Assembly (NCBI GenBank): GCA_017656235.1
Contig: JACDOF010000001.1
Coordinates: forward strand, 310,001 to 374,000
Direction of reading: 5' to 3'
Source of the DNA: Brevibacillus sp.
Lineage (GTDB): Bacteria; Bacillota; Bacilli; Brevibacillales; Brevibacillaceae
DNA: 64,000 nucleotides
The notes below the pieces were generated by a model. It was not told the origin of the DNA and searched no databases. It saw nothing but the letters and a program-made list of their open reading frames with translations. Both the position numbers and the translations under genes were made by a program. Of the stretch, positions 1 through 64,000 are shown in pieces. Position 1 is the stretch's first letter, and each line of letters starts with the position of its first letter.

Positions 1-50
1 TGCCCATTGTGCAGTGGATTGTATTCTACGACGAGGCCGACGGTTCGCAT
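1..50 (-). CDS. tmcAL: tRNA(Met) cytidine acetate ligase TmcAL (YlbM), N-terminal fragment
   Basis: Only the first 16 codons are inside the window. Read on the minus strand from the ATG at 50-48 they give MRTVGLVVEYNPLHNG, the conserved start of the TmcAL/YlbM family, whose NPxHNG segment is the nucleotidyltransferase-type HxGH-like motif. A GGAGGA ribosome binding site lies just upstream on the same strand. Family enzymes make N4-acetylcytidine at the wobble base of elongator tRNA-Met. Divergence from yceD-rpmF is the arrangement I expect in Bacilli. The rest lies beyond the left edge. Confidence 0.85.
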   Translation of the reverse strand, partial: MRTVGLVVEYNPLHNG

Positions 51-209
51 GTGAAATCCTCCGCTTTTTCGATAATCATCCCTGCAGGTGTAAGAAACGG
101 CGCCACAGCGCTCATCAACACCGGCAGCGCCTCTTTTCAGTGTAGTGGAAGCGAGTCCTTTTTGGCAAACAGGTCGCGGCGATCTCGTGTGCCTGTCAAG
201 GAAAAATGG

Positions 210-239
210 TTGACAAAGCTTGAGAAAAACAGCTATAAT
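210..239 (+). promoter_or_regulatory. sigma-A promoter of yceD-rpmF
   Basis: A perfect -35 TTGACA at 210-215 and a perfect -10 TATAAT at 234-239 are separated by 18 bp. Transcription would start near 246. This rules out the upstream in-frame ATG at 220 as the yceD start. Confidence 0.85.
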
Positions 240-267
240 CATCCTTGTTGTGTTCGAGGTGAAACCA

Positions 268-780
268 ATGAACTTGAAGCTGACTGAATTAGGACAGCGG
301 AAGGGCGAACCGCTGCCTTTTCGGACCACCCTCGATCCTATTGAACTGAAACATCGGCACCAGGAGATCCGCGGCTTAAGCCCTGTGGAGGTAAACGGCG
401 AAGCTGTCAAGCTGGGGGATCTGTACTACGTCAAGGGCGAGATGAAGGCGGAAGTGGACTACGCCTGTGCGCGCTGCCTGAAACGGTTTCGCAGCCAGGT
501 TTCCATTCCGTTTTCGGAGACGTTTGCCCCTGCTGATGCGGACGTCGAGTTGGACGAGGACGCCGAGATCCATCTGGTGGAGGATGACGAGATCGAGCTT
601 GCTCCGGTATTGCAGGAGGACTTTTTGCTCGCCATCCCGGCTTTTCCGCTTTGTGCGGACGACTGTCGCGGGCTGTGCCCAACCTGCGGCGTAAACCGCA
701 ACGAAGAGACCTGCTCGTGTAAGAATGAGCGGATCGATCCCCGTCTGGCGGGACTTGCCGATTTTTTCAAGGATTCGTGA
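268..780 (+). CDS. yceD: YceD family protein (DUF177, YlbN)
   Basis: A 170-residue protein of the YceD/DUF177 family, the usual gene directly upstream of rpmF. Homologues are linked to 23S rRNA accumulation in bacteria and plastids, but the molecular role is unsettled. A CxxC pair (CARC) lies near residue 70, an acidic stretch follows, and a Cys-rich C-terminus has CxxxC, CxxC and CxC groups suggesting metal binding. The ATG at 268 has a GAGGTG ribosome binding site and lies downstream of the promoter. Co-transcription with rpmF is likely, since there is no terminator in the 82-nt gap. Confidence 0.92.
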   Translation: MNLKLTELGQRKGEPLPFRTTLDPIELKHRHQEIRGLSPVEVNGEAVKLGDLYYVKGEMKAEVDYACARCLKRFRSQVSIPFSETFAPADADVELDEDAEIHLVEDDEIELAPVLQEDFLLAIPAFPLCADDCRGLCPTCGVNRNEETCSCKNERIDPRLAGLADFFKDS

Positions 781-862
781 ATCTGTTTTCAAGATGTGGC
801 CAAGATCACGCTGGTGATCGAGGGCTTCATTTTTGAACGCCATTTGAAGGAGGTGTTAGAAA

Positions 863-1033
863 ATGGCAGTACCTTTTCGGAGAACGTCCAAAACCCGCAA
901 AAGACTGCGTCGTACGCACTTCAAACTGGAAATCCCCGGCATGGTCAAGTGCGACAACTGCGGCGAGTACAAACTGGCCCATCGCGTTTGCCCGAGCTGC
1001 GGAACCTATAAAGGGGAAAAAGTTGTGAAGTAA
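863..1033 (+). CDS. rpmF: 50S ribosomal protein L32
   Basis: A 56-residue basic protein starting [17 protein letters not shown], typical of L32. It contains CDNCGEYK and CPSCG, the two CxxC pairs of the zinc-binding L32 form. An AAGGAGGTG ribosome binding site precedes the ATG. It is too short to stand out in frame scans but the match to L32 is unambiguous. It lies between yceD and a terminator, closing that transcription unit. Confidence 0.97.
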
Positions 1034-1041
1034 GGCAGAAA

Positions 1042-1067
1042 GCAGGGTGAATCCACCTTGCTTTTTT
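1042..1067 (+). terminator. intrinsic terminator after rpmF
   Basis: An 8-bp stem (1042-1049 with 1054-1061, one G-U pair) has a 4-nt loop and is followed by a run of T. Confidence 0.8.
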
Positions 1068-1162
1068 ATTTTTTCTACGATGGTCAGGCAACAGCGCGAG
1101 CAGGACATTTGGCCCCTTCAGCATGTGAACACGAGTGGGGCGTTTTTCGCGCTCACTTCGGG

Positions 1163-1212
1163 TTGTCAAACAAAGACGGTTATCCTATACTAAATTGGGA
1201 CCAGGTATTATA
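1163..1212 (+). promoter_or_regulatory. fapR operon promoter with FapR-like operator
   Basis: The -35 TTGTCA (1163-1168) and -10 TATACT (1186-1191) are 17 bp apart. Immediately downstream, 1194-1212 reads ATTGGGACCAGGTATTATA, close to the FapR palindrome known from Bacillus (ATTAGTACC..GGTACTAAT type). Its place across the start point fits repression by FapR relieved by malonyl-CoA. The operator is judged by eye from the remembered consensus. Confidence 0.65.
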
Positions 1213-1293
1213 AACTGCTAGTAATGGTGCCAGCTCGGTTCGCTGCGTTCATTCTGCAGAAATAGGCATCGCCGCCCGCCTACGGCCTGGCGC

Positions 1294-1884
1294 ATGCCGC
1301 GTTTCAACTTGCCGGTGGGGGTGTCGACTATCGCGCGTTTATCCAAAAAAGACCGCCAGACGAGTTTGGTACAAACGTTGAGAGAAAATCCGTTTGCGAC
1401 TGACGAGGATTTGGCCAACCTGTTTGGCGTGAGCATCCAGACGATTCGCCTCGATCGGCTGGAGTTGGGGATACCGGAATTGCGTGAACGAATCAAGTCG
1501 GTTGCGGAGCGTAATCTGGACTCGATCCGCTCACTCGACATCGACGAAGTGATCGGCGAGGTGATCGAAATCCAGCTTGACTCGCACGCATTCTCTGTGC
1601 TCGAAATCAAGCCGGAACACGTCTTTGCCCGCACGAAAATTGCCAGAGGGCATTACATATTTGCGCAGGCCAATTCACTGGCTGTAGCGGTGATCGATGC
1701 CGAGGTGGCGCTGACCGCCTCAGCGCGAATTCGTTTCGTCCGCCCGGTCAAACTGGGCGAGAAACTCGTCGCCAAAGCGACGGTACGAAGCCGTAACGGA
1801 GAGGAAAGTAAAGTTCGCGTCGAGACCAAAGTGCAGGGAGAGACCGTGTTTACCGCCACATTTCGCGTCTTTCGCGTCTCCTGA
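1294..1884 (+). CDS. fapR: fatty acid biosynthesis transcriptional repressor FapR
   Basis: FapR represses fatty-acid and phospholipid genes and is released by malonyl-CoA. An N-terminal DeoR-like helix-turn-helix contains [20 protein letters not shown], nearly identical to the B. subtilis protein. The C-terminal hot-dog domain has [20 protein letters not shown], the malonyl-CoA pocket region. It heads the fapR-plsX-fabHDG-acpP-fabF cluster and is probably autoregulated. The start is uncertain: the ATG at 1294 has no clear ribosome binding site, and GTG codons at 1315 and 1321 would give an N-terminus closer to the family norm. Confidence 0.93.
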
Positions 1885-1934
1885 AGGCCAACAGTTGTGA
1901 AACAGTCACTGGTTACACAGAGGAGGATATACGT

Positions 1935-2945
1935 TTGAGAATTGCTTTGGATGCGATGGGGGGAGACCATGCTCCGCGCAGCACCGTTCTCGGAGCGGTG
2001 GAAGCGGTGCAGGAAAACCCGGTGTTACAGGTTGTATTGGTCGGAGATGAGGCGGAAATACGCAAGCATCTGCCTGCTTCCGCTCCTTCAGGCATAGAGA
2101 TTCATCATGCGTCTGAAGTGATCGAAGCCGAAGACGAACCGGTCCGGGCAGTCCGCAGAAAAAAAGATTCGTCACTGGTCGTGACGGTTGAGATGGCCCG
2201 CGACCTGAAGGTGGATGCAGCGATTTCCGCCGGCAATACAGGTGCCCTGATGGCAGCAGGTCTGTTGATCGCTGGACGAATGAACGGCATCGAGCGTCCG
2301 GCGCTGGCGGCCGTAATTCCCAACACCAAGGGAAAAGTGACGCTGCTCCTGGACGTCGGTGCCAACATGGACGCCAAACCGCTTCATCTGCTGCAGTACG
2401 CGATTATGGGCAGCCTGTACGCAGAAAAAGTGCTCGGCTACGAAAAACCTGCCGTGGGACTGCTGAATGTGGGAACAGAGGAAGCGAAAGGCAACGAATT
2501 AAGCAAAGCGGTGTTCCCGCTGTTGAAACAGGCCGGCAATATCAACTTTGTCGGAAATGTTGAGGCTCGCGATATCATGCGCGGCCCATGCGATGTCCTG
2601 GTGTGTGACGGATTTGTGGGAAATGTGACACTGAAGGCACTCGAAGGGGCTGCCTCAACAATCTTCTCCCTGCTCAAGCAGGAAATGACGTCCACTCTCT
2701 TGAATAAAGTAGCGGCATCCATTTTAAAACCCAGTCTCAAACTGTTTAAGGAGCGGATGGATTATGCCGAATACGGCGGGGCCCCGCTCCTGGGACTCCG
2801 CCGGCCGGTATTTAAGGCACACGGCTCATCGGATCAGCGGGCGATCAAAAACGCCCTTCAGGTGGCCGCCCGTTTTGCCTCCCAGGACGTCAACGGCTGG
2901 ATTCAAAAAGTTTTGGAAACGGAATTGCGGATAGAAAGTGAGTGA
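1935..2945 (+). CDS. plsX: phosphate acyltransferase PlsX
   Basis: Transfers acyl groups from acyl-ACP to phosphate, giving acyl-phosphate for PlsY in phosphatidic acid synthesis. It acts at the inner face of the membrane. The protein has 336 residues, the family length, starting MRIALDAMGGDHAP, with the SAGNTGALMAAG motif near residue 97. The start is TTG, supported by a strong AGAGGAGG site. The stop overlaps the fabH start region, so translation is probably coupled. Confidence 0.96.
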   Translation: MRIALDAMGGDHAPRSTVLGAVEAVQENPVLQVVLVGDEAEIRKHLPASAPSGIEIHHASEVIEAEDEPVRAVRRKKDSSLVVTVEMARDLKVDAAISAGNTGALMAAGLLIAGRMNGIERPALAAVIPNTKGKVTLLLDVGANMDAKPLHLLQYAIMGSLYAEKVLGYEKPAVGLLNVGTEEAKGNELSKAVFPLLKQAGNINFVGNVEARDIMRGPCDVLVCDGFVGNVTLKALEGAASTIFSLLKQEMTSTLLNKVAASILKPSLKLFKERMDYAEYGGAPLLGLRRPVFKAHGSSDQRAIKNALQVAARFASQDVNGWIQKVLETELRIESE

Positions 2946-3955
2946 AAGCGATGAGGGAACTGCGTCCGGTGGGAATCTACGCAACTGGTTCCTACGTACC
3001 GGAGAGGGTGCTGACCAATGCCGATCTGGAAAAAATGGTGGATACCTCTGACGAATGGATTGTGACGAGGACGGGAATTCGCGAGCGACGCCTTGCTTCT
3101 GCTGACCAGGCGTCCTCGGATTTGGCTTACGAAGCGGCGGTAAAGGCGCTGACGAAAGCAAACATCAGCGCTCAGGAACTGGACATGATTATCGTTGCAA
3201 CGGTCACGCCCGATATGATGTTTCCCTCCACGGCCTGCCTCCTGCAGGACAGGTTGGGCGCCAGCAAGGCGGCGGCCCTGGACGTTTCCGCTGCCTGCAC
3301 CGGTTTTATTTACGGCATTGCAACAGCCAGCCAGTTTATCGCCAACGGTCTGTATCGTTACGTATTGGTGGTTGGCGTGGAAACACTCTCCAAAATTACC
3401 GACTACACCGACCGCAACACATGCGTGCTGTTTGGCGACGGCGCTGGGGCGGCGCTTCTCGGTCCGGTGCCGCAGGGGTCCGGATTTCAGGCGTTTGAAC
3501 TGGGGGCGGAAGGTTCCGGCGGTCCGCTGCTGAGCCTGCCGGCAGGTGGTTCACGCATTCCGGCTTCCACTGATTCGGTTGCCAATCGCCTGCATTACAT
3601 TTCCATGTCGGGCAGTGAAGTATTCAAGTTCGCCGTCAGGGTCATGAACTCGTCTACGGAAGCCGTGCTGGAAAAAGCGGGAGTGAGTCGGGAGGAGCTC
3701 GATCTGCTGGTGCCGCACCAGGCGAACCTGCGCATTATTGACGCGGCAATCAAGCGGTTTGGCTTGTCGGAAGAAAAGGTGGTCGTCAACCTTGACCGCT
3801 ATGGCAACATGTCTTCCGCCTCCATTCCGGTCGCGTTGGATGAAGCACTGGAAGCAGGCCGGGTAAAGGAAGGCGATCATGTGGTTCTGGTCGGGTTTGG
3901 CGGCGGGTTGACATGGGGGGCAACCCTGTTGAAGTGGACATTCCAAAGGGCGTAA
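2942..3955 (+). CDS. fabH: beta-ketoacyl-ACP synthase III
   Basis: Condenses an acyl-CoA primer with malonyl-ACP to start fatty-acid synthesis. In branched-chain Bacillales the primers are usually branched, which is inference here. The Cys-His-Asn triad is visible: SAACTGF near 115, PHQANLRIID near 260 and GNMSSASIP near 290. The GTG at 2942 overlaps the plsX stop. An ATG three codons on (2951) is equally possible and gives the more usual N-terminus MRELRPVGI. Confidence 0.96.
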   Translation: MKAMRELRPVGIYATGSYVPERVLTNADLEKMVDTSDEWIVTRTGIRERRLASADQASSDLAYEAAVKALTKANISAQELDMIIVATVTPDMMFPSTACLLQDRLGASKAAALDVSAACTGFIYGIATASQFIANGLYRYVLVVGVETLSKITDYTDRNTCVLFGDGAGAALLGPVPQGSGFQAFELGAEGSGGPLLSLPAGGSRIPASTDSVANRLHYISMSGSEVFKFAVRVMNSSTEAVLEKAGVSREELDLLVPHQANLRIIDAAIKRFGLSEEKVVVNLDRYGNMSSASIPVALDEALEAGRVKEGDHVVLVGFGGGLTWGATLLKWTFQRA

Positions 3956-3967
3956 AGGAGTGGATAG

Positions 3968-4921
3968 GTGATGAGCAAAGTGGCATTCGTCTTTCCCGGC
4001 CAGGGATCACAATTTGTCGGGATGGGAGCGGAACTGGCAGAACACTCGGAGATGGCCGGGCAGATATTTCGTGAAGCCGACCGCGCTTTGGGCTTTTCGC
4101 TCTCCTCACTCTGTTTTGAAGGACCTGAAGACGAACTGCGCCTGACCGCCAACACGCAGCCGGCGATTCTTGCGGCCAGCGTGGCTGTTCTCGCTGCGCT
4201 GCGTGAGAAACTGCCTCAGGCCGTCCCCGACTTTGTCGCCGGACACAGCCTGGGTGAATATTCCGCCTTGGTGGCGGCAGGAGCGCTCGATTTCGCCGAC
4301 GCGGTCAAAACGGTACGTTTGCGCGGTCAGTTCATGGAAGAGGCGGTACCGGCCGGTAAGGGCGCAATGGCTGCGGTACTTGGCCTGGAGCGGTCGTTGC
4401 TGCAGGAGGTTTGCGATGCGGTAAGTGCCGGCGGCCACCCTGTCCAGTTGGCCAATCTCAACTGTCCGGGGCAAATTGTCATCTCCGGCAGTGCGGAAGG
4501 CGTCAAACTGGCCGGAGATCAGGCCAAAGAAGCGGGAGCCAAACGGGTCATGCCGCTGAATGTCAGCGGTCCGTTCCATTCATCGTTGATGACACCGGCT
4601 GCGGAAAAGCTGGCCGCCGTACTGGCGGATGTGACCATTCGGGATGCGGATGTTCCGGTCGTTGCCAATGTAACAGCCCGTCCCGTGAGGCATGCTGCTG
4701 AAATCAAAGACAGTCTCGTGCAGCAGGTGGCCTCTCCGGTGCTGTGGGAAGATTCGGTTCAGTACATGGTTGCAGCGGGGGTTACGACCTTTGTGGAGAT
4801 CGGCCCGGGCAAGGTGCTGACCGGTCTGATCAAAAAGATTGCGCCGAAAGAGGTGGCGGTCCATTCTGTCCAGGATGTGGCCGCACTTGAACAACTGGTG
4901 AATGGAGGGGTATTATGCTGA
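3968..4921 (+). CDS. fabD: malonyl-CoA:ACP transacylase
   Basis: Loads malonyl groups from CoA onto [15 protein letters not shown] opens the protein, the [10 protein letters not shown] nucleophile elbow carries the catalytic Ser near residue 90, and the partner His lies in GPFHSSLM. An AAAGGAG site lies 7 nt before GTG 3968 and 10 nt before ATG 3971, so either may start translation. The 3' end overlaps fabG by 7 nt. Confidence 0.96.
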
Positions 4922-5658
4922 CGGGTAAAGTTGCGCTTGTCACAGGCGCCTCGCGGGGGATCGGCAAAGCGATTGCGATCAGACTGGCAGAGGCCGGCGC
5001 TGACGTGGTGGTCAACTACGCAGGCAGCGAAGCAGCCGCCCAGGACACGGTGGAGAGTATTCAGGCACTCGGCAAAAAGGCGATCAAGATTCGCGCCAAT
5101 GTGGCCAACGCGGAAGAAGTGAACGAGATGTTCAAGATGGCGCTTGACCAGTTTGATCGCATCGACATTCTCGTCAACAATGCGGGGATCACGCGTGACA
5201 ACCTGTTGATGAGGATGAAGGACGAAGAGTGGGATGAAGTGATTGACACCAACCTGAAAGGTGTGTTTAACTGCATCAAGGCGGCCACCCGGCCCATGAT
5301 GAAACAGCGTTCCGGCCGCATCATCAACATCACCTCCGTCGTCGGTGTCCTGGGCAATCCCGGTCAGGCCAACTATGTGGCCGCCAAGGCCGGCGTAATC
5401 GGACTGACCAAGACTGCGGCCCGCGAGCTGGCATCCCGCAGCATCACGGTCAATGCGGTTGCGCCCGGTTTTATCGAGACGGACATGACCGATAAACTGG
5501 CCGACGACGTGAAAGCGAACATGCTGACTCAGATTCCGCTGGCCCGTTTTGGCCAGGTTGACGATATCGCCCAGGTGGTTTGCTTCCTCGCCTCTGACGC
5601 GGCGGGGTACATGACCGGTCAGACGCTGCACGTCGATGGCGGTATGTACATGGGCTAA
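4915..5658 (+). CDS. fabG: 3-oxoacyl-ACP reductase
   Basis: NADPH-dependent reduction of beta-ketoacyl-ACP. A classical short-chain dehydrogenase of 247 residues: GASRGIG nucleotide motif near residue 12, NNAG near 86, catalytic Ser region near 138 and YVAAK near 151. It ends with the family C-terminus [10 protein letters not shown]. It overlaps fabD, so the two are probably translationally coupled. Confidence 0.96.
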
Positions 5659-5659
5659 A

Positions 5660-5688
5660 TGGTGTTTGGCAGGGACATTCTGTATAAT
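5660..5688 (+). promoter_or_regulatory. possible internal promoter before acpP
   Basis: TATAAT at 5683-5688 is a perfect -10, but the -35 at 17-bp spacing (TGGTGT) is poor. A separate acpP promoter would fit the high demand for ACP. Confidence 0.35.
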
Positions 5689-5710
5689 ACTGGAGAGGGG
5701 GTGAACAAAG

Positions 5711-5944
5711 ATGGCAGATACTTTTGAGCGTGTGAAAAAGATCATCGTTGACCGTCTCGGGGTTGACGAGTCCAAGGTTACGCTGGAGGCATCCTTTAAA
5801 GAAGATCTGGGTGCCGACTCCCTGGATGTCGTGGAGCTCGTCATGGAACTGGAAGACGAGTTCGATTTGGAGATTTCCGACGAAGACGCTGAAAAAATCT
5901 CGACTGTGGGTGAAGTTGTAAGTTACATAGAATCCCACAAGTAA
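5711..5944 (+). CDS. acpP: acyl carrier protein
   Basis: A 77-residue acidic carrier protein. The phosphopantetheine attachment Ser is in [18 protein letters not shown] near residue 36. It carries growing acyl chains between the Fab enzymes encoded around it. A GGAGAGGGGGTG ribosome binding site precedes the ATG. A phosphopantetheinyl transferase is encoded further along (23468-24181), although the housekeeping AcpS, not seen here, is the usual ACP modifier. Confidence 0.97.
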
Positions 5945-5952
5945 GAGTAGTC

Positions 5953-5979
5953 AGGAGTCTCGCCTCGCGCGGGACTCCT
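5953..5979 (+). terminator. hairpin after acpP, weak terminator or processing site
   Basis: A 7-bp perfect stem (5953-5959 with 5973-5979) lies just after the acpP stop. No T-run follows, so it may lower read-through or stabilise acpP mRNA rather than end transcription. Confidence 0.4.
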
Positions 5980-6124
5980 CCCTTCGCTTATGCGGCACCG
6001 CTATGGGAACACGAAGCCCTTCAGCCAAACGTCGGTTTTTCCTTATGGAGATGAACACGGGGCCAACGGTCCGATCATGAATAGATGCAGATGCCCAGTC
6101 ACACACGATACAGAGGTGAACAGA

Positions 6125-7366
6125 ATGAGACGAAGAGTGGTGATAACCGGTGTTGGCGTAATATCACCGGTAGGTAACGACGCGACCACGTTTTGGAACA
6201 ACCTCCTTGCGGGCAAATCCGGCATCGGCCGCGTCACGTCGTTTGACGCCTCCGACTATCCGACGCAAATAGCAGGTGAAGTGAAAGACTTTGCCCCTGA
6301 GCAGTATCTGGACAAAAAGGAGATTCGCCGTACGGATCGGTTCGTGCAGTTTGCCATCGCTGCTGCGAAGATGGCGGTTCAGGACGCCAGGTTGGATATC
6401 AACGAACAAAACGCTCACCGGGTCGGGGTCTATATTGGTTCGGGGATTGGCGGATTGACAACCTGGGAAGAACAGCACAAGGTACTGCTGGAAAAAGGCC
6501 CCCGTCGGGTCAGCCCGTTTTTTATCCCGATGATGATTGCCAACATGGCGACCGGACAAGTGTCGATCGAACTGGGAGCCAAAGGCCCTGCTTCCTCTGC
6601 GATTACCGCCTGCGCAACCGGAACCAATGCGATTGGTGACGCTTTTAAGTTGGTGCAGTACGGCAAGGCAGACGTGATGATCGCCGGTGGAGCGGAAGCG
6701 ACCATAAGCCCGATGGCGTTTGCCGGATTCTGTTCGGCAAAAGCCATGTCCACCCGCAACGACGAGCCGGAAAAGGCAAGCCGGCCGTTTGATCGGGATC
6801 GCGATGGCTTTGTCATGGGTGAAGGCGCGGGAGTGCTCATTATGGAAGAACTGGAGCACGCCCAAAAACGCGGGGCGCAAATTCTGGCCGAAGTGATCGG
6901 CTATGGCATGAGCGGCGATGCATTCCACATCACTGCTCCCTCACCCGGTGGAGAAGGAGCGGCGCGCTGCATGAAGGACGCGCTGCAGGATGCTCAAATC
7001 GATTCCACAGCGGTTGGGTATATTAATGCCCATGGCACCTCGACGGGACCGGGCGACGTGGCCGAAACCAGTGCGATCAAGATGGTATTCGGTGACCATG
7101 CGTATCGCATGGCGGTCAGCTCGACCAAGTCCATGACGGGTCACCTGCTCGGCGCTACAGGAGCGGTCGAGGCAATTGCAACTGCATTTGCCCTGCGCGA
7201 TCAGATCCTGCCTCCAACAATCAACCTGGAGAATCCCGATCCCGAGTGTGATCTCGATTATGTGCCCAACCAGGCCCGCCGGGCAGACGTTGAGGTGGCG
7301 ATGTCCAATACCTTTGGTTTCGGCGGACACAACGCCACTATCGTCCTGAAGCGTTATACACCGTAA
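6125..7366 (+). CDS. fabF: beta-ketoacyl-ACP synthase II
   Basis: Elongating condensing enzyme of fatty-acid synthesis, 413 residues from ATG 6125. That ATG has a GAGGTGAAC ribosome binding site; the longer upstream reading from 5990 has neither a site nor family similarity. Cys-His-His residues lie in [24 protein letters not shown] and [11 protein letters not shown]. Last gene of the fab cluster, followed at 50 nt by rnc. Confidence 0.95.
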
Positions 7367-7416
7367 CAGGCAAAGCAGGGATGAGCGGACAAGGTGCGGG
7401 AAGGTGGTGAAGGCGA

Positions 7417-8103
7417 TTGGACTTTGCGCAGTTGCAAGAAGAAATCGGTATTCGCTTTCGAGACGAAAGCGTCTTGCGGCAGGCGTTCACCCATTCTTCC
7501 TACGTGAATGAACAAAAAGGGAAACGGATCAGCGACAACGAACGGCTGGAGTTCCTCGGAGATGCCGTGTTGGAGTTGACCGTCTCCCAGTTTTTGTACA
7601 AGTCGTTCCCCAAGATGAGCGAGGGAGAGATGACGAAGCTTCGCGCAGCAATCGTGTGTGAACCGTCTCTTGTCAAGTTCGCGCAGCTTCTCCGGTTTGG
7701 AGATCTGGTCCTTCTCGGCAAAGGCGAAGAGCTGACAGGGGGCAGGCAGCGCCCTGCTCTTTTGGCAGACGTTTTCGAAGCGTTTATTGGTGCCCTGTAT
7801 CTCGACCAGGGGCTGGATGTCGTTTTCCGTTTTATGGAGAAATACGTCTACCCGCGAATCGACAAGGGAGAGTTTACACAGATCACGGATTTTAAAAGTC
7901 AGCTGCAGGAGTTCGTCCAGCAGGAAAATTTGGGTGAAATCCAGTATCGGATCATACAGGAGAGGGGACCGGCCCATAACCGGGAGTTCGTCTCGGAAGT
8001 GCTCTTGAACGACAAACCATTGGGAACCGGCGTGGGCCGTTCCAAGAAGGAAGCGGAGCAGCGAGCCGCCGCTCGCGCGCTGATGGAACTGGGGACGAAG
8101 TAG
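7417..8103 (+). CDS. rnc: ribonuclease III
   Basis: Double-strand-specific endoribonuclease for rRNA and mRNA processing. The signature [14 protein letters not shown] near residue 43 carries the catalytic acidic residues. A C-terminal double-stranded RNA-binding domain occupies roughly residues 155-225. It starts with TTG (7417) after a GGTGGTGAAGG stretch. The order acpP-fabF-rnc-smc-ftsY is standard for Bacilli. 228 residues, the normal length. Confidence 0.95.
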
Positions 8104-8110
8104 TCAGGAA

Positions 8111-8163
8111 CAAACAACATCCCGATTCTTCTTGTGCAGGCAGAAGGGTCGGGATGTTGTTTG
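8111..8163. terminator. long perfect hairpin between rnc and smc
   Basis: A perfect 15-bp inverted repeat (8111-8125 and 8149-8163) has a 23-nt loop and begins 7 nt after the rnc stop. The 3' arm is U-rich but no clean T-run follows. It could be a terminator, or a stable duplex of the kind RNase III cleaves, which would suit rnc autoregulation (inference). Confidence 0.6.
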
Positions 8164-8187
8164 TGGTGCAGGCTGTCACTTTGGTGC

Positions 8188-8216
8188 TTCGACAACGGCA
8201 CCACCTGTGATAAAAT
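8188..8216 (+). promoter_or_regulatory. probable smc promoter (extended -10)
   Basis: TGATAAAAT at 8208-8216 is an extended -10 box. The -35 at 17-bp spacing (TTCGAC) is weak. It lies just after the rnc hairpin and 60 nt before smc. Confidence 0.45.
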
Positions 8217-8277
8217 AAAACAGTTGTTGAACCACACTTTTCAGATCGTTTGGCGAGGATACATAGGGGGTTGGAGG

Positions 8278-11200
8278 ATGTATTTAAAGCGCTTGGAGTT
8301 GATCGGATTCAAATCGTTCGCCGATCGAACGGAGTTGGAGTTCGTACCGGGCGTAACGGCAGTGGTCGGCCCCAACGGCAGCGGCAAAAGCAATGTTTCC
8401 GATGCGATTCGCTGGGTTCTCGGCGAACAAAGTGCCAAATCGCTGCGCGGCGCCAAGATGGAAGATATCATTTTTGCCGGCAGTGATACGCGAAAACCGG
8501 TCAATTTTGCGGAAGTCTCGCTCACCCTGGACAATACCGACCAATCCCTCGGTGTTGAGTATTCGGAAGTAACGATAACCCGGCGGGTATACCGTTCGGG
8601 AGAAAGTGAATACTCCATCAACAACCGTTCCTGCCGGTTAAAAGACATCATGGAGCTGTTTATGGATACGGGTGTCGGCAAAGAGGCGTACTCGATTATC
8701 GGACAGGGACGAATTGAGGAAATCCTCAGCACCAAACCGGAAGATAGACGCGGCATTTTTGAAGAGGCGGCTGGTATTGTCAAATACAAGACGAGGAAAC
8801 GGGAAGCGGAGAAAAAGCTGGACGAGACCGAACAGAACCTGGTGCGCATCCACGATATTACGAGCGAACTGGAAGAGCAGGTGGAACCCTTGGCGGAACA
8901 GGCCGAGAAAGCGAAGGCGTATCAGGCGCTCAAGCAGCAGCTGACCGAACATGAAGTCGCCCTCTATGTCCAGCAGATCGAGGCGGCCCATGCCAGGTGG
9001 CAGGAGTCGTCCGAGCGGGTCAATCAACTGCGCGAGGAATTGGCGGCCCTGTCCGCCAATGCGGCAACCCACGAAGCCAACCTGGAGGAGGCGCGGTACC
9101 ACGTCAGTCAGATCGATCAGTCGATCGAGGAGCTGCAGCAGGCACTGCTGGCCGTAAGCGAAGAGGTGGAAAAAGCGGAGGGGCAGCGGGAAGTACTGAA
9201 GGAACGGCAGCGCAACCTGGCCGCCAATCGACAGCAGACGCTGGAAGCGATGCATCGGCTGACCGAGAAACAGCGGGCAGTGGAAGAGCAGCTCGCTGAG
9301 GAGCAGAAGCGGCTGGCAGAAGCGGAGGCCCGTTTGCAGCAGGCAGAGGCCTCTCTGGTTGAAGCGGAAAACTCGTACGCCGACATGCTTCAGGCGCTGA
9401 CCGATGACGTAGAGTCTTTGAAAAGCGACTACTTTGAGACGTTAAACGAGATGGCCAACCTGCGCAACGACGTACGCCACGCAGAGCAGCTGCTCGCTGC
9501 CCATCAGACGCGCGTGGAACGCCTGCTCAAGGAGCGGGACCGGCTGGTTCAGGAAGAGCGGGACCGGCTGGACAAGCTGGAGATGTACCAGCGGGACGTG
9601 GCCGCTCTGCAAAAAACGATTGAAGAGACGCTGAATCAGTATCACCGGTTGATGGATGGGGTTCGCGAGAGGCAGGACCAGGCAGAGAGCGCCCGCCGTC
9701 AGCTCCATCAGTACGAACAGCGCCGCGAAGCGCTCAAGTCGCGCCTTGATCTGCTAAAAGAGATGCAAAGCGAGTTCGCCGGATTCCAGCAGGGTGTAAA
9801 GGAAATCCTGAAAGCGCGGGAAAAGGGGTTCCGGGGAATTCACGGAGCTGTGGCCGAACTGGTCAAAGTACCGGAAAAAGTGGAAACAGCTATTGAAGTT
9901 GCCCTCGGCGCCGCGCAGCAATACGTCGTAGTCGACGATGAAGCAGTCGGCCGCAAAGCGATTGCCTATCTAAAACAGAACAACCTGGGCAGAGCCACCT
10001 TTCTGCCGCTCGACGTGATCCGGCCTCGTACCCTGCAGGAAAGTGACCGGCGAGCAGTCGAACGGTCGGCCGGTGTGGTCGGGATCGCCAGTCAGCTGGT
10101 TTCCGCGGACTCTCTCTACCGTTCGATTGTAGACTCGCTGCTGGGCAATGTCATTGTCACCGAGACCCTGGAACAGGCCAATCAGGTTGCGCGCACCTGC
10201 AGCTATCGCTACCGGGTTGTCACTCTGGAAGGCGATTTGGTCAATGCCGGCGGCTCGATGACCGGTGGCGCCCTGAAGAAAAATACAGCCAATCTGCTGG
10301 GGCGGAGCCGACAGGCCGAGGAACTCGAGACCTTGCTGGCGGAAACGGACAAGGCGATCGACGAACAGCGTGCGAAGATAGAGAAGTTGACGGCAGAAAT
10401 CAGGAACATGGAACAACAGCAGGAACAGCTGCGCAACCAGGGAGAAACCCTGCGCGTCAAGGAGCAGGAGCAGAAAGGGCTGATCCAGCAGACGGAAGCG
10501 GAAGGAAAGACAATTGCCGAACGGCTGTTTGTTGTCGACCAGGATTTGGAGGGCTACCGGCGGGAGATGAAGGAAGCCGAGCGCAGCGCGAATGAACAAA
10601 AGCAGCGGTTGGAGCAGCTTGTCCAGGTAGAGCGCCAGTTGACGGAACAGATTGCTGCAGCCGAAACAAAACGGCAGCAGCAGCTCTCCAGCAAGGAAGA
10701 GATGAACGAGCGAATCACCAGCCTGAAAATACAGGCTGCGCAGGTGAAGCAAGAGCACCAGTCCCGCAGCGAACAGGTGGAACGGCTCGGACAGCAGCTT
10801 GAAACGCTGAAACGGGAATGGGCAGAAGCAAACGAAACACTGGCCCAGTTGGACCAGCAGGATGAGGAAAGCAAGGAATCCTTAAAGCAATTGGATGAAA
10901 AGATCGCTGAGCGGCGGCAGGACAAGGAACGGGTAACATCGTTGATTCAGGAAAGGCGCAGCGAGCGCGCGACGCTGTACGCCCGCCAGGAACAGTTGGA
11001 AGCAGATGCGAAAGAAGTGCTGAAACAGGTGAAAAAACAAGAAGAGCACCTGCATCAGGAAGAGGTAAAGGCGAACCGTTTTGATGTAGAACTGGATCAC
11101 TTGCTGACCAAGCTCTCGGAAGAGTACGAACTCAGCTATGAACTGGCCAAACAGCAACATCCGCCCCGGGGAGACATCCAGGAACAACAGCAAATTGTCG

Positions 11201-11850
11201 CTCGGCTCAAAAAAGAAATGGCCGCCTTGGGGACGGTAAATCTCGGTGCCATTGAAGAGTACGAACGCCTCTCCGAACGGCTCACGTTTCTCAAAACGCA
11301 GGAGGCGGACCTGAACGAAGCCAAGGAGATGCTGTACCAGGTCATCGCGGAGATGGACGAAGAGATGTCCCGCCGCTTTCGGGAGACATTTGAAGAAATA
11401 CGCGTCCAATTCCAGGAGGTGTTCGTCGAGCTGTTCGGCGGGGGAAGGGCCGATTTGGCCTTGTCACAGCCTGACAACATCCTGGAGACGGGCGTTGACA
11501 TCGTCGCGCAGCCGCCCGGCAAGAAACTCCAAAACCTGGCCCTTCTGTCGGGGGGTGAACGGGCCTTTACTGCGATGGCGCTGCTGTTTGCCATTCTCAA
11601 GGTGAAGCCGGTGCCTTTCTGCGTGCTGGACGAGGTGGAAGCGGCACTGGACGAGGCCAACGTGACCCGTTTCGCCGAGTACATGCACCGCTTCAGCAAG
11701 CAGACTCAGTTTATCTGTGTCACCCACCGCAAGGGAACGATGGAAAATGCCGATGTGCTGTACGGCATCACGATGCAGGAAGGCGGTGTCTCCAAACTGG
11801 TTTCGGTAAAGCTGGAAGATACAAAAAAACTGATGGAAACGGCATCATAG
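8278..11850 (+). CDS. smc: chromosome segregation protein SMC
   Basis: The ATPase of the bacterial condensin, acting with ScpA and ScpB to compact and segregate the origin region. 1190 residues. Walker A GPNGSGKS is at 31-38. Long coiled coils of Glu/Lys/Gln/Arg-rich sequence flank a hinge at about 520-650. The C-terminal head carries the LSGGERA signature and Walker B VLDEVEAALDEAN near 1110. The ATG at 8278 is preceded by AGGGGG; in-frame codons upstream fall in the rnc hairpin and are not used. ftsY follows 30 nt on. Confidence 0.96.
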   Translation: MYLKRLELIGFKSFADRTELEFVPGVTAVVGPNGSGKSNVSDAIRWVLGEQSAKSLRGAKMEDIIFAGSDTRKPVNFAEVSLTLDNTDQSLGVEYSEVTITRRVYRSGESEYSINNRSCRLKDIMELFMDTGVGKEAYSIIGQGRIEEILSTKPEDRRGIFEEAAGIVKYKTRKREAEKKLDETEQNLVRIHDITSELEEQVEPLAEQAEKAKAYQALKQQLTEHEVALYVQQIEAAHARWQESSERVNQLREELAALSANAATHEANLEEARYHVSQIDQSIEELQQALLAVSEEVEKAEGQREVLKERQRNLAANRQQTLEAMHRLTEKQRAVEEQLAEEQKRLAEAEARLQQAEASLVEAENSYADMLQALTDDVESLKSDYFETLNEMANLRNDVRHAEQLLAAHQTRVERLLKERDRLVQEERDRLDKLEMYQRDVAALQKTIEETLNQYHRLMDGVRERQDQAESARRQLHQYEQRREALKSRLDLLKEMQSEFAGFQQGVKEILKAREKGFRGIHGAVAELVKVPEKVETAIEVALGAAQQYVVVDDEAVGRKAIAYLKQNNLGRATFLPLDVIRPRTLQESDRRAVERSAGVVGIASQLVSADSLYRSIVDSLLGNVIVTETLEQANQVARTCSYRYRVVTLEGDLVNAGGSMTGGALKKNTANLLGRSRQAEELETLLAETDKAIDEQRAKIEKLTAEIRNMEQQQEQLRNQGETLRVKEQEQKGLIQQTEAEGKTIAERLFVVDQDLEGYRREMKEAERSANEQKQRLEQLVQVERQLTEQIAAAETKRQQQLSSKEEMNERITSLKIQAAQVKQEHQSRSEQVERLGQQLETLKREWAEANETLAQLDQQDEESKESLKQLDEKIAERRQDKERVTSLIQERRSERATLYARQEQLEADAKEVLKQVKKQEEHLHQEEVKANRFDVELDHLLTKLSEEYELSYELAKQQHPPRGDIQEQQQIVARLKKEMAALGTVNLGAIEEYERLSERLTFLKTQEADLNEAKEMLYQVIAEMDEEMSRRFRETFEEIRVQFQEVFVELFGGGRADLALSQPDNILETGVDIVAQPPGKKLQNLALLSGGERAFTAMALLFAILKVKPVPFCVLDEVEAALDEANVTRFAEYMHRFSKQTQFICVTHRKGTMENADVLYGITMQEGGVSKLVSVKLEDTKKLMETAS

Positions 11851-11880
11851 GATACCTGAAGGACGATAGGAGGAGCGCTG

Positions 11881-12897
11881 GTGAGTTTTTTCAAGAAGCT
11901 GCGCGACAAGATCGTGCAAAAATCAGGAGAGGTTACCCAAAAGTTTACGGAAGGGTTGACCAAAACCAGGGACGTCCTTGTCGGCAAGGTGGAAGAACTG
12001 GTCCGCCGTTACAAGAAGATCGACGAAGATTTTTTTGAAGAACTGGAGGAAATCCTGATCGGCGCCGACGTCGGGGTAACCACCGTGATGGAACTGATTG
12101 ACGGGTTGCGGGACGAGGTGCGCAAGCAGAAGATTGAGAGTGCGCGCGAGCTGCAGCCGATTCTCTCTGAACGGCTGGTGGCGCTCTTGCAGCACGACGG
12201 TGAGCAGAATACCGGTCTCTCCATTGAAAAGGGACGACTCAATGTGATCCTGTTCGTCGGCGTCAACGGGGTTGGCAAAACGACAACAATCGGCAAAATG
12301 GCCCATATGCTGAAGCAGCAGGGTTACAAGGTGCTGCTGGCTGCGGGCGATACGTTTCGTGCCGCTGCCATCGAGCAGTTGGAAGTATGGGGAGAGCGCG
12401 TGGGAGCAGAGGTAATCCGACACGCCCAAGGCGCCGATCCGGCGGCCGTGATCTACGATGCGATGCAGGCGGCCAAATCGCGGGGAGTGGATGTGCTGCT
12501 CTGCGACACAGCCGGGCGTCTGCAGAACAAGGTCAACCTGATGGAAGAGTTGAACAAGATTTATCGCGTCGTACAGCGGGAAGTGCCCGGAGCACCGCAC
12601 GAAGTGCTGCTGGTTCTCGATGCCACGACCGGCCAGAACGCCCTCTCGCAGGCCAGGACATTCGGCCAGGCAGCAGGCGTGACCGGTATCGTCCTGACCA
12701 AGCTTGATGGGACAGCCAAAGGCGGGATCGTGATTGCCATCCGCAACGAGCTGAATCTGCCGGTGAAGTACGTGGGCCTGGGTGAGAAGATGGACGATTT
12801 GCAGCCGTTTGATCCAGAGCAGTTCGTACACGCTTTGTTCGCCGGACTGATCGAGCAGGAAGAGACAGCGGAGCAGGATGTCAATAAAAATCCTTGA
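11881..12897 (+). CDS. ftsY: signal recognition particle receptor FtsY
   Basis: Membrane-associated SRP-type GTPase that docks Ffh-ribosome complexes at SecYEG. An N-terminal basic amphipathic stretch and NG domain are seen: P-loop [10 protein letters not shown] near 127, DTAGRLQ near 208 and [10 protein letters not shown] near 273. The acidic A domain is very short, as in other Bacillales. 338 residues with a GTG start after an ATAGGAGGAG site. The promoter of ylxM-ffh overlaps its 3' end. Confidence 0.96.
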
Positions 12898-12922
12898 CAG
12901 CACCTGCGGTTTTGGGTAGTAT
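12894..12922 (+). promoter_or_regulatory. sigma-A promoter of ylxM-ffh
   Basis: The -35 TTGACA (12894-12899), overlapping the ftsY stop, and the -10 TAGTAT (12917-12922) are exactly 17 bp apart. A 7-bp hairpin at 12936-12955 follows in the leader. Confidence 0.8.
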
Positions 12923-12994
12923 TAGTTATGGTCTTGTAAAGGCAAATTCCTTTACAGCGTCGCAACCGAGGAAACGGCAAAGGATTGGTTCTTC

Positions 12995-13333
12995 ATGTTG
13001 GAAAAGACCAATCAGGTGAATCTCTTGTTCGACTTTTACGCGCCTCTGTTAAAAGGGAAGCAGCGTGAATACCTGGAGCTTTACTACCTGGATGATCTGT
13101 CGCTGGGCGAGATTGCTGAGATGTACGAGGTCAGCCGGCAGGCGGTGTACGATCACATCAAGCGGGCGGAGAAGCAGTTGTTCGAGTACGAGCAGAAGCT
13201 GCAGCTTGCGGCTCGGCACGAACTGCGCAAGAAGCTGTACGCCCGCATGAACATCCTGGCGGAAGAGCTCCCCGCTGGCGATGCAAGAGATGAACTGCTT
13301 TCTTTGCTCCACCAACTCTCAGAGATGGACTAG
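12995..13333 (+). CDS. ylxM: YlxM, SRP-associated helix-turn-helix protein
   Basis: A 112-residue sigma-70 region 4-like helix-turn-helix protein. [20 protein letters not shown] near residues 30-50 is the DNA-recognition type helix pair. YlxM is always found beside ffh in Firmicutes and binds or modulates SRP in streptococci; its role here is inferred. It lies 11 nt upstream of ffh, so the two are co-transcribed. Confidence 0.93.
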
Positions 13334-13344
13334 GAGGGGCGCAC

Positions 13345-14742
13345 ATGGCATTTGAAAGCTTGGCAAGTCGGTTGCAAAGTGCTTTTGATAAACTGCGCGG
13401 CAGAGGCAAGATTGACGAAGCTGCCGTAAACGAAGCAATGCGCGAGGTACGCCTCGCCTTGCTGGAAGCGGACGTCAACTTCAAGGTGGTCAAGGAGTTT
13501 GTCGCCCGTGTCAAGGAGCGGGCCGTCGGCCAGGAAGTGTTGAAGAGTTTGACGCCTGGTCAGATGGTGATCAAGGTGGTCAACGAAGAACTGACGCAGT
13601 TAATGGGCGGTGACGTCGCCAAGATCGCTGCGGCAGCCAAGCCGCCAACCGTTGTCATGATGGTCGGTCTGCAGGGCGCAGGGAAGACGACCACGACGGG
13701 CAAACTGGCCAAATACCTGCTCAAGCAAAACCGCAAACCGCTGCTGGTGGCGGGAGATATTTACCGGCCAGCGGCGATTAAACAGCTGCAGGTGCTGGGG
13801 GAGCAGGTTGGTGTACCCGTGTTTGCGCTTGGCGATCAGATAAGTCCGGTCGACATCGCGCGGCAGGCGATTGATTACGCCAAAGAACAGCACCTCGACT
13901 ATGTGCTGATCGATACGGCAGGCCGCCTGCACATCGACGAAGCGCTTATGGATGAACTGCAGCAGATTCGCGAAGTGGCCAAGCCGGACGAGATCCTGCT
14001 CGTTGTCGACGCGATGACGGGTCAAGATGCCGTAAATGTGGCGGAAAGCTTCAACAACCAGTTGGAGATAACCGGTGTCATTCTGACCAAACTGGACGGT
14101 GATACCCGGGGAGGTGCCGCTCTTTCGGTCAAGGCGGTTACCGGCAAGCCGATCAAGTTCGCGGGCATGGGTGAAAAGCTTGACAGCCTGGAGCCATTTT
14201 ACCCGGATCGGATGGCCTCGCGGATTCTCGGCATGGGGGATGTGCTGAGCCTGATCGAAAAGGCCCAGGAAGCGGTCGATGCCGAAAAGGCGAAGCAGAT
14301 GGAACAGCAGATGCGCCAAGGGGAGTTTACCTTCGACATGTTCCTCGAATCGATGGAGCAGATGCGCAAGCTCGGACCGCTGGAGGACCTGCTGGGGATG
14401 CTGCCGGGGATGAACCGAAAGGCGATGAAAGACCTTAAAGTGGACGAGAAACAGCTTGCCCGTACGGAGGCGATCGTCAAGTCCATGACCAAGGCGGAGC
14501 GGGCCAACCCCGATCTCCTGAATGCCAGCCGCCGCAAGCGGATCGCTGCTGGCAGCGGCACAAGCGTGCAGGAAGTGAACCGTTTCATCAAGCAGTTTGA
14601 AGAGATGAAAAAGATGATGAAGCAGTTCTCCGGGGCAGCTGACAAAATGATGAAAAAGGGAAAGAAAAAAGGCTTGAAACTGCCGTTTGCAGGCAAGGCG
14701 CCGAACAATTTTCCCTTTAACTTCAAACCCCCATTCAAGTAA
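13345..14742 (+). CDS. ffh: signal recognition particle protein Ffh
   Basis: The SRP54 homologue, binding signal peptides and 4.5S/scRNA. The NG GTPase domain has GLQGAGKTTTTGKLA near 106, DTAGRLHID near 190 and TKLDGDTRGG near 248. A C-terminal Met-rich M domain follows, with many methionines after residue 310, ending in a basic tail. A TAGGAGGGG site precedes the ATG. 465 residues, slightly longer than the family mean because of the tail. Confidence 0.97.
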   Translation: MAFESLASRLQSAFDKLRGRGKIDEAAVNEAMREVRLALLEADVNFKVVKEFVARVKERAVGQEVLKSLTPGQMVIKVVNEELTQLMGGDVAKIAAAAKPPTVVMMVGLQGAGKTTTTGKLAKYLLKQNRKPLLVAGDIYRPAAIKQLQVLGEQVGVPVFALGDQISPVDIARQAIDYAKEQHLDYVLIDTAGRLHIDEALMDELQQIREVAKPDEILLVVDAMTGQDAVNVAESFNNQLEITGVILTKLDGDTRGGAALSVKAVTGKPIKFAGMGEKLDSLEPFYPDRMASRILGMGDVLSLIEKAQEAVDAEKAKQMEQQMRQGEFTFDMFLESMEQMRKLGPLEDLLGMLPGMNRKAMKDLKVDEKQLARTEAIVKSMTKAERANPDLLNASRRKRIAAGSGTSVQEVNRFIKQFEEMKKMMKQFSGAADKMMKKGKKKGLKLPFAGKAPNNFPFNFKPPFK

Positions 14743-14750
14743 TGAATTTG

Positions 14751-14799
14751 TGAACTCTCTTCGCGGCAGTGCCCGTTGGGCTTAAGCCGCGATAGTTCA
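14751..14799 (+). promoter_or_regulatory. structured leader hairpin upstream of rpsP
   Basis: Nested inverted repeats: TGAACT (14751-14756) with AGTTCA (14794-14799), CGCGGC (14762-14767) with GCCGCG (14786-14791), and an inner GCCC/GGGC pair. No T-run follows, so this is a folded ffh-rpsP intergenic RNA rather than an obvious terminator. It could be a ribosomal-protein leader; I know of no matching family. Confidence 0.45.
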
Positions 14800-14856
14800 G
14801 ATAAAGTGATGACTGGCGACGCGAAAAGCGTTGATCATAACAGGAGGTGAGACACG

Positions 14857-15129
14857 ATGGCAGTTAAGATTCGTCTGAAGCGGATGGGTTCCAAGAAGAA
14901 TCCGTTCTACCGCGTAGTGGTGGCAGACTCCCGCTCCCCGCGCGACGGCCGCTTCATTGAGGAAATCGGCTACTACAATCCAGTAGCGCAGCCGGCTGTT
15001 GTCAAAATCGATGAAGACAAGGCTGTAAAGTGGATTCTCAATGGCGCCGCTCCGACCGACACAGTGCGCAACCTGTTGTCCAAAGCGGGTGTACTGGCAC
15101 GAGTTCACGAAGCAAAATACAGCAAGTAA
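14857..15129 (+). CDS. rpsP: 30S ribosomal protein S16
   Basis: A 90-residue S16 with the conserved start [19 protein letters not shown] and [20 protein letters not shown]. An AGGAGGTGAG ribosome binding site is present. First of the classic rpsP-khpA-ylqD-rimM-trmD-rplS series. Confidence 0.97.
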
Positions 15130-15150
15130 TCGCTTCTTGCGGGGGGTCAT

Positions 15151-15381
15151 GTGATGAAAGAGTTGATCGAAACGATCGCAAAGGCTCTGGTTGATCATCC
15201 GGAAGAAGTGCGCGTAAACGCAGTGGAAAAAGAGCGACTGCTTGTATTTGAACTGTCCGTGCACCCTGACGACATGGGCAAGGTCATTGGCAAGCAAGGC
15301 CGCATCGCCAAGGCCCTGCGCACCGTGGTTGCTGCCGCTGCTGTGCAGACGGACAAGCGGGTTGCGGTTGATATCGTATAA
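15151..15381 (+). CDS. khpA: KH-domain RNA-binding protein KhpA (YlqC)
   Basis: A 76-residue single KH-domain protein. The nucleic-acid-binding GxxG loop is in GKVIGKQGRIAKALR near residue 46. In Gram-positives KhpA works with KhpB/Jag as an RNA chaperone affecting cell elongation. The GTG at 15151 is directly followed by an in-frame ATG (15154); either could start. It sits 21 nt after rpsP and is closed by a terminator. Confidence 0.93.
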   Translation: MMKELIETIAKALVDHPEEVRVNAVEKERLLVFELSVHPDDMGKVIGKQGRIAKALRTVVAAAAVQTDKRVAVDIV

Positions 15382-15414
15382 AAAGGCTGGGAGCGTGTGC
15401 ATCCCGGCTTTTTT
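15381..15414 (+). terminator. intrinsic terminator after khpA
   Basis: A 13-bp A-rich/T-rich stem with a GC core (GCTGGGA pairing with TCCCGGC, one G-T) and a T-run right after the khpA stop. ylqD starts 28 nt later, so ylqD-rimM-trmD may depend on read-through. Confidence 0.75.
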
Positions 15415-15442
15415 GATATGGGGTACATAGGGAGGAAGAACC

Positions 15443-15865
15443 GTGATTACCATTCTCCGTCCTGTACAGGTTAAGATGATCATAACCGAGACGTCCCGCA
15501 AACTCCTCTTGTCCGAATACAGGCAAAAAATGAAACAACTGCAAAGTGAATTGCAGCAGTGGCAGTTTCAGGGCCGAAAACTGCTTGCGGAAGCACAGAA
15601 AAAACCGGGAGATGCCTACAAGCTGGCGGTGGAGCGCGTGGCACGGGAAGAGCGGGTACGCCGCGAAAAGCTGGAAATGCTTCACTTTCAGATCAAGCAG
15701 GTGGAAAACCTTCCGCTGGGCAGCGAGATTGCCTATACGACTGTGGAAAGCAGTGTGCAGGTGAAGGTGGGCGATGTTTGGGATGAAGTCATGGGCGGAA
15801 CGGAAATCATTTTAAAGGATGGAGTAATTGCGGAGATTCGCCAAGGAGGTCGGACGCGTGAGTGA
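15443..15865 (+). CDS. ylqD: YlqD family protein
   Basis: A 140-residue protein of the YlqD family, found between khpA and rimM in Bacilli. A central charged helical region (about 30-85) is probably coiled coil, followed by a beta-rich C-terminal part. Function unknown. A GGAGGAAGAACC site supports the GTG start. Its 3' end overlaps the rimM start by 8 nt. Confidence 0.85.
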
Positions 15866-16376
15866 GAAACGTTACTTTGGCGTGGGCAAGTTGGTAAACA
15901 CACAGGGATTGCGCGGCGAGGTACGAGTGATCTCCACCACCGACTTCCCCGAGGAGCGGTTTAAAAAAGGCAGCCGTCTGTATTTGTTTCATCCGACGTT
16001 GGCAGAACCGCTTGAGGTTACCGTGGCATCGTGGCGGAAGCACAAGGGATTTGAACTTTTGAAGTTCGAAGGGTACGATTCCATCAACGACGTAGAGAAG
16101 TTTAAGGGCGGCGAGCTTAAAATAACAGAGGATCAGTTGATGGAGCTGGAGGAAGACGAATATTACATCCATCAACTGGTCGGCTGTGAAGTGGTGACAG
16201 ACGAAGGGGAAACGTTGGGTAAGATTGTTGACGTGCTTACACCGGGGGCCAACGATGTCTGGGTGGTCCGGGGACCTAAGGGCGAGATTTATCTCCCTTT
16301 TATTGACGACTGCATCAAACAGGTCGACATCGAAAACAAGCGTGTCGTCTGCCACCTGATGGAAGGGCTGCTGTAA
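15858..16376 (+). CDS. rimM: ribosome maturation factor RimM
   Basis: A 16S processing factor that binds S19 during 30S head assembly. 172 residues with the N-terminal [18 protein letters not shown] motif and a C-terminal PRC-barrel ([13 protein letters not shown]). The GTG at 15858 sits 8 nt after AAGGAGG. An in-frame reading further upstream lies inside ylqD and is rejected. trmD follows by 12 nt. Confidence 0.95.
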
Positions 16377-16388
16377 AAGGAGGCCATC

Positions 16389-17141
16389 ATGCGGATCGAC
16401 ATACTCACCTTGTTCCCGGAGATGTTCACGGGCGTGCTCGGCTCGAGCATTCTTGGCAAGGCGGAGGAAAAGGGGCTCGTACAGTATCATGTGGTCAACT
16501 TCCGCGAGTATTCCAGGAGCAAGCACGGAACCGTGGACGACGTGCCGTACGGCGGCGGTGGGGGGATGGTTCTGAAACCGGAACCGCTGTTTGACGCAGT
16601 GGAAGCGATTGTCGGCGAGGAGAAACCGCGGATTATCCTGCTGTGCCCGCAGGGAAGACCATACACCCAGGCCCTGGCGGAGGAGCTGGCTCGTGAGCAG
16701 CATCTGGTTTTGATCTGCGGTCATTACGAGGGTTATGACGAGCGAATCCGGCAGCATCTGGCCACCGATGAAATATCGATTGGCGATTATGTGCTCACAG
16801 GCGGTGAACTGGCAGCCATGGTGGTCGTCGACAGTGTGGTCCGGCTGCTCCCGGGAGCGCTTGGCAATGAGCGTTCGGCTGTCGCCGATTCGTTCTCCAC
16901 CGGACTGCTGGAACACCCCCATTACACGCGGCCGGCGGAATATCGCGGCTGGAAGGTGCCGGATGTTCTCTTATCGGGCCATCACGCCAACATTGAACGC
17001 TGGCGTTTAAAGGAGTCGCTGAGACGGACGATGGAGCGGCGGCCGGATCTGCTCGCACAGATGGAGTTGACACCGCTGATGAAGGAACTGCTGGACGAAC
17101 TGCGTCAAGAACAAAAAAACAGCGGACAGGCTGGCGAATAG
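16389..17141 (+). CDS. trmD: tRNA (guanosine(37)-N1)-methyltransferase
   Basis: Makes m1G37 in tRNAs reading CNN codons, preventing frameshifts. SPOUT-fold knot motifs are seen: [14 protein letters not shown] near 57, GHYEGYDER near 112 and [12 protein letters not shown] near 132. 250 residues, normal for Bacilli. An AAAGGAGG site precedes the ATG. Confidence 0.97.
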
Positions 17142-17143
17142 AC

Positions 17144-17172
17144 TTGTCGAGACATTCCAGGTGTGGTAATAT
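17144..17172 (+). promoter_or_regulatory. rplS promoter (extended -10)
   Basis: The -35 TTGTCG (17144-17149) is 17 bp from the -10 TAATAT (17167-17172), which carries an upstream TGG extension. It starts right after the trmD stop. Confidence 0.75.
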
Positions 17173-17186
17173 GATTCTTGTGGCAT

Positions 17187-17246
17187 TTTGCCCGCTGACT
17201 AAGGCGGTCCGCTACTCGTACGTCGGCAGACGTCCGGCTGGGCAAA
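17187..17246 (+). ncRNA. L19-type ribosomal protein leader
   Basis: TTTGCCC (17187-17193) pairs with GGGCAAA (17240-17246), enclosing further small helices including an ACGT/ACGT hairpin. It lies between the rplS promoter and its ribosome binding site. Bacilli are known to carry an autoregulatory L19 leader here. I assign this by position and fold, not by a covariance search. Confidence 0.6.
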
Positions 17247-17283
17247 GGCGAGTATGAACGTCTGATCGGAAGGAGGGAGACAG

Positions 17284-17631
17284 ATGAACCAAGTTATCCG
17301 TGAACTGGAAAAAGAACAGTTGAGACAGGATCTTCCTGCGTTCCGGCCAGGTGATACCGTACGTGTACACGTAAAGGTAATCGAGGGTCAGCGCGAGCGT
17401 ATCCAGGTTTTTGAAGGCGTCGTGATTCGCCGCCGCGGCACCGGGATCAGCGAGACATTTACCGTGCGCAAAGTATCGTACGGTGTAGGTGTTGAGCGTA
17501 CCTTCCCGCTGCATTCGCCGAAGATCGACAAAATCGAACTTGTACGTCAAGGTCGCGTTCGCCGCGCGAAGCTGTACTACCTGCGCAACCGCGTCGGAAA
17601 AGCAGCGCGCATCAAGGAGATTCACCGTTAA
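17284..17631 (+). CDS. rplS: 50S ribosomal protein L19
   Basis: A 115-residue L19 with the conserved [20 protein letters not shown] and [17 protein letters not shown] segments. An AAGGAGGGAGAC site precedes the ATG. It has its own promoter and leader, so it can be expressed apart from trmD. Confidence 0.97.
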
Positions 17632-17771
17632 TCAATACGGGTATTCCCCCTTTTCCTTTCTCACAACCCCTCACCTCCTCTTTCAACAGAGGACGGCACA
17701 GGCGGGTAAACACATGGGTGGGGGGAACACATACCCATCAAGGCGAAATAACACACCATCATTCTTTCATG

Positions 17772-17804
17772 AAGGGGGGCCTGGGATTCCAGTCCCCCTT
17801 TTTT
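17772..17804 (+). terminator. intrinsic terminator between rplS and lepB
   Basis: AAGGGGG pairs with CCCCCTT around an inner CTGG/CCAG helix, followed by six or more T. The other part of the 225-nt rplS-lepB gap holds one small ATGGGT/ACCCAT inverted repeat and nothing else recognisable. Confidence 0.8.
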
Positions 17805-17856
17805 CTTCTTAACAAGGGTGAGGAAACTGAACGCCACGGAGCAGGAGGACAATGAC

Positions 17857-18414
17857 ATGAGCGAAGAAAAAACCTCCATCACAGGCAGAAGCGAGGTGTG
17901 GGAGTGGATCAAGGCTTTGGCGATTGCCATCGTGTTTGCCTTCCTGATCCGAACCTTCCTGTTTGCCCCGTTCATCGTGGAAGGGGAATCGATGGAGACA
18001 ACTCTGCACAACAACGAAAAACTGGTTGTGAACAAAGCGATCTACTACCTTAAGGAACCTCAGCGCGGTGACATTGTCGTTTTTCATGCCGAGGCTGATC
18101 GAGACTACATCAAGCGCGTCATTGGTGTCCCCGGCGACACGGTGGAGATGCGCGACGACACGCTGTATATAAATGGGAATCCAGTCCCCGAACCATATCT
18201 GGAGGAAAACAAGGAAAAAGTAAAAGGGGCCAATGAACCGCTGACCGAGGATTTTGGTCCGGTAACCGTGCCGGAAGGGCAGATTTTTGTGCTTGGTGAC
18301 AATCGGCAAAACAGCCGGGACAGCCGCGCGCTTGGCTCCGTGGACATTGAAGCAGTGGTAGGGCGCGCCGAATTTGTTTTTTGGCCGCTCAGCCATATCC
18401 GCTGGACAAGGTAG
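17857..18414 (+). CDS. lepB: type I signal peptidase
   Basis: Cleaves Sec and Tat signal peptides outside the membrane. One N-terminal transmembrane segment (about residues 17-38) is followed by the catalytic Ser in VEGESM near 43 and the general-base Lys in YIKRVIGVPGD near 84. Box E GDNRQNSRDSR near 147 is typical of this SipS class. The ATG at 17857 is 8 nt after AGGAGG. 185 residues. The stop sits next to the rbgA start. Confidence 0.95.
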   Translation: MSEEKTSITGRSEVWEWIKALAIAIVFAFLIRTFLFAPFIVEGESMETTLHNNEKLVVNKAIYYLKEPQRGDIVVFHAEADRDYIKRVIGVPGDTVEMRDDTLYINGNPVPEPYLEENKEKVKGANEPLTEDFGPVTVPEGQIFVLGDNRQNSRDSRALGSVDIEAVVGRAEFVFWPLSHIRWTR

Positions 18415-18423
18415 GTGACATCT

Positions 18424-19332
18424 ATGACGATTCAATGGTTTCCGGGGCACATGGCCAAAGCGCGCCGACAAGTAACGGAGAGATTGAAGCAGATAGACGT
18501 GGTGATTGAGCTCCTGGACGCCCGACTGCCTCTTTCCAGCCGCAATCCGATGATTGATGAGATCGTCGCCGGGATGCCGCGCCTGATTCTGCTCAACAAG
18601 GCTGACATGGCCGATCAGGAGGTAACTGAGCAGTGGGTGCAGTACTTTCGTGAAAAAGGTTTGCGGACGCTGCCGATAGACGCGCTGAGCGGCAAAGGCG
18701 TCAATCGCCTGCCTGGAATATGTCAGGAACTGGCAGGTGACATGCTCGCCAGGCGGGCCGAGAAGGGCATGCAGGCTCGTGCCGTACGGACCATGATTTT
18801 GGGAATTCCCAACGTGGGCAAGTCCTCCCTGATCAACCGCCTGGCCAAACGATCCGTTGCCAAGACGGGAGACCGCCCCGCTGTGACGAAAGCACAGCAG
18901 TGGGTGAAGGTGGGGGATCAACTGGAGCTGTTGGATACACCCGGCATTTTGTGGCCGAAGTTTGAGGATGAGATGGTGGGACTCCGTTTGGCGGCCAGCG
19001 GAGCAATCAAGGACGAACTGATTGATTTTACCGAAGTCGCCCTGTACGCCATTGCTTATATGATGCATTACTATCCGCAGCGGCTCCTCGAGCGGTTCAA
19101 GCTGTCCGCGCTGCCAGCCGACCGGATTGAGATGCTCGAACAGATTGCGGCCAAGCGCGGCTGTCTCATTGCCGGCGGTGAGGCGGACTACGACAAGGCG
19201 GCTGAAATCTTTTTGCGGGAGCTGCGCTCCGGAAAAATGGGAACGATATCTTTGGAGAGGCCCATCGACTGGGAGCTGGCCGAACCGATTGGCAAGCCCC
19301 TTTCTTCGCTGCAGGCGGAACAAAACCCATAG
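18424..19332 (+). CDS. rbgA: ribosome biogenesis GTPase RbgA (YlqF)
   Basis: A circularly permuted GTPase needed for late 50S assembly, especially L16 incorporation. The G4 motif NKAD near 59 comes before G1 GIPNVGKSSLINRL near 125 and G3 DTPGILWPK near 176, the expected permuted order. The N-terminal IQWFPGHMAKARR is diagnostic. 302 residues from ATG 18424; a GTG three codons earlier is less likely. Its neighbour rnhB is the usual partner. Confidence 0.96.
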   Translation: MTIQWFPGHMAKARRQVTERLKQIDVVIELLDARLPLSSRNPMIDEIVAGMPRLILLNKADMADQEVTEQWVQYFREKGLRTLPIDALSGKGVNRLPGICQELAGDMLARRAEKGMQARAVRTMILGIPNVGKSSLINRLAKRSVAKTGDRPAVTKAQQWVKVGDQLELLDTPGILWPKFEDEMVGLRLAASGAIKDELIDFTEVALYAIAYMMHYYPQRLLERFKLSALPADRIEMLEQIAAKRGCLIAGGEADYDKAAEIFLRELRSGKMGTISLERPIDWELAEPIGKPLSSLQAEQNP

Positions 19333-19367
19333 GCAGCCGGAAAAAGAATTGCATCGGCGGTAAACAA

Positions 19368-19396
19368 CGTCTACCATTAGCGGTAGGCGATTTTTT
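19368..19396 (+). terminator. intrinsic terminator after rbgA
   Basis: An 8-bp stem (19368-19375 with 19382-19389), 6-nt loop and six T. Confidence 0.75.
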
Positions 19397-19428
19397 ATTT
19401 ATACATAGGGCAGAGGAGATTCGGTTCA

Positions 19429-20211
19429 ATGAAGATTGCGGATATGTCGATAATGGAAATACGAGCGTACGTTGACGGCCTGGAAGAGATACCGCGCCAG
19501 CTGCTGGATGAGCTGCTGGCTGACCGCAGGAAGGGAGTCGTCGCGATCGGGAGGCAGTTGGAAGCGCAAATTGCCCGCCAGGAGCAGGAAAAGGCCCGCT
19601 GGCTGGCGATGACACAGTACGAACGTCATTTTCGTGAACAAGGCAAAAAGCTGGTTTTCGGGATTGACGAGGTGGGAAGGGGGCCGCTGGCCGGTCCGGT
19701 CGTCGCCTGTGCCGTGGCGCTGCCGGAGGACTTTTACCTGCCGGGACTGAACGATTCCAAAAAAGTACCGCCTGCTCTTCGTCATGCCTTTTACGAAGTG
19801 ATCATGCGGGAGGCGCTAAAAGTAGGCATCGGAGCGGTGCCGGCAGAGCGGATCGATGAGATCAACATCCTGGAAGCGACCAGAGAGGCGATGAAACTGG
19901 CAATCTCCAACGCCGGCGGGGTTCCTGACATTTGCTTGATCGATGCTGTGCACATACCCGACCTTCCTTACGAACAGCACGCGATCGTTGGCGGTGACGG
20001 CAAGAGCATCTCGATTGCTGCTGCATCGATTGTGGCCAAAGTGACAAGGGATCAACTGATGGCCGAATACGCCAGGATTCATCCCGAGTACGGGTTTGAC
20101 AAGCATGCCGGTTATGCCACGGAGGAGCATCTGCGGGCATTGGCTGTACACGGGCCGTGTTCGATACACCGCCGCTCGTTTGGCGGTGTAAAGGAATGGA
20201 TCGGCGAATAG
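19429..20211 (+). CDS. rnhB: ribonuclease HII
   Basis: Removes RNA and single ribonucleotides from DNA hybrids. FGIDEVGRGPLAGPVVACAV near residue 76 carries the catalytic Asp-Glu, and the other acidic residues lie in LIDAVHIP and near the C-terminus. The N-terminal extension of about 70 residues before the catalytic core is typical of Bacillales RNase HII. An AGAGGAG site lies before the ATG. Confidence 0.95.
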   Translation: MKIADMSIMEIRAYVDGLEEIPRQLLDELLADRRKGVVAIGRQLEAQIARQEQEKARWLAMTQYERHFREQGKKLVFGIDEVGRGPLAGPVVACAVALPEDFYLPGLNDSKKVPPALRHAFYEVIMREALKVGIGAVPAERIDEINILEATREAMKLAISNAGGVPDICLIDAVHIPDLPYEQHAIVGGDGKSISIAAASIVAKVTRDQLMAEYARIHPEYGFDKHAGYATEEHLRALAVHGPCSIHRRSFGGVKEWIGE

Positions 20212-20237
20212 ACCGATGAAGAGAGGGGGAGCTTCCC

Positions 20238-22331
20238 TTGTTTCAACCAGCGCAGTTGTTGCATTCGTTAATGAACCGGATTCAGCCTGGTGGAGGGATC
20301 CTGCTTGAGTTTACCCCCGGACAGGTGCTCAAAGGCACGGTGCAAAAGCTGTATCCTGACAACATGGCACTCGTCCAAATCGGGGGCGCACAGGTGCACG
20401 CCAGGTTGGAGACTGAGCTTCAAGCCGGACAAAAAGCGTGGCTGCAGGTGCAGTCGGGTGCCAATCCGGTTACCTTTAAAGTATTGACCTCACCAGACAG
20501 TCCCCGGCAATCTCAGGATGCCTCCCTTGAAAAGCTGATCCGCTCACTCGGCATCCCGGAGAGCAGAGAGGCCAAAACCGTCGTTCAGGCCATGATTCGA
20601 GAGGGGCTTCCTGTTACCAGGGAGGCAGTCGAGGCCTATGTCAGAATGGCACAGGCAAACGGCAAGAGTGATCAACTGCTGCAGACCTTCTTGTTTGCTC
20701 AAAAGCGGAATCTTCCGCTCACCCAAGAGGTCCTCATGGCAATGAAGGCATTCTTTTCTTCCACACTTTCAGACAGTATGCACCTCTTTCTAAAAGAGGC
20801 AGACCAATTCCTGCGATCAGGCGGTGGACAGACGGGGCCGCTGCCCCAACTGCTCACCTCATTGAAACAGCAGCTGCTCAATCTGCCCCTGTCGATGAGC
20901 CAACCGGCTGAAAGGCAGGTCGGTTCGGCCCGTCACCAGCCGACTGCTGCCTCGGAACCGATGACACTCACTTTGACAGACGCCAAAGGTACAGCCTCTC
21001 TGAGACAGGGCGGGACACCTGGAATGCAGTTCCCTTCAGCTGGCGGAGCCCGGATACAGGCTGCATCTGGAGCGCCAGGACAACATCCGCCTTTCATCGC
21101 AGGCGGTCACCAGCAGGAAGAACAGGGGAACGCGACAGGTAACCAGAGGAACGGCATTCCCTCGTACCCAACTGGCCAGTCTGCCGGCGACTTCCCTGAC
21201 GCCCCCGGTGCCCCGCAGCCAGTCCCAAGCGGACTGCCCCGTACCATGTTGTCTGCTCAAACTGGCACAGCGATGCTTGCGAAAGGACATCGCGGCTTTG
21301 AACATCAGGCCGAACAATCGGCAGGAGCGGGATCGCGGGGTGAATCGTTGGCCAATTCGAATCCCGGGGGAGCGGCAAGGAACAATGCGCTGCAAGGCGG
21401 CCAAGGCGTGGGTGTTCTGTCAAATGCACAGCAGAGCGGCTCGCACGCTCCATTACCCGTTTCTTCTGGCAGTGCGGAAGGAACTGATACAGTCCGGCAA
21501 ATGCCGGGGCAGGCCTTTGCCGCGATTCGGCCCGACACTGGCGGAATCGTGAGCGGGAATTCCAGCAATCTCAACCTGTTAAGGGGAGAGTCCCTTCCGG
21601 CCGGGAGCGAAGGAGAGACCGTATGGCGGCGGCAGGGAAGTGATCATGCAGGTAGTGCGAATCCCCTGCAGCCGGCCCAAACGGGGGACCGAAAGGGAGG
21701 TCTTATTCAGCAGTTCTTGCAGAAAATGGGCTTGATGCACGAACGGCAGATCGCCGCTCTCCGTTTCCAGGAGGACAGTGCTGCGGCAGCGCGCATCGAG
21801 ACGGTTAAATCCATACTGCTTCACGTAACGAAAGCTCATGCCGCCTCGCTTCCAAGTGGACTGCGCGAGGCGGCGGAAGCATTGCTTCAGCACGTAACGG
21901 GGCAGCAGTTGATGCTGCTCCAGCCTCCGAACCAGACGCTGAATCAGTTGGTGATCCAGCTCCCGCTTCGTACCGAACACGGTGAAGAGACGGCCTTTAT
22001 CCAGATCGAGTCCAGGAAAAAAGATAACGGTCTGTTGGATCCGGAGAATTGCCGTCTGTTTTTCAACCTCGATCTGCAACGCCTGGGAATCACCATGCTC
22101 GATGTCAACATCGTCAACCGCATCGTCAACGTGAGCGTCTACAATGACCTTCCCTGGCTGGAGGAAGAGGTTCAGCAGATGAGGACCTCGTTTGCCGATC
22201 AACTGTCCGAAGCAGGCTATCAGTTGTCAGGGCTGCGTGTTCAGCCGCTGCCGGATGCGCCCCGGCAGCCACAAGCGGCACAGCGGGGGCAAATGCCGTC
22301 CCCCTATAAAGGGGTGGACATCCGCGTATGA
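20238..22331 (+). CDS. ylqG: YlqG-like protein with FliK-type C-terminus
   Basis: A 697-residue protein starting with TTG after GAGAGGGGGAG. The N-terminal ~90 residues form a small beta-rich domain. The centre (about 230-480) is low-complexity, rich in Gln, Gly, Ser, Ala and Pro. The C-terminal ~120 residues resemble the flagellar hook-length control (Flg_hook) domain. In B. subtilis ylqG sits at the same place, between rnhB and ylqH, with ill-defined function. Overlap with ylqH suggests co-translation, perhaps a partner for the FlhB-like YlqH. Confidence 0.75.
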   Translation: MFQPAQLLHSLMNRIQPGGGILLEFTPGQVLKGTVQKLYPDNMALVQIGGAQVHARLETELQAGQKAWLQVQSGANPVTFKVLTSPDSPRQSQDASLEKLIRSLGIPESREAKTVVQAMIREGLPVTREAVEAYVRMAQANGKSDQLLQTFLFAQKRNLPLTQEVLMAMKAFFSSTLSDSMHLFLKEADQFLRSGGGQTGPLPQLLTSLKQQLLNLPLSMSQPAERQVGSARHQPTAASEPMTLTLTDAKGTASLRQGGTPGMQFPSAGGARIQAASGAPGQHPPFIAGGHQQEEQGNATGNQRNGIPSYPTGQSAGDFPDAPGAPQPVPSGLPRTMLSAQTGTAMLAKGHRGFEHQAEQSAGAGSRGESLANSNPGGAARNNALQGGQGVGVLSNAQQSGSHAPLPVSSGSAEGTDTVRQMPGQAFAAIRPDTGGIVSGNSSNLNLLRGESLPAGSEGETVWRRQGSDHAGSANPLQPAQTGDRKGGLIQQFLQKMGLMHERQIAALRFQEDSAAAARIETVKSILLHVTKAHAASLPSGLREAAEALLQHVTGQQLMLLQPPNQTLNQLVIQLPLRTEHGEETAFIQIESRKKDNGLLDPENCRLFFNLDLQRLGITMLDVNIVNRIVNVSVYNDLPWLEEEVQQMRTSFADQLSEAGYQLSGLRVQPLPDAPRQPQAAQRGQMPSPYKGVDIRV

Positions 22332-22624
22332 AAAAATCGACCCAAGCAGAGGAAACGAAGCGAAAGCAAGCTGTTGCCCTGCGTTATCAGGCTGGTGTCA
22401 CGGACGCTCCGACTGTGGTGGCCAAAGGCAAAGGTTATGTTGCGGAAAACATCCTGCAGAAGGCTAAAGAACACCAGATTCCCATTCAAGAAGACCCTTC
22501 CCTGGTGGAAGTTCTGGGCAAACTTGATCTAAACCAGCAAATACCTCCCGAACTGTACCAGGTGGTGGCGGAGATTCTGGCCTTTGTTTACCGCCTGGAC
22601 AAGCGAGGCCCACTTGATGAGTAA
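22328..22624 (+). CDS. ylqH: YlqH, FlhB C-terminal-like protein
   Basis: A 98-residue protein like the cytoplasmic C-terminal domain of FlhB/YscU export-switch proteins, without the membrane part. ALRYQAGVTDAPTVVAKGKG corresponds to the region after the FlhB NPTH loop, but the NPTH cleavage motif itself is missing (TDAPT). The pairing with a FliK-like gene upstream mirrors the FliK-FlhB pair of flagella, suggesting a related but separate function (inference). Confidence 0.85.
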   Translation: MKKSTQAEETKRKQAVALRYQAGVTDAPTVVAKGKGYVAENILQKAKEHQIPIQEDPSLVEVLGKLDLNQQIPPELYQVVAEILAFVYRLDKRGPLDE

Positions 22625-23072
22625 AAGCCGTCTGGCGTTGGGCCGATACGGGGAAGAGCTGGCTGCCGGTCGGCTTGTCGAACTTGGATACAGGATTCTG
22701 GCCCGGAACGTGCGATTTCGTACGGCTGAGTTGGACATTGTGGCGTCAGAGGGGGACACACTCGTCTTTGTTGAGGTACGTACGCGGCGTGGCAGCAGCC
22801 GGGGAACACCGGCCGAGTCGATCGGGTGGCACAAGCGGAAAAAACTGCGCGAAGCAGCGCTGTACTACTTGCATATGGCGCAGGAACGGGGGCATCGGCA
22901 GCCTTCCGGAAGGTACAGCCGGCAACAACCTGCGAAACGGCAGGAACAGCGTGTACAAGGGCAGAAGAGCCGCGACCGTCGTTATTCACGGTATCGCTTC
23001 GACGTGATTTGTGTAACGGTTGGCTCTGATGGAACCCCTCCCGCCATCCAGCACATCATCAACGCCTTTTAA
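22617..23072 (+). CDS. yraN: YraN family (UPF0102) endonuclease-fold protein
   Basis: UPF0102 proteins have a Holliday-junction-resolvase-like fold, function unproven. GRYGEELAAGRLVELGYRIL is the N-terminal signature and ELDIVASEGDTLVFVEVRTR carries the putative D-ExK-type metal site (here V-R in place of V-K). It is 151 residues, longer than the usual ~120, because of a Gln/Arg/Ser-rich insert at about 90-130. The ATG at 22617 overlaps the end of ylqH. Confidence 0.88.
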   Translation: MSKSRLALGRYGEELAAGRLVELGYRILARNVRFRTAELDIVASEGDTLVFVEVRTRRGSSRGTPAESIGWHKRKKLREAALYYLHMAQERGHRQPSGRYSRQQPAKRQEQRVQGQKSRDRRYSRYRFDVICVTVGSDGTPPAIQHIINAF

Positions 23073-23281
23073 CGGGGATACCGGTGCGAGGTGATCCTGA
23101 TTCGACCGATACCGAACATTACTGTCAATCCGGCTTGGTCCGGCGCAGTCAGCAATTGGGCGGCTATGACCAAGAAATGGGCATGCCTTCTGGGGAGATG
23201 TCTACAGCAGGCGGGAGTTCTCAAACGTAAGATAAAGTGTACTCGACGCGATGAACTCCTCCAAGCTTCAACTTATTGAAT

Positions 23282-23309
23282 GCCCTGCCTGTCGGTGGGG
23301 CTTTTTTTT
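23282..23309 (+). terminator. intrinsic terminator downstream of yraN
   Basis: An 8-bp GC-rich stem (GCCCTGCC with GGTGGGGC, two wobble pairs), tetraloop and eight T. The yraN-PPTase gap (23073-23467) otherwise holds only an unconvincing reading frame and the promoter listed next. Confidence 0.8.
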
Positions 23310-23377
23310 GATTTCAGGGATGTTTTGGGAAGGCCGGGGGCTGCAAGGATTGAGGGAGGAAAGGTTTGCGTTCATTA

Positions 23378-23406
23378 TTTTACATGTAAGGATATTGTGG
23401 TAAGAT
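23378..23406 (+). promoter_or_regulatory. possible promoter of the phosphopantetheinyl transferase gene
   Basis: TGGTAAGAT (23398-23406) is an extended -10; the -35 region is poor. A start near 23413 would make the ATG at 23414 leaderless and favours the ATG at 23468. Confidence 0.4.
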
Positions 23407-23467
23407 CAGCAGGATGAATCGAAGTCCTATTTGTCCGCAACACGGGCTGCTGTTAGCAAGAAGGAAG

Positions 23468-24181
23468 ATGGGAGGAGGGAATGCGGCTATCGATCAACTG
23501 GAAGTTTACTGGGTACCCATACCAGTGCAGGTAAACATGGCAGCCGTCGATCGGCAGCAGTCGATACTTGACGAAGAAGAACGAATCACCTATCGACGAT
23601 ATCGGGTCGATCACAAGAAGGTGGAGTTTATGACCGGCCGTTTGCTGCTCAGGAAACGGTTGGCACAAGAGCTTGAAATCAAGCCGGATGAGGTACGGTT
23701 TGTCAAAAACGAATACGGCAAGCTGTTCCTCCATCCCGTACACCAGGCGTCCGGTTTGTACTTTAACCTGTCACACACGGAGCGCATGGTTGTCGGCATG
23801 TTCGCCCCGTGGAAGACAGTTGGCATTGACGTGGAACGCGTTGGTCGGGATCATCTGGGGGTGATGCCCACGGCGTTTATTCAACCGGAGATCGATTATG
23901 TAGAAGGACGGCCAACACCATCTTTAAGACGAGAAGCGTTTTATCTGATTTGGACCCGCAAGGAAGCGGTGATGAAAGCGGTTGGCTTGGGATTTTCCCT
24001 GCCGCCGAGATCATTTTCTGTACCATTCAGTCGGGCGCAGGAAGAAAACGATGCCTATCTGTTTTACACCTATTCCCTGCCCCCCGATTATCTTTGTTCG
24101 CTGGCGTTCGCCAAGGAAGAGGTGGATAAGGCCCCATTGTGCAGACTGCAGCAGGTTGATTTTCTCTCTCTTTACGGTTAG
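23468..24181 (+). CDS. Sfp-type 4'-phosphopantetheinyl transferase
   Basis: Moves phosphopantetheine from CoA to carrier-protein serines. The Sfp-class motifs VGIDVERVGRD and FYLIWTRKEAVMKAVGLGF (Mg and CoA binding, WxxKEA type) are clear. The broad-specificity class usually serves NRPS/PKS carriers; none is encoded here, so the target is unknown. The start is uncertain: 23414 lies on the predicted transcription start, while 23468 is 4 nt after GAAGG and gives MGGGNAAIDQLEVYWVPI. It sits just upstream of pantothenate kinase, also part of CoA metabolism. Confidence 0.88.
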   Translation: MGGGNAAIDQLEVYWVPIPVQVNMAAVDRQQSILDEEERITYRRYRVDHKKVEFMTGRLLLRKRLAQELEIKPDEVRFVKNEYGKLFLHPVHQASGLYFNLSHTERMVVGMFAPWKTVGIDVERVGRDHLGVMPTAFIQPEIDYVEGRPTPSLRREAFYLIWTRKEAVMKAVGLGFSLPPRSFSVPFSRAQEENDAYLFYTYSLPPDYLCSLAFAKEEVDKAPLCRLQQVDFLSLYG

Positions 24182-24299
24182 GAGACCGTTCCCAGCTTCT
24201 TTTATCGTTAATGGTTCTGACAGCAGGGAGCAAACCGTTCCGATAATGGTACTAAGGAAAAAAGGGCAGACCCTTCCTGCTCCGAAAGGTTCTGTTCCG

Positions 24300-24328
24300 T
24301 TGATCTCGCAACCGCAGGTTGATATAGT
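24300..24328 (+). promoter_or_regulatory. coaA promoter
   Basis: The -35 TTGATC (24300-24305) is 17 bp from an extended -10, TGA followed by TATAGT (24323-24328). Confidence 0.7.
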
Positions 24329-24397
24329 AAACAAAGACGCCGCTGCTTGCCCGCGCTGCAAGGAGTGTCAGAGAGTATAGGAAAAGGGGTAAACCAG

Positions 24398-25360
24398 ATG
24401 TCTCAACACTCACACGATACAGAAAGCTATTCACCGTACATAACGTTCAACAGGGAAGAATGGAAAAGCCTGCGGAATTCTACGCCGCTCTCGCTAAGCG
24501 AAGCTGACCTGGTCAAACTGCAAGGGCTTAATGAGCAGCTTTCGCTGGCGGAAGTGGCCGAAATCTACCTGCCGCTCTCCCGTTTGCTCAACCTGCATGT
24601 GGCTGCTCGCCAAGAATTGTACAATGCCACCTACACCTTCTTAAACAACCACACGCAAAAAGTGCCGTACATCATTGGCATTGCCGGCAGTGTCGCTGTC
24701 GGCAAGTCAACCACGGCGCGTATTCTTCAGGCCCTGTTGGCAAGATGGACCAATCACCCAAAAGTGGAATTGGTTACTACCGACGGCTTCCTCTATCCCA
24801 ACCGGATTCTGGAGCAAAAAGGGCTGATGAAACGCAAGGGGTTCCCGGAAAGTTACGACATCCGCAAACTGATTGAATTCATGGCTCACGTCAAATCGGG
24901 TGCTCCGGAAGTGAAAGCGCCTGTCTATTCTCATCTGGCGTACGATATTCTGCCCGATCAGTATCAAATCGTCCGGCAGCCCGACATTGTGATTGTGGAA
25001 GGACTAAATGTGCTGCAGATCACGCGAAGCAAGCGGCAGAAACACATTCCTCAGGTGTTTGTTTCCGATTTCTTCGACTTTTCCATTTACGTCGATGCCG
25101 ACGAGCAGGATATCGCCAACTGGTATGTAGAACGGTTCAAGATGCTTCGTCATACTGCGTTTCAGAAGCCGGAATCTTACTTCCACCGCTATGCTTCCTT
25201 GAGTGATGAAGAAGCGGCAGCCACGGCAACCCGCATTTGGCAGGAAATCAACCTGGTCAACCTGAGAGAAAACATTCTTCCGACCAAAGACCGTGCCCAG
25301 CTTATCCTGGAAAAAGCGGCAGATCACTCTGTTCAGAGGGTGATGATGAGAAAGTTGTAA
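24398..25360 (+). CDS. coaA: type I pantothenate kinase
   Basis: Phosphorylates pantothenate, the committed step to CoA. 320 residues from the ATG at 24398, which is 8 nt after AAAAGGGG. The P-loop [14 protein letters not shown] near 98 and [13 protein letters not shown] near 125 are CoaA hallmarks, and the protein aligns to the family end to end by eye. Many Bacillales use type III CoaX, so a bacterial type I enzyme is not universal in this group. It has its own promoter. Confidence 0.95.
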
Positions 25361-25368
25361 CAATTGGA

Positions 25369-25488
25369 ACCGTTTTCGAGGTACTCCCATTTTTTTCAGG
25401 CACCCTGTCTTTTTGTACGCTGTGTACAGAAAGGAGGAGACGCCATGTTCGCGTGCGCGGATTCGGGGATAGGAAAAGGAAAAGAGGG
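25369..25488 (+). pseudogene. truncated copy of the comM 5' region
   Basis: This stretch repeats the upstream region, ribosome binding site and first ~15 codons of the intact comM at 32617. Shared exact runs are 13 nt (25369-25381 with 32535-32547), 24 nt (25404-25427 with 32575-32598) and 18 nt over the ribosome binding site and start codon (25431-25448 with 32603-32620). From the ATG at 25445 it reads MFACADSGIGKGKEG, against MYARTDSGTVHGIEG in comM, and then all similarity stops. It lies directly after the coaA stop. The imperfect identity points to an old duplication or to recombination with a related chromosome. Confidence 0.8.
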
Positions 25489-25515
25489 TGACAGGGAATT
25501 TATCCAGGTCACCCT
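25485..25515 (-). terminator. terminator of the LLM oxidoreductase gene
   Basis: AGGGTGAC (25485-25492) pairs with GTCACCCT (25508-25515). Read on the minus strand, the stem is followed by a T/C-rich tract. Confidence 0.6.
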
Positions 25516-25523
25516 TAAGCCGA

Positions 25524-26516
25524 TCACGTGGCATCAGGAGCTGTACCTGTTCCCGAAATTCTTTCTGGCTTCCCGGTTAATGCGGGAAAGTGCGGAACAA
25601 CTTCTTCCCCCAATTCATCGATCACTTCTTCAACAGGACGCTGCCCGTATTTTACGTTGATGATCACATGATTGACACCTGCATTTTTTAGACTTTCGAT
25701 GAATCCAATGAGTGGATTGCGCCCAATTCGGAAGCCCAAATGAATGGGGACTGGCGGATGATTCGGATCCTCCGTCAGATCTACATACAGGGACTGACTG
25801 AACGGTTTAAACTGGTCCGTAAGCGAGCGCCAATTGTTGATCAGTTCCGTCTGGAATCTCAAGTTTCGGGGATAGTACAGCCAACCATCACTGTTTTGGG
25901 CAATCCATTCGACAGACTGAGAGCTGTGGCCGGTTACCAGCACCGGAATGTCCCCAAGACGCGGTTTGGGCAGGAGGTCTCCGTTCGACAAATCGACCCG
26001 CGGCGATTGGATCGCGGGAAAGCTCTCCGCCCACACTTTTCTCATAACCAACAGGGATTCTTGAAAGAACGGACTCCGATTTTCGGGATCGACGGAGAAG
26101 GCTGGAAATTCGATCGGACGATCCCCGGTTGCCGCCCCGAGAACAAGGCGCTCACCGGATAGGTTGTCGACGGAAGCGGCTGCTTTGGCAACATGTAATG
26201 GATGACGCAGGGTGAGAATAATGCTTGCGGTGCCCAAAGCGATGTCCTTGGTATGGGCGGCGATAAACCCCAAATAGACCCAGGGATCATACATTTGCCC
26301 CGCATCGCCAAAATAGGGGTCATGCAGCGGAACATCCCTGACCCACAGTGCGGCAAAATGCAGCTCCTCTGCCCGTTTTGCCAGCTTCAATTGCCTTTCC
26401 ATATTCATCTCCGGAATGCTTCCCTCGTAAGATTCCAGAGGAAAGAACAGCCCGAGCGTCAGTTTGTTTTCCTGAAACATGCGAGAGTATCCCTTATGTT
26501 TGTCAAACCGGTTCAT
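25524..26516 (-). CDS. LLM class flavin-dependent oxidoreductase
   Basis: A 330-residue member of the luciferase-like monooxygenase family (TIM barrel, FMN or F420). LGLFFPLESYEG near the N-terminus, AEELHFAALWVRD, and LGTASIILTLRHPLHVAKAAASVDNLSGERLVLG in pieces match the family closely. The substrate is unknown. Start supported by GGAGGAG. It lies downstream of an ArsR-family gene on the same strand with an inverted repeat between them. Confidence 0.85.
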   Translation of the reverse strand: MNRFDKHKGYSRMFQENKLTLGLFFPLESYEGSIPEMNMERQLKLAKRAEELHFAALWVRDVPLHDPYFGDAGQMYDPWVYLGFIAAHTKDIALGTASIILTLRHPLHVAKAAASVDNLSGERLVLGAATGDRPIEFPAFSVDPENRSPFFQESLLVMRKVWAESFPAIQSPRVDLSNGDLLPKPRLGDIPVLVTGHSSQSVEWIAQNSDGWLYYPRNLRFQTELINNWRSLTDQFKPFSQSLYVDLTEDPNHPPVPIHLGFRIGRNPLIGFIESLKNAGVNHVIINVKYGQRPVEEVIDELGEEVVPHFPALTGKPERISGTGTAPDAT

Positions 26517-26535
26517 CGTGACTCCTCCATTTCTA

Positions 26536-26557
26536 TATATCTATAATTTTCGATATA
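26536..26557. promoter_or_regulatory. candidate ArsR-family operator upstream of the LLM gene
   Basis: TATATC (26536-26541) and GATATA (26552-26557) form an inverted repeat with a 10-nt AT-rich spacer, 20 nt before the LLM start and downstream of the ArsR gene. Winged-helix ArsR proteins typically bind such sites. Inference from position. Confidence 0.35.
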
Positions 26558-26611
26558 ATAATAAAGAAAGAGTAGGGAACCTTCAAGCCCAAAAGTGCAA
26601 TGCTCCTTCCA

Positions 26612-26914
26612 TTACAAATCCCTGGATAGCCATTCCATCACTTTTTTGATGTTTTCCTCATCCCTTTTGTAATACGTAAATTGTCCAATCCGTTTTGCTT
26701 TTATTAATCCGGCTTTTTGCAGCATGGATAGATACAGGGACACGGTGGATTGGGACAATCCCACCTTTTTTTGAATGTCGCTTACGCAAACCCCGTCTTC
26801 ATGTATATCTCCGTGAAGCGGTTTGGGAAAGTGAACCTCCGGTTGTTTTAACCATTGTATGATCTGCAGCCTCGTATCATTGGACAAGGCTTTAAATACG
26901 TCCAAAAGTTCCAT
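26612..26914 (-). CDS. ArsR-family winged-helix transcriptional regulator
   Basis: About 100 residues with the ArsR signature: MELLDVFKALSNDTRLQIIQ, then VSDIQKKVGLSQSTVSLYLS as recognition helix, and a beta-wing (IGQFTYYKRDE). No metal-binding ELCVCDL-type motif is present, though a Cys lies just before the recognition helix (DGVCVSD). The ATG at 26914 is preferred to 26926 because GGAGGG overlaps the upstream codons. Probably controls the LLM oxidoreductase 95 nt downstream. Confidence 0.87.
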   Translation of the reverse strand: MELLDVFKALSNDTRLQIIQWLKQPEVHFPKPLHGDIHEDGVCVSDIQKKVGLSQSTVSLYLSMLQKAGLIKAKRIGQFTYYKRDEENIKKVMEWLSRDL

Positions 26915-27154
26915 TGCACCCTCCATGTTCTTCTTCCATGAGTATATACATCCATTTCTATTTTAACCTGCCGCTTTTCCTTGTGAAAGAACCTTGGTAA
27001 CCCCATGAGCCATCCAAGGTGCGAAAGTTGAGTCGTATATGTCAATAAGATCTATTCGTGAACTGAGCGGTAGTTCAAGCTGTTGGCATAAGGAAACTAC
27101 AACAAGGGAAAGCGTTTTGATCCGATTTTCTTATCAGACTTTTTCGAATATTCA

Positions 27155-27206
27155 TTGACAAAAGCAAAAAGTCGTTAGTATAATTCATCTAAAGCTGACA
27201 AGTCAG
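27155..27206 (+). promoter_or_regulatory. tetR promoter with palindromic operator
   Basis: The -35 TTGACA (27155-27160) and -10 TATAAT (27179-27184) are 18 bp apart. The perfect 12-bp palindrome CTGACAAGTCAG (27195-27206) lies just after the start point, and the overlapping TGACAA/TTGTCA pair extends it. Placement fits autorepression. A near-copy lies before the HpaB-family gene. Confidence 0.7.
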
Positions 27207-27251
27207 TTGTCATATCTAGAAAACTTTAACTGACGATAAAGAGGGAATACA

Positions 27252-27890
27252 ATGAGCAGAACACACACAGAAGAGTATATCGTAGAAACTTCAGTTAAAG
27301 ATCCGGAGTTGGTTGAAAAGAGAAGAGCCGAAATTATTGATGCTGCAGTAAAAGTTTTTTCAGAAAAGGGTTATCATGCGACAACAACCAAGGAAATAGC
27401 GGATTTAGCAGCCATGAATGTAGGGACTATGTTTCAATATGTAAAAAATAAGCAGGACATATTGTATCTTGTTTGTTGCCATATTCATTCACTGATTGAA
27501 GAAGCGTTGTTTGCAGTTGCAGTAGAGGATCTCGATTCTATGGAAATGATTTCTAAATCTGTTGCGGCTCTTTATCGGATTGTGGATCAAGTTTCGGATT
27601 ACGTCGTTCTCATGTATCAGGAAACCTCTTCGTTAGATAAAGCGGCCCGAAGCTCATTCCTCAACAGAGAACAAAGGTTGTGCAACCATCTTGAGAACCA
27701 AATTAAAAAAGGTATTGAAAGTGGAGTTTTTAAGGTTGATCCCGAATCTGTTTCTCTTATAGCTGAAGATATTCTTGTCCAGGCTCAAATGTGGGCTTTT
27801 CGGCGCTGGTCCCTATCGAAAAAATATACCTTGGAGAGTTACATTACCACAAGAATTCAATTATTAAAAACTCTTTTATATCAATCATAA
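27252..27890 (+). CDS. TetR/AcrR-family transcriptional regulator
   Basis: A 212-residue TetR repressor. The N-terminal domain has RRAEIIDAAVKVFSEKGYHA and TTKEIADLAAMNVGTMFQYV, the classic helix-turn-helix. The C-terminal ligand domain resembles the FadR/YsiA type in length, but the ligand is not deducible. Codons are AT-rich compared with the flanking chromosome, suggesting transfer together with the HpaB-family gene and isochorismatase downstream. A ribosome binding site AAAGAGGG precedes the ATG. Confidence 0.9.
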   Translation: MSRTHTEEYIVETSVKDPELVEKRRAEIIDAAVKVFSEKGYHATTTKEIADLAAMNVGTMFQYVKNKQDILYLVCCHIHSLIEEALFAVAVEDLDSMEMISKSVAALYRIVDQVSDYVVLMYQETSSLDKAARSSFLNREQRLCNHLENQIKKGIESGVFKVDPESVSLIAEDILVQAQMWAFRRWSLSKKYTLESYITTRIQLLKTLLYQS

Positions 27891-27899
27891 GAGTTTTTT
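27867..27899 (+). terminator. intrinsic terminator of tetR
   Basis: AAAACTCTT and AAGAGTTTT form a 9-bp stem overlapping the last tetR codons, ending in six T. Confidence 0.7.
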
Positions 27900-27953
27900 C
27901 TTTTCCAGCTGACAAATAAGTGGGTAAAAGGGGAATGGTGCTGTTCTCTGGTT

Positions 27954-27985
27954 TTGTTTGCGTTTTTACTGACTGACTAATCAGT
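27954..27985 (+). promoter_or_regulatory. HpaB-family gene promoter region with TetR-like operator
   Basis: ACTGACTAATCAGT (27972-27985) is a near-palindrome sharing the CTGAC-NN-RTCAG pattern of the operator in front of tetR. It covers the expected -10 zone downstream of TTGTTT (27954-27959). This links the TetR protein to this gene. Confidence 0.5.
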
Positions 27986-28009
27986 ATGTAAACAGGAGGA
28001 GAAAAGAGC

Positions 28010-29539
28010 ATGAAACTCATGACCGGTAGGGAATATGTTTTAAGCCTTAAAGAGTACGATCCTGATATTCAAGTAAAAGGGAAGAAAGTTAAAAGTGTCC
28101 CAGACGAGCCCTTATTTAAACCGGGTATTAACGCTATAGCTGTGACCTACGAGTTAGCACAACAAAAGAAACATCAAGATATTATGTTAGCTACCCTGGA
28201 AGATGGAACAAAGGTAAATCGATTAAATGCCCTTGACTTTAGCACAGATGATTTGTTAAAGAAACTGGAAATGGTTCGTTTGATTTGCAAGTGGACGGGG
28301 TGTGGACAACGGTACCTGATGCACGATGCACTTGGTGCACTGGCCGAAATCACAGCAATAATCGACTCGAATAAAAAAACCGACTATTTTTCAGTGTTTA
28401 AAGATTATTTACGGCATGTTCAGAAACATGACCTGACATGCGGAACGGCTGTTACAGATGCAAAAGGGGACAGAAGCAAACGGCCTCATGAACAAGCAGA
28501 TCCAAACTTGTATGTGCGTGTGGTTGAAAAAAATCAGAAAGGAATCATTGTTTGCGGGGCAAAAGCCAATATTACCGGTGCTCCTTATGTTCATGAACTT
28601 ATTGTTCTGCCCACCCGTGCCATGCTGAGAGAAGATGAGGACTATGCCGTGTCTTTTGCCGTTCCGATTGACGCACCTGGTTTAAAAATCATCGCAAAAC
28701 CGGCTGGACGTCCAGATGACGCCGAAGCTCCGTTTAGCTCCAATTTTGGGCAATCTACTGCACTTGTCATATTTAACGATGTTTTTGTTCCTTGGGACAG
28801 GGTTTTTCTGTGTGGTGAATGGGAATATACCGGGAAATTGGCAGAGGCATTTGCTAATCATCACCGACATTCGTGTATTGGTGCCCGTGCAGGATTGGGA
28901 GATATGATCATTGGGGCATCGGCACTTATGGCGGAATATAATGGTCTTCCTCACACTGATGTTCCACATATCCGCAGAAGCATTGGCGAACTGATTCGAC
29001 TTACCGAAGGGTTTTACGCAACGGGAGTCGCCGCTTCTGTTTATGGACGTAAAACGGTGGCCGGTAATTACGTACCGGATTCGGTACTATCCAACATTGG
29101 AAAGCTGATGTTGGCGGAACAAGTCTATGATGTTTTCCGTATTGCACATGAAATAAGCGGAGGTATCGTTGCAACGGCTCCAACTCCGGAAGACATTGCG
29201 ATACCGGAAGCTGGAGAATTAATAGATCGGTACTTGGTTGGAAAGCATGGTGTAACTGCGGAGGAGCGGATCAAAATGGCACGGTTTATCGAGGATTTGA
29301 CCGCCTCGAAGGAAGGTGGATTTTACTCCGTTATCAGCCTCCATGGCGGAGGATCGCCAGAAGCAATGAGAATGTCAGCAGTTCGAAATTATGATATTGA
29401 AAGTCAAAAGGAACATATTTTACAGAAACTGGCATGCTTTGCGAAAGTAGAAGGAACATGCAAGGGGTGTGAAACATGTGTAAATGACGAACTGTGCGGA
29501 GAAGATTGTGAGTCAGTAATTCTTAAGGAGGGGCATTAA
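28010..29539 (+). CDS. HpaB-family oxidoreductase (4-hydroxyphenylacetate 3-hydroxylase / 4-hydroxybutyryl-CoA dehydratase superfamily)
   Basis: A 509-residue flavin-fold protein. TDAKGDRSKRPHEQ near 149 and the central acyl-CoA-dehydrogenase-like barrel place it in the HpaB/AbfD superfamily. In 4-hydroxybutyryl-CoA dehydratase the [4Fe-4S] ligands are two Cys spaced Cx3C and a His-x6-Cys. Here the matching positions read C98-x3-Y102 and H285-x6-A292, so two Cys are gone. The C-terminus adds a Cys-rich tail, CKGCETC followed by two further Cys, which I do not know in this family. The reaction is therefore unassigned. Strong ribosome binding site AGGAGGAG. AT-rich, likely acquired. Confidence 0.8.
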   Translation: MKLMTGREYVLSLKEYDPDIQVKGKKVKSVPDEPLFKPGINAIAVTYELAQQKKHQDIMLATLEDGTKVNRLNALDFSTDDLLKKLEMVRLICKWTGCGQRYLMHDALGALAEITAIIDSNKKTDYFSVFKDYLRHVQKHDLTCGTAVTDAKGDRSKRPHEQADPNLYVRVVEKNQKGIIVCGAKANITGAPYVHELIVLPTRAMLREDEDYAVSFAVPIDAPGLKIIAKPAGRPDDAEAPFSSNFGQSTALVIFNDVFVPWDRVFLCGEWEYTGKLAEAFANHHRHSCIGARAGLGDMIIGASALMAEYNGLPHTDVPHIRRSIGELIRLTEGFYATGVAASVYGRKTVAGNYVPDSVLSNIGKLMLAEQVYDVFRIAHEISGGIVATAPTPEDIAIPEAGELIDRYLVGKHGVTAEERIKMARFIEDLTASKEGGFYSVISLHGGGSPEAMRMSAVRNYDIESQKEHILQKLACFAKVEGTCKGCETCVNDELCGEDCESVILKEGH

Positions 29540-29682
29540 TTAAAAAAGTTTGGGTGAATGGTATGCATGATAAGCAATACGAAATCGGTATGCTGGATCA
29601 GCAAGCAAATTTGAAGGACTACGAACAAGCCTGCCAATCTATGGCTATAATACGTCGCGGACTGGCTATTTCGTTCGGATGA
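29539..29682 (+). CDS. possible small protein overlapping the HpaB-family stop
   Basis: A frame of 47 codons with no family resemblance begins with ATT at 29539, one base into the upstream stop and 8 nt after AAGGAGG. The first ordinary start codon in frame is a GTG at 29554, followed by VNGMHDKQYEIGM. The strong ribosome binding site is otherwise unexplained, as no ATG follows it at a proper distance. It may be a coupled small subunit, or a relic. Low confidence. Confidence 0.3.
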   Translation: MKKVWVNGMHDKQYEIGMLDQQANLKDYEQACQSMAIIRRGLAISFG

Positions 29683-29737
29683 GATATCAAACAAATTTTT
29701 TGTCACTCAAATTCCGTCAACATTTGGGGGTGTGATG

Positions 29738-30277
29738 ATGCTTAGTAGAGAACAGACGTTACTGGTGTTGGTTGACGTACAAGGAAAATTGGCGAGGATT
29801 GTGCATGACAGCGAAACTTTAATAGAAAATTTGGGAAAATTGATTCAAGGTTTGCGTATTCTTGGTGTTCCGATTATTTGGCTTGAACAGTATCCCGAGG
29901 GTTTAGGATCAACAATTGAGGAAGTGGCACAATATTTATCAGGAATCAAACCGATTCGAAAAATTTCTTTTAATGCTTGCGACAACGAAACATTTACACA
30001 GGCTGTAAAGGAGACAGGACGGCAGCAAATACTGGTTGCAGGAATCGAAACCCATATCTGTGTATATCAAACGTCAACAGGGTTGAAAGAATTGGGTTAT
30101 GAGGTTCAGGTTGTTGCGGATGCTGTATCTTCCCGTACCTTAGCAAACAAAGAAATTGGGCTCGAGAAAATAAAATCAGCTGGTATTGCATGGACTAGTG
30201 TCGAAACCGCGCTGTTCGAATTAATGAAAATTGCAGAAGGGGATCATTTTAAGCAAATAATAAAATTGCTCAAATAA
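29738..30277 (+). CDS. isochorismatase-family cysteine hydrolase
   Basis: About 179 residues. The catalytic set of the family is visible: Asp in LVDVQGKL, Lys in IRKISFNACD, and Cys in GIETHICVYQTS near residue 107. The subgroup close to YcaC/hydrolase-like proteins acts on amides or N-carbamoyl compounds, but the substrate is not clear. Start chosen at ATG 29738, 7 nt from GGGGG; GTG 29732 and ATG 29735 are alternatives. Follows the HpaB-family gene on the same strand and is also AT-rich, so a shared catabolic route is possible. Confidence 0.87.
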   Translation: MLSREQTLLVLVDVQGKLARIVHDSETLIENLGKLIQGLRILGVPIIWLEQYPEGLGSTIEEVAQYLSGIKPIRKISFNACDNETFTQAVKETGRQQILVAGIETHICVYQTSTGLKELGYEVQVVADAVSSRTLANKEIGLEKIKSAGIAWTSVETALFELMKIAEGDHFKQIIKLLK

Positions 30278-30489
30278 TACCATGTATCGGAACACGGACC
30301 GAGGGGCGAAGCCTTTCACAAGAACATGGTTCTCCCGTGGTCTGACCTCGTTACAGGTCGATCGGCCGCTTTTGCACATGAACGGCGATGAGAGGGACGT
30401 CTCTACGGGACCAACAGGTGATGCAAGAATTACTACTCATACAAAAGAAATTCCGGGACAATTTATTGGTATGTGATCTGAATTACGAT

Positions 30490-30939
30490 TTGCGTACCAT
30501 ACTATGTGTTTTGGCCCTGTTCCTGTTGGTAACCGGTTGTGCCCAGCAATCCCAATCAGAGACGAAAGCCAAGTCGGCCGCAGAAGATCCTCTTTGCAAT
30601 CCCACACCGGTCCGCCATTTTGATTTGGAACAAAAAGCGAAATCGATTACGGAAGAAGTGGACGGCATTGACCAAGCAGTTGCCGTGCAAATCGACAAGG
30701 AATTGGACGTCGCCATCCAGGTGAGCAACTTCAATCGCCTCCGCTTGGAATCCATCAGAAAAGAAGTCGCTCAGAAATTAAAAGCTGCGTTTCCCAGTGC
30801 AAGTATTCATGTATCATCCGATAAAAAGATAATGAATGACCTGGAGAAACTAAACAAAACGCCTTGGTCCATTAAGCGCGAGGAAGCGTGCAAACAGAAG
30901 AAAAACCTGATACGAATTGAAAAACAGATGAAGGGATGA
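30490..30939 (+). CDS. YhcN/YlaJ-type sporulation lipoprotein
   Basis: A lipoprotein signal is clear: MRTILCVLALFLLVTGC, with the lipobox LVTGC. The mature part has the YhcN/YlaJ pattern (KAKSITEEVDGIDQAVAVQI, then RLESIRKEVAQKLKAAFP), a family found in spore membranes or cortex of Bacillales. The TTG at 30490 places the signal peptide at the N-terminus but has no ribosome binding site. ATG 30421 or 30388 would add an odd polar leader. The 5' end may have been altered by a rearrangement. Confidence 0.75.
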   Translation: MRTILCVLALFLLVTGCAQQSQSETKAKSAAEDPLCNPTPVRHFDLEQKAKSITEEVDGIDQAVAVQIDKELDVAIQVSNFNRLRLESIRKEVAQKLKAAFPSASIHVSSDKKIMNDLEKLNKTPWSIKREEACKQKKNLIRIEKQMKG

Positions 30940-31003
30940 AGTCACCCCCATAACGTCCAGGGGGGCATTTGATCTGACCGTTCGCCAGATTCGTACGGAG
31001 GAA

Positions 31004-31029
31004 AAGCCCTTCTCAAATGAGGAGGGCTT
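31004..31029 (-). terminator. terminator of the SDR gene
   Basis: An 11-bp stem with one mismatch and a 4-nt loop. On the minus strand it ends in TTTT and lies 33 nt past the SDR stop. Confidence 0.6.
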
Positions 31030-31061
31030 AGATGTCAGTACAAAAACTGCGCAGCGCTCCG

Positions 31062-31868
31062 TTACCGGGCGTTGGGCCGCTTGACGGCAGGCTTCAATTC
31101 TTGTATGTGACGGACGATTCGCGTTACCGTTTTACGCGGCAATAACCTTACACTAAAGGACAGAAGGCGATTTTTCATCCCCGGTATGACAACCGTTTTG
31201 CCCTGCAGAAAACCTTGATAGCCGATGCGAGCCACTTCTTCTGCACTCATAGTGCCGGCGGTTTGAAACAGCTTTGATTGTTCCAGATTTGCCCTTTCGC
31301 TAAAACCGGTTATGGTAGGTCCCGGGCATAGAGCGGTTACGGTTACTCCGGTACCTTTCACTTCATTCGCCAGCGCTTCAGTGAAGGACAGAACATACGC
31401 TTTTGTTGCGTAATAGACAGCCATGAGCGGTCCCGGTTGAAAGGCGGCTGTCGAGGCGACGTTTAGGATCCCTCCACGGCGATTGCGTATCATTTCAGGC
31501 AAAAAGAGTTTCGTCAGCGCAGTTAAGGTCTTAATATTTAGGTCGATCATGTTTAGTTCGTCTTTGAGATCCGTGTCAATAAACTCGCCGTATAAGCCAA
31601 AGCCAGCATTGTTAATCAAGAAATCGACCTGGATGCCTTCTTGTCTAAGTTCTTCTTGGATTTCGAACGCTTTGGACGGGTCCTCCAAATCTTTCACGAT
31701 CACTTTTACTTGGATTGTGTACCGGGCAGAAAGTTCTGCAGCAAGCCGCTGCAGTTTATCCGCGCTGCGAGCAATCAGGATCAGGTGATGCCCATCTTTT
31801 GCAAAACACTCAGCCAATTCCTTTCCGATTCCGTTTGAAGCCCCTGTAATCAGTACGGTTCCCTTCAT
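31062..31868 (-). CDS. short-chain dehydrogenase/reductase
   Basis: A classical SDR of 268 residues. TGASNGIGKELAECFAKDG near residue 7 is the NAD(P) motif, NNAGFG near 88 and YYATKAYVLSFTEALANEV near 155 carry the active Tyr and Lys. The C-terminal region after 230 is basic with a hydrophobic patch, as in the YqjQ/DltE-like subgroup. The ATG at 31868 has GGGAGGA 9 nt upstream. Co-directional with the ArsR gene 78 nt upstream, probably its target. Confidence 0.88.
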   Translation of the reverse strand: MKGTVLITGASNGIGKELAECFAKDGHHLILIARSADKLQRLAAELSARYTIQVKVIVKDLEDPSKAFEIQEELRQEGIQVDFLINNAGFGLYGEFIDTDLKDELNMIDLNIKTLTALTKLFLPEMIRNRRGGILNVASTAAFQPGPLMAVYYATKAYVLSFTEALANEVKGTGVTVTALCPGPTITGFSERANLEQSKLFQTAGTMSAEEVARIGYQGFLQGKTVVIPGMKNRLLSFSVRLLPRKTVTRIVRHIQELKPAVKRPNAR

Positions 31869-31946
31869 AAAGAACATTCCTCCCATTTCATGCAAAGCAA
31901 TTGTCTATTCGTTTAAACTGTTAAACCTATGTGGCAAAAACCGACC

Positions 31947-32267
31947 TTACAAGCACGTTTCTTCTACAGCTTGGATGAGTTCCTTTAACAGGGTGACCGC
32001 ATCCTCCACTTCGAGGGCATAATAATTTTCCGTGCCCTTGCGGTTTACACAGACCAATCCCGTTTCACGCAAAATCTTGAGGTGGTGCGAGATTGCCGGC
32101 CTTGACAATGGAATTTGTTCAGCAATCTGATTTACATTTAGACACTCGTGATCAGCAAGAAGAAGAAGAATGCTTTGACGCATGCGATCCCCTAACGCTT
32201 GAAAAAGCGGGGTACATTTGCGGAACAGTTCCAGAGCATCCCCATGTGCGGCTGATGATCCTTTCAT
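31947..32267 (-). CDS. ArsR-family transcriptional regulator
   Basis: About 106 residues. FQALGDRMRQSILLLLADHE, QIAEQIPLSRPAISHHLKIL and RETGLVCVNRKGTENYYAL give the ArsR winged helix in order. No paired cysteines for metal sensing are visible near the recognition helix. Start at ATG 32267 with GGAG 7 nt before; GTG 32273 is the alternative. Forms a two-gene unit with the SDR. The 349-nt gap to comM holds no other convincing gene. Confidence 0.88.
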   Translation of the reverse strand: MKGSSAAHGDALELFRKCTPLFQALGDRMRQSILLLLADHECLNVNQIAEQIPLSRPAISHHLKILRETGLVCVNRKGTENYYALEVEDAVTLLKELIQAVEETCL

Positions 32268-32616
32268 ATCCACACTCCATTCATCGCTTTTCTCTCAAAC
32301 TTGGATCCGCAATCTGATTTTGACTCGTAAACATGGATTCCAAACCGATTGCGCCGTTTTTGACATTCAGCCCACCTTTCGTTCATGCGTTTAATCCTTT
32401 AACCCAACGTATCCTACTATAAACCAAACTCTTTCACATGTCCACCCGGATGTTGCTGTCCGTTTGCCCTTTACGGAAAAACAGCTTACAAGTTTGATGA
32501 CATGGAAAGGGACGAGCGAACATTTCAAAATGGGACCGTTTTCGAGGCAGCCGTCAAGTTTTTTTGCAGCGTGTCCTGTCTTTTTGTACGCTGTGTACGA
32601 AGAAGGAGGAGACGCC

Positions 32617-34176
32617 ATGTACGCGCGCACGGATTCGGGAACCGTACACGGAATAGAGGGCATCACCGTTGCGGTTGAAGTGGATTTGGCCAATGGACTG
32701 CCGCAATTTGACGTGGTCGGTCTGGGGGGATCGGCGGTAAAAGAGGCACGCAATCGTGTTCGGGCTGCCCTGCGCAACAGCGGGTTTCAGTTTCCCCTGC
32801 AGCGGATTACGGTAAATCTGGCTCCGGCCGATCTGCGCAAGGAAGGTTCCGCTTTTGACCTGGCCATTGCGCTCGGCATTTTGCTGGCGTCCGGACAAAT
32901 ACCGGCGCGTGATGTTCCCACCTTGATTTTGGGTGAACTTACGCTGGAAGGAGCGCTGCGCCCTGTGCCGGGTGTGCTGCCCATTCTGCTGGAAGCGAAG
33001 CGTCAGGGATTTACCCAAGTCATCCTGCCAAAACAAAATGAGGCAGAAGCAGAGCTGGTTCCGTTAACCATACTGCCCGCTGCCCATCTGAATGATGCGG
33101 TTCAGTTATGGAAACAGAAAAAACGTCTGCGAGGAAATGGGGGCAAGAATATTGAGACTGCTTACGCACAAGTGCTGCGCCAACACCCGGATCAGCACAA
33201 CCGTCAACCTGATTTCGCAGACGTGGTTGGACAGGCGGCGGTCAAACGCGGCCTGGAAGTGGCGGCAGCCGGGTTTCACAATGTTCTGTTAATCGGCCCG
33301 CCAGGTTCGGGAAAGACCCTTTTGGCCAATTGTCTGCCAACCATCATGCCGCAGATGAGTCTGGACGAATCGTTGAACGTAACGAAAATATACAGTATTG
33401 CCGGACAGCTAACAAATTCTGGCGGCTTGATGACCACAAGACCGTTTCGCGCCCCTCACCATACGGTGACGCCGGTGGCTTTGATCGGGGGAGGTGCGCA
33501 TGCACCGCGACCCGGTGAGTGCAGCCTGGCGCACTGCGGTATCCTGTTTTTGGATGAGATGCCGGAGTTTTCTCGCCATGCGTTGGAAGTTCTGCGCCAA
33601 CCGCTGGAGTCGGGAAGCGTTACCGTTGCCAGAGCAAGACAGGTGTTCACCTACCCGGCCCGATTTTTGCTGGTAGGCAGCATGAATCCCTGTCCCTGCG
33701 GTTTCTATGGTTCCCGGGACCAGGGAGAATGCATCTGCACACCTCTGGAGATCCAAAAATACCGGGCCAAGCTGTCCGGGCCGCTGCTGGACCGGATCGA
33801 CCTGCATCTGGAAGTTCCCCGAGTGCCGGTAAAGCTGCTGCAGGAGCGGCCACAAGCGGAGTCGTCCGAAGAGATACGCCGCAGGGTGGAAGTGGCGAGG
33901 TCGATTCAATACGAGCGTTACCGGCACCGCCCCGCCGCTCCCTTCAACAGCGCCATGACCGGCCAGGAACTGCGCCGTTACGCCGAAGTGGACAAGGAAG
34001 GGCAGGAACTGCTTCGCCTCGCTTTTGAGACGCTCGGTTTAAGCGCCCGCGCTCACGACCGGATCGTCAAGGTGGCCCGCACCATTGCCGATCTGGCGGG
34101 AGCGGAGCGCATTGAAGCCGCCCATGTGGCGGAAGCGATCCGGTACCGGGCACTGGATCGCGGGGTGATGGGGTGA
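32617..34176 (+). CDS. comM: ComM/YifB family Mg-chelatase-like AAA+ ATPase
   Basis: A 519-residue helicase-like ATPase. In Vibrio and Haemophilus ComM drives branch migration during natural transformation. An N-terminal Lon-protease-like fold domain with VEVDLANGLPQFDVVGLGG is followed by Walker A GPPGSGKTLLANCLP near 231 and Walker B LFLDEMPEF near 311. A Cys cluster CPCGFYGSRDQGEC near 357 may bind zinc. An AAGGAGGAGACGCC site fixes the ATG at 32617. Its first 45 nt and upstream 80 nt occur again, degenerated, at 25369-25488. Confidence 0.93.
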   Translation: MYARTDSGTVHGIEGITVAVEVDLANGLPQFDVVGLGGSAVKEARNRVRAALRNSGFQFPLQRITVNLAPADLRKEGSAFDLAIALGILLASGQIPARDVPTLILGELTLEGALRPVPGVLPILLEAKRQGFTQVILPKQNEAEAELVPLTILPAAHLNDAVQLWKQKKRLRGNGGKNIETAYAQVLRQHPDQHNRQPDFADVVGQAAVKRGLEVAAAGFHNVLLIGPPGSGKTLLANCLPTIMPQMSLDESLNVTKIYSIAGQLTNSGGLMTTRPFRAPHHTVTPVALIGGGAHAPRPGECSLAHCGILFLDEMPEFSRHALEVLRQPLESGSVTVARARQVFTYPARFLLVGSMNPCPCGFYGSRDQGECICTPLEIQKYRAKLSGPLLDRIDLHLEVPRVPVKLLQERPQAESSEEIRRRVEVARSIQYERYRHRPAAPFNSAMTGQELRRYAEVDKEGQELLRLAFETLGLSARAHDRIVKVARTIADLAGAERIEAAHVAEAIRYRALDRGVMG

Positions 34177-34344
34177 ACTGTCCGAAGAAAGGCGCAAGGG
34201 ACAATAAATACGGTTTGATCAGGAACCGAACCTCTTCTCTTACGATGTTCAGATTATGCCGGTGAATGGAGGATTTGCTTCGGGAAGGAGGAGGAGCAGG
34301 ATTGAAATGGAACGTGTCCGAACCGCAGCGGTTGATTACCAATC

Positions 34345-34660
34345 GGTTTGCGGCGTAGGCAGTGGCCGGTTAAGGAGGAGTCGAGCCCCGTTTGCATGGG
34401 CGAAGACCAAGGAAGGTGTGTAGAACTTGGATGGCAGCACCGAAGAACCTCCCGGAGTAGAGGGAGCGGTATGTTGAGAAAGTAGGTAACGGAACTGAGG
34501 AGACCCTCCTTGGCACTACCCGCAGGGAAGTAAAGCGGAAGCCTATAAGCGTACAGCGAAGTGGCACGGCCAAGTGAGAGTCGGCCGATGACTTCGTCAT
34601 CGTATCCCGAACAAGACGGGAAACGCTGGAAAGTATTCAGGTCATCATTTCACAAATTGA
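34345..34660 (+). mobile_element. group II intron-like 5' RNA fragment, no reverse transcriptase
   Basis: The stretch has features of the RNA upstream of group II intron reverse transcriptases: GGAGTCGAGCCCCGTTTGC, GGTAACGGAACTGAGGAGAC, and CGAACAAGACGGGAAACGC. No reverse transcriptase frame and no domain V-like hairpin follow, so it would be a truncated relic. Boundaries are approximate and the assignment rests on remembered sequence style. The rest of 34177-34891 contains only short decayed frames. Confidence 0.45.
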
Positions 34661-34891
34661 TTTATCGGAAACACGCATCCATACCGTTCCGGCCACATGA
34701 TGAGGCTGCAATCGTTCCACTAACAATTGTCGCCCAAATGGCTCCGCAATGTCGAGGATGCTAATGCTGAGAACCAGTTGGTAACCGCCTTCCATTGACG
34801 GAGAGCTGCTGTTTGATCTTCCCAAGCACATTCGATCCTTAAGTCAGGGAGATTTTAGTCATTTGAACGACTGACATTCGTCCTTCCGGGT

Positions 34892-35221
34892 TCAACCTTT
34901 TTGGTTGATTCGCTCCATGTGCCGACTTCCCCACTTAGCCATCACATCCAACAGCTCACGTGTGGATTGTCCATATTCGGTCAGGGAATACTCCACTTTA
35001 GGCGGTACCTGGGGATACACTTCGCGATGGACAATCCCTTCCTGTTCCAATTCTCTCAATTGCTGGGTCAACATTTTTTGTGTAATCTCAGGCATGTCCC
35101 TTTTTAACTCGCCAAACCGCTTTGCGCCTTCAGAAAGATGACAGAGAATAAGCGGTTTCCACTTGCCGCCGATCACTTTTAACGTACTTTCCACCGAGTT
35201 TTTAAATCGTTGATCTCCCAT
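34892..35221 (-). CDS. HxlR-family transcriptional regulator
   Basis: A 109-residue HxlR/MarR-like winged helix. [40 protein letters not shown] and [15 protein letters not shown] match family order. No conserved redox Cys apart from one in LILCHL. AAGGAGG precedes the ATG. Divergent from the nitrilase gene, with GAGTACT repeats in between that may be its operator. Confidence 0.9.
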
Positions 35222-35269
35222 GCGGAATGCCTCCTTGGTATTCTTTTATATACTACGTTACGAAAAAGT

Positions 35270-35293
35270 GAGTACTTGTTTGAGGAGAGTACT
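35270..35293. promoter_or_regulatory. GAGTACT direct repeats in the HxlR/nitrilase divergent region
   Basis: GAGTACT occurs at 35270-35276 and 35287-35293, 17 bp apart, overlapping a weak -35 TTGTTT for the + strand gene. Candidate HxlR operator; AGTACT is itself palindromic. Confidence 0.4.
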
Positions 35294-35384
35294 ATATACA
35301 ATAATAGCGGTATCATTTGTCCTGTACAGATTACTTTCAAGAAAACAGGAACATATAACAGACTCATTACGGGGAGGAATAAGT

Positions 35385-36242
35385 TTGAAACTAAGGGTAT
35401 CTGCAGTTCAATACCATCTGCACACGATTCACTCGTTTCATGATTTCGCCAAACAGGTCGAACATTACCTGAAAACGGCCCAAGAGTTTGATGCTGATTT
35501 CGTCCTGTTTCCGGAATTTCTAACAACGCAGCTGATGTCCATTGGCAATGAGCAAGGTGAGCCTTTGACGATCAACGATTTGCCTGATTTTACCGAGCAG
35601 TACCGTTCCTTGTTTAGCGATTTCGCAAAGCAAACCAAGATGCATATCATTGGCGGGACCCATGTTATCCGTAAAGGAAACAATTTGTACAACGTGGCTC
35701 ACCTGTTCTATCCGGACGGGCGAATTGCGGAGCAGCCCAAACTCCATATAACGCCGACAGAAGTCAAGGAGTGGAAGATGACACCTGGCGAAAGCGTTCA
35801 GGTGTTCGAGACCGAGAAGGGAACGATTGCTGTCCTTACTTGCTATGATATTGAATTTCCCGAAATCGTTCGCATGGTGAAGGCCAGAGGAGCCGATGTC
35901 ATTTTCTGCCCGTCCTGCACCGATGACCGGCACGGTTTTCACCGGGTTCGCTATACCAGTCATGCAAGGGCGGTGGAAAATCAAGTGTACGTTGTCACTA
36001 CAGGCACGGTCGGATCGCTTCCAACTGTCGACTTTATGCGGGCGAATTTTGGCCAAGCGGCGATTATTACGCCGAATGACATTCCTTTTCCGCCACGCGG
36101 CATCCTGGCCGAGGGGGAAATTAACGCCGATATGGTTGTGACGGCGGATCTTGACCTTTCCTTGCTGTATCAGGTTCGCGAGAGCGGTTCGGTGACGACA
36201 TGGCGGGATCGCCGCACAGATCTTTATCCGGATTGGAAATAG
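35385..36242 (+). CDS. nitrilase/carbon-nitrogen hydrolase family protein (YhcX C-terminal-like)
   Basis: A 285-residue CN hydrolase. The Glu-Lys-Cys triad is visible: LFPEFLT near 45, KLHITPTEVKEW near 121 and LTCYDIEFPE near 154. TTG at 35385 follows GGGGAGGA by 6 nt; longer in-frame readings run back into the HxlR gene and are rejected. B. subtilis YhcX fuses a GNAT domain to a similar hydrolase; here the two are separate neighbouring genes (next entry). Substrate unknown. Confidence 0.9.
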   Translation: MKLRVSAVQYHLHTIHSFHDFAKQVEHYLKTAQEFDADFVLFPEFLTTQLMSIGNEQGEPLTINDLPDFTEQYRSLFSDFAKQTKMHIIGGTHVIRKGNNLYNVAHLFYPDGRIAEQPKLHITPTEVKEWKMTPGESVQVFETEKGTIAVLTCYDIEFPEIVRMVKARGADVIFCPSCTDDRHGFHRVRYTSHARAVENQVYVVTTGTVGSLPTVDFMRANFGQAAIITPNDIPFPPRGILAEGEINADMVVTADLDLSLLYQVRESGSVTTWRDRRTDLYPDWK

Positions 36243-36280
36243 GCAGAGGTGTGTTTATGGTGAAGTGAGGAGGGATTGTC

Positions 36281-36958
36281 GTGTATCGAAAGGAGTTTTT
36301 TGTATTCGATCAGGATCGCCCTGTTCCAGCCGTGATTCGAAATTATACCGAGAAGGATTTTGAGGCTCTGATTCGCGTGCAGCAGGAGAGCTTCCCTCCG
36401 CCGTTCCCATCTGAATTGTGGTGGAACAGGGAACAATTGCATAACCACGTCACCCTGTTTCCGGAGGGGGCGTTGTGTGTGGAGGTAAACGGCGAAGTTG
36501 TTGGCTCCATGACCGGTTTAATTGTTAACTTCGATCCTCATCATCCCGATCACACATGGGAAGAAATAACGGATGGCGGGTATATTCGCAACCATAATCC
36601 AAACGGTGACACACTTTATGTGGTCGATATCAGCGTGCGCCCATCCTATCGGAAGCTGGGCCTGGGAAAATGGCTGATGTTTTCCATGTATGATGTTGTT
36701 GTGCACAAAGGATTGCGGCGACTGTTGGGAGGAGGCAGAATGTCCGGCTATCATCAGAAAGCCAGGGAGATGACGGCAGAACAATATTTGCAAGCAGTCC
36801 TTAAAGGAGAGTGCAAGGATCCCGTCATCACCTTCCTGCTTCGCTGCGGTCGCACCCCGGTAAAAGTGGTGGCGAACTATTTGGAGGATGAGGAGTCCTG
36901 CAATTACGCAGCGCTGATGGAATGGAAAAATCCTTTTAACCAGCCAACAACTTTGTAA
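36281..36958 (+). CDS. GNAT family N-acetyltransferase (YhcX N-terminal-like)
   Basis: A 225-residue acetyltransferase. FPEGALCVEVNGEVVGSMTG, TWEEITDGGYIRNHNPNGD and RPSYRKLGLGKWLM (acetyl-CoA loop) resemble the GNAT half of B. subtilis YhcX strongly. The GTG start has GAGGAGGG upstream. It follows the nitrilase gene by 38 nt, so the pair behaves as an unfused YhcX. Confidence 0.87.
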   Translation: MYRKEFFVFDQDRPVPAVIRNYTEKDFEALIRVQQESFPPPFPSELWWNREQLHNHVTLFPEGALCVEVNGEVVGSMTGLIVNFDPHHPDHTWEEITDGGYIRNHNPNGDTLYVVDISVRPSYRKLGLGKWLMFSMYDVVVHKGLRRLLGGGRMSGYHQKAREMTAEQYLQAVLKGECKDPVITFLLRCGRTPVKVVANYLEDEESCNYAALMEWKNPFNQPTTL

Positions 36959-36971
36959 GGAGAGAAACAGG

Positions 36972-37643
36972 ATGGAATATCGCAGAATTACCAACATCGA
37001 TGACGAATTGTTTAAAAAAATGCACCGATTGATGCAAGAGGTGTTCCCGCCTGAGGAAGTACTGGCATTTGATCTGTGGAAAGAGCCTTTGGAAGATCCG
37101 GGAATTCGTGTGTTTGTTGCGGTGCACGAAGGAGAAGTTGTAGGTGCTACGGAATATCGGTACTATGAAGACTTTAATGTGGCCATGACCGATTTTACGA
37201 TCATTGGAAAGGCAGGCTTGGGAATCGGCCGCTTCCTATTCCAGAAGAGACAAGAAGATCTGATGTCCCTGGCAGCGGAAAGCGGAAATGAGCTCTTTGG
37301 CATGTTTGCCGAAATCTATGATCCGTATCGAGCGGAACACCATGAATTCGGTGGCATCAAGCCGATGGATCCGTTTGTTCGTCGGGAAGTTCTGTCGCAT
37401 TTAGGGTACAAGCGTCTTGACTTCCCTTATGTCCATCCCTCCTGGAACAATGACGGAGAGGCGGTTACAGGTCTTGACCTCTGTTTTCTTCCGATGGATG
37501 ACAATGTCAAAGAACTGCCAACAGACTTGATTGTAAAGTTTCTCAGACGTTATTATTCCGTGCTTTCGAACAAACCAAAGTCTTGGTATGAAATGATTGC
37601 ACGATTGGAGACGATAGAGACTGCAGCCTTGCTGCCCATTTAG
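36972..37643 (+). CDS. GNAT-like acetyltransferase
   Basis: A 223-residue protein. VFVAVHEGEVVGATEYRYY and AGLGIGRFLFQKRQEDLMSL near 80 suggest a GNAT core, though the acetyl-CoA loop is divergent, and the C-terminal half (GIKPMDPFVRREVLSHLGYK) is unlike common members. AAGGAGAG precedes the ATG, 13 nt after the preceding GNAT gene, so the genes from the nitrilase on form one operon. Function unknown. Confidence 0.72.
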   Translation: MEYRRITNIDDELFKKMHRLMQEVFPPEEVLAFDLWKEPLEDPGIRVFVAVHEGEVVGATEYRYYEDFNVAMTDFTIIGKAGLGIGRFLFQKRQEDLMSLAAESGNELFGMFAEIYDPYRAEHHEFGGIKPMDPFVRREVLSHLGYKRLDFPYVHPSWNNDGEAVTGLDLCFLPMDDNVKELPTDLIVKFLRRYYSVLSNKPKSWYEMIARLETIETAALLPI

Positions 37644-37664
37644 CGTTTATCCCCCCAGCACAAA

Positions 37665-37707
37665 GAAAATGGCGTGATCACCGACAACGGGTGCTCACGC
37701 CATTTTC
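37665..37707 (+). terminator. terminator after the nitrilase-GNAT operon
   Basis: A perfect 13-bp inverted repeat (37665-37677 with 37695-37707) with AAAA in one arm and TTTT in the other, so it can act in both directions. Confidence 0.75.
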
Positions 37708-37861
37708 ATTATCAGTCTTCACGCTTGCCGTTCATGCTTTGCCAAGTCGGACACGCAGTGAATGGGGGGGTGTGGAATATTGATTGCTCTTACACGCATG
37801 CCAATGTCGAATATACACGTCCTGCATATAGTGAAGAGAATCGGTTGGGGAGGGGGAAACG

Positions 37862-39229
37862 ATGGACGTTCATGTGCAGATAGAAAGCACTGACCAAATT
37901 GACAGGGTATGTTATCTATCAGCGGAGGTTTATCATAAGCTGGCGCTGGTGGATAAACAAACGTATACCCTAAAAATTGGTCATTTGCATGAAAAGGTCA
38001 AGATGAAAGCAGCAGATCTGAAAATACATGAGATGCTTGTTCCAACCTCCATTGTGAAACGATTGCACCTGCGAAACGGGGTTCGTCTGCATGTCTGGAG
38101 GAACAACGATACCATTTACCTTGGACCTGTAGTGGGCATTTTCGTCAATACAAAGTTTATCGCAAGAATAGCGCAGGGGAAGATTCCGCCAACCGCCCGT
38201 AAAGATACGGAAGCAAATGGGGTGTCAAAGTGCCTGGTTTATTATTTTTCTACTCCGCATATCCAGTGGAAACCGAAACGGATTTCCGGGTATACGTGGG
38301 ATCAAAGGATCCACAGATGGGTTATTCAACCGCTGCCATTCCCGGATATTGTCTATGATTGCGGCACCTCATTTCAGACAGCCCAAAAACCGCATGTTAA
38401 GTTCATTCGGAAGCAATTCGTCGACGATCCGATGATACAGAGGATAAACAACAGCGATTATCTGGGGAAGTGGCAGCTGTACCGTCGATTAAACAAACAT
38501 CCTGAAATCACGCCATACCTGCCGGAAACATTATGCTGCACTTCCATGGATGACATTACCTACCTGTTAAATAAACATCATTTCATCTATGTAAAATCGT
38601 ATTATGGCAGCCGGGGTAGAGAAGTCATGTCCGTAAAGAAAACACGAGAACGGTATGTCATCAGGTTCTATAGAAATGGGCTGAGACGGGTACATGTGAA
38701 AAGCATTCCGCAATTAGAGGAACACATCAGACGATTTATGGGTGACAAACGCTTTATCATACAGCAGGGGATCGATTTGTTAACGTATCAGGGACGAAAG
38801 ATAGACCTGCGGGTTCTCATCTGTAAAAATGGTTCGGGAGAATGGGAGGTCATCTACAATCAAGTGAATGTGGCCAAACCGGGTGCCACCATCACGACGA
38901 TCGAGGGAAGTGTGAAAGACTATAAAGATGTGTACCAAAGTTTTAAGCGATCCGGCAGTAAGTTAGATCTGCCAACCGATGAAATGATCCGACAGCAAAC
39001 GGTTAAAATAGCGTCTTATATCGAGCATGAGTTCGGTTTGCACGGAGAAATAGGGATGGATATGGCTGTCGATAAGAATGGGAAATTATGGTTTATCGAA
39101 GCCAATTCCAAACCCGAAAAGCTGCCTATCCCCGGAGTTGAGAAGACGAAAGGGATTTCCCCGCAATTCCTGTCTGTTTTTGAGTATGCGAAATATCTTG
39201 CAAAAAAAGCCTGGGGTATCTCTGAATAA
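37862..39229 (+). CDS. YheC/YheD family ATP-grasp protein
   Basis: A 455-residue member of the YheC/D family, linked to endospore coats in B. subtilis. The N-terminal ~100 residues form a beta-rich domain, then VVGIFVNTKFIARIAQG leads into the ATP-grasp fold. HHFIYVKSYYGSRGREVMSV near 237 holds the nucleotide-binding Lys, and GEIGMDMAVDKNGKLWFIEANSKP near 395 the metal-binding Glu/Asn. A GGGAGGGGGAAAC site precedes the ATG. The chemistry is unknown; ATP-grasp enzymes usually ligate carboxylates to amines. Confidence 0.88.
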   Translation: MDVHVQIESTDQIDRVCYLSAEVYHKLALVDKQTYTLKIGHLHEKVKMKAADLKIHEMLVPTSIVKRLHLRNGVRLHVWRNNDTIYLGPVVGIFVNTKFIARIAQGKIPPTARKDTEANGVSKCLVYYFSTPHIQWKPKRISGYTWDQRIHRWVIQPLPFPDIVYDCGTSFQTAQKPHVKFIRKQFVDDPMIQRINNSDYLGKWQLYRRLNKHPEITPYLPETLCCTSMDDITYLLNKHHFIYVKSYYGSRGREVMSVKKTRERYVIRFYRNGLRRVHVKSIPQLEEHIRRFMGDKRFIIQQGIDLLTYQGRKIDLRVLICKNGSGEWEVIYNQVNVAKPGATITTIEGSVKDYKDVYQSFKRSGSKLDLPTDEMIRQQTVKIASYIEHEFGLHGEIGMDMAVDKNGKLWFIEANSKPEKLPIPGVEKTKGISPQFLSVFEYAKYLAKKAWGISE

Positions 39230-39281
39230 ACGGCGGTTAAGCCCCAGTTACGGTTACAGATCCAGGAAAAACCAATCAGCA

Positions 39282-40427
39282 ATGAGGGGGGTGATCCGAA
39301 TCAAAAGTAATGATCAGCGTCCCGTAGTTGGAGTATTTTTGCACAATGCCTTGCTTAACCAGTTATGGAGCCCCTATAAAAAATCCGATGCCCTCTTCCG
39401 TCTCTTCTACCTTGACCAAGCCGCCAAGCAAACGGGGACACCTCTTTACTTTTTTTCAATCTATGATGTGAACTTTGCAGCAAGACGGATTAAAGGCACT
39501 TACTTCAATGATCGGACACGCAGATGGGAGAGGAAAATGTTTCCCTTGCCTGATGTGTTGTTTGACCGTTGCGGAGGACTGACAGGAAAGGAATGGCTGC
39601 GAGCAAAGCGGATTCGGCAATTCTTTTCCTCTTTACAGGTAAAAAAGTTAAACGCACTGCATAACTTTGATAAATGGGATACGTACCGAGTGCTGCATGC
39701 TGATGAGGGATTGCGACAGCACCTGCCTGCAACCAGACTTTATCGTAACCAACAAGACATGAAAAGCCTTTTGGAAGCGGGTGACAAGGTATACCTGAAG
39801 GCGGTAACGGGAAACCGGGGAAAAAAGGTTATGTGCGTGGAAAAACTGCCCAGAGGTCGATACAAATATAGCTATTATCATAATCGTCTGGTTGTTGGCA
39901 AATGCCGAAACCTGAAGCAGTGTCGTGAGAGAATACGTTCATTTTTTAGAGGAAGAACATGTATCGTGCAGCAAGCGATCCCATTGCTGCAAATAGATCA
40001 TTGTTTGGTCGATATGCGCGCCGAGGTTCAACGAAGCGGGCAGAATAACCTGGAGATCGTAGGAATATGCGTGCGCGTAGGACAACGGTATTCACCGATT
40101 ACCATTCACTCCCAATCTTATCCCTTTGAAGTGTTTTTCAGGCATTTCTTACGATATGGAGAGGCGGAAATTCAGAACTTGCGGACCAGAGTGGAAGCAT
40201 TCCTGGTTAAGGTTTATCAATGTATCGAAAGACAGTACGGTCCATTTGGTGAAATAGGGATTGACTTCGGAATCGACAGAGAAGGCGGCATTTGGTTTAT
40301 CGAATGTAATGCTAAGTCGGCAAAAGTCTCGTTAAAGAAGGCATATGATCGTTATACCCTGATCAGAGCCTTTCTCAATCCCTTTGAATATGCAAGGTAT
40401 ATTCATACCCAGCACGAAACCAATTGA
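39282..40427 (+). CDS. second YheC/YheD family ATP-grasp protein
   Basis: About 381 residues. It lacks the N-terminal beta domain of its neighbour and starts at once with VVGVFLHNALLNQLW. AGDKVYLKAVTGNRGKKVMC near 168 and GEIGIDFGIDREGGIWFIECNAKSAK near 335, given here in family terms, are the ATP-grasp motifs. Two tandem family members suggest sequential use on a spore substrate (inference). The start is uncertain between ATG 39282 and GTG 39291; GAGGGGG overlaps both. Confidence 0.85.
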   Translation: MRGVIRIKSNDQRPVVGVFLHNALLNQLWSPYKKSDALFRLFYLDQAAKQTGTPLYFFSIYDVNFAARRIKGTYFNDRTRRWERKMFPLPDVLFDRCGGLTGKEWLRAKRIRQFFSSLQVKKLNALHNFDKWDTYRVLHADEGLRQHLPATRLYRNQQDMKSLLEAGDKVYLKAVTGNRGKKVMCVEKLPRGRYKYSYYHNRLVVGKCRNLKQCRERIRSFFRGRTCIVQQAIPLLQIDHCLVDMRAEVQRSGQNNLEIVGICVRVGQRYSPITIHSQSYPFEVFFRHFLRYGEAEIQNLRTRVEAFLVKVYQCIERQYGPFGEIGIDFGIDREGGIWFIECNAKSAKVSLKKAYDRYTLIRAFLNPFEYARYIHTQHETN

Positions 40428-40478
40428 AATCATTGGCACAAAATTTCCAAATCAATCCCAAGTAGAGGGGGAAGGTGG

Positions 40479-41666
40479 ATGCAGCCCAGGTACCATACAA
40501 ATATCGATCAGATTCCTCAACTGACAGAGCAGGAGAGAGCTGTGCTGAGGGAAGTAACGGAGAAATACGTATTTAGAGCAAACGATTACTATTTACGCCT
40601 TATCGACTGGTCCAATCCCGACGATCCGCTGCGAAGACTGATCATTCCTTCGACAAGTGAATTGGCTGAATACGGCAGTTGGGATGCGTCGGAAGAAAGT
40701 GCAAATTACGTGGTGGACGGCTGCCAGCACAAATATAAAACCACAGCTTTGTTAGTGGTTTCCGAAGTGTGTGGTGCCTATTGCCGCTTTTGCTTCCGCA
40801 AGCGATTGTTCCGGGCGGACGTGAAGGAAGCGATGTCCGATGTTTCGGAAGGACTCGCTTATATTGCAAATCATCCACAGATCAACAATGTGCTTCTAAC
40901 TGGCGGCGACCCACTTACGTTAGCAACAAAAAAGCTGCGCACGATCATTGAACAATTAAGAACAATCGATCATGTGAAAATTATTCGCATCGGGTCGAAA
41001 ATGCCCGTTTTTAATCCGATGCGAATTTATGAAGATCCGGAGCTTCTGCGGTTGATTCGCGAGTACTCTTCGGCAGAAAAGCGGATTTATATCATGATGA
41101 ACATTAACCATCCCAGAGAAATAACGCAAGAGTCGAAAAAAGGGTTTACCTCCTTGCATGAAGCAGGCGCCATTCTGGTGAATCAAACGCCGGTATTGAA
41201 GGGGATTAACGATGACCCAATCGTGCTGGGAGAGTTGCTTGACAAACTGTCTTGGGCAGGAGTAACGCCGTATTATTTCTTTGTGAACAGGCCGGTTGCC
41301 GGAAACATGTCATTTGTGCTGACGCTGGAAGAAGTTTATCGCATCGTGGAGGAAGCGAAAGCGAGAACGTCCGGTTTGGGCAAGAGAGTGAAACTGTGCA
41401 TGAGTCATACATCCGGAAAAATTGAAATATTGGCCATTGAAAACGGCAAGGCATACCTCAAGTACCATCAATCCCGAACGGGAGAAGACGGTAAGTTCAT
41501 GATCCTTGATTGCCCCAAGGATGCTGCCTGGTTTGACGATTTGCCCAACAATGAGATTTATTGGGAAAGACCTGCGAAAAGAAGGACATCGACAGACGAT
41601 GGAACCGAATCCAGTGTTTCCGCAAGCTCTAATCCCCGCTGCAATGCTGACAATCCAGAGGCGTGA
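40479..41666 (+). CDS. KamA-like radical SAM protein (lysine 2,3-aminomutase family)
   Basis: A 395-residue radical SAM protein. CGAYCRFCFRKR (C98, C102, C105) is the Cx3Cx2C cluster motif, and LLTGGDPLTL follows as in KamA/EpmB. The usual PLP-lysine segment GGGGKTP is replaced by MSHTSGKIEI, with K314 as possible equivalent. It is shorter than KamA (about 415-470) and has a Ser/Thr-rich tail. It may be an aminomutase on another amino acid. It follows the two YheC/D genes by about 50 nt, after GAGGGGGAAGG. Confidence 0.85.
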   Translation: MQPRYHTNIDQIPQLTEQERAVLREVTEKYVFRANDYYLRLIDWSNPDDPLRRLIIPSTSELAEYGSWDASEESANYVVDGCQHKYKTTALLVVSEVCGAYCRFCFRKRLFRADVKEAMSDVSEGLAYIANHPQINNVLLTGGDPLTLATKKLRTIIEQLRTIDHVKIIRIGSKMPVFNPMRIYEDPELLRLIREYSSAEKRIYIMMNINHPREITQESKKGFTSLHEAGAILVNQTPVLKGINDDPIVLGELLDKLSWAGVTPYYFFVNRPVAGNMSFVLTLEEVYRIVEEAKARTSGLGKRVKLCMSHTSGKIEILAIENGKAYLKYHQSRTGEDGKFMILDCPKDAAWFDDLPNNEIYWERPAKRRTSTDDGTESSVSASSNPRCNADNPEA

Positions 41667-41694
41667 TCGGTGTGCAGAGAAGAGTAGAGGCTGA

Positions 41695-42498
41695 TCATCG
41701 CCATAGTTCTGCCGGCCATTCGCTGCCCATCAGGTGATCCAAACTTTTGAATTCATATCCCTGTTTTCGCGCTTCATCGATAATCCGCCCCAGTGCCTCT
41801 GCGTTGTCCTTGGAGACGGCGTGCAGCAAGATGACCGCACCGGGGTGAAGCTGGGCGATTACATTCTGGTAGGCGTATCTCCAGCCCTTTTGTGCTTTTG
41901 TATCCCAATCTTTGTAAGCAAGTGACCAAAACACGCTGGTATAACCCAACTGCTTGCTGATGGCCAAGGTGCGTTCGCTGAAGATACCGCGAGGCGGACG
42001 CAAATAACGCATCTCTGCCTGTCCCGTAATGCGGGCAACTTCCTCTTTTACCTTGTCCAATTCCTCCTTGATCTGCTTATCGGAAATTTGCGTCATGTCC
42101 GGGTGGCTCCAGGAGTGGTTGCCGATCAGATGCCCTTCATTTGCCATCCGTTTCAACAGTTCCGGTTGATCTTTGACGTAATGGCCGGTTACGAAAAAAG
42201 CGGCTGGCACGCTCTTTTCCTGCAAGGTGTCCAAAATGTCGGCCGTATAGCCATTTTCGTAGCCGTTGTCAAAGGTCAGGTACAGCACTTTTTCGGATGT
42301 GTCGCCCAGAAAAACCGCACCGTACTTTTCCAGAAGCGGCTTGAAGCCTTCCTGATCGATGGAAGGAAGCTCGCCGTTCTTGCTTTTTTTGAAGCCGAAG
42401 TGGTAAGTCCCATTTTCATGAGCGGTTTGCGCGAAGACAGGAAACAGGAAAAAGAGCAGGTAGACGGCAGTGAGCATGGCAAGGCCTTTCTTGTACAT
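41695..42498 (-). CDS. PdaA-like polysaccharide deacetylase
   Basis: A secreted 267-residue protein with a signal peptide (residues 1-25, ...FPVFAQTA). The NodB domain shows TFDNGYENGYT (Asp-Asn of the PdaA type), HSWSHPDM metal-binding His and RPPRGIF. PdaA makes muramic delta-lactam of spore cortex, needed for germination. Located end-to-end with the KamA-like gene, on the other strand. AAGGAG lies 11 nt before the ATG. Confidence 0.92.
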   Translation of the reverse strand: MYKKGLAMLTAVYLLFFLFPVFAQTAHENGTYHFGFKKSKNGELPSIDQEGFKPLLEKYGAVFLGDTSEKVLYLTFDNGYENGYTADILDTLQEKSVPAAFFVTGHYVKDQPELLKRMANEGHLIGNHSWSHPDMTQISDKQIKEELDKVKEEVARITGQAEMRYLRPPRGIFSERTLAISKQLGYTSVFWSLAYKDWDTKAQKGWRYAYQNVIAQLHPGAVILLHAVSKDNAEALGRIIDEARKQGYEFKSLDHLMGSEWPAELWR

Positions 42499-42691
42499 TC
42501 GTCAAAACACTCCTTGGTTCATGGTGTTTTTTATTCTCCCACTCTGGTTCCCTGGTTATGTACCCGGTCTCCTGATTTCCTGTCGCCCCACCGCGCCTGC
42601 ATAAAAAACAAGCGGTGGAGCGGCGGGCTTTTGGGCAGCGGTCTGTCCAATCGCTCTGACGATCACGCCCCTGTGCTGAAAAGCTTTTGCT

Positions 42692-42720
42692 TTTCCATCC
42701 CGTTGGTTGTTCGGTACAAT
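42692..42720 (+). promoter_or_regulatory. promoter of the DUF1284 gene
   Basis: TTTCCA (42692-42697) and TACAAT (42715-42720) are 17 bp apart, 90 nt before the start codon. The -35 is weak. Confidence 0.45.
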
Positions 42721-42810
42721 GGGAGGGAACGCTGGTTTGAAAAAACGAGAAACAGCTCAAGGCCCGGCAGCGAGGAAGAGACAGCTTGAGCAGGGAAAAG
42801 GAGGAAGCGA

Positions 42811-43227
42811 ATGAAGCCGATCGTCCTCAGGGGGCATCATCTGCTGTGTGTACACGGTTTTCAGGGGATGGGTTACAGTCCCGCATTTATCCAAAAAATG
42901 GATGAGATTGTTAAGCAGATTCGCGACCCGAAAGCAGACTTCCCTATTCAGGTAGTGCGAGGTTTTGATGATACGTGCATGGTGTGTCCGAACAAGGGGA
43001 GCGAGAAATGCGAGGCAGATCCGGAATCGGAGCAACACGTGCAGCGGCTCGACCGCAATGTCATTGACCATCTGGGGTTGAAGGAAGGAGAGACCTATCT
43101 CAAATCGGAGCTGATCGCCATTACGAAAGAGAGGGTGGAACCTGCTCATTTGGATCGGCTTTGTGAAGGATGCTCCTGGCTTTCGTACGGCGTATGCAAA
43201 GCAGGAATTGAACAGTTGAGTGACTGA
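42811..43227 (+). CDS. DUF1284 domain-containing protein
   Basis: A 138-residue protein with the family's N-terminal LRGHHLLCVHGFQGMGYS motif. Seven or more Cys, including CMVCPNKGSEKC near 52 and CEGCSWLSYGVC near 119, suggest an iron-sulfur or zinc site. Function unknown. AAAAGGAGGAAG precedes the ATG. Its 3' end faces fdhD, and such proteins are likely redox-related (inference). Confidence 0.88.
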   Translation: MKPIVLRGHHLLCVHGFQGMGYSPAFIQKMDEIVKQIRDPKADFPIQVVRGFDDTCMVCPNKGSEKCEADPESEQHVQRLDRNVIDHLGLKEGETYLKSELIAITKERVEPAHLDRLCEGCSWLSYGVCKAGIEQLSD

Positions 43228-43270
43228 TCCGGTCAAACCAAAATAGTATCGCGTCCGAAAGAGCTGCCGG

Positions 43271-44125
43271 TTACGGCCTCTCATCCGGACGAGATCCCCT
43301 TTCACAGGATGTCCGCTCACCCGAACGCTCTTCGAGCCGGACACGCTGTGCATGCGTGTAAACATTCAGTCTGCCGCCGCGGATAAAGCCGACGGCCGTG
43401 ATGCCCAATTCTTCTGCAAGCGACAGAGCAAGGTCCGTCGGTGCCGACTTTGACAGCAGAATCCCGGCGCCGATCTTTGCCGCCTTGAGCAGCACCTCTG
43501 ACGAGATACGGCCGCTGAACACCAGGATTTTGTCCGCCATCGGCACGCCGTGTTTCAAGCAGTAGCCGTAGATTTTGTCCAGGGCGTTGTGCCGGCCGAT
43601 GTCGGAATAGCGGACGACGATGCCCTCCACCGTGCAAAGGGCGGCATTGTGTACGCCGCCTGTGCTCTGGTGGATCAACGAGCCATCCTGCAGTTCGTTC
43701 ATCAGCCGGATGCAGTCCAGTACCGTTACATCTGGTGCGCTCTCCACTGGTTTGGCTGTGCGTGCATCGCTAAAAAAGTAAAACGACTGTCTGCTTTTGC
43801 CGCAGCACGAGGTAATCCGCCGCTTTGTATAAAAACGCTGGTCGACTGTCAGCCGCTCGTGCAGGTCGACGTAAGCAAAGCCATTGTTGGTATCAATGAA
43901 AAGATGCTTCAAATCTCCGTGGGAGCGAATCACGCCTTCGGAGGCAAGAAAGCCGATGACCATCTCCTCAAGGTCGCTCGGGGTGCAGACGATGGTGGCG
44001 AATTCGGCATCGTTGACAAAAATCGTCAGCGGGTACTCCGTGACAATCTCTTCGTCCTCTTTCGCAAACAATCCGTTGCGGTACTTCACGGCCGCACGGA
44101 TTGTGGTGACGGATAAGTCTGTCAT
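43271..44125 (-). CDS. fdhD: formate dehydrogenase accessory sulfurtransferase FdhD
   Basis: Passes sulfur from a cysteine desulfurase to the molybdenum cofactor of formate dehydrogenase. 284 residues from the ATG at 44125, behind GGGAGGAT. The reactive cysteines lie in RRITSCCGKSR near 113, and the C-terminal RYSDIGRHNALDKIYG and FSGRISSEVLLKAAKIG motifs bind the GDP part of the cofactor. Longer readings extend into the divergent promoter region and lack a ribosome binding site. Divergent from the OFA transporter and close to the fdhF-like operon it serves. Confidence 0.94.
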   Translation of the reverse strand: MTDLSVTTIRAAVKYRNGLFAKEDEEIVTEYPLTIFVNDAEFATIVCTPSDLEEMVIGFLASEGVIRSHGDLKHLFIDTNNGFAYVDLHERLTVDQRFYTKRRITSCCGKSRQSFYFFSDARTAKPVESAPDVTVLDCIRLMNELQDGSLIHQSTGGVHNAALCTVEGIVVRYSDIGRHNALDKIYGYCLKHGVPMADKILVFSGRISSEVLLKAAKIGAGILLSKSAPTDLALSLAEELGITAVGFIRGGRLNVYTHAQRVRLEERSGERTSCERGSRPDERP

Positions 44126-44211
44126 CTCGCATCCTCCCGGGTACATAAATTTGATAACTGTCCACATCTTAACACATTCCGGCAAATCTTCACAAAAATT
44201 CTGTAAACCTG

Positions 44212-44240
44212 TTGCGATGAAGGCGGTTTCATGATAGTAT
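44212..44240 (+). promoter_or_regulatory. promoter of the OFA transporter leader
   Basis: TTGCGA (44212-44217) and TAGTAT (44235-44240) are 17 bp apart. An ATGAA/TTCAT inverted repeat sits in the spacer. Transcription would start near 44247, giving a leader of about 260 nt before the start codon. Confidence 0.55.
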
Positions 44241-44353
44241 ACTGCATGAACAACAGATGTCACAATATTGCCATATATATCCCGAAGGATTGCAATGACG
44301 CGGAATAGCGCTCCTGTTCACGGTCTTGTAGTCCTTTCGCGCGATGTAGGTGT

Positions 44354-44453
44354 CAGTTGAAACTTAGCAGCGACCCTGCCAAAGATTAACTGCCGCTCTT
44401 CTCCTTATTTGGGGCATATGTCCCAAAAATCAGGAGATGTGCGGCAGTTTTTT
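44354..44453 (+). ncRNA. candidate cis-regulatory RNA upstream of the OFA transporter
   Basis: A 42-nt core (44354-44395) matches the one upstream of the fdhF-like gene at 33 of 42 positions without gaps. It contains AGTTG-NN-ACTT (small hairpin), a GCAG-CGACC-CTGC hairpin at 44367-44379, the linker AAGATTAAC, and the 5' arm of an intrinsic terminator. The terminator pairs AACTGCCGC (44388-44396) with GCGGCAGTT (44441-44449), has further inner helices, and ends in T-run 44448-44453. This is the layout of a transcription-attenuating leader. I do not recognise the family. Confidence 0.6.
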
Positions 44454-44508
44454 CTTAATCTTACCATCATTATCAAAACATTCAACGTCAGAAGGGGATG
44501 AGAAATGG

Positions 44509-45774
44509 ATGCAGACACGGAAAAACCGTTGGCTCATTGCAGCCGCTGCGGTAGGAATCCACATCTCGATCGGCTCGGTGTACGCCTGGAGCGTCTTCAC
44601 CAAACCGCTGATCAACCAGTTTGGCTGGAGTTTGCAGGAGGTTTCTTTCACATTCAGCATTGCCATTTTGTTTTTGGGCTTGTCAGCCGCGTTCCTCGGC
44701 CATTTTGTAGAGCGGCACGGTCCACGTAAGGCGGGGACACTGGCATCGGTCTTTTTTGGCGCAGGGATTGCCGGTTCCGGCCTGGCTGTTAATCTGGAAT
44801 CACTCACTCTGTTATACCTGTTTTACGGCGTGCTGGGCGGAATTGGCCTCGGTGTGGGGTATATCACGCCGGTTTCCACACTGGTCAAGTGGTTCCCTGA
44901 CCGCCGCGGACTGGCGACAGGGCTGGCCATCATGGGATTCGGCTTTGCTTCCCTGATTAGCAGTCCGATCATGGCCCGGCTGATCGAAAGCGTAGGCATC
45001 GCCTCCACGTTCTACATTCTGGGCGTGATCTATTTCCTGGTGATGTTCGGCTCGGCCCAGTATCTTGAGCCGCCTGCTGAAGGATGGGTACCGGCCGGAT
45101 ACAAGGAGAAGCTGGAAGCAGGCAGAAAACGACCGCTGACAGATTTGTCCCAGTTAACGGCCAATGAAGCGGTGAAAACCTTGCGTTTTTACTGGTTGTG
45201 GCTGATGTTGTTCATCAATGTGACCTGCGGCATTGCGGTTATATCGGTCGCCTCGCCGATGGCTCAGGAAATCGCCGGTTTGACTCCGCTGGCTGCGGCG
45301 ACAATGGTTGGCTTGATGGGGCTGTTTAACGGACTTGGACGCATTGGGTGGGCGTCACTGTCTGACTACATCGGCAGGCCCAATACCTACACGGCCTTTT
45401 TCCTGATTCAAATCATCGCCTTTTTCCTGCTGCCGACGATTACAGATGCCCTCTTGTTCCAATTGGTTGTCTACATCATCCTGACCTGCTACGGCGGCGG
45501 GTTCGCCTCCATACCGGCCTATATTGGCGACCTGTTTGGCACCAAACAGTTGGGAGCCATTCACGGTTACATTCTCACCGCTTGGGCGGCAGCGGGACTG
45601 GCTGGTCCAATACTCGCCTCCTGGGTGCGTGAGACAACAGCCAGCTACACCGCCACGTTGTACATATTTGCTGGCATGTTCCTGGTTGCCTTGATCATCT
45701 CGTTGTTGATCCGACTCGACATCCGCAAGCTGAAAGAGCTTAACAATCAGAGACAAGCCGATCTGGCAAGCTGA
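44509..45774 (+). CDS. OFA-family MFS transporter (oxalate/formate antiporter-like)
   Basis: A 421-residue major facilitator protein with 12 predicted membrane segments. GIHISIGSVYAWSVFTKPL at the first helix and GLGVGYITPVSTLVKWFPDR near 115 are typical of the oxalate:formate antiporter family. Likely substrates are small carboxylates such as formate or oxalate; the neighbouring molybdoenzyme makes formate attractive, but this is inference. The ATG at 44509 follows AAGGGGATGAG. A conditional terminator lies between promoter and gene. Confidence 0.88.
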   Translation: MQTRKNRWLIAAAAVGIHISIGSVYAWSVFTKPLINQFGWSLQEVSFTFSIAILFLGLSAAFLGHFVERHGPRKAGTLASVFFGAGIAGSGLAVNLESLTLLYLFYGVLGGIGLGVGYITPVSTLVKWFPDRRGLATGLAIMGFGFASLISSPIMARLIESVGIASTFYILGVIYFLVMFGSAQYLEPPAEGWVPAGYKEKLEAGRKRPLTDLSQLTANEAVKTLRFYWLWLMLFINVTCGIAVISVASPMAQEIAGLTPLAAATMVGLMGLFNGLGRIGWASLSDYIGRPNTYTAFFLIQIIAFFLLPTITDALLFQLVVYIILTCYGGGFASIPAYIGDLFGTKQLGAIHGYILTAWAAAGLAGPILASWVRETTASYTATLYIFAGMFLVALIISLLIRLDIRKLKELNNQRQADLAS

Positions 45775-45798
45775 CTGGCGGTATGGCGCCGATACAAA

Positions 45799-45827
45799 TT
45801 GCGTAACGCTGCAATCAGTGATACAAT
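45799..45827 (+). promoter_or_regulatory. promoter of the DUF2294 gene
   Basis: TTGCGT (45799-45804) and the extended -10 TGA-TACAAT (45822-45827) are 17 bp apart. I see no separate promoter before the fdhF-like gene, so this one may drive the whole molybdenum operon. Confidence 0.65.
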
Positions 45828-45882
45828 ATTTCTACTACTTGGAAAATCGTAAGAATGTCTTGATTAAAGGATTGTATAGGAG

Positions 45883-46254
45883 ATGAACAAATACGAAGCG
45901 GAGTTTAGCAATCTTGTTCGAGCCTTTCGCAAGCGTCACATGGGCAAAGGCCCCAGCAAGATCGTGACCACCTTTTGCAAGCACTGGGCAATCTGTGAGA
46001 TGGAGGGCAACCTCTCACCGGTTGAGAAGTTTATCGCCAGCGCCGATGAGGGGAAACAGATGCTAAGGGCTGCGAGGACAGAAATGGTCAAGGAAATGTA
46101 CAAAAAGAATCGGCCTGTCGAGATGGAGGCACTGTTGGGGGCCAATCTGGTTGATCTTTTTGTGGACATCGATATTGAGAGAGACTTCGGCATGTCCATC
46201 TTCGTTTTCGATCAGAACATCGAAGAAAAGTTTTGCCGAGAAAAAGAAAAGTAG
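45883..46254 (+). CDS. DUF2294 domain-containing protein
   Basis: A 123-residue protein of the DUF2294 family, function unknown. It begins MNKYEAEFSNLVRAFRKRHMGKGP, a basic N-terminus that could contact nucleic acid. It includes CKHWAICEMEGNLSPVEKF near 30 and a hydrophobic LGANLVDLFVDIDIERDFGM core near 88. It lies between the two leader RNAs and directly before the fdhF-like gene. A role in controlling that gene is possible but unproven. AGGAG is unusually close to the ATG; AAAGGA further upstream may serve instead. Confidence 0.8.
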   Translation: MNKYEAEFSNLVRAFRKRHMGKGPSKIVTTFCKHWAICEMEGNLSPVEKFIASADEGKQMLRAARTEMVKEMYKKNRPVEMEALLGANLVDLFVDIDIERDFGMSIFVFDQNIEEKFCREKEK

Positions 46255-46258
46255 GCGA

Positions 46259-46410
46259 TTCATGACACTGTCCCGGCAGCGACCCTGCTTGGCGGCAGAC
46301 ATGAAGAGCCGATTGCTTCGCGAAGTTGGTACTTGGTAGCGACCCTGCTCAAGATTAACCACCGTGATCTCTTTTCCTGAAAAGGAAGACGATTTCGCGG
46401 TGGTTTTTTT
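46259..46410 (+). ncRNA. candidate cis-regulatory RNA upstream of the fdhF-like operon
   Basis: The core at 46323-46364 aligns to 44354-44395 without gaps, with the second hairpin as GTAG-CGACC-CTGC (46336-46348) and AAGATTAAC at 46351-46359. The terminator pairs AACCACCG (46357-46364) with CGGTGGTT (46398-46405), ending in seven T. Relative to the first leader, two stem positions change on both sides, keeping the pairs. A further copy of GCAG-CGACC-CTGC lies at 46276-46288 inside a TTCATG/CATGAA stem (46259-46264, 46300-46305), so this leader has a tandem element. Confidence 0.6.
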
Positions 46411-46477
46411 CTGGAACCATACTGTGCTTGGCCTTGAGCGCTGCAGCAAGAAAAAATCAAACGTGGGAGTGTTACCG

Positions 46478-48829
46478 ATGGGAAAGACAAAACACACGGG
46501 ACCGATAAAACTGGATACATCCTGGAAACCTTCTCTTTGGGCCAGTTTGGTACCGATGGGATTGGGAAAAGTGAAACCGCACCACATCCGCGATACACTC
46601 AAGGTGGTCTACGAGAACCGCGATAACCTTGCGTACGCCTGGCGAATCTTGAGCCAGGGAGTTTGTGACGGCTGTGCGCTGGGGGTCTCAGGACTAAAAG
46701 ACCAGACCTTGACCGGCCCACACCTTTGTACGACCCGTTTAAATGTCCTGCGCTTAAACACGATGCCGGCAATAGATCCGAAGTGGCTGGAGGATGTGGA
46801 GGCACTGCGCAGGCTGGACAGCACTCAACTGCGCAGGTTGGGCCGCATCCCGTATCCGCTGTCTCGCAAGCCGGGCGAAAAGAAGTTTACCCGCATCAGC
46901 TGGGATGAAGCCTTGGACAAAATCGCAGGCAAGATCAAGACGATTGACCCGAAGCAGTTGGCTTTTTACCTGACTTCCCGCGGCATCACCAACGAAGTGT
47001 ATTACGTCGCCGCCAAAGTGGCCCGGTTCCTGGGAACGAACAATATTGACAACGCCTCCCGGATTTGCCATTCGCCGAGTAAGACGGCCCTGAAGCGCTC
47101 GCTGGGTATTGGCGCATCAAGCTGCAACTACAAAGACTGGATTGGCACGGATGTGCTCGTCTTCTGGGGCTCGGTGGCCGCCAACAACCAACCGGTCTCC
47201 ACCAAGTACATGTACGCGGCGAAAAAGGCGGGAACCAGAATCATAACGATCAACCCGTATCGTGAACCGGCGATGGAAACCTATTGGATTCCGTCCATCC
47301 CTGAAAGTGCCCTGTTTGGAACGAAAATCGTGGACGATGTGTATCAGGTGAACATCGGCGGTGACATCGCCTTCATGAACGGGGTGATGAAGCACTGGTT
47401 CGAGATGGAGGAGAAGGAGCCCGGTTCGGCCATTGATCTTGCCTTTGTCCGGGAGCACACCAATGGCTACGAGGAAATAAAGGCACACGTGATGCGCTAT
47501 GACTGGGAGACATTGGAGAAATCGTCCGGGCTGTCTCGCGAGCGGATGCGGGAGTTTGCCGAACTGCTTGCCCGTGCCAAATCAGCCGTGTTTGTGTGGA
47601 GCATGGGGCTGACCCAGCATCGTTTCGGCACGGATAACGTATCCCAGGTGGCGAATCTGGCCATGCTGCGCGGATTTATTGGCCGTCAGAACTGCGGTGT
47701 CATGCCGATTCGCGGCCACAGCGGGGTGCAGGGGAGCGGTGAAATGGGTGCCGAACCGATGTCGCTGCCTGGCGGTGTACCGCTGGACGAGGAAAACATT
47801 GAGCGGATGGAAAAACTATGGGGCTTTCCGATTCCGCGCTGGCAGGGGGATATTGTCGGCGTATCGCTTGAGAACACGCTGCTGCCGGATGACCACGAAC
47901 GAAAAATCCGCCTCTTTTATACCAGCGGCGGCAACTTTTTGGAAACCATGCCCGACCCTGTATTCGTCAAGAAATGTTTGGAAAACGTGGAACTTCGGGT
48001 GCATCAGGATATCATCCTGAACACGTCCACACTGGTGGATGCCAAGGAAGAAGTGATTGTGCTGCCGGCCATGACCCGCTATGAGCAGCCGGGCGGAGGA
48101 ACATCCACCAGTACGGAGCGGATGGTCTACTTCAGTCCGGAGATAGAGGGACCGCGCATTGAGGAAGCCCGTTGTGAATGGGAGATTTACATCGACCTCG
48201 CCTCGCGGGTTTATCCCGAGCGCAAGCATCTGATCTCGTTTGCCAATGCCCAGGAGATACGCGAGGAAATCGCCAAGGCCAATCCCAACTATGACGGCAT
48301 TCAATACCTGAAAAAACGCGGTGATGTCTTTCAGTGGGGAGGAGCATGGCTGTGCGAGGATGGCATCTGCCCGACACCGGATGGAAGAGGCAACCTGATC
48401 CCGATTGAACTGCCGGAACTGCGCAAGCCGGAGGGGCATTTTTACGTAACCACCCGCCGCGGCAAGCAGTTTAACTCGATGATTTACAGCCAGACGGATC
48501 CATTTAACGGCGCCGACCGCTACGACGTCCTGATCAATCCCAAAGATGCGGCAGAGCTGGACATTCGCGACGGCGAAGCGATTGTGGTGTACAATAAGTA
48601 CGGAACCTTTCAGGGACGGGCAAAATACGCCGATACCAAAGAAGGAAATCTGCAGGTGTACTGGCCGGAAGGAAACGTGCTGATCCCCAAAGGGGTTTAC
48701 GAACAGCACGCGGGAATTCCCGAGTACAACACTGCGGTGATCGTGGAAAAGGCTGAGACCTTTCACGCCCGTAAAGACACCAAATACGTGGAAAAGCGGA
48801 TCGAAGAACTGGAGATGGAGATGGGGTGA
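46478..48829 (+). CDS. FdhF/YdeP family molybdopterin oxidoreductase
   Basis: A 783-residue molybdoenzyme alpha subunit. CDGCALG with a later Cys (PHLC) near the N-terminus may hold an iron-sulfur cluster. RISWDEALDKIAGKI opens the catalytic domain. The likely molybdenum ligand is Cys in SRICHSPSKTAL, standing where FdhF of E. coli has selenocysteine. The C-terminal part (residues about 650-783) is the cofactor-binding domain. Family members are annotated as formate dehydrogenases, but YdeP itself is linked to acid resistance and its activity is unproven. ATG 46478 follows GGGAG. Heads the mobA-moeA-mobB operon behind a conditional terminator. Confidence 0.87.
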   Translation: MGKTKHTGPIKLDTSWKPSLWASLVPMGLGKVKPHHIRDTLKVVYENRDNLAYAWRILSQGVCDGCALGVSGLKDQTLTGPHLCTTRLNVLRLNTMPAIDPKWLEDVEALRRLDSTQLRRLGRIPYPLSRKPGEKKFTRISWDEALDKIAGKIKTIDPKQLAFYLTSRGITNEVYYVAAKVARFLGTNNIDNASRICHSPSKTALKRSLGIGASSCNYKDWIGTDVLVFWGSVAANNQPVSTKYMYAAKKAGTRIITINPYREPAMETYWIPSIPESALFGTKIVDDVYQVNIGGDIAFMNGVMKHWFEMEEKEPGSAIDLAFVREHTNGYEEIKAHVMRYDWETLEKSSGLSRERMREFAELLARAKSAVFVWSMGLTQHRFGTDNVSQVANLAMLRGFIGRQNCGVMPIRGHSGVQGSGEMGAEPMSLPGGVPLDEENIERMEKLWGFPIPRWQGDIVGVSLENTLLPDDHERKIRLFYTSGGNFLETMPDPVFVKKCLENVELRVHQDIILNTSTLVDAKEEVIVLPAMTRYEQPGGGTSTSTERMVYFSPEIEGPRIEEARCEWEIYIDLASRVYPERKHLISFANAQEIREEIAKANPNYDGIQYLKKRGDVFQWGGAWLCEDGICPTPDGRGNLIPIELPELRKPEGHFYVTTRRGKQFNSMIYSQTDPFNGADRYDVLINPKDAAELDIRDGEAIVVYNKYGTFQGRAKYADTKEGNLQVYWPEGNVLIPKGVYEQHAGIPEYNTAVIVEKAETFHARKDTKYVEKRIEELEMEMG

Positions 48830-49491
48830 GCGGCGGACAGGGTACTGTGCACCCAGGCCATTCCCCCCTTTCCCTTTGTGGGGTAATACTGGCCGGAGGG
48901 CGTTCCAGCCGGATGGGGAGCCCAAAAGAACTTCTCGATTGGAAAGGTCGTCCGCTTTTGGTGCAGCTGGCAGAAAACGTCCAGGCAGTGGGCCTCTCCT
49001 GTCTGGTCGTGGCCAACGGACAGCATCCGCTGCCGCTGGAGAAGCTGACGGCAATGGGAGTAAGGGTGACGCCGGACGCGGTTGCTTCACGCGGGCCTGT
49101 CAGCGGGTTCTGTACGGCGATGAGACGGGAGAGTGCCGAAGCCTTTCTCGTTCTCTCCTGTGACCTGCCCTTCGCCGAACCTGAACAATTGAAGCTGTTG
49201 CTGGGCAATAGAGATGAGTTAAAGCACTGGGATGCAGTGATTCCCGAGCAAAGGGGACGGCTGCAGCCCCTTTTTGCGCTTTATCATCGGCGAACCCAAC
49301 CGCTGTGGGAGACAGCTTTCCAAAGTGGGCAATACCGGCTGATGGAGGTACTGAAGAAGTTGCGCATTCGAACACTTCCCGACAGCCTCCTCGATCAGTG
49401 GGCGACCTACAACATGAATACCCCGGACGATTATCGGATTGCGCTGCGAGAAAGGGAGAGAAGAGATGCGCTTTCACCGTCAAACGATTAG
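48826..49491 (+). CDS. mobA: molybdenum cofactor guanylyltransferase
   Basis: Attaches GMP to molybdopterin to give the guanine dinucleotide form. 221 residues with the nucleotide-binding VILAGGRSSRMGSPKELL near 20 and LSCDLPF near 109. The GTG at 48826 overlaps the stop of the fdhF-like gene, so translation is coupled. The first ~15 residues are extra relative to the family. The end overlaps moeA by 26 nt. Confidence 0.92.
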   Translation: MSGGQGTVHPGHSPLSLCGVILAGGRSSRMGSPKELLDWKGRPLLVQLAENVQAVGLSCLVVANGQHPLPLEKLTAMGVRVTPDAVASRGPVSGFCTAMRRESAEAFLVLSCDLPFAEPEQLKLLLGNRDELKHWDAVIPEQRGRLQPLFALYHRRTQPLWETAFQSGQYRLMEVLKKLRIRTLPDSLLDQWATYNMNTPDDYRIALRERERRDALSPSND

Positions 49492-50722
49492 TGTAGAGGA
49501 GGCCGTGGGCAAACTGCTGCAGCAGATCGGGCCGCTGGAGCCGGAAGAGGTGCCGCTTGCGGAAGCCTACGGACGAGTCTTGGCTCGCTCGGTGGCCGCA
49601 GCTTACGATTTGCCGCCGTTTGACCGATCCCCGCTGGACGGATACGCCGTGCGGGCGGAAGACACGATTGGCGCAGCACCACAGACCCCTGTCACGCTGC
49701 AGGTGGTGGGGACGATAGCAGCTGGAGAAGTGCCGAATCTCGTCGTCGGGAAAGGGCAGGCCTGCCGGATCATGACCGGTGCCATGATACCGGAGGGCGC
49801 CAATGCGGTGGTCATGTTTGAGCAAACGGAACATCCCGGGCACATGGGCCGAACGGTCCGGGTAAAGCGCGCGATGAAACCGGGGGAGAATCTTTCCAGA
49901 CGGGGAGAAGAGGTAAGGCAGGGCACGTGCGTGTTGAAGGAAGGCACAACGGTTGGCGCCGGGGCGTTGGCCTTGTTGGCCACCTTTGGTACAGCCGTCG
50001 TGCCGGTGAGACGTCGTCCGCGGGTCGGGATCATCTCGACGGGAAGTGAACTGATTGAGCCTGATCAACCCCTGGTGCCGGGCAAGATTCGCAACAGCAA
50101 TTCATTGATGATTGCCGGCATGGTCCGGGATGCGGGTGGACAGCCCGTCTTGTTCGGGCGGATGGCGGACGAGCTGGAGGAAGCCAAGCGGCAGCTCTCC
50201 CAATGGATTGGACAAGTGGATTTGCTGGTGACGACTGGCGGGGTGTCCGTTGGCGATTTTGACGTAATCGCCGCCCTCGTCGACGAACCGGAGTTTCACC
50301 TGCTGTTTCAACGTGTGGCGATGCGTCCCGGCAGCCCTACGACGGCTTTTGTGTACCGGGATAAACTGGTGTGCGCCTTGTCTGGCAATCCATCCGCCAG
50401 TTACGTAGGCTGTGAATTGTTCGTCAAGCCGGTAATGGCCAAACTGTTGGGGAAGGAAGCAGTGACGCCCACTGTTACCGATGCCGTTTTGGCGGAGGAT
50501 TACCTCAAGCCCTGTCCGTATCCACGATACCTGCGGGGCAGATTGCAGGTGCGGGATGCGGTGCTGTATGCGTACCCTGACAAGAATGACAAGGCAGGCA
50601 TGCTGGTTACGCTCCACGCCAGCAACTGTTTGATTGTCATCCCTCCTGGAGGCAGAGGCAAACAGGCAGGGGAGCGGGTCCGCATCTATCCACTTGCGAC
50701 AAGTGAACAAATGCTTTTCTAG
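49466..50722 (+). CDS. moeA: molybdopterin molybdenumtransferase MoeA
   Basis: Inserts molybdate into adenylated molybdopterin. 418 residues: FDRSPLDGYAVR near 52, TGAMIPEGANAVVMFE near 104, STGSELIE near 190 and TTGGVSVGDFD near 261 are the MoeA signatures. The ATG at 49466 lies in the mobA 3' end, following GGGAGAGAAG. Coupled with mobA. Confidence 0.95.
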   Translation: MRFHRQTISVEEAVGKLLQQIGPLEPEEVPLAEAYGRVLARSVAAAYDLPPFDRSPLDGYAVRAEDTIGAAPQTPVTLQVVGTIAAGEVPNLVVGKGQACRIMTGAMIPEGANAVVMFEQTEHPGHMGRTVRVKRAMKPGENLSRRGEEVRQGTCVLKEGTTVGAGALALLATFGTAVVPVRRRPRVGIISTGSELIEPDQPLVPGKIRNSNSLMIAGMVRDAGGQPVLFGRMADELEEAKRQLSQWIGQVDLLVTTGGVSVGDFDVIAALVDEPEFHLLFQRVAMRPGSPTTAFVYRDKLVCALSGNPSASYVGCELFVKPVMAKLLGKEAVTPTVTDAVLAEDYLKPCPYPRYLRGRLQVRDAVLYAYPDKNDKAGMLVTLHASNCLIVIPPGGRGKQAGERVRIYPLATSEQMLF

Positions 50723-50725
50723 TAC

Positions 50726-51289
50726 ATGCTGCAAGGAATGAAATCCATCAACAAGGGAAAAGAGGTGCAGGTGGCGGTGCCCCAACTCCCTCCGATTATC
50801 CAGATTGTAGGTTACGCCAATACGGGAAAAACGACGTTGATCACAGAACTGATTCGCTGCTTTCAACAACTGGATCGCCGGGTTGGTGTCATCAAACGGG
50901 ACGGACATGACCACGAATGGGAACGGGAGGGTACGGATACGTGGAGGTTCCGAGAAGCGGGAGCACCACTTGTGGCCCTTCAATCTTCTTCCAAGACGGC
51001 CTGGTTTGAACAACAATCGCTGTCACTTTCGGACCTCGTTTGGCGGATGGGGCAGGCGGGAGCAGACTTGATCATCGTGGAGGGGTTCAAGACAGCGGCC
51101 TATCCCAAACTGCTCCTGGTTCGTGCTCCACAGCAGCTTGCTTTACTTGATCAACTGACCGCTTGTCGAGCCATCGTCAGTTGGTTTCCTTTTCAGCACC
51201 CGGTACTCCCTGTGTTTTCCATTGATGATCAGAAGCGGGTGGCATCGTTTGTGGAAGCTCTCTTGTTATCTGATGCGGAGCGAAAATGA
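50726..51289 (+). CDS. mobB: molybdopterin-guanine dinucleotide biosynthesis adaptor MobB
   Basis: A P-loop GTPase that aids MobA or cofactor delivery. IIQIVGYANTGKTTLITELI carries Walker A near residue 30, and VIKRDGHDHEWEREGTDTWR is the MobB signature. The start is uncertain: ATG 50726 lacks a ribosome binding site, whereas GTG 50771 has AGAGG 5 nt before and gives an N-terminus closer to the P-loop, as is usual. Last gene of the operon, followed by a terminator. Confidence 0.93.
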   Translation: MLQGMKSINKGKEVQVAVPQLPPIIQIVGYANTGKTTLITELIRCFQQLDRRVGVIKRDGHDHEWEREGTDTWRFREAGAPLVALQSSSKTAWFEQQSLSLSDLVWRMGQAGADLIIVEGFKTAAYPKLLLVRAPQQLALLDQLTACRAIVSWFPFQHPVLPVFSIDDQKRVASFVEALLLSDAERK

Positions 51290-51302
51290 CGCCGATTGCA
51301 GA

Positions 51303-51332
51303 GCGTGGACCAACGTCGTCCACGCCCTTTTT
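51303..51332 (+). terminator. terminator of the molybdenum operon
   Basis: GCGTGGAC (51303-51310) pairs with GTCCACGC (51318-51325), followed by five T. Confidence 0.8.
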
Positions 51333-51416
51333 CTAACAGCGCAAGCAGGACTTTTGTCCCCTTCGGAACGCTCTGTCTGCATGCTGAACAAAGACTGGTG
51401 ATTATGTCCGCCGTAG

Positions 51417-51447
51417 AAAAAAAGACCCGATTTACTGAAACCGGGTC
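51417..51447 (-). terminator. minus-strand intrinsic terminator with no known gene
   Basis: GACCCG (51424-51429) pairs with CGGGTC (51442-51447). On the minus strand the stem is followed by seven T. No minus-strand gene is evident to the right of it. Confidence 0.5.
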
Positions 51448-51557
51448 AAGGTGAAAGAAAACGAACGTCTATCTATTGTGTCGGCAATTTGCAGAGTTTC
51501 TTGTATAGAATTATTGACAAAAACGTGTCGAATTTCTGTCCGGTTTACGAAAAAAAT

Positions 51558-51751
51558 GGTACAATGAAGAAAAAAACGACTTGAAAAAGAAATGTCTGGC
51601 CGTACATTTCCAAAAAAACAAAGGCGCCAACTTGTTTTTTCTTGTCACGTTGGATACAGGCGGATCAAGGTCATGTTACATACAAGCCACAAGCTGCGGC
51701 CGCGTCGTTGGAGATCGGCATGAATCTCCAGTCGCTCGGCCTCCCTTTTTT
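51558..51751 (+). other. orphan transcribed leader with terminator-like fold before the lipoprotein gene
   Basis: TGG-TACAAT (51558-51565) is a strong extended -10. Downstream, GAAATGT/ACATTTC (51589-51595, 51604-51610) form one hairpin. GGCCG (51698-51702) with CGGCC (51737-51741), enclosing GGAGAT/ATCTCC, forms a second. It is followed 4 nt later by six T (51746-51751). This may be a leader or small RNA ending 112 nt before the lipoprotein gene. No known riboswitch recognised. The remainder of 51290-51863 holds only the two terminators listed separately. Confidence 0.4.
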
Positions 51752-51863
51752 GTTCAAACCCACTTTTTGTCGTTATCGAAATATTTGGATAAATGAGGAA
51801 ATGCTTCTGCAATGAGCGGAAACAGACGTACGTGCGCCTACACGGACAGAAGGAGGTTGCTCA

Positions 51864-52946
51864 ATGACGAAGCGCTGGGCTCGACAATGGATCCCTGCTC
51901 TGCTGGCTTGCATATTATTGGCAGCGTGCAGCAATCAGCCGCAAGGAGCAGGGGGAGACGAGAGAGACGAGATTTCAAGACAACTCGGAACGGTGGAAAA
52001 GGTATCCGTGTTGTCAACTGACGGGACAGAAATCCCGCTCGATCTGCAGGCTTTCTCGGCGAAGCTTTCGGAGCAGAGCATGCAGCTGGAACAGGCCAAT
52101 GCTCCACTGGCACCCGAAGACGTAAAGTATACGCTGGTCGTTTACCGCACCGATCTGGCCCCATTGGTGATCGAGGTGGGGGCCAAGGCGAGCCAACTTG
52201 GCGATTTGACCTACGGCGGGGAAGGTGCTGAAGCCTTTTACCGCTGGATACGTAGTTTGATTGGCCAGGCACTGTTTCAACAGGACCAGGTATACACGGT
52301 GATGTTGAGCGCAGCAGACATGGATCGTACGCTAACCCTGAGCCGAAACGAAGCGACACTGGTTTGGGAGGCGTTTCGGGAGGCGCAGTACCAGGAAGCT
52401 GTGGAACAGGTCGTTTATCCGCTGTATCCCTACTATCAGTTGAATCTGGATGTCGGAAAACACGTGCTGAACGCCGTCGTTTTGACGCCCAGCCTGGTGT
52501 CGCTGCGCTTTGGCCGAGAAGTGCTGTACTACCGTGTACCCGGTACCCTGTTCTCCAGTTTGACCGAGTGGATACCTCCGCGTCCGGTACAGGGCGCACC
52601 GATCGACAGCTTGTTTAGAGCGACGAAGCTGGATTTTTCCTATTCAGAGCAGGGTGCCAAAGTGGACCAGACCTGGAATCTGGCCGAATCGATTGAACTG
52701 CAGGGACGGGCACACCAGTTGATCCGAATGATGAAACAGGGTATGCTGCTTGACCAGCCGGTTTCCCTGCCGGAGCACCCGCTTTATACCGTTTCCTTTC
52801 AGACGAACGATGGGAAAAAAACCACTTTGGTCTATGACAAATACTTTTCCCATGAGGGTAACGTGTATGCCCACGACAGCATTGACGACACGATTCGATA
52901 TTTTTTGACAGTCACGAGCAGCCAAAAGACGGAGAACAAGTCATGA
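51864..52946 (+). CDS. putative lipoprotein, function unknown
   Basis: A 360-residue protein with a lipoprotein signal, WIPALLACILLAACS, the lipobox Cys at about residue 22. The mature part is mixed alpha/beta without a family I recognise; LEAD features such as VVYRTDLAPLVIEVG and KKTTLVYDKYFSHEGNVYAH suggest beta sheets. AGAAGGAGG precedes the ATG. Flanked by terminators, so expressed alone, possibly under control of the leader upstream. Confidence 0.82.
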   Translation: MTKRWARQWIPALLACILLAACSNQPQGAGGDERDEISRQLGTVEKVSVLSTDGTEIPLDLQAFSAKLSEQSMQLEQANAPLAPEDVKYTLVVYRTDLAPLVIEVGAKASQLGDLTYGGEGAEAFYRWIRSLIGQALFQQDQVYTVMLSAADMDRTLTLSRNEATLVWEAFREAQYQEAVEQVVYPLYPYYQLNLDVGKHVLNAVVLTPSLVSLRFGREVLYYRVPGTLFSSLTEWIPPRPVQGAPIDSLFRATKLDFSYSEQGAKVDQTWNLAESIELQGRAHQLIRMMKQGMLLDQPVSLPEHPLYTVSFQTNDGKKTTLVYDKYFSHEGNVYAHDSIDDTIRYFLTVTSSQKTENKS

Positions 52947-52953
52947 ACTTGAA

Positions 52954-52995
52954 CGAAAGTTTATCTCTCGCAAGGGGATAAACTTTCGTTTTTTT
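52954..52995 (+). terminator. intrinsic terminator after the lipoprotein gene
   Basis: CGAAAGTTTATC pairs perfectly with GATAAACTTTCG, followed by seven T. Confidence 0.9.
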
Positions 52996-53060
52996 CGGCA
53001 GTTTTTCCGTCTATTCATGAGAAGCAGGGAAGTTGGTGAGGCTATTGGGAGAAAATAAGT

Positions 53061-53090
53061 ATGACACAGTTGCAAATTTTGTCGTAAAAT
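53061..53090 (+). promoter_or_regulatory. sucCD promoter
   Basis: ATGACA (53061-53066, one mismatch to TTGACA) and TAAAAT (53085-53090) are 18 bp apart, 110 nt before the sucC start. Confidence 0.55.
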
Positions 53091-53200
53091 AGTGTTGTTT
53101 GCGAAGGTAAGGCAGGAATTCTCTGAACAGGGGAGAATATTCATGAGTGGTCAGCGAGACTGCCTTCGTTACGACGTACATTTTCATAGGAGGATGGAGA

Positions 53201-54361
53201 ATGAACATTCACGAGTATCAGGGCAAAGAGATACTGAAGCAGTACGGTGTAAAAGTGCCGGAAGGACGAGTTGCCTTTACTGTGGACGAAGCGGTTGAGG
53301 CGGCAAAAGAACTGGGTACACAAGTCGTGGTTGTCAAGGCACAGATCCACGCAGGCGGACGCGGTAAGGCAGGCGGCGTAAAAGTGGCAAAAAACCTTGA
53401 CGAAGTGCGTACATATGCCAGTGAACTGCTGGGGAAGGTACTGGTCACCCACCAAACCGGACCTGAGGGGAAAGAAGTAAAACGTCTGCTCATCGAGCAA
53501 GGTTGCGATATTCAAAAAGAGTACTACGTCGGTCTTGTTGTCGACCGGGCAACCGGACGTGTCACGATGATGGCTTCCGAAGAGGGCGGAACGGAAATCG
53601 AAGAAGTGGCAGCCCGCACGCCGGAAAAGATTTTCAAGGAAGTGATTGATCCCGTTGTGGGGCTGACCCCGTTCCAGGCCCGCAGACTGGCTTTCGCCAT
53701 CAATATCCCGGACAAGTTGGTTAACAAGGCAGCCAAATTCATGATGGGTCTTTATGAAGCGTTCATCGACAAAGACTGCTCGATTGCGGAAATCAACCCG
53801 CTGGTTGTCACGGGCGACGGTGAAGTGATGGCGCTTGACGCCAAGCTGAACTTTGACTCCAACGCGCTGTTCCGTCACCCCGAAATTCTGGAACTGCGCG
53901 ATCTCTCCGAAGAGGATGAGAAGGAGATCGAAGCGTCCAAATACGACCTCTCCTACATTGCGCTGGACGGCAACATCGGATGCATGGTGAACGGTGCGGG
54001 TCTGGCCATGGCTACGATGGACATTGTAAAATACTACGGCGGCGAACCGGCCAACTTCCTCGATGTGGGCGGCGGTGCGACCGAAGAAAAAGTGACGGAA
54101 GCCTTCAAGATCATCTTGTCTGATGAGAAAGTAAAGGGCATCTTCGTCAACATCTTTGGCGGTATCATGAAGTGTGACGTCATCGCCAACGGCATCGTCG
54201 GAGCGGCCAAGCAGGTAAAACTGGACCGGCCGCTGGTGGTGCGCTTGGAAGGGACCAACGTGGAATTGGGCAAGAAAATTCTCAACGAATCGGGGCTTAA
54301 CATCGTCGCTGCCGAGTCGATGGCTGACGGTGCAGAGAAAATTGTTTCGCTTGTAAAGTAA
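53201..54361 (+). CDS. sucC: succinyl-CoA synthetase (ADP-forming) subunit beta
   Basis: Citric acid cycle enzyme making succinate and nucleoside triphosphate from succinyl-CoA. 386 residues starting [17 protein letters not shown]. The ATP-grasp domain includes [20 protein letters not shown] near 46, and the C-terminal CoA-ligase region has [15 protein letters not shown] near 315. An AGGAGG site lies before ATG 53201; the in-frame GTG further upstream is not needed. sucD follows by 39 nt. Confidence 0.96.
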
Positions 54362-54400
54362 CGGCTTTGACTACGAATGAAAAGGTGGGAATGATGCGCA

Positions 54401-55300
54401 ATGAGTATTCTGATCAATAAAGATACAAAGGTCATCACACAAGGGATTACGGGGTCTGCCGGTCTGTTCCACACCCGTCAGGCAGTCGAATACGGAACCA
54501 AAGTTGTGGGCGGTACATCGCCTGGGAAAGGCGGGACGCAAGTAGACGGCATCCCGGTATTTAATACCGTGGCAGAAGCGGTGGAAAAAACAGGAGCAAA
54601 TGCTTCCGTTATTTACGTCCCGGCTCCTTTTGCCGCTGACTCGATCATGGAAGCAGTGGATGCCGGATTGGATCTGGTCATTTGCATTACCGAGGGCATT
54701 CCTGTTTTGGATATGGTGAAAGTCAAGCGGTACATGGAAGGCAAGAAAACCCGCCTGATCGGGCCGAACTGCCCGGGCGTCATTACACCGGGAGAGTGCA
54801 AGATCGGGATCATGCCGGGCTATATCCACAAACCAGGCAAAGTGGGCATTGTCTCCCGTTCCGGCACCCTGACCTACGAGGCGGTTCATCAGACCTCGAC
54901 CCGCGGCATTGGCCAATCCACCGCTGTTGGTATCGGTGGCGACCCGGTCAACGGAACCAACTTCATCGACGTGCTCAAGTTGTTTAACGAAGACCCGGAT
55001 ACGGAAGCCGTCATCATGATCGGTGAAATTGGCGGTACCGCTGAGGAAGAAGCTGCGGAGTGGATCGCCGCCAACATGAAGAAACCGGTTGTCGGCTTTA
55101 TCGGAGGACAAACTGCTCCTCCCGGAAAGCGGATGGGACATGCCGGCGCCATTATTTCCGGCGGTAAAGGCACAGCGGCTGAAAAAATTGCCAAGCTGGA
55201 AGCGTGCGGTGTTCGCGTGGCCAAGACGCCGGCTGTGATCGGGGAAACACTGGTAGAGGTGCTGAAAGAAAGAGGCATGTTGGAGAAAGTACTCGTTTAA
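54401..55300 (+). CDS. sucD: succinyl-CoA synthetase subunit alpha
   Basis: Pairs with SucC. 299 residues. The CoA-binding Rossmann part has [20 protein letters not shown] near 14 and [16 protein letters not shown] near 122. The phosphorylated His is in [15 protein letters not shown] near 246. In Bacilli sucCD is generally followed by dprA, as here. Confidence 0.97.
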
Positions 55301-55320
55301 CAACCTGTCATCAGCAGTTG

Positions 55321-55357
55321 AAAAAGAGAAGGTGATGGAAGTGCCTTCTCTTTTTTT
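55321..55357 (+). terminator. intrinsic terminator after sucD
   Basis: AAAAAGAGAAGG and CCTTCTCTTTTT form a 12-bp stem with an 11-nt loop and further T. Its T-tract overlaps the next promoter. Confidence 0.85.
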
Positions 55358-55384
55358 GTGACTGCTTCTGTCTCTTCCTATAAT
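55356..55384 (+). promoter_or_regulatory. dprA promoter
   Basis: TTGTGA (55356-55361) and a perfect TATAAT (55379-55384) are 17 bp apart. Confidence 0.65.
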
Positions 55385-55447
55385 AAAACGTACCGGCTGC
55401 ATGTAGGGCCATCACCGGTGCGGCAGCCGCGGGTGAGGAGGGGACGA

Positions 55448-56569
55448 ATGAGCACTTCTTTTGGCACGCGGATACAATTGGAGGAAAGAGACATTATCTA
55501 CTCGCTGGCACAGATCAGGGGCGTCGGGAGAAAAACCGTCTACGAGCTGTACGAGTGCTGCGGCTCCTTTTTCATGTTGTTGGAGAGGACGGCATGCATA
55601 TTGTCCCAGGTGCGAATGCCCGCCCAGGTAAAGAAGGCCGTGAAAGAACGCATGACTACGGGTCAGGTGTTGGCGGACAAACAAAAACGTTTGGCGAGCG
55701 ATGTGCGGTTTCTCTCGTTTCTTGACGAACAGTTTCCCCGCCTATTAAAGGAGATTGTCGATCCGCCAGCTATTTTGTTTTACCGGGGCGATCCGGGGCT
55801 GTTGACGAGGCCGATGCTGGGAGTTGTCGGAACACGCAAGCCAACCGCATACGGCAAGGCGGTTTGTCGACATTTGACGGACGGGTTGGCCAGAGCCGGT
55901 TTTGTGATTGTTTCAGGGCTTGCCCAAGGTATTGACACCGAAGCGCACCGAGCCGCTCTGGAAGCAGGGGGAGGTACCGTAGGCGTGCTTGCTTGCGGGC
56001 TGGACCAGGTGTATCCGCGGCACAATCGTCCGCTCTATCGGGAAATCGCCCGGTCCGGACTGCTGCTGTCCGAATACGTCCCGGCTGAATCGCCCAAACC
56101 GGGCATGTTTCCCGAGCGAAACCGGCTGATCAGCGGGCTTAGTCTGGGGGTGCTGATCATTGAAGCTGCCGAGCGCAGCGGATCGCTGATTACCGCCGAT
56201 TATGCCCTCGATCAGGGGCGGGATGTGTTTGCCGTACCCGGACCTATCTTTTCACCAGTCAGTGCCGGACCGCATAACTTGCTCCAACAAGGTGCAAAGC
56301 TAATAACAAATCCGGTGGACATCATCGAGGAGTATCCACAGTACGCGGGTATCGTCGGCCAGTCTGCACCTTCTGCCGCTGCCTTGAATGAACCGGAGCG
56401 TCTCATCATGTCACTCGTTGGGTATGAACCGATTCACTGGGAAGAACTGTATGCCGGACTTGATGCCGATGTCGGGCGCGAACTGGATCGCCACCTGCTT
56501 CATCTCGAGACGCAGGGCCTGCTCGAAGCTCTGCCTGGCGGTTACTACGTCAAGCGACGTGATGGATAA
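55448..56569 (+). CDS. dprA: DNA processing protein DprA
   Basis: Loads RecA on incoming single-stranded DNA in natural transformation. 373 residues: an N-terminal SAM/HhH-like part (IRGVGRKTVYELYE), the Rossmann domain with GVVGTRKPTAYG near 135, VSGLAQGIDTEAHRAAL near 158 and FPERNRLISGLS near 222, and a C-terminal winged helix near 310-370. The ATG at 55448 follows GAGGAGGGG. Together with comM it suggests at least a remnant competence system. Confidence 0.95.
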   Translation: MSTSFGTRIQLEERDIIYSLAQIRGVGRKTVYELYECCGSFFMLLERTACILSQVRMPAQVKKAVKERMTTGQVLADKQKRLASDVRFLSFLDEQFPRLLKEIVDPPAILFYRGDPGLLTRPMLGVVGTRKPTAYGKAVCRHLTDGLARAGFVIVSGLAQGIDTEAHRAALEAGGGTVGVLACGLDQVYPRHNRPLYREIARSGLLLSEYVPAESPKPGMFPERNRLISGLSLGVLIIEAAERSGSLITADYALDQGRDVFAVPGPIFSPVSAGPHNLLQQGAKLITNPVDIIEEYPQYAGIVGQSAPSAAALNEPERLIMSLVGYEPIHWEELYAGLDADVGRELDRHLLHLETQGLLEALPGGYYVKRRDG

Positions 56570-56647
56570 GCGCTGTAACAGTTTGACAAATGAAAAAGCA
56601 TATTGAATAATAGGGGAGATTCAATTCCCGAAGGGGGAGGAAAAAAG

Positions 56648-58726
56648 TTGGCTGACACGCTTGTTATCGTTGAATCTCCAGCGAAAGCAAAAACGATCGC
56701 AAAATATCTGGGCAGCAAATATACTGTGAAAGCGTCAATGGGCCATGTCAGAGACCTCCCGAAAAGCCAGATGGGCGTCGATGTAAACAACAAATACGAA
56801 CCAAAGTACATAACCATTCGCGGAAAGGGCGACGTTTTGAAATCCCTGAAAGATACGGCCAAAAAGGTGAAGAAGATTTACCTTGCGGCGGACCCTGATC
56901 GCGAAGGAGAAGCGATCGCCTGGCATCTCGCCCAGTACCTGGGGCTGGACACGTCGGAGCCGATCCGCGTCGTCTTTAACGAGATCACCAAAGAGGCGGT
57001 ACGGGAGGCTTTCAAACATCCCCGCAAGATAAACATGGATTTGGTTAATGCCCAGCAGGCGAGACGAATCCTCGACCGGCTGGTCGGATACAACATCAGT
57101 CCATTGTTGTGGAAAAAGGTACGCAAAGGGTTGAGCGCGGGAAGGGTTCAGTCCGTCACGGTAAAGATGATTATCGACCGGGAAAACGAGATCAAGCAAT
57201 TTGTTCCGCAGGAATACTGGACCATTACCAGCCAGTTACTGGCAGACGGCCAACGCCTGGAAGCCCGTTTTCACGGTTTTGGTGACGAGAAGACCGAGAT
57301 TGGCTCAAAAGAAGAAGTGGACCGGATCTTGCAGCAAATCGAGGGACACCCCTTTAATGTAAAGAAGGTGACGAAACGGGAGCGGAGGAGAAATCCGGCA
57401 CCGCCGTTCATCACCAGTTCGCTGCAGCAGGAAGCGGCACGCAAGCTGAACTTTCGAACAGCCAAGACAATGATGATCGCCCAACAGCTCTACGAAGGAA
57501 TCGACTTGGGCAAAGATGGAACCGTCGGTCTGATTACGTACATGCGTACCGACTCGACGCGGGTCTCCACCTCGGCCCAGGCAGAGGCAAAAACCTATAT
57601 CGAGCAGGAATACGGCGAAGCGTATGCACTTCGGGAGGCGCGGACGCACGGAAAAAGCGAAACGGCGCAGGATGCGCACGAAGCGATTCGTCCAACCTCT
57701 GTGTTGAGAACGCCCGAAGCGGTTAAACCGTACCTGTCTCGTGACCAGCTTCGTCTCTACCGGTTAATCTGGGAACGCTTCGTCGCTTCCCAGATGGCAG
57801 CCGCCGTACTTGATACGATGTCTGTCGACATAGAGGTAAACGGCGTCATCTTCCGCGCCACCGGATCGAAAGTAAAGTTTCCCGGATTTATGAAAGTGTA
57901 TGTGGAGGGAAGCGACGACGGCGGCAAAGAGGAAAACACGATCCTGCCTCCGCTTGAAGAGGGACAAACCCTTCAACTGGAAAAGATCGTGCCCAATCAG
58001 CACTTCACCCAGCCCCCGCCGCGCTATACGGAAGCAAGACTGGTCAAGACATTGGAGGAAAACGGGATTGGCCGCCCTTCCACCTATGCGCCTACACTTG
58101 AGACGATTCAAAAACGAGGGTATGTGGCGATGGTGGAAAGGCGGTTCGTGCCCACCGAACTGGGGGAAATCGTGATTTCCCTGATCCAGGAGTTCTTTCC
58201 CGAGATTCTTGATGTGGAGTTCACTTCGCAAATGGAGGCGAACCTGGACAAAATCGAAGAAGGAATGGCCGATTGGGTCAAGATTCTGGATGCGTTTTAC
58301 GAGGATTTTGCCCCCCGGGTCGCGGCGGCGGAAGAACAGATGGAAGAAGTGGAGATTAAAGACGAAGTCTCTGACGAAGTCTGTGACTCATGCGGCCGAC
58401 AGATGGTCTACAAGTTGGGACGGTTCGGCAAGTTTCTGGCTTGCTCTGGCTTCCCCGCTTGCCGCAACACCAAGCCAATTGTCAAGTCGACAGGCGTCAC
58501 CTGCCCGTCCTGCAAGCGCGGTGAGATCATCGAACGGAAGAGCAAGAAAAGCCGTCTCTTTTACGGCTGCAGCAATTATCCCGAGTGTGAGTTTCTCTCG
58601 TGGGATAAACCAATCCCCCGTACCTGTCCCAAGTGTGACAGCATGCTTGTGGAGAAAAAGCGCAAAAAGCAGGGGGTACAAGTTGTTTGCACGCAGTGCG
58701 ACTATCAAGAAGAAGCAGATTCCTGA
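56648..58726 (+). CDS. topA: DNA topoisomerase I
   Basis: Relaxes negative supercoils. 692 residues starting with TTG after GGGGGAGG. TOPRIM domain: [18 protein letters not shown] near 5 and [15 protein letters not shown] near 78. The active Tyr is in [12 protein letters not shown] near 297. Three C-terminal zinc fingers of four Cys each (CDSC, CPSC, CPKC series) occupy 575-692. An earlier ATG at 56603 lacks family similarity. Confidence 0.96.
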
Positions 58727-58759
58727 ACGTGATGGATTGGAAACCTGGAGGTTTTACGC

Positions 58760-60079
58760 ATGTCTGACACATATGTCACAGTTGTCGGCGCCGGGCTTGC
58801 CGGCAGCGAAGCGGCATGGCAAATTGCCCAGGCCGGTGTCCCGGTCAAACTGTACGAGATGCGTCCGCTCAAGCAGACGCCGGCTCACCATACTGACAAA
58901 TTTGCTGAACTGGTCTGCAGCAACTCGCTGCGGGCCAATTCCTTGACCAATGCGGTCGGGGTATTAAAGGAAGAGATGCGTCGACTCGATTCGGTGATCA
59001 TCCGTGCTGCGGACAAATGCTCCGTACCAGCAGGCGGCGCTTTGGCCGTTGACCGGCACGAATTTGCGGCCTACGTGACGGAGGCGGTCCGGAATCATCC
59101 GCTGATTGAGGTATACACGGAAGAAGTTGGCGAAATCCCGCAGGGTCCCGCCGTAATTGCGACAGGACCGCTCACCTCGCCGGCATTGTCAGAGGAACTT
59201 AGACGACTGACCGGTGAGGAGTACTTGTACTTTTATGACGCGGCTGCCCCGATTATCGAGAAAGACTCCATCGATATGGAAAAAGTGTTCGTCGCTTCAC
59301 GCTACGACAAAGGGGAAGCAGCCTATCTCAACTGCCCGATGAGCGAAGCAGAGTTTGACCGCTTTTACGAGGCCCTGATCACGGCAGAGGTGACTCCGCT
59401 GAAGGAGTTTGAGCAAGAGATCTACTTCGAGGGCTGCATGCCGATTGAAGTGATGGCCAAGCGTGGTCGGCAAACGATTCTGTTTGGGCCGCTCAAACCG
59501 GTCGGGCTGGTCGATCCCCGTACCGGCAAACAGCCGTATGCCGTCGTACAGCTTCGCCAGGACAACAGTGCTGCAACCTTGTACAACATGGTCGGCTTTC
59601 AAACCCACCTGAAGTGGCCGGAACAAAAACGGGTCTTCTCCCTCATCCCTGGTCTGGAGAATTGCGAGATTGTTCGTTATGGTGTCATGCATCGCAATAC
59701 CTTTATCAATTCGCCCAAGCTGCTTCGCCCGACGTACCAGTACAAAGAACGGGATACCCTTTTTTTCGCCGGACAAATGACCGGTGTCGAGGGATACGTG
59801 GAGTCGGCCGCTTCCGGACTTCTGGCCGGACGAAACGCGGCACGCCTGGTAAAGGGAGAGGAACTGCTGGTGCTGCCCCCAGAGACGATGATGGGCAGCA
59901 TGGCTCGCTATATCACCACAGCCGATCCCGCACACTTTCAACCGATGAACGCCAACTTCGGTTTGATGGCACCGCTGCCGAAACGCATTCGGAACAAAAA
60001 GGAGCGAAACGAACAGCTGGCTAAACGGGCGTTGGACACTATTCAGAATTTTACACGAAATAGACACAATTTCGGTTGA
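58760..60079 (+). CDS. trmFO: methylenetetrahydrofolate-tRNA-(uracil-5)-methyltransferase TrmFO
   Basis: Folate- and FAD-dependent enzyme making ribothymidine at U54 of tRNA. 439 residues. The N-terminal FAD motif [19 protein letters not shown] near 6 and [20 protein letters not shown] near 53 are diagnostic. CTGGAGG precedes the ATG. Lies between topA and xerC, the usual order. Confidence 0.96.
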
Positions 60080-60105
60080 ATATCGCTTTTTTCCTGTGGT
60101 AAGAT
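60076..60105 (+). promoter_or_regulatory. promoter of xerC-hslVU-codY
   Basis: TTGAAT (60076-60081) and the extended -10 TGG-TAAGAT (60100-60105) are 18 bp apart, overlapping the end of trmFO. Confidence 0.65.
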
Positions 60106-60134
60106 AGAGATGCCTTTGGGGGAGTGCGTGTGAG

Positions 60135-61061
60135 ATGGACATAAGGGGTACTGTTTCCACCGAGATGAACGCTTTCTCCACCTATCTGAAGGTGGAAAAA
60201 AATGCGTCTCCTCACACGGTGAAAGAATACGTTGCCGATATCACGGAATTTGTCGCCTTTATGGAACAGCACCAAATCTCTACATTGGATGCTGTTTCTT
60301 ATTTCCAGGGGCGCTCTTTTCTTGCCCATCTGGTGAAGAGGGGATTGTCCCGACGAAGCATTGCCCGCAAACTCTCCAGTTTGCGCAGCTTTTACCGCTT
60401 TCTGATGCGTGAGGGCAAGCTGTCCCACAACCCGTTTCAGTTGGTGTCAACACCCAAGCTGGAGAAGAAATTGCCGTCTTTTCTCTATCCGCAGGAAATC
60501 CAGACCCTGTTTGAACTGCCTGACGCGACCACCCCGCTCGGACAGCGGGATCGCGTTATTTTTGAGCTTTTGTACGCAAGCGGCGTTCGTGTTTCCGAAT
60601 TGGTGACGATAGAGATGGAGCGAATTGACCTGGCCAACGGAATTGTACTGGTGTTCGGAAAAGGATCGAAAGAACGCTACGTACCGATTGGCAGTTATGC
60701 GATTGCGGCAATACGGCAATACATAGAACAGGGCCGAGTTACCCTGCTGGCGGGCAAACCGGATCATGGCACTTTGCTGCTGAACTATCGCGGTGAGCCG
60801 CTGTCAGATCGCAGCGTTCGCCGGGTTGTCGATAAATATGTGCGTGCCGCCGCCGTTCGCCTGGACGTGTCGCCGCATACGTTTCGCCATACGTTTGCCA
60901 CTCATATGCTGAATGCCGGGGCGGATCTTCGAACGGTTCAGGAACTGCTGGGCCACGTCAACATCTCGACGACACAAATTTACACTCATGTCACCAAGGA
61001 ACGGTTGCGGCACGTGTACGATGCTGCCCACCCGCGAGCAGAAAGAGGAGGGAATGCATGA
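60135..61061 (+). CDS. xerC: tyrosine recombinase XerC (CodV)
   Basis: Resolves chromosome dimers at dif with XerD. 308 residues: an N-terminal SAM-like core-binding domain, then the catalytic domain with [10 protein letters not shown] (Arg) near 155, [12 protein letters not shown] (HxxR) near 249 and the nucleophile Tyr in TTQIYTHV near 285. GGGGGAG precedes the ATG. First gene of the unit ending in codY. Confidence 0.94.
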
Positions 61062-61609
61062 TGGAGCAGTTTCACGCCACTACGATCTTCGCCATTCACC
61101 ATAATGGCGAGGCTGCCATGGCGGGCGACGGTCAGGTGACGTTTGGCAACAGCATGGTGATGAAACATGGAGCCAAAAAGGTAAGGCGCCTCTATCGCGG
61201 AGAAGTGGCTGCCGGGTTTGCAGGTTCTGTCGCCGATGCCATCACGTTGTTTGAAAAGTTTGAGGGAAAGCTGGAAGAATACCACGGCAATCTGCAGCGA
61301 GCCGCTGTGGAATTGGCGAAAGAATGGCGCTCCGACAAGGTTTTGCGCCGCCTGGAAGCGATGATGATCGTGATGAACAGGAGCCATTTGCTGCTCCTTT
61401 CTGGCAACGGAGAAGTTATCGAACCGGATGACGGTATCCTCGCCATCGGTTCGGGCGGGAGCTTTGCCCTGGCTGCCGGCAGGGCATTGAAGAAACATGC
61501 CCCGCACATGAGTGCACGGGAAATTGCCGAAGCTGCTCTGCTGACCGCGGCGGAAATCTGTGTCTTTACAAACGCCAACCTTGTGGTGGAAGAGATGAAA
61601 CGTGAATAG
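61058..61609 (+). CDS. hslV: ATP-dependent protease subunit HslV (ClpQ/CodW)
   Basis: Peptidase of the HslUV complex. 183 residues: [20 protein letters not shown] near the start and [19 protein letters not shown] follow the family. B. subtilis CodW has an N-terminal Ser nucleophile before this segment; here the residue after Met is Met/Glu, so the conserved Thr of ATTIF, exposed by removal of a short leader, may be the nucleophile (inference). Overlaps the xerC stop. GGAGGG precedes the start. Confidence 0.94.
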
Positions 61610-61621
61610 GGAGGAATCGCG

Positions 61622-63019
61622 TTGGAAAAACTTGAGCAGTTGACTCCCAGAAAGATCGTCGAACACCTTGACAAGTACATTGTCGGGCAAGCCCAGGCAA
61701 AGCGGGCCATTGCAATCGCACTGCGCAACCGCTACCGGCGCACTTTGCTGCCGGAGGGGATCATCGATGAAGTGGTGCCGAAAAACATTCTGATGATAGG
61801 GCCCACCGGTGTTGGAAAAACGGAGATCGCCCGGCGCATTGCCAAGCTGACCGGTGCTCCATTTATCAAGGTTGAGGCCACCAAGTTTACCGAGGTTGGT
61901 TATGTGGGACGCGATGTCGAATCAATGGTTCGGGATCTGGTGGAGACAGCCATCCGCATGGTGAAAAGCGAGAAAATGGAAGCAGTGAAAGAAAAGGCAG
62001 AAAAGCTGGCGGACGAGGCCATCGTGAATATTCTGGTTCCCTCCCGCAAACAGCAGAGCGGATTTAAGAACCCGTTCGAGATGCTGTTTTCCGCACAGCA
62101 GCATTCCCAAACCGCGCAGCAGGATGGAGACGAAGCAGCGATCCAGCAGCAGCGCAGACAAGTCGCTTATCAGCTGGCCAGCGGGCAGTTGGAGGAACAG
62201 ATGATCGAGATCGAAGTAGAGGATCAAACCCCTTCCATGTTCGACTTGTTTCAGGTGCCCGGGGCCGAACAGATGGGCATGCAGATGCAGGACATGTTAG
62301 GCAGTCTCCTGCCCAAGCGGACCAAGAAACGGAAGCTGAAGATCAAGGATGCACGCAAGGTGTTGACCCAGCAGGAAGCCCAAAAACTGGTAGACATGGA
62401 CGAAGTGATCCAAGAATCGGTTTATCGCGCGGAACAACAGGGTATTATTTTTATCGACGAGATCGACAAAATCGCCGGGAAAGACGGCCGCGGGCCGGAC
62501 GTGTCGCGTGAAGGCGTACAGCGTGACATTCTGCCGATCGTGGAAGGGTCCACGGTAATGACCAAGTACGGGCCGGTCAAAACCGATTACATCCTGTTCA
62601 TAGCTGCCGGAGCCTTCCACATCGCCAAACCGTCTGACCTGATCCCTGAGCTGCAGGGGCGGTTCCCGATTCGAGTCGAGTTGACCAGTTTACAGGAAGA
62701 AGATTTCATCCGTATCCTGACAGAGCCGAGAAACGCACTGATTAAACAGTACACCGCTTTGTTGGAAACGGAAGGTATCAGAATAGAATTTTTAGATGAA
62801 GCTATTAGAGAAATCGCCAAACTGGCTACAGAAGTAAACCAAGCGACTGACAACATCGGGGCGAGGCGTTTGCACACGATCTTGGAGAAGTTGTTGGAAG
62901 ACCTTTCTTTTGAGGCGCCGGACATTCACTTGGAAAAGGTGGTCATCACGCCCGAATATGTTCGGGAGAAGCTGGCCAGCATCGTGAAGAACCGCGATCT
63001 CAGCCAGTACATTTTGTAA
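61622..63019 (+). CDS. hslU: ATP-dependent protease ATPase subunit HslU (ClpY)
   Basis: Hexameric AAA+ unfoldase partner of HslV. 465 residues with a TTG start after [29 protein letters not shown] near 8, Walker [14 protein letters not shown] near 60, Walker [13 protein letters not shown] near 276. The I-domain (about 110-240) is Gln-rich, as usual. Ends with the HslV-docking C-terminus NRDLSQYIL. Confidence 0.96.
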
Positions 63020-63050
63020 AAGTTTAAGGAGAAGACGTCAGGAGGAATGG

Positions 63051-63833
63051 ATGATGGACTTACTGTCAAAAACCAGGCGAATCAACCGCATGCTGCAAAA
63101 ATCAGCAGGCCATGCGGTTAACTTCAACGAAATGGCGCAAGTGCTGAGCGATGTCATTGACGCCAACATCTTTGTGGTCAGCCGCAAGGGGAAGATGCTG
63201 GGGTACGCCATCGCCCAGGAAATTGACAATGAACGGATACGCAAAATGTTGGAGGAACGTCGCTTTCCGGAGGAGTACAGCCAGAATCTGCTGAAAGTGG
63301 AAGAGACGTCAGCCAATCTCGATATTGAGAGCCCGTATACGGCTTTTCCCGTTGAGATGAAAGAAGTATTCTCCACTGGTTTGACCACGATCGTGCCGAT
63401 CATGGGCGGCGGAGATCGGTTGGGAACGCTCATCCTGGCGCGGGTTAACAACCGATTTGTCGATGACGACCTGATTCTGGCCGAAGTGGGAGCCACTGTC
63501 GTAGGGATGGAGATTCTCCGTGAACGTTCGGAAGCGATTGAAGAAGAAGCGCGAAGCAAAGCTGTTGTACAAATGGCCATCGGTTCTCTATCGTACAGCG
63601 AGCTGGAGGCAGTGGAACACATTTTTGAAGAACTGGATGGGAAAGAGGGCCTGCTGGTCGCCTCAAAGATTGCCGACAGAGTGGGCATCACTCGTTCTGT
63701 CATTGTAAATGCGCTGCGCAAACTGGAGAGTGCGGGTGTTATCGAATCCCGCTCTTTGGGAATGAAAGGAACCTTTATCAAGGTGCTGAACGAAAAACTG
63801 CTGCCCGAGTTGGAGAAGTTAAAGACCTCTTGA
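63051..63833 (+). CDS. codY: GTP-sensing transcriptional regulator CodY
   Basis: Global repressor of nitrogen, amino-acid and stationary-phase genes, responding to branched-chain amino acids and GTP. 260 residues: an N-terminal GAF domain ([19 protein letters not shown] at the start) and a C-terminal winged helix with [20 protein letters not shown] near 203. GGAGG precedes adjacent ATG codons at 63051 and 63054. Last gene of the xerC-hslVU-codY unit. Confidence 0.97.
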
Positions 63834-63855
63834 CGGGCTGCGGAAAAAATGAAAT

Positions 63856-63891
63856 ATGACTGCTGTCTGAGGGCAGCAGTCATTTTTTTTT
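63856..63891 (+). terminator. intrinsic terminator after codY
   Basis: ATGACTGCTG and CAGCAGTCAT form a perfect 10-bp stem, followed by eight or more T. The last ~110 nt of the window are AT-rich with no gene start visible. Confidence 0.9.
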
Positions 63892-64000
63892 ATGTTGTTT
63901 TGTCGAAGATTTTGTGTCGAATATTGAAAGAAAACCATGTGATTTATTCGCCATTTTTAGGATGAAAGATGGAAAAATGCGATTTCTATTGCTTGTAAGT

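Follow-up and report, generated by a model that had tools for sequence, protein, structure and literature searches.

Two leader RNAs of a Brevibacillus sp. locus form, we judge, a formate-linked antitermination switch, with a DUF2294 protein as the likely holder of the antiterminator hairpin, P2; we consider this reading rather probable. What the sequences show directly is that the hairpins exclude each other and covary, which genes surround them, and that they co-occur with DUF2294. In the window, the whole stretch of 64,000 nucleotides that was analyzed, leader 1 is divergent from fdhD (43271..44125, minus strand), and the first gene after it encodes an OFA-related MFS monocarboxylate transporter (44509..45774, plus strand; the reference used in our profile scan starts 3 bases earlier, at 44506). 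Then follow the gene of a DUF2294/MpsC-family protein (PF10057; 45883..46254, plus strand), a candidate RNA-binding antiterminator, and leader 2 with its target, an FdhF/YdeP family molybdenum oxidoreductase (TIGR01701; 46478..48829, plus strand), here called FDH. The molybdenum cofactor genes mobA, moeA and mobB lie 3' of it (48826..51289, plus strand). The DUF2294 protein scored 113.7 bits against PF10057 (Pfam gathering cut-off 23). A preliminary description had named the transporter as OFA; the relationship to OFA-related MFS proteins holds, but the protein passed the cut-off as an L-lactate MFS transporter (NF049980, 469.7, cut-off 320) and stayed under it for the oxalate/formate antiporter models.

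The cores of the two leaders (44354-44395 and 46323-46364) are identical at 33 of 42 positions without gaps, a count that agrees with the preliminary one. In the 3.6 Mb genome the exact core, AGCGACCCTGC-YN-AAGATTAAC, occurs at two places, and two more match it at 3 mismatches. With up to 2 mismatches it was found in 13 of 99 genomes, own genome counted, and the reversed core, our control pattern, in none of the 99. At the gathering threshold, Rfam 15 gave no match in the window for T-box, Moco, guanidine-II or any other family, nor at 10 loci of the sister class described below, and below the threshold rdlD came highest at the leaders, with 25 of 50 bits. A known riboswitch, T-box or Moco RNA is therefore rejected; the preliminary description had not recognised the attenuator as a known riboswitch, T-box or ANTAR target. 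Because both recur across families, a recent local duplication is likewise rejected; this and an Rfam match were the two outcomes that the preliminary description had named as telling against it. Both leaders are real, and they are members of a conserved family of antiterminator RNAs missing from Rfam 15.

Alignment of relatives resolved a single extended hairpin per leader, P2, located at 44354..44392 in leader 1 (CAGTT...GCAG-CGACC-CTGC...AACTG) and at 46325..46359 in leader 2 (GTTGGT...GTAG-CGACC-CTGC...ATTAAC), both on the plus strand. It consists, in order, of an outer GUUGGN/NYUAAC helix, a 5' bulge, a middle CUU/AAG helix, a 3' bulge and an apical GGUAG/CUGCU stem. In the alignment of 76 sequences the apical part reads GUAG-CGNNC-CUGC; invariant A-U and G-C pairs close its YGNNC loop, which is about 4-7 nt long. 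The core is a hairpin of ~36 nt in which no pseudoknot was seen. Its anatomy departs from the preliminary one at two points. The small AGTTG-NN-ACTT hairpin drops out as a separate unit, since GUU/AAC and CUU/AAG are the pairings that covary, and both lie within P2. The supposed separate linker, AAGATTAAC, is also part of P2: in 72 of 76 cores, two or more bases of its AAC pair with the 5' arm in the minimum free energy fold.

Covariation supports this structure. Standard pairs fill 86.7% of the pair cells across the 76 non-redundant cores, and 8 of 14 pairs changed on both sides, with 50 double-change cells compared to 16.4 in shuffles, a value reached in 0 of 500. The covariation score was 0.240, compared to 0.142 for shuffled alignments and 0.03-0.09 for slid structures; the alignment was built without structure, while most of its sequences came via a model that carried the structure. 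The signal is significant with the 76 sequences only, as an earlier set of 15 gave no clear excess (its score was reached by 39 of 500 shuffles, other measures by more).

The 3' strand of P2 doubles as the 5' arm of an intrinsic terminator, forming an antiterminator/terminator pair. The shared arm is AACTGCCGC in leader 1 (terminator at 44388..44454, plus strand) and AACCACCG in leader 2 (46357..46411, plus strand). As initially described, these arms differ by compensatory changes, which are visible in the sequence, and both terminators fold. A terminator-like stem with its 5' arm beginning within the core was present in 125 of 128 leaders, compared to 187 of 1280 (14.6%) when the downstream DNA was shuffled. 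As the stem starts inside the P2 core, the two structures are mutually exclusive. The reading of the leaders as an RNA switch is well supported. A generic promoter/terminator scan reported no plus-strand promoter 5' of leader 1, and both leader terminators are absent from its output because it accepts loops of up to 8 and theirs are longer.

Upstream of each core lies a further hairpin, P1, which the preliminary description had overlooked. In leader 1 it is a diverged copy of the apical hairpin (44301..44323, plus strand; CGGAATAG-CGCTC-CTGTTC-A-CGG, carrying AGCGCTCCT). In leader 2 (46268..46298, plus strand) the apical part at 46273-46292 reads CCGGCAG-CGACC-CTGCTTGG, and the 11-mer AGCGACCCTGC is repeated exactly at 46278-46288. 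P1 and terminators were scored in the same 128 leaders, the 130 matches described below minus two that proved to be P1 hits (L079 3184 and L113 3509), which lowered the OFA leaders from 50 to 48. OFA leaders showed a P1 in 41 of 48 cases and FDH leaders in 17 of 68; in mononucleotide-shuffled upstream regions the rate was 0.5%. Being undetected in 51 of the 68 FDH leaders, it is rejected as an obligatory partner hairpin.

A covariance-model search, as the preliminary description had proposed, returned matches upstream of formate and molybdenum genes in other genomes, with covarying stems. The model, R1, detected the element, hereafter class A, in 51 of 398 Bacilli genomes and 19 of 145 genera. 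Two matches overlap unrelated ORFs and were judged false (G157 and G333), leaving 49 genomes. In a phylum-wide sample the element occurred in 2 of 398 genomes, both of them Bacilli. In named genomes, a pattern scan located 60 loci, spread over Bacillus, Metabacillus, Mesobacillus, Cytobacillus, Brevibacillus, Halalkalibacter, Paenibacillus and relatives; 56 have a model match, and the other four (L097, L116, L135 and L142) are regarded as chance. Behind the 130 distinct matches, the first gene that could be recognised was FDH 68 times, the MFS transporter 50 times, moeA 5 times, DUF2294 twice and fdhD once; the other four have no assigned next gene, three of them sitting at an end of the fetched stretch. 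In one locus (L081) moeA stands behind fdhD. Two elements, in L063 and L074, precede FDH genes with an in-frame TGA in the context CNRT-TGA-HAPSVTG, which makes this codon a candidate for selenocysteine. The L074 element lies on a different contig from the DUF2294 listed for the same genome, so control in trans is plausible.

The protein that tracks this element is DUF2294. Close DUF2294 homologs (at least 193 bits, the next score being 140 bits) occur in 47 of 398 genomes, all within the 49 element-positive ones, and in the remaining two the element's own locus contains DUF2294 genes that have diverged: two copies of 45-48% in G060 and a distant paralog of 47% in G161. Among the 67 genomes with an FDH of at least 65% identity, 41 carry the element, and in the 26 that lack it a close DUF2294 is missing as well. 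In the 20 of the 26 FDH loci that were fetched there was no element match at E<=10. A transporter is retained beside FDH in two element-negative loci that have neither DUF2294 nor element (L155 and L161), and in a third with a distant DUF2294 (L153). Conversely, in six genomes (G005, G011, G012, G014, G017 and G027) both element and DUF2294 are present, yet there is no FDH match at E<=1e-150. On an FDH tree, inferred by a quick method from 66 rows (of 68 loci given, L118 and L132 yielded no usable ORF), the element showed 13 changes on the best tree and no fewer than 8 on starred branches. DUF2294, with states assigned manually from locus gene content and genome-wide match lists, changed the same way in 7-8 (7.7) of 8 independent pairs (median p 0.008). 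Because DUF2294 is itself an operon member, part of this co-occurrence may be operon inheritance. Some DUF2294 loci have no recognised element (for example L174, L175 and L177). In the f18 group (L153 and L174), a different-looking structure lies 5' of a transporter. The element is nearly always accompanied by DUF2294, which probably operates the switch. Whether the attenuator responds to a ligand or a protein had been left open by the preliminary description, and the co-occurrence points to a protein.

The predicted AlphaFold structure of DUF2294 is compact (pLDDT 90.8). Compared to the PDB it had no clear relative, and no RNA-binding fold was recognised; these matches were weak (Foldseek E 0.018 at best; top VIA Z 7.3, to an FtsK motor domain) and exclude no fold. 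The net charge is about zero, with 21 K+R and 21 D+E. In view of this charge and fold, RNA binding by DUF2294 remains an inference, drawn from co-occurrence and gene content. Among 50 sequences, the basic residues R16, K17 and R65 are family-invariant and R13 and K22 near-invariant, beside the GKGP motif. The MpsC family (PF10057), to which the window protein belongs, is named for a sodium-translocating system. Deletion of mpsC in S. aureus is reported to have caused no growth phenotype (PMC6689103). Our searches of open-access PMC literature yielded neither a paper describing this RNA/DUF2294 system nor an RNA-related role of DUF2294/MpsC.

Taken together, we propose the following mechanism, in which DUF2294 would serve as the RNA-binding antiterminator of a formate regulon, with partner and signal both deduced from co-occurrence and gene content. 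By default, the nascent RNA would form the terminator and transcription would end ahead of the gene. The leaders show an antiterminator that would need stabilizing to beat a strong terminator. As long as P2 is kept folded, the 3' strand of this hairpin (..YUAAC) should be unavailable as the terminator 5' arm, enabling RNA polymerase to read through. The holder is most likely DUF2294, encoded between the leaders here and divergently beside the leader in other Bacilli; being encoded at the element, compact, and tracking the element independently of FDH, it is the best candidate reader. It would bind the apical stem-loop, GUAG-CGNNC-CUGC in these leaders and GUAC..GUGC in the sister class, and P1 might provide an upstream recruitment site, akin to the recruitment hairpin proposed for EutV (PMC8934654). 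The assumed signal for DUF2294, whether sensed directly or by an indirect route, is formate or its metabolism, as formate is common to otherwise unlike targets. The link to formate and molybdenum genes suggested by the preliminary description holds in that the element precedes such genes, whereas molybdenum looks secondary and formate the common theme, since the wider family also precedes an NAD-dependent FDH and a formate/nitrite channel. As output, formate dehydrogenases, maturation genes and carboxylate/formate transporters would be switched on, with positive feedback on DUF2294. If DUF2294 acts in this way, a concrete function can be offered for a widespread small protein, and one RNA signal would let Bacilli turn on very different formate-oxidising enzymes; a confirmed signal would provide synthetic biology with a formate-linked switch.

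In place of a protein, the hairpin might itself bind formate, a C1 intermediate or a molybdenum-cofactor precursor and thereby stabilize P2, leaving DUF2294 a mere operon protein. Such a riboswitch would fit the conserved apical loop and bulges and the position of the leader directly ahead of pathway genes with formate-related targets, but we consider it unlikely. The core is one small hairpin tolerant of loop length, and neither loop nor closing pair is alike between the two RNA classes, making a protein reader likelier than a small-molecule pocket; that the element tracks DUF2294 rather than FDH or the transporter would also be unexpected. Tandem small hairpins with CG-containing loops are known from the mini-ykkC (guanidine-II) riboswitch. 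The present element differs in having no Rfam match, in often lacking P1 and in accommodating its antiterminator geometry within a single hairpin.

It is also distinctly improbable that a different RNA-binding protein, unidentified or a general antiterminator, runs the switch instead of DUF2294. Protein-dependent antitermination has several forms, HutP being one and the RAT sites of BglG/LicT another, in which one imperfect hairpin of ~30-40 nt lies over the terminator 5' arm. The element works like these systems and the ANTAR targets, but belongs with neither the ANTAR nor the BglG sites. As in BglG/SacY RAT sites, its single hairpin overlaps the terminator 5' arm, although its sequence departs from the usual RAT consensus. 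The RNA-binding domain CAT_RBD was found in 21 of 29 element-bearing genomes, including the window's own, and not in the other 8. ANTAR domains exceeded the cut-off in 15 of the 29 and gave no match in the window's genome; four genomes (G003, G058, G060 and G077) lack both. DUF2294 matched in all 29, a comparison that covers the ANTAR and CAT_RBD families. As neither of these tracks the element, an ANTAR or BglG-type partner is rejected. The layout resembles the ANTAR targets of EutV/NasR: two small hairpins with like loops, the second overlapping an intrinsic terminator, in a recruitment-hairpin model (PMC3369931, PMC8934654). However, those targets carry a hexaloop with A1 and G4 on short stems and need both tandem hairpins, whereas the element has YGNNC closed by AG/CU, and P1 is undetected in most FDH leaders.

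A third alternative, in which nothing is regulated and the hairpins serve only as structured terminators or as mRNA-processing sites, is very improbable. Leader segments that include the terminator do fold far more stably than their shuffles (z -4.0 to -7.9), which the upstream parts do not (z -0.80 and -0.85), but P2, the hairpin competing with the terminator, is conserved and covarying, and its 5' strand is preserved though it lies outside the terminator.

A second group of leaders, the sister class, has the same layout and adjoins distant DUF2294 genes of 42-58% identity. Their apical design is GGAUUGG..(A)GUAC-loop-GUGC(U)..CUACUCC, again with a 3' strand shared with the terminator. A GUA[CG]..[CG]UGC hairpin pattern lies within 420 nt downstream of DUF2294 at 27 of 54 loci, compared to 11.8% in shuffles, and at other loci the element is divergent beside DUF2294. 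The genes behind it are varied. They include an NAD-dependent FDH (L169; NF005750, 558.9 bits, cut-off 329), a formate/nitrite (FNT) channel (L189; TIGR00790, 248 vs 232.3), moaA (L263; TIGR02666, above the curated cut-off) and FDH-alpha-like ORFs, the latter named by eye from ORF starts; the window FDH matches behind five of these loci at E 1e-43 or better. Of twenty sister-class places that were fetched, 9 precede FDH-alpha-like ORFs, 4 a UPF0126-like protein and 2 moaA, 3 have no clear target (L259-L261) and the other 2 are those of G100, with gene names assigned by eye save for L253 and L263. The four UPF0126-like cases are in trans, L253 being the one checked. We give about an even chance to the broader proposal that DUF2294/MpsC constitutes an unrecognised Bacilli family of formate-linked RNA-binding antiterminators, co-diversifying with GUAG-CGNNC-CUGC and GUAC..GUGC hairpins. 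Its regulon, in cis and in trans, would comprise molybdenum, candidate selenocysteine and NAD-dependent FDHs, cofactor genes, formate channels and monocarboxylate transporters.

A sister-class model built from 21 sequences, R3, gave 20 double-change cells compared to 10.0 in shuffles (0 of 500 as high), with two of five measures not above shuffles. Sliding the structure by -1 gave nearly as high values (21 double-change cells, score 0.190), partly because several rows sit one column off, and covariation is weaker than that of P2. At E<=0.05, R3 matched 51 of 80 DUF2294-positive genomes without class A, with no match in the other 29, compared to 3 of 80 DUF2294-negative ones, defined by no match to the window DUF2294 at E<=1e-20. 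After removal of the 20 seed genomes, 31 of 60 DUF2294-positive genomes still matched (Fisher p 2e-11). In 29 of these 31 (22 + 7, from two location sets) no more than 300 nt separate the element from a DUF2294, and in G095 and G182 it occurs in trans only. As to the three DUF2294-negative genomes, G100 has two R3 copies with no terminator, and the G066 match, read by eye, is marginal (E 0.037). G137 has a weak element 5' of FDH that looks real or decaying; no DUF2294 turned up in the 7 kb around it, nor did this genome give a match at E<=1e-20. Finally, on a quick tree of DUF2294, clades and RNA class agreed, with 6 label changes compared to a minimum of 3 and a shuffled mean of 21.4, the exceptions being G060, flagged for long branches, and G161.

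The transporter gene behind leader 1 (window 44,509-45,774) was named an OFA transporter in the preliminary description. The gene product exceeds the NCBI curated cut-off for NF049980, the L-lactate MFS transporter, and not that for the oxalate/formate antiporter. Upstream of the same gene, a GTCACAAT-like stretch at 44,260-44,267 recurs 5' of P1, the upstream copy of the apical hairpin, in several OFA leaders and is a possible operator. In locus L078 (genome G018), the OFA-type leader has kept P1, while its antiterminator hairpin P2 has apparently decayed; here, a transposase-like ORF (TnpB-type as judged by eye, 4401-5141) lies between fdhD and the DUF2294 gene, occupying the place of the OFA gene in relatives.

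Two formate dehydrogenase (FDH) genes behind the element carry an in-frame TGA (L063, 942-3056, and L074, 2657-4747, both minus strand). The codon lies in the context CNRT-TGA-HAPSVTG, and the window FDH has a cysteine at that site. Judged from sequence, both are candidate selenocysteine formate dehydrogenases of Bacilli. A weak sister-class element precedes FDH in genome G137 (L273, near local 3536-3580, minus strand), in which no DUF2294 was detected. Its apical stem deviates from GUAC/GUGC, and the element may be decaying following a loss of the DUF2294 protein.

A second group of DUF2294 paralogs, which share about 45-47% identity with the protein of the window, is encoded in L065 (110-460, plus strand, adjoining the linked DUF2294 gene), L072 (306-665, plus strand) and L153 (7232-7579, minus strand).

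The sister-class element lies upstream of a UPF0126-like protein in four loci (L253, L254, L258 and L262). This protein, which in L253 matches Pfam Gly_transporter, may have a place in formate or glycine metabolism. By eye, we also found GUAG..CUGC-kind hairpins before formate-channel-like genes in L206 (2198-2252, minus strand) and L215 (1207-1262, plus strand; gene checked), which are possibly a third RNA class. Both hairpins differ in their outer part.
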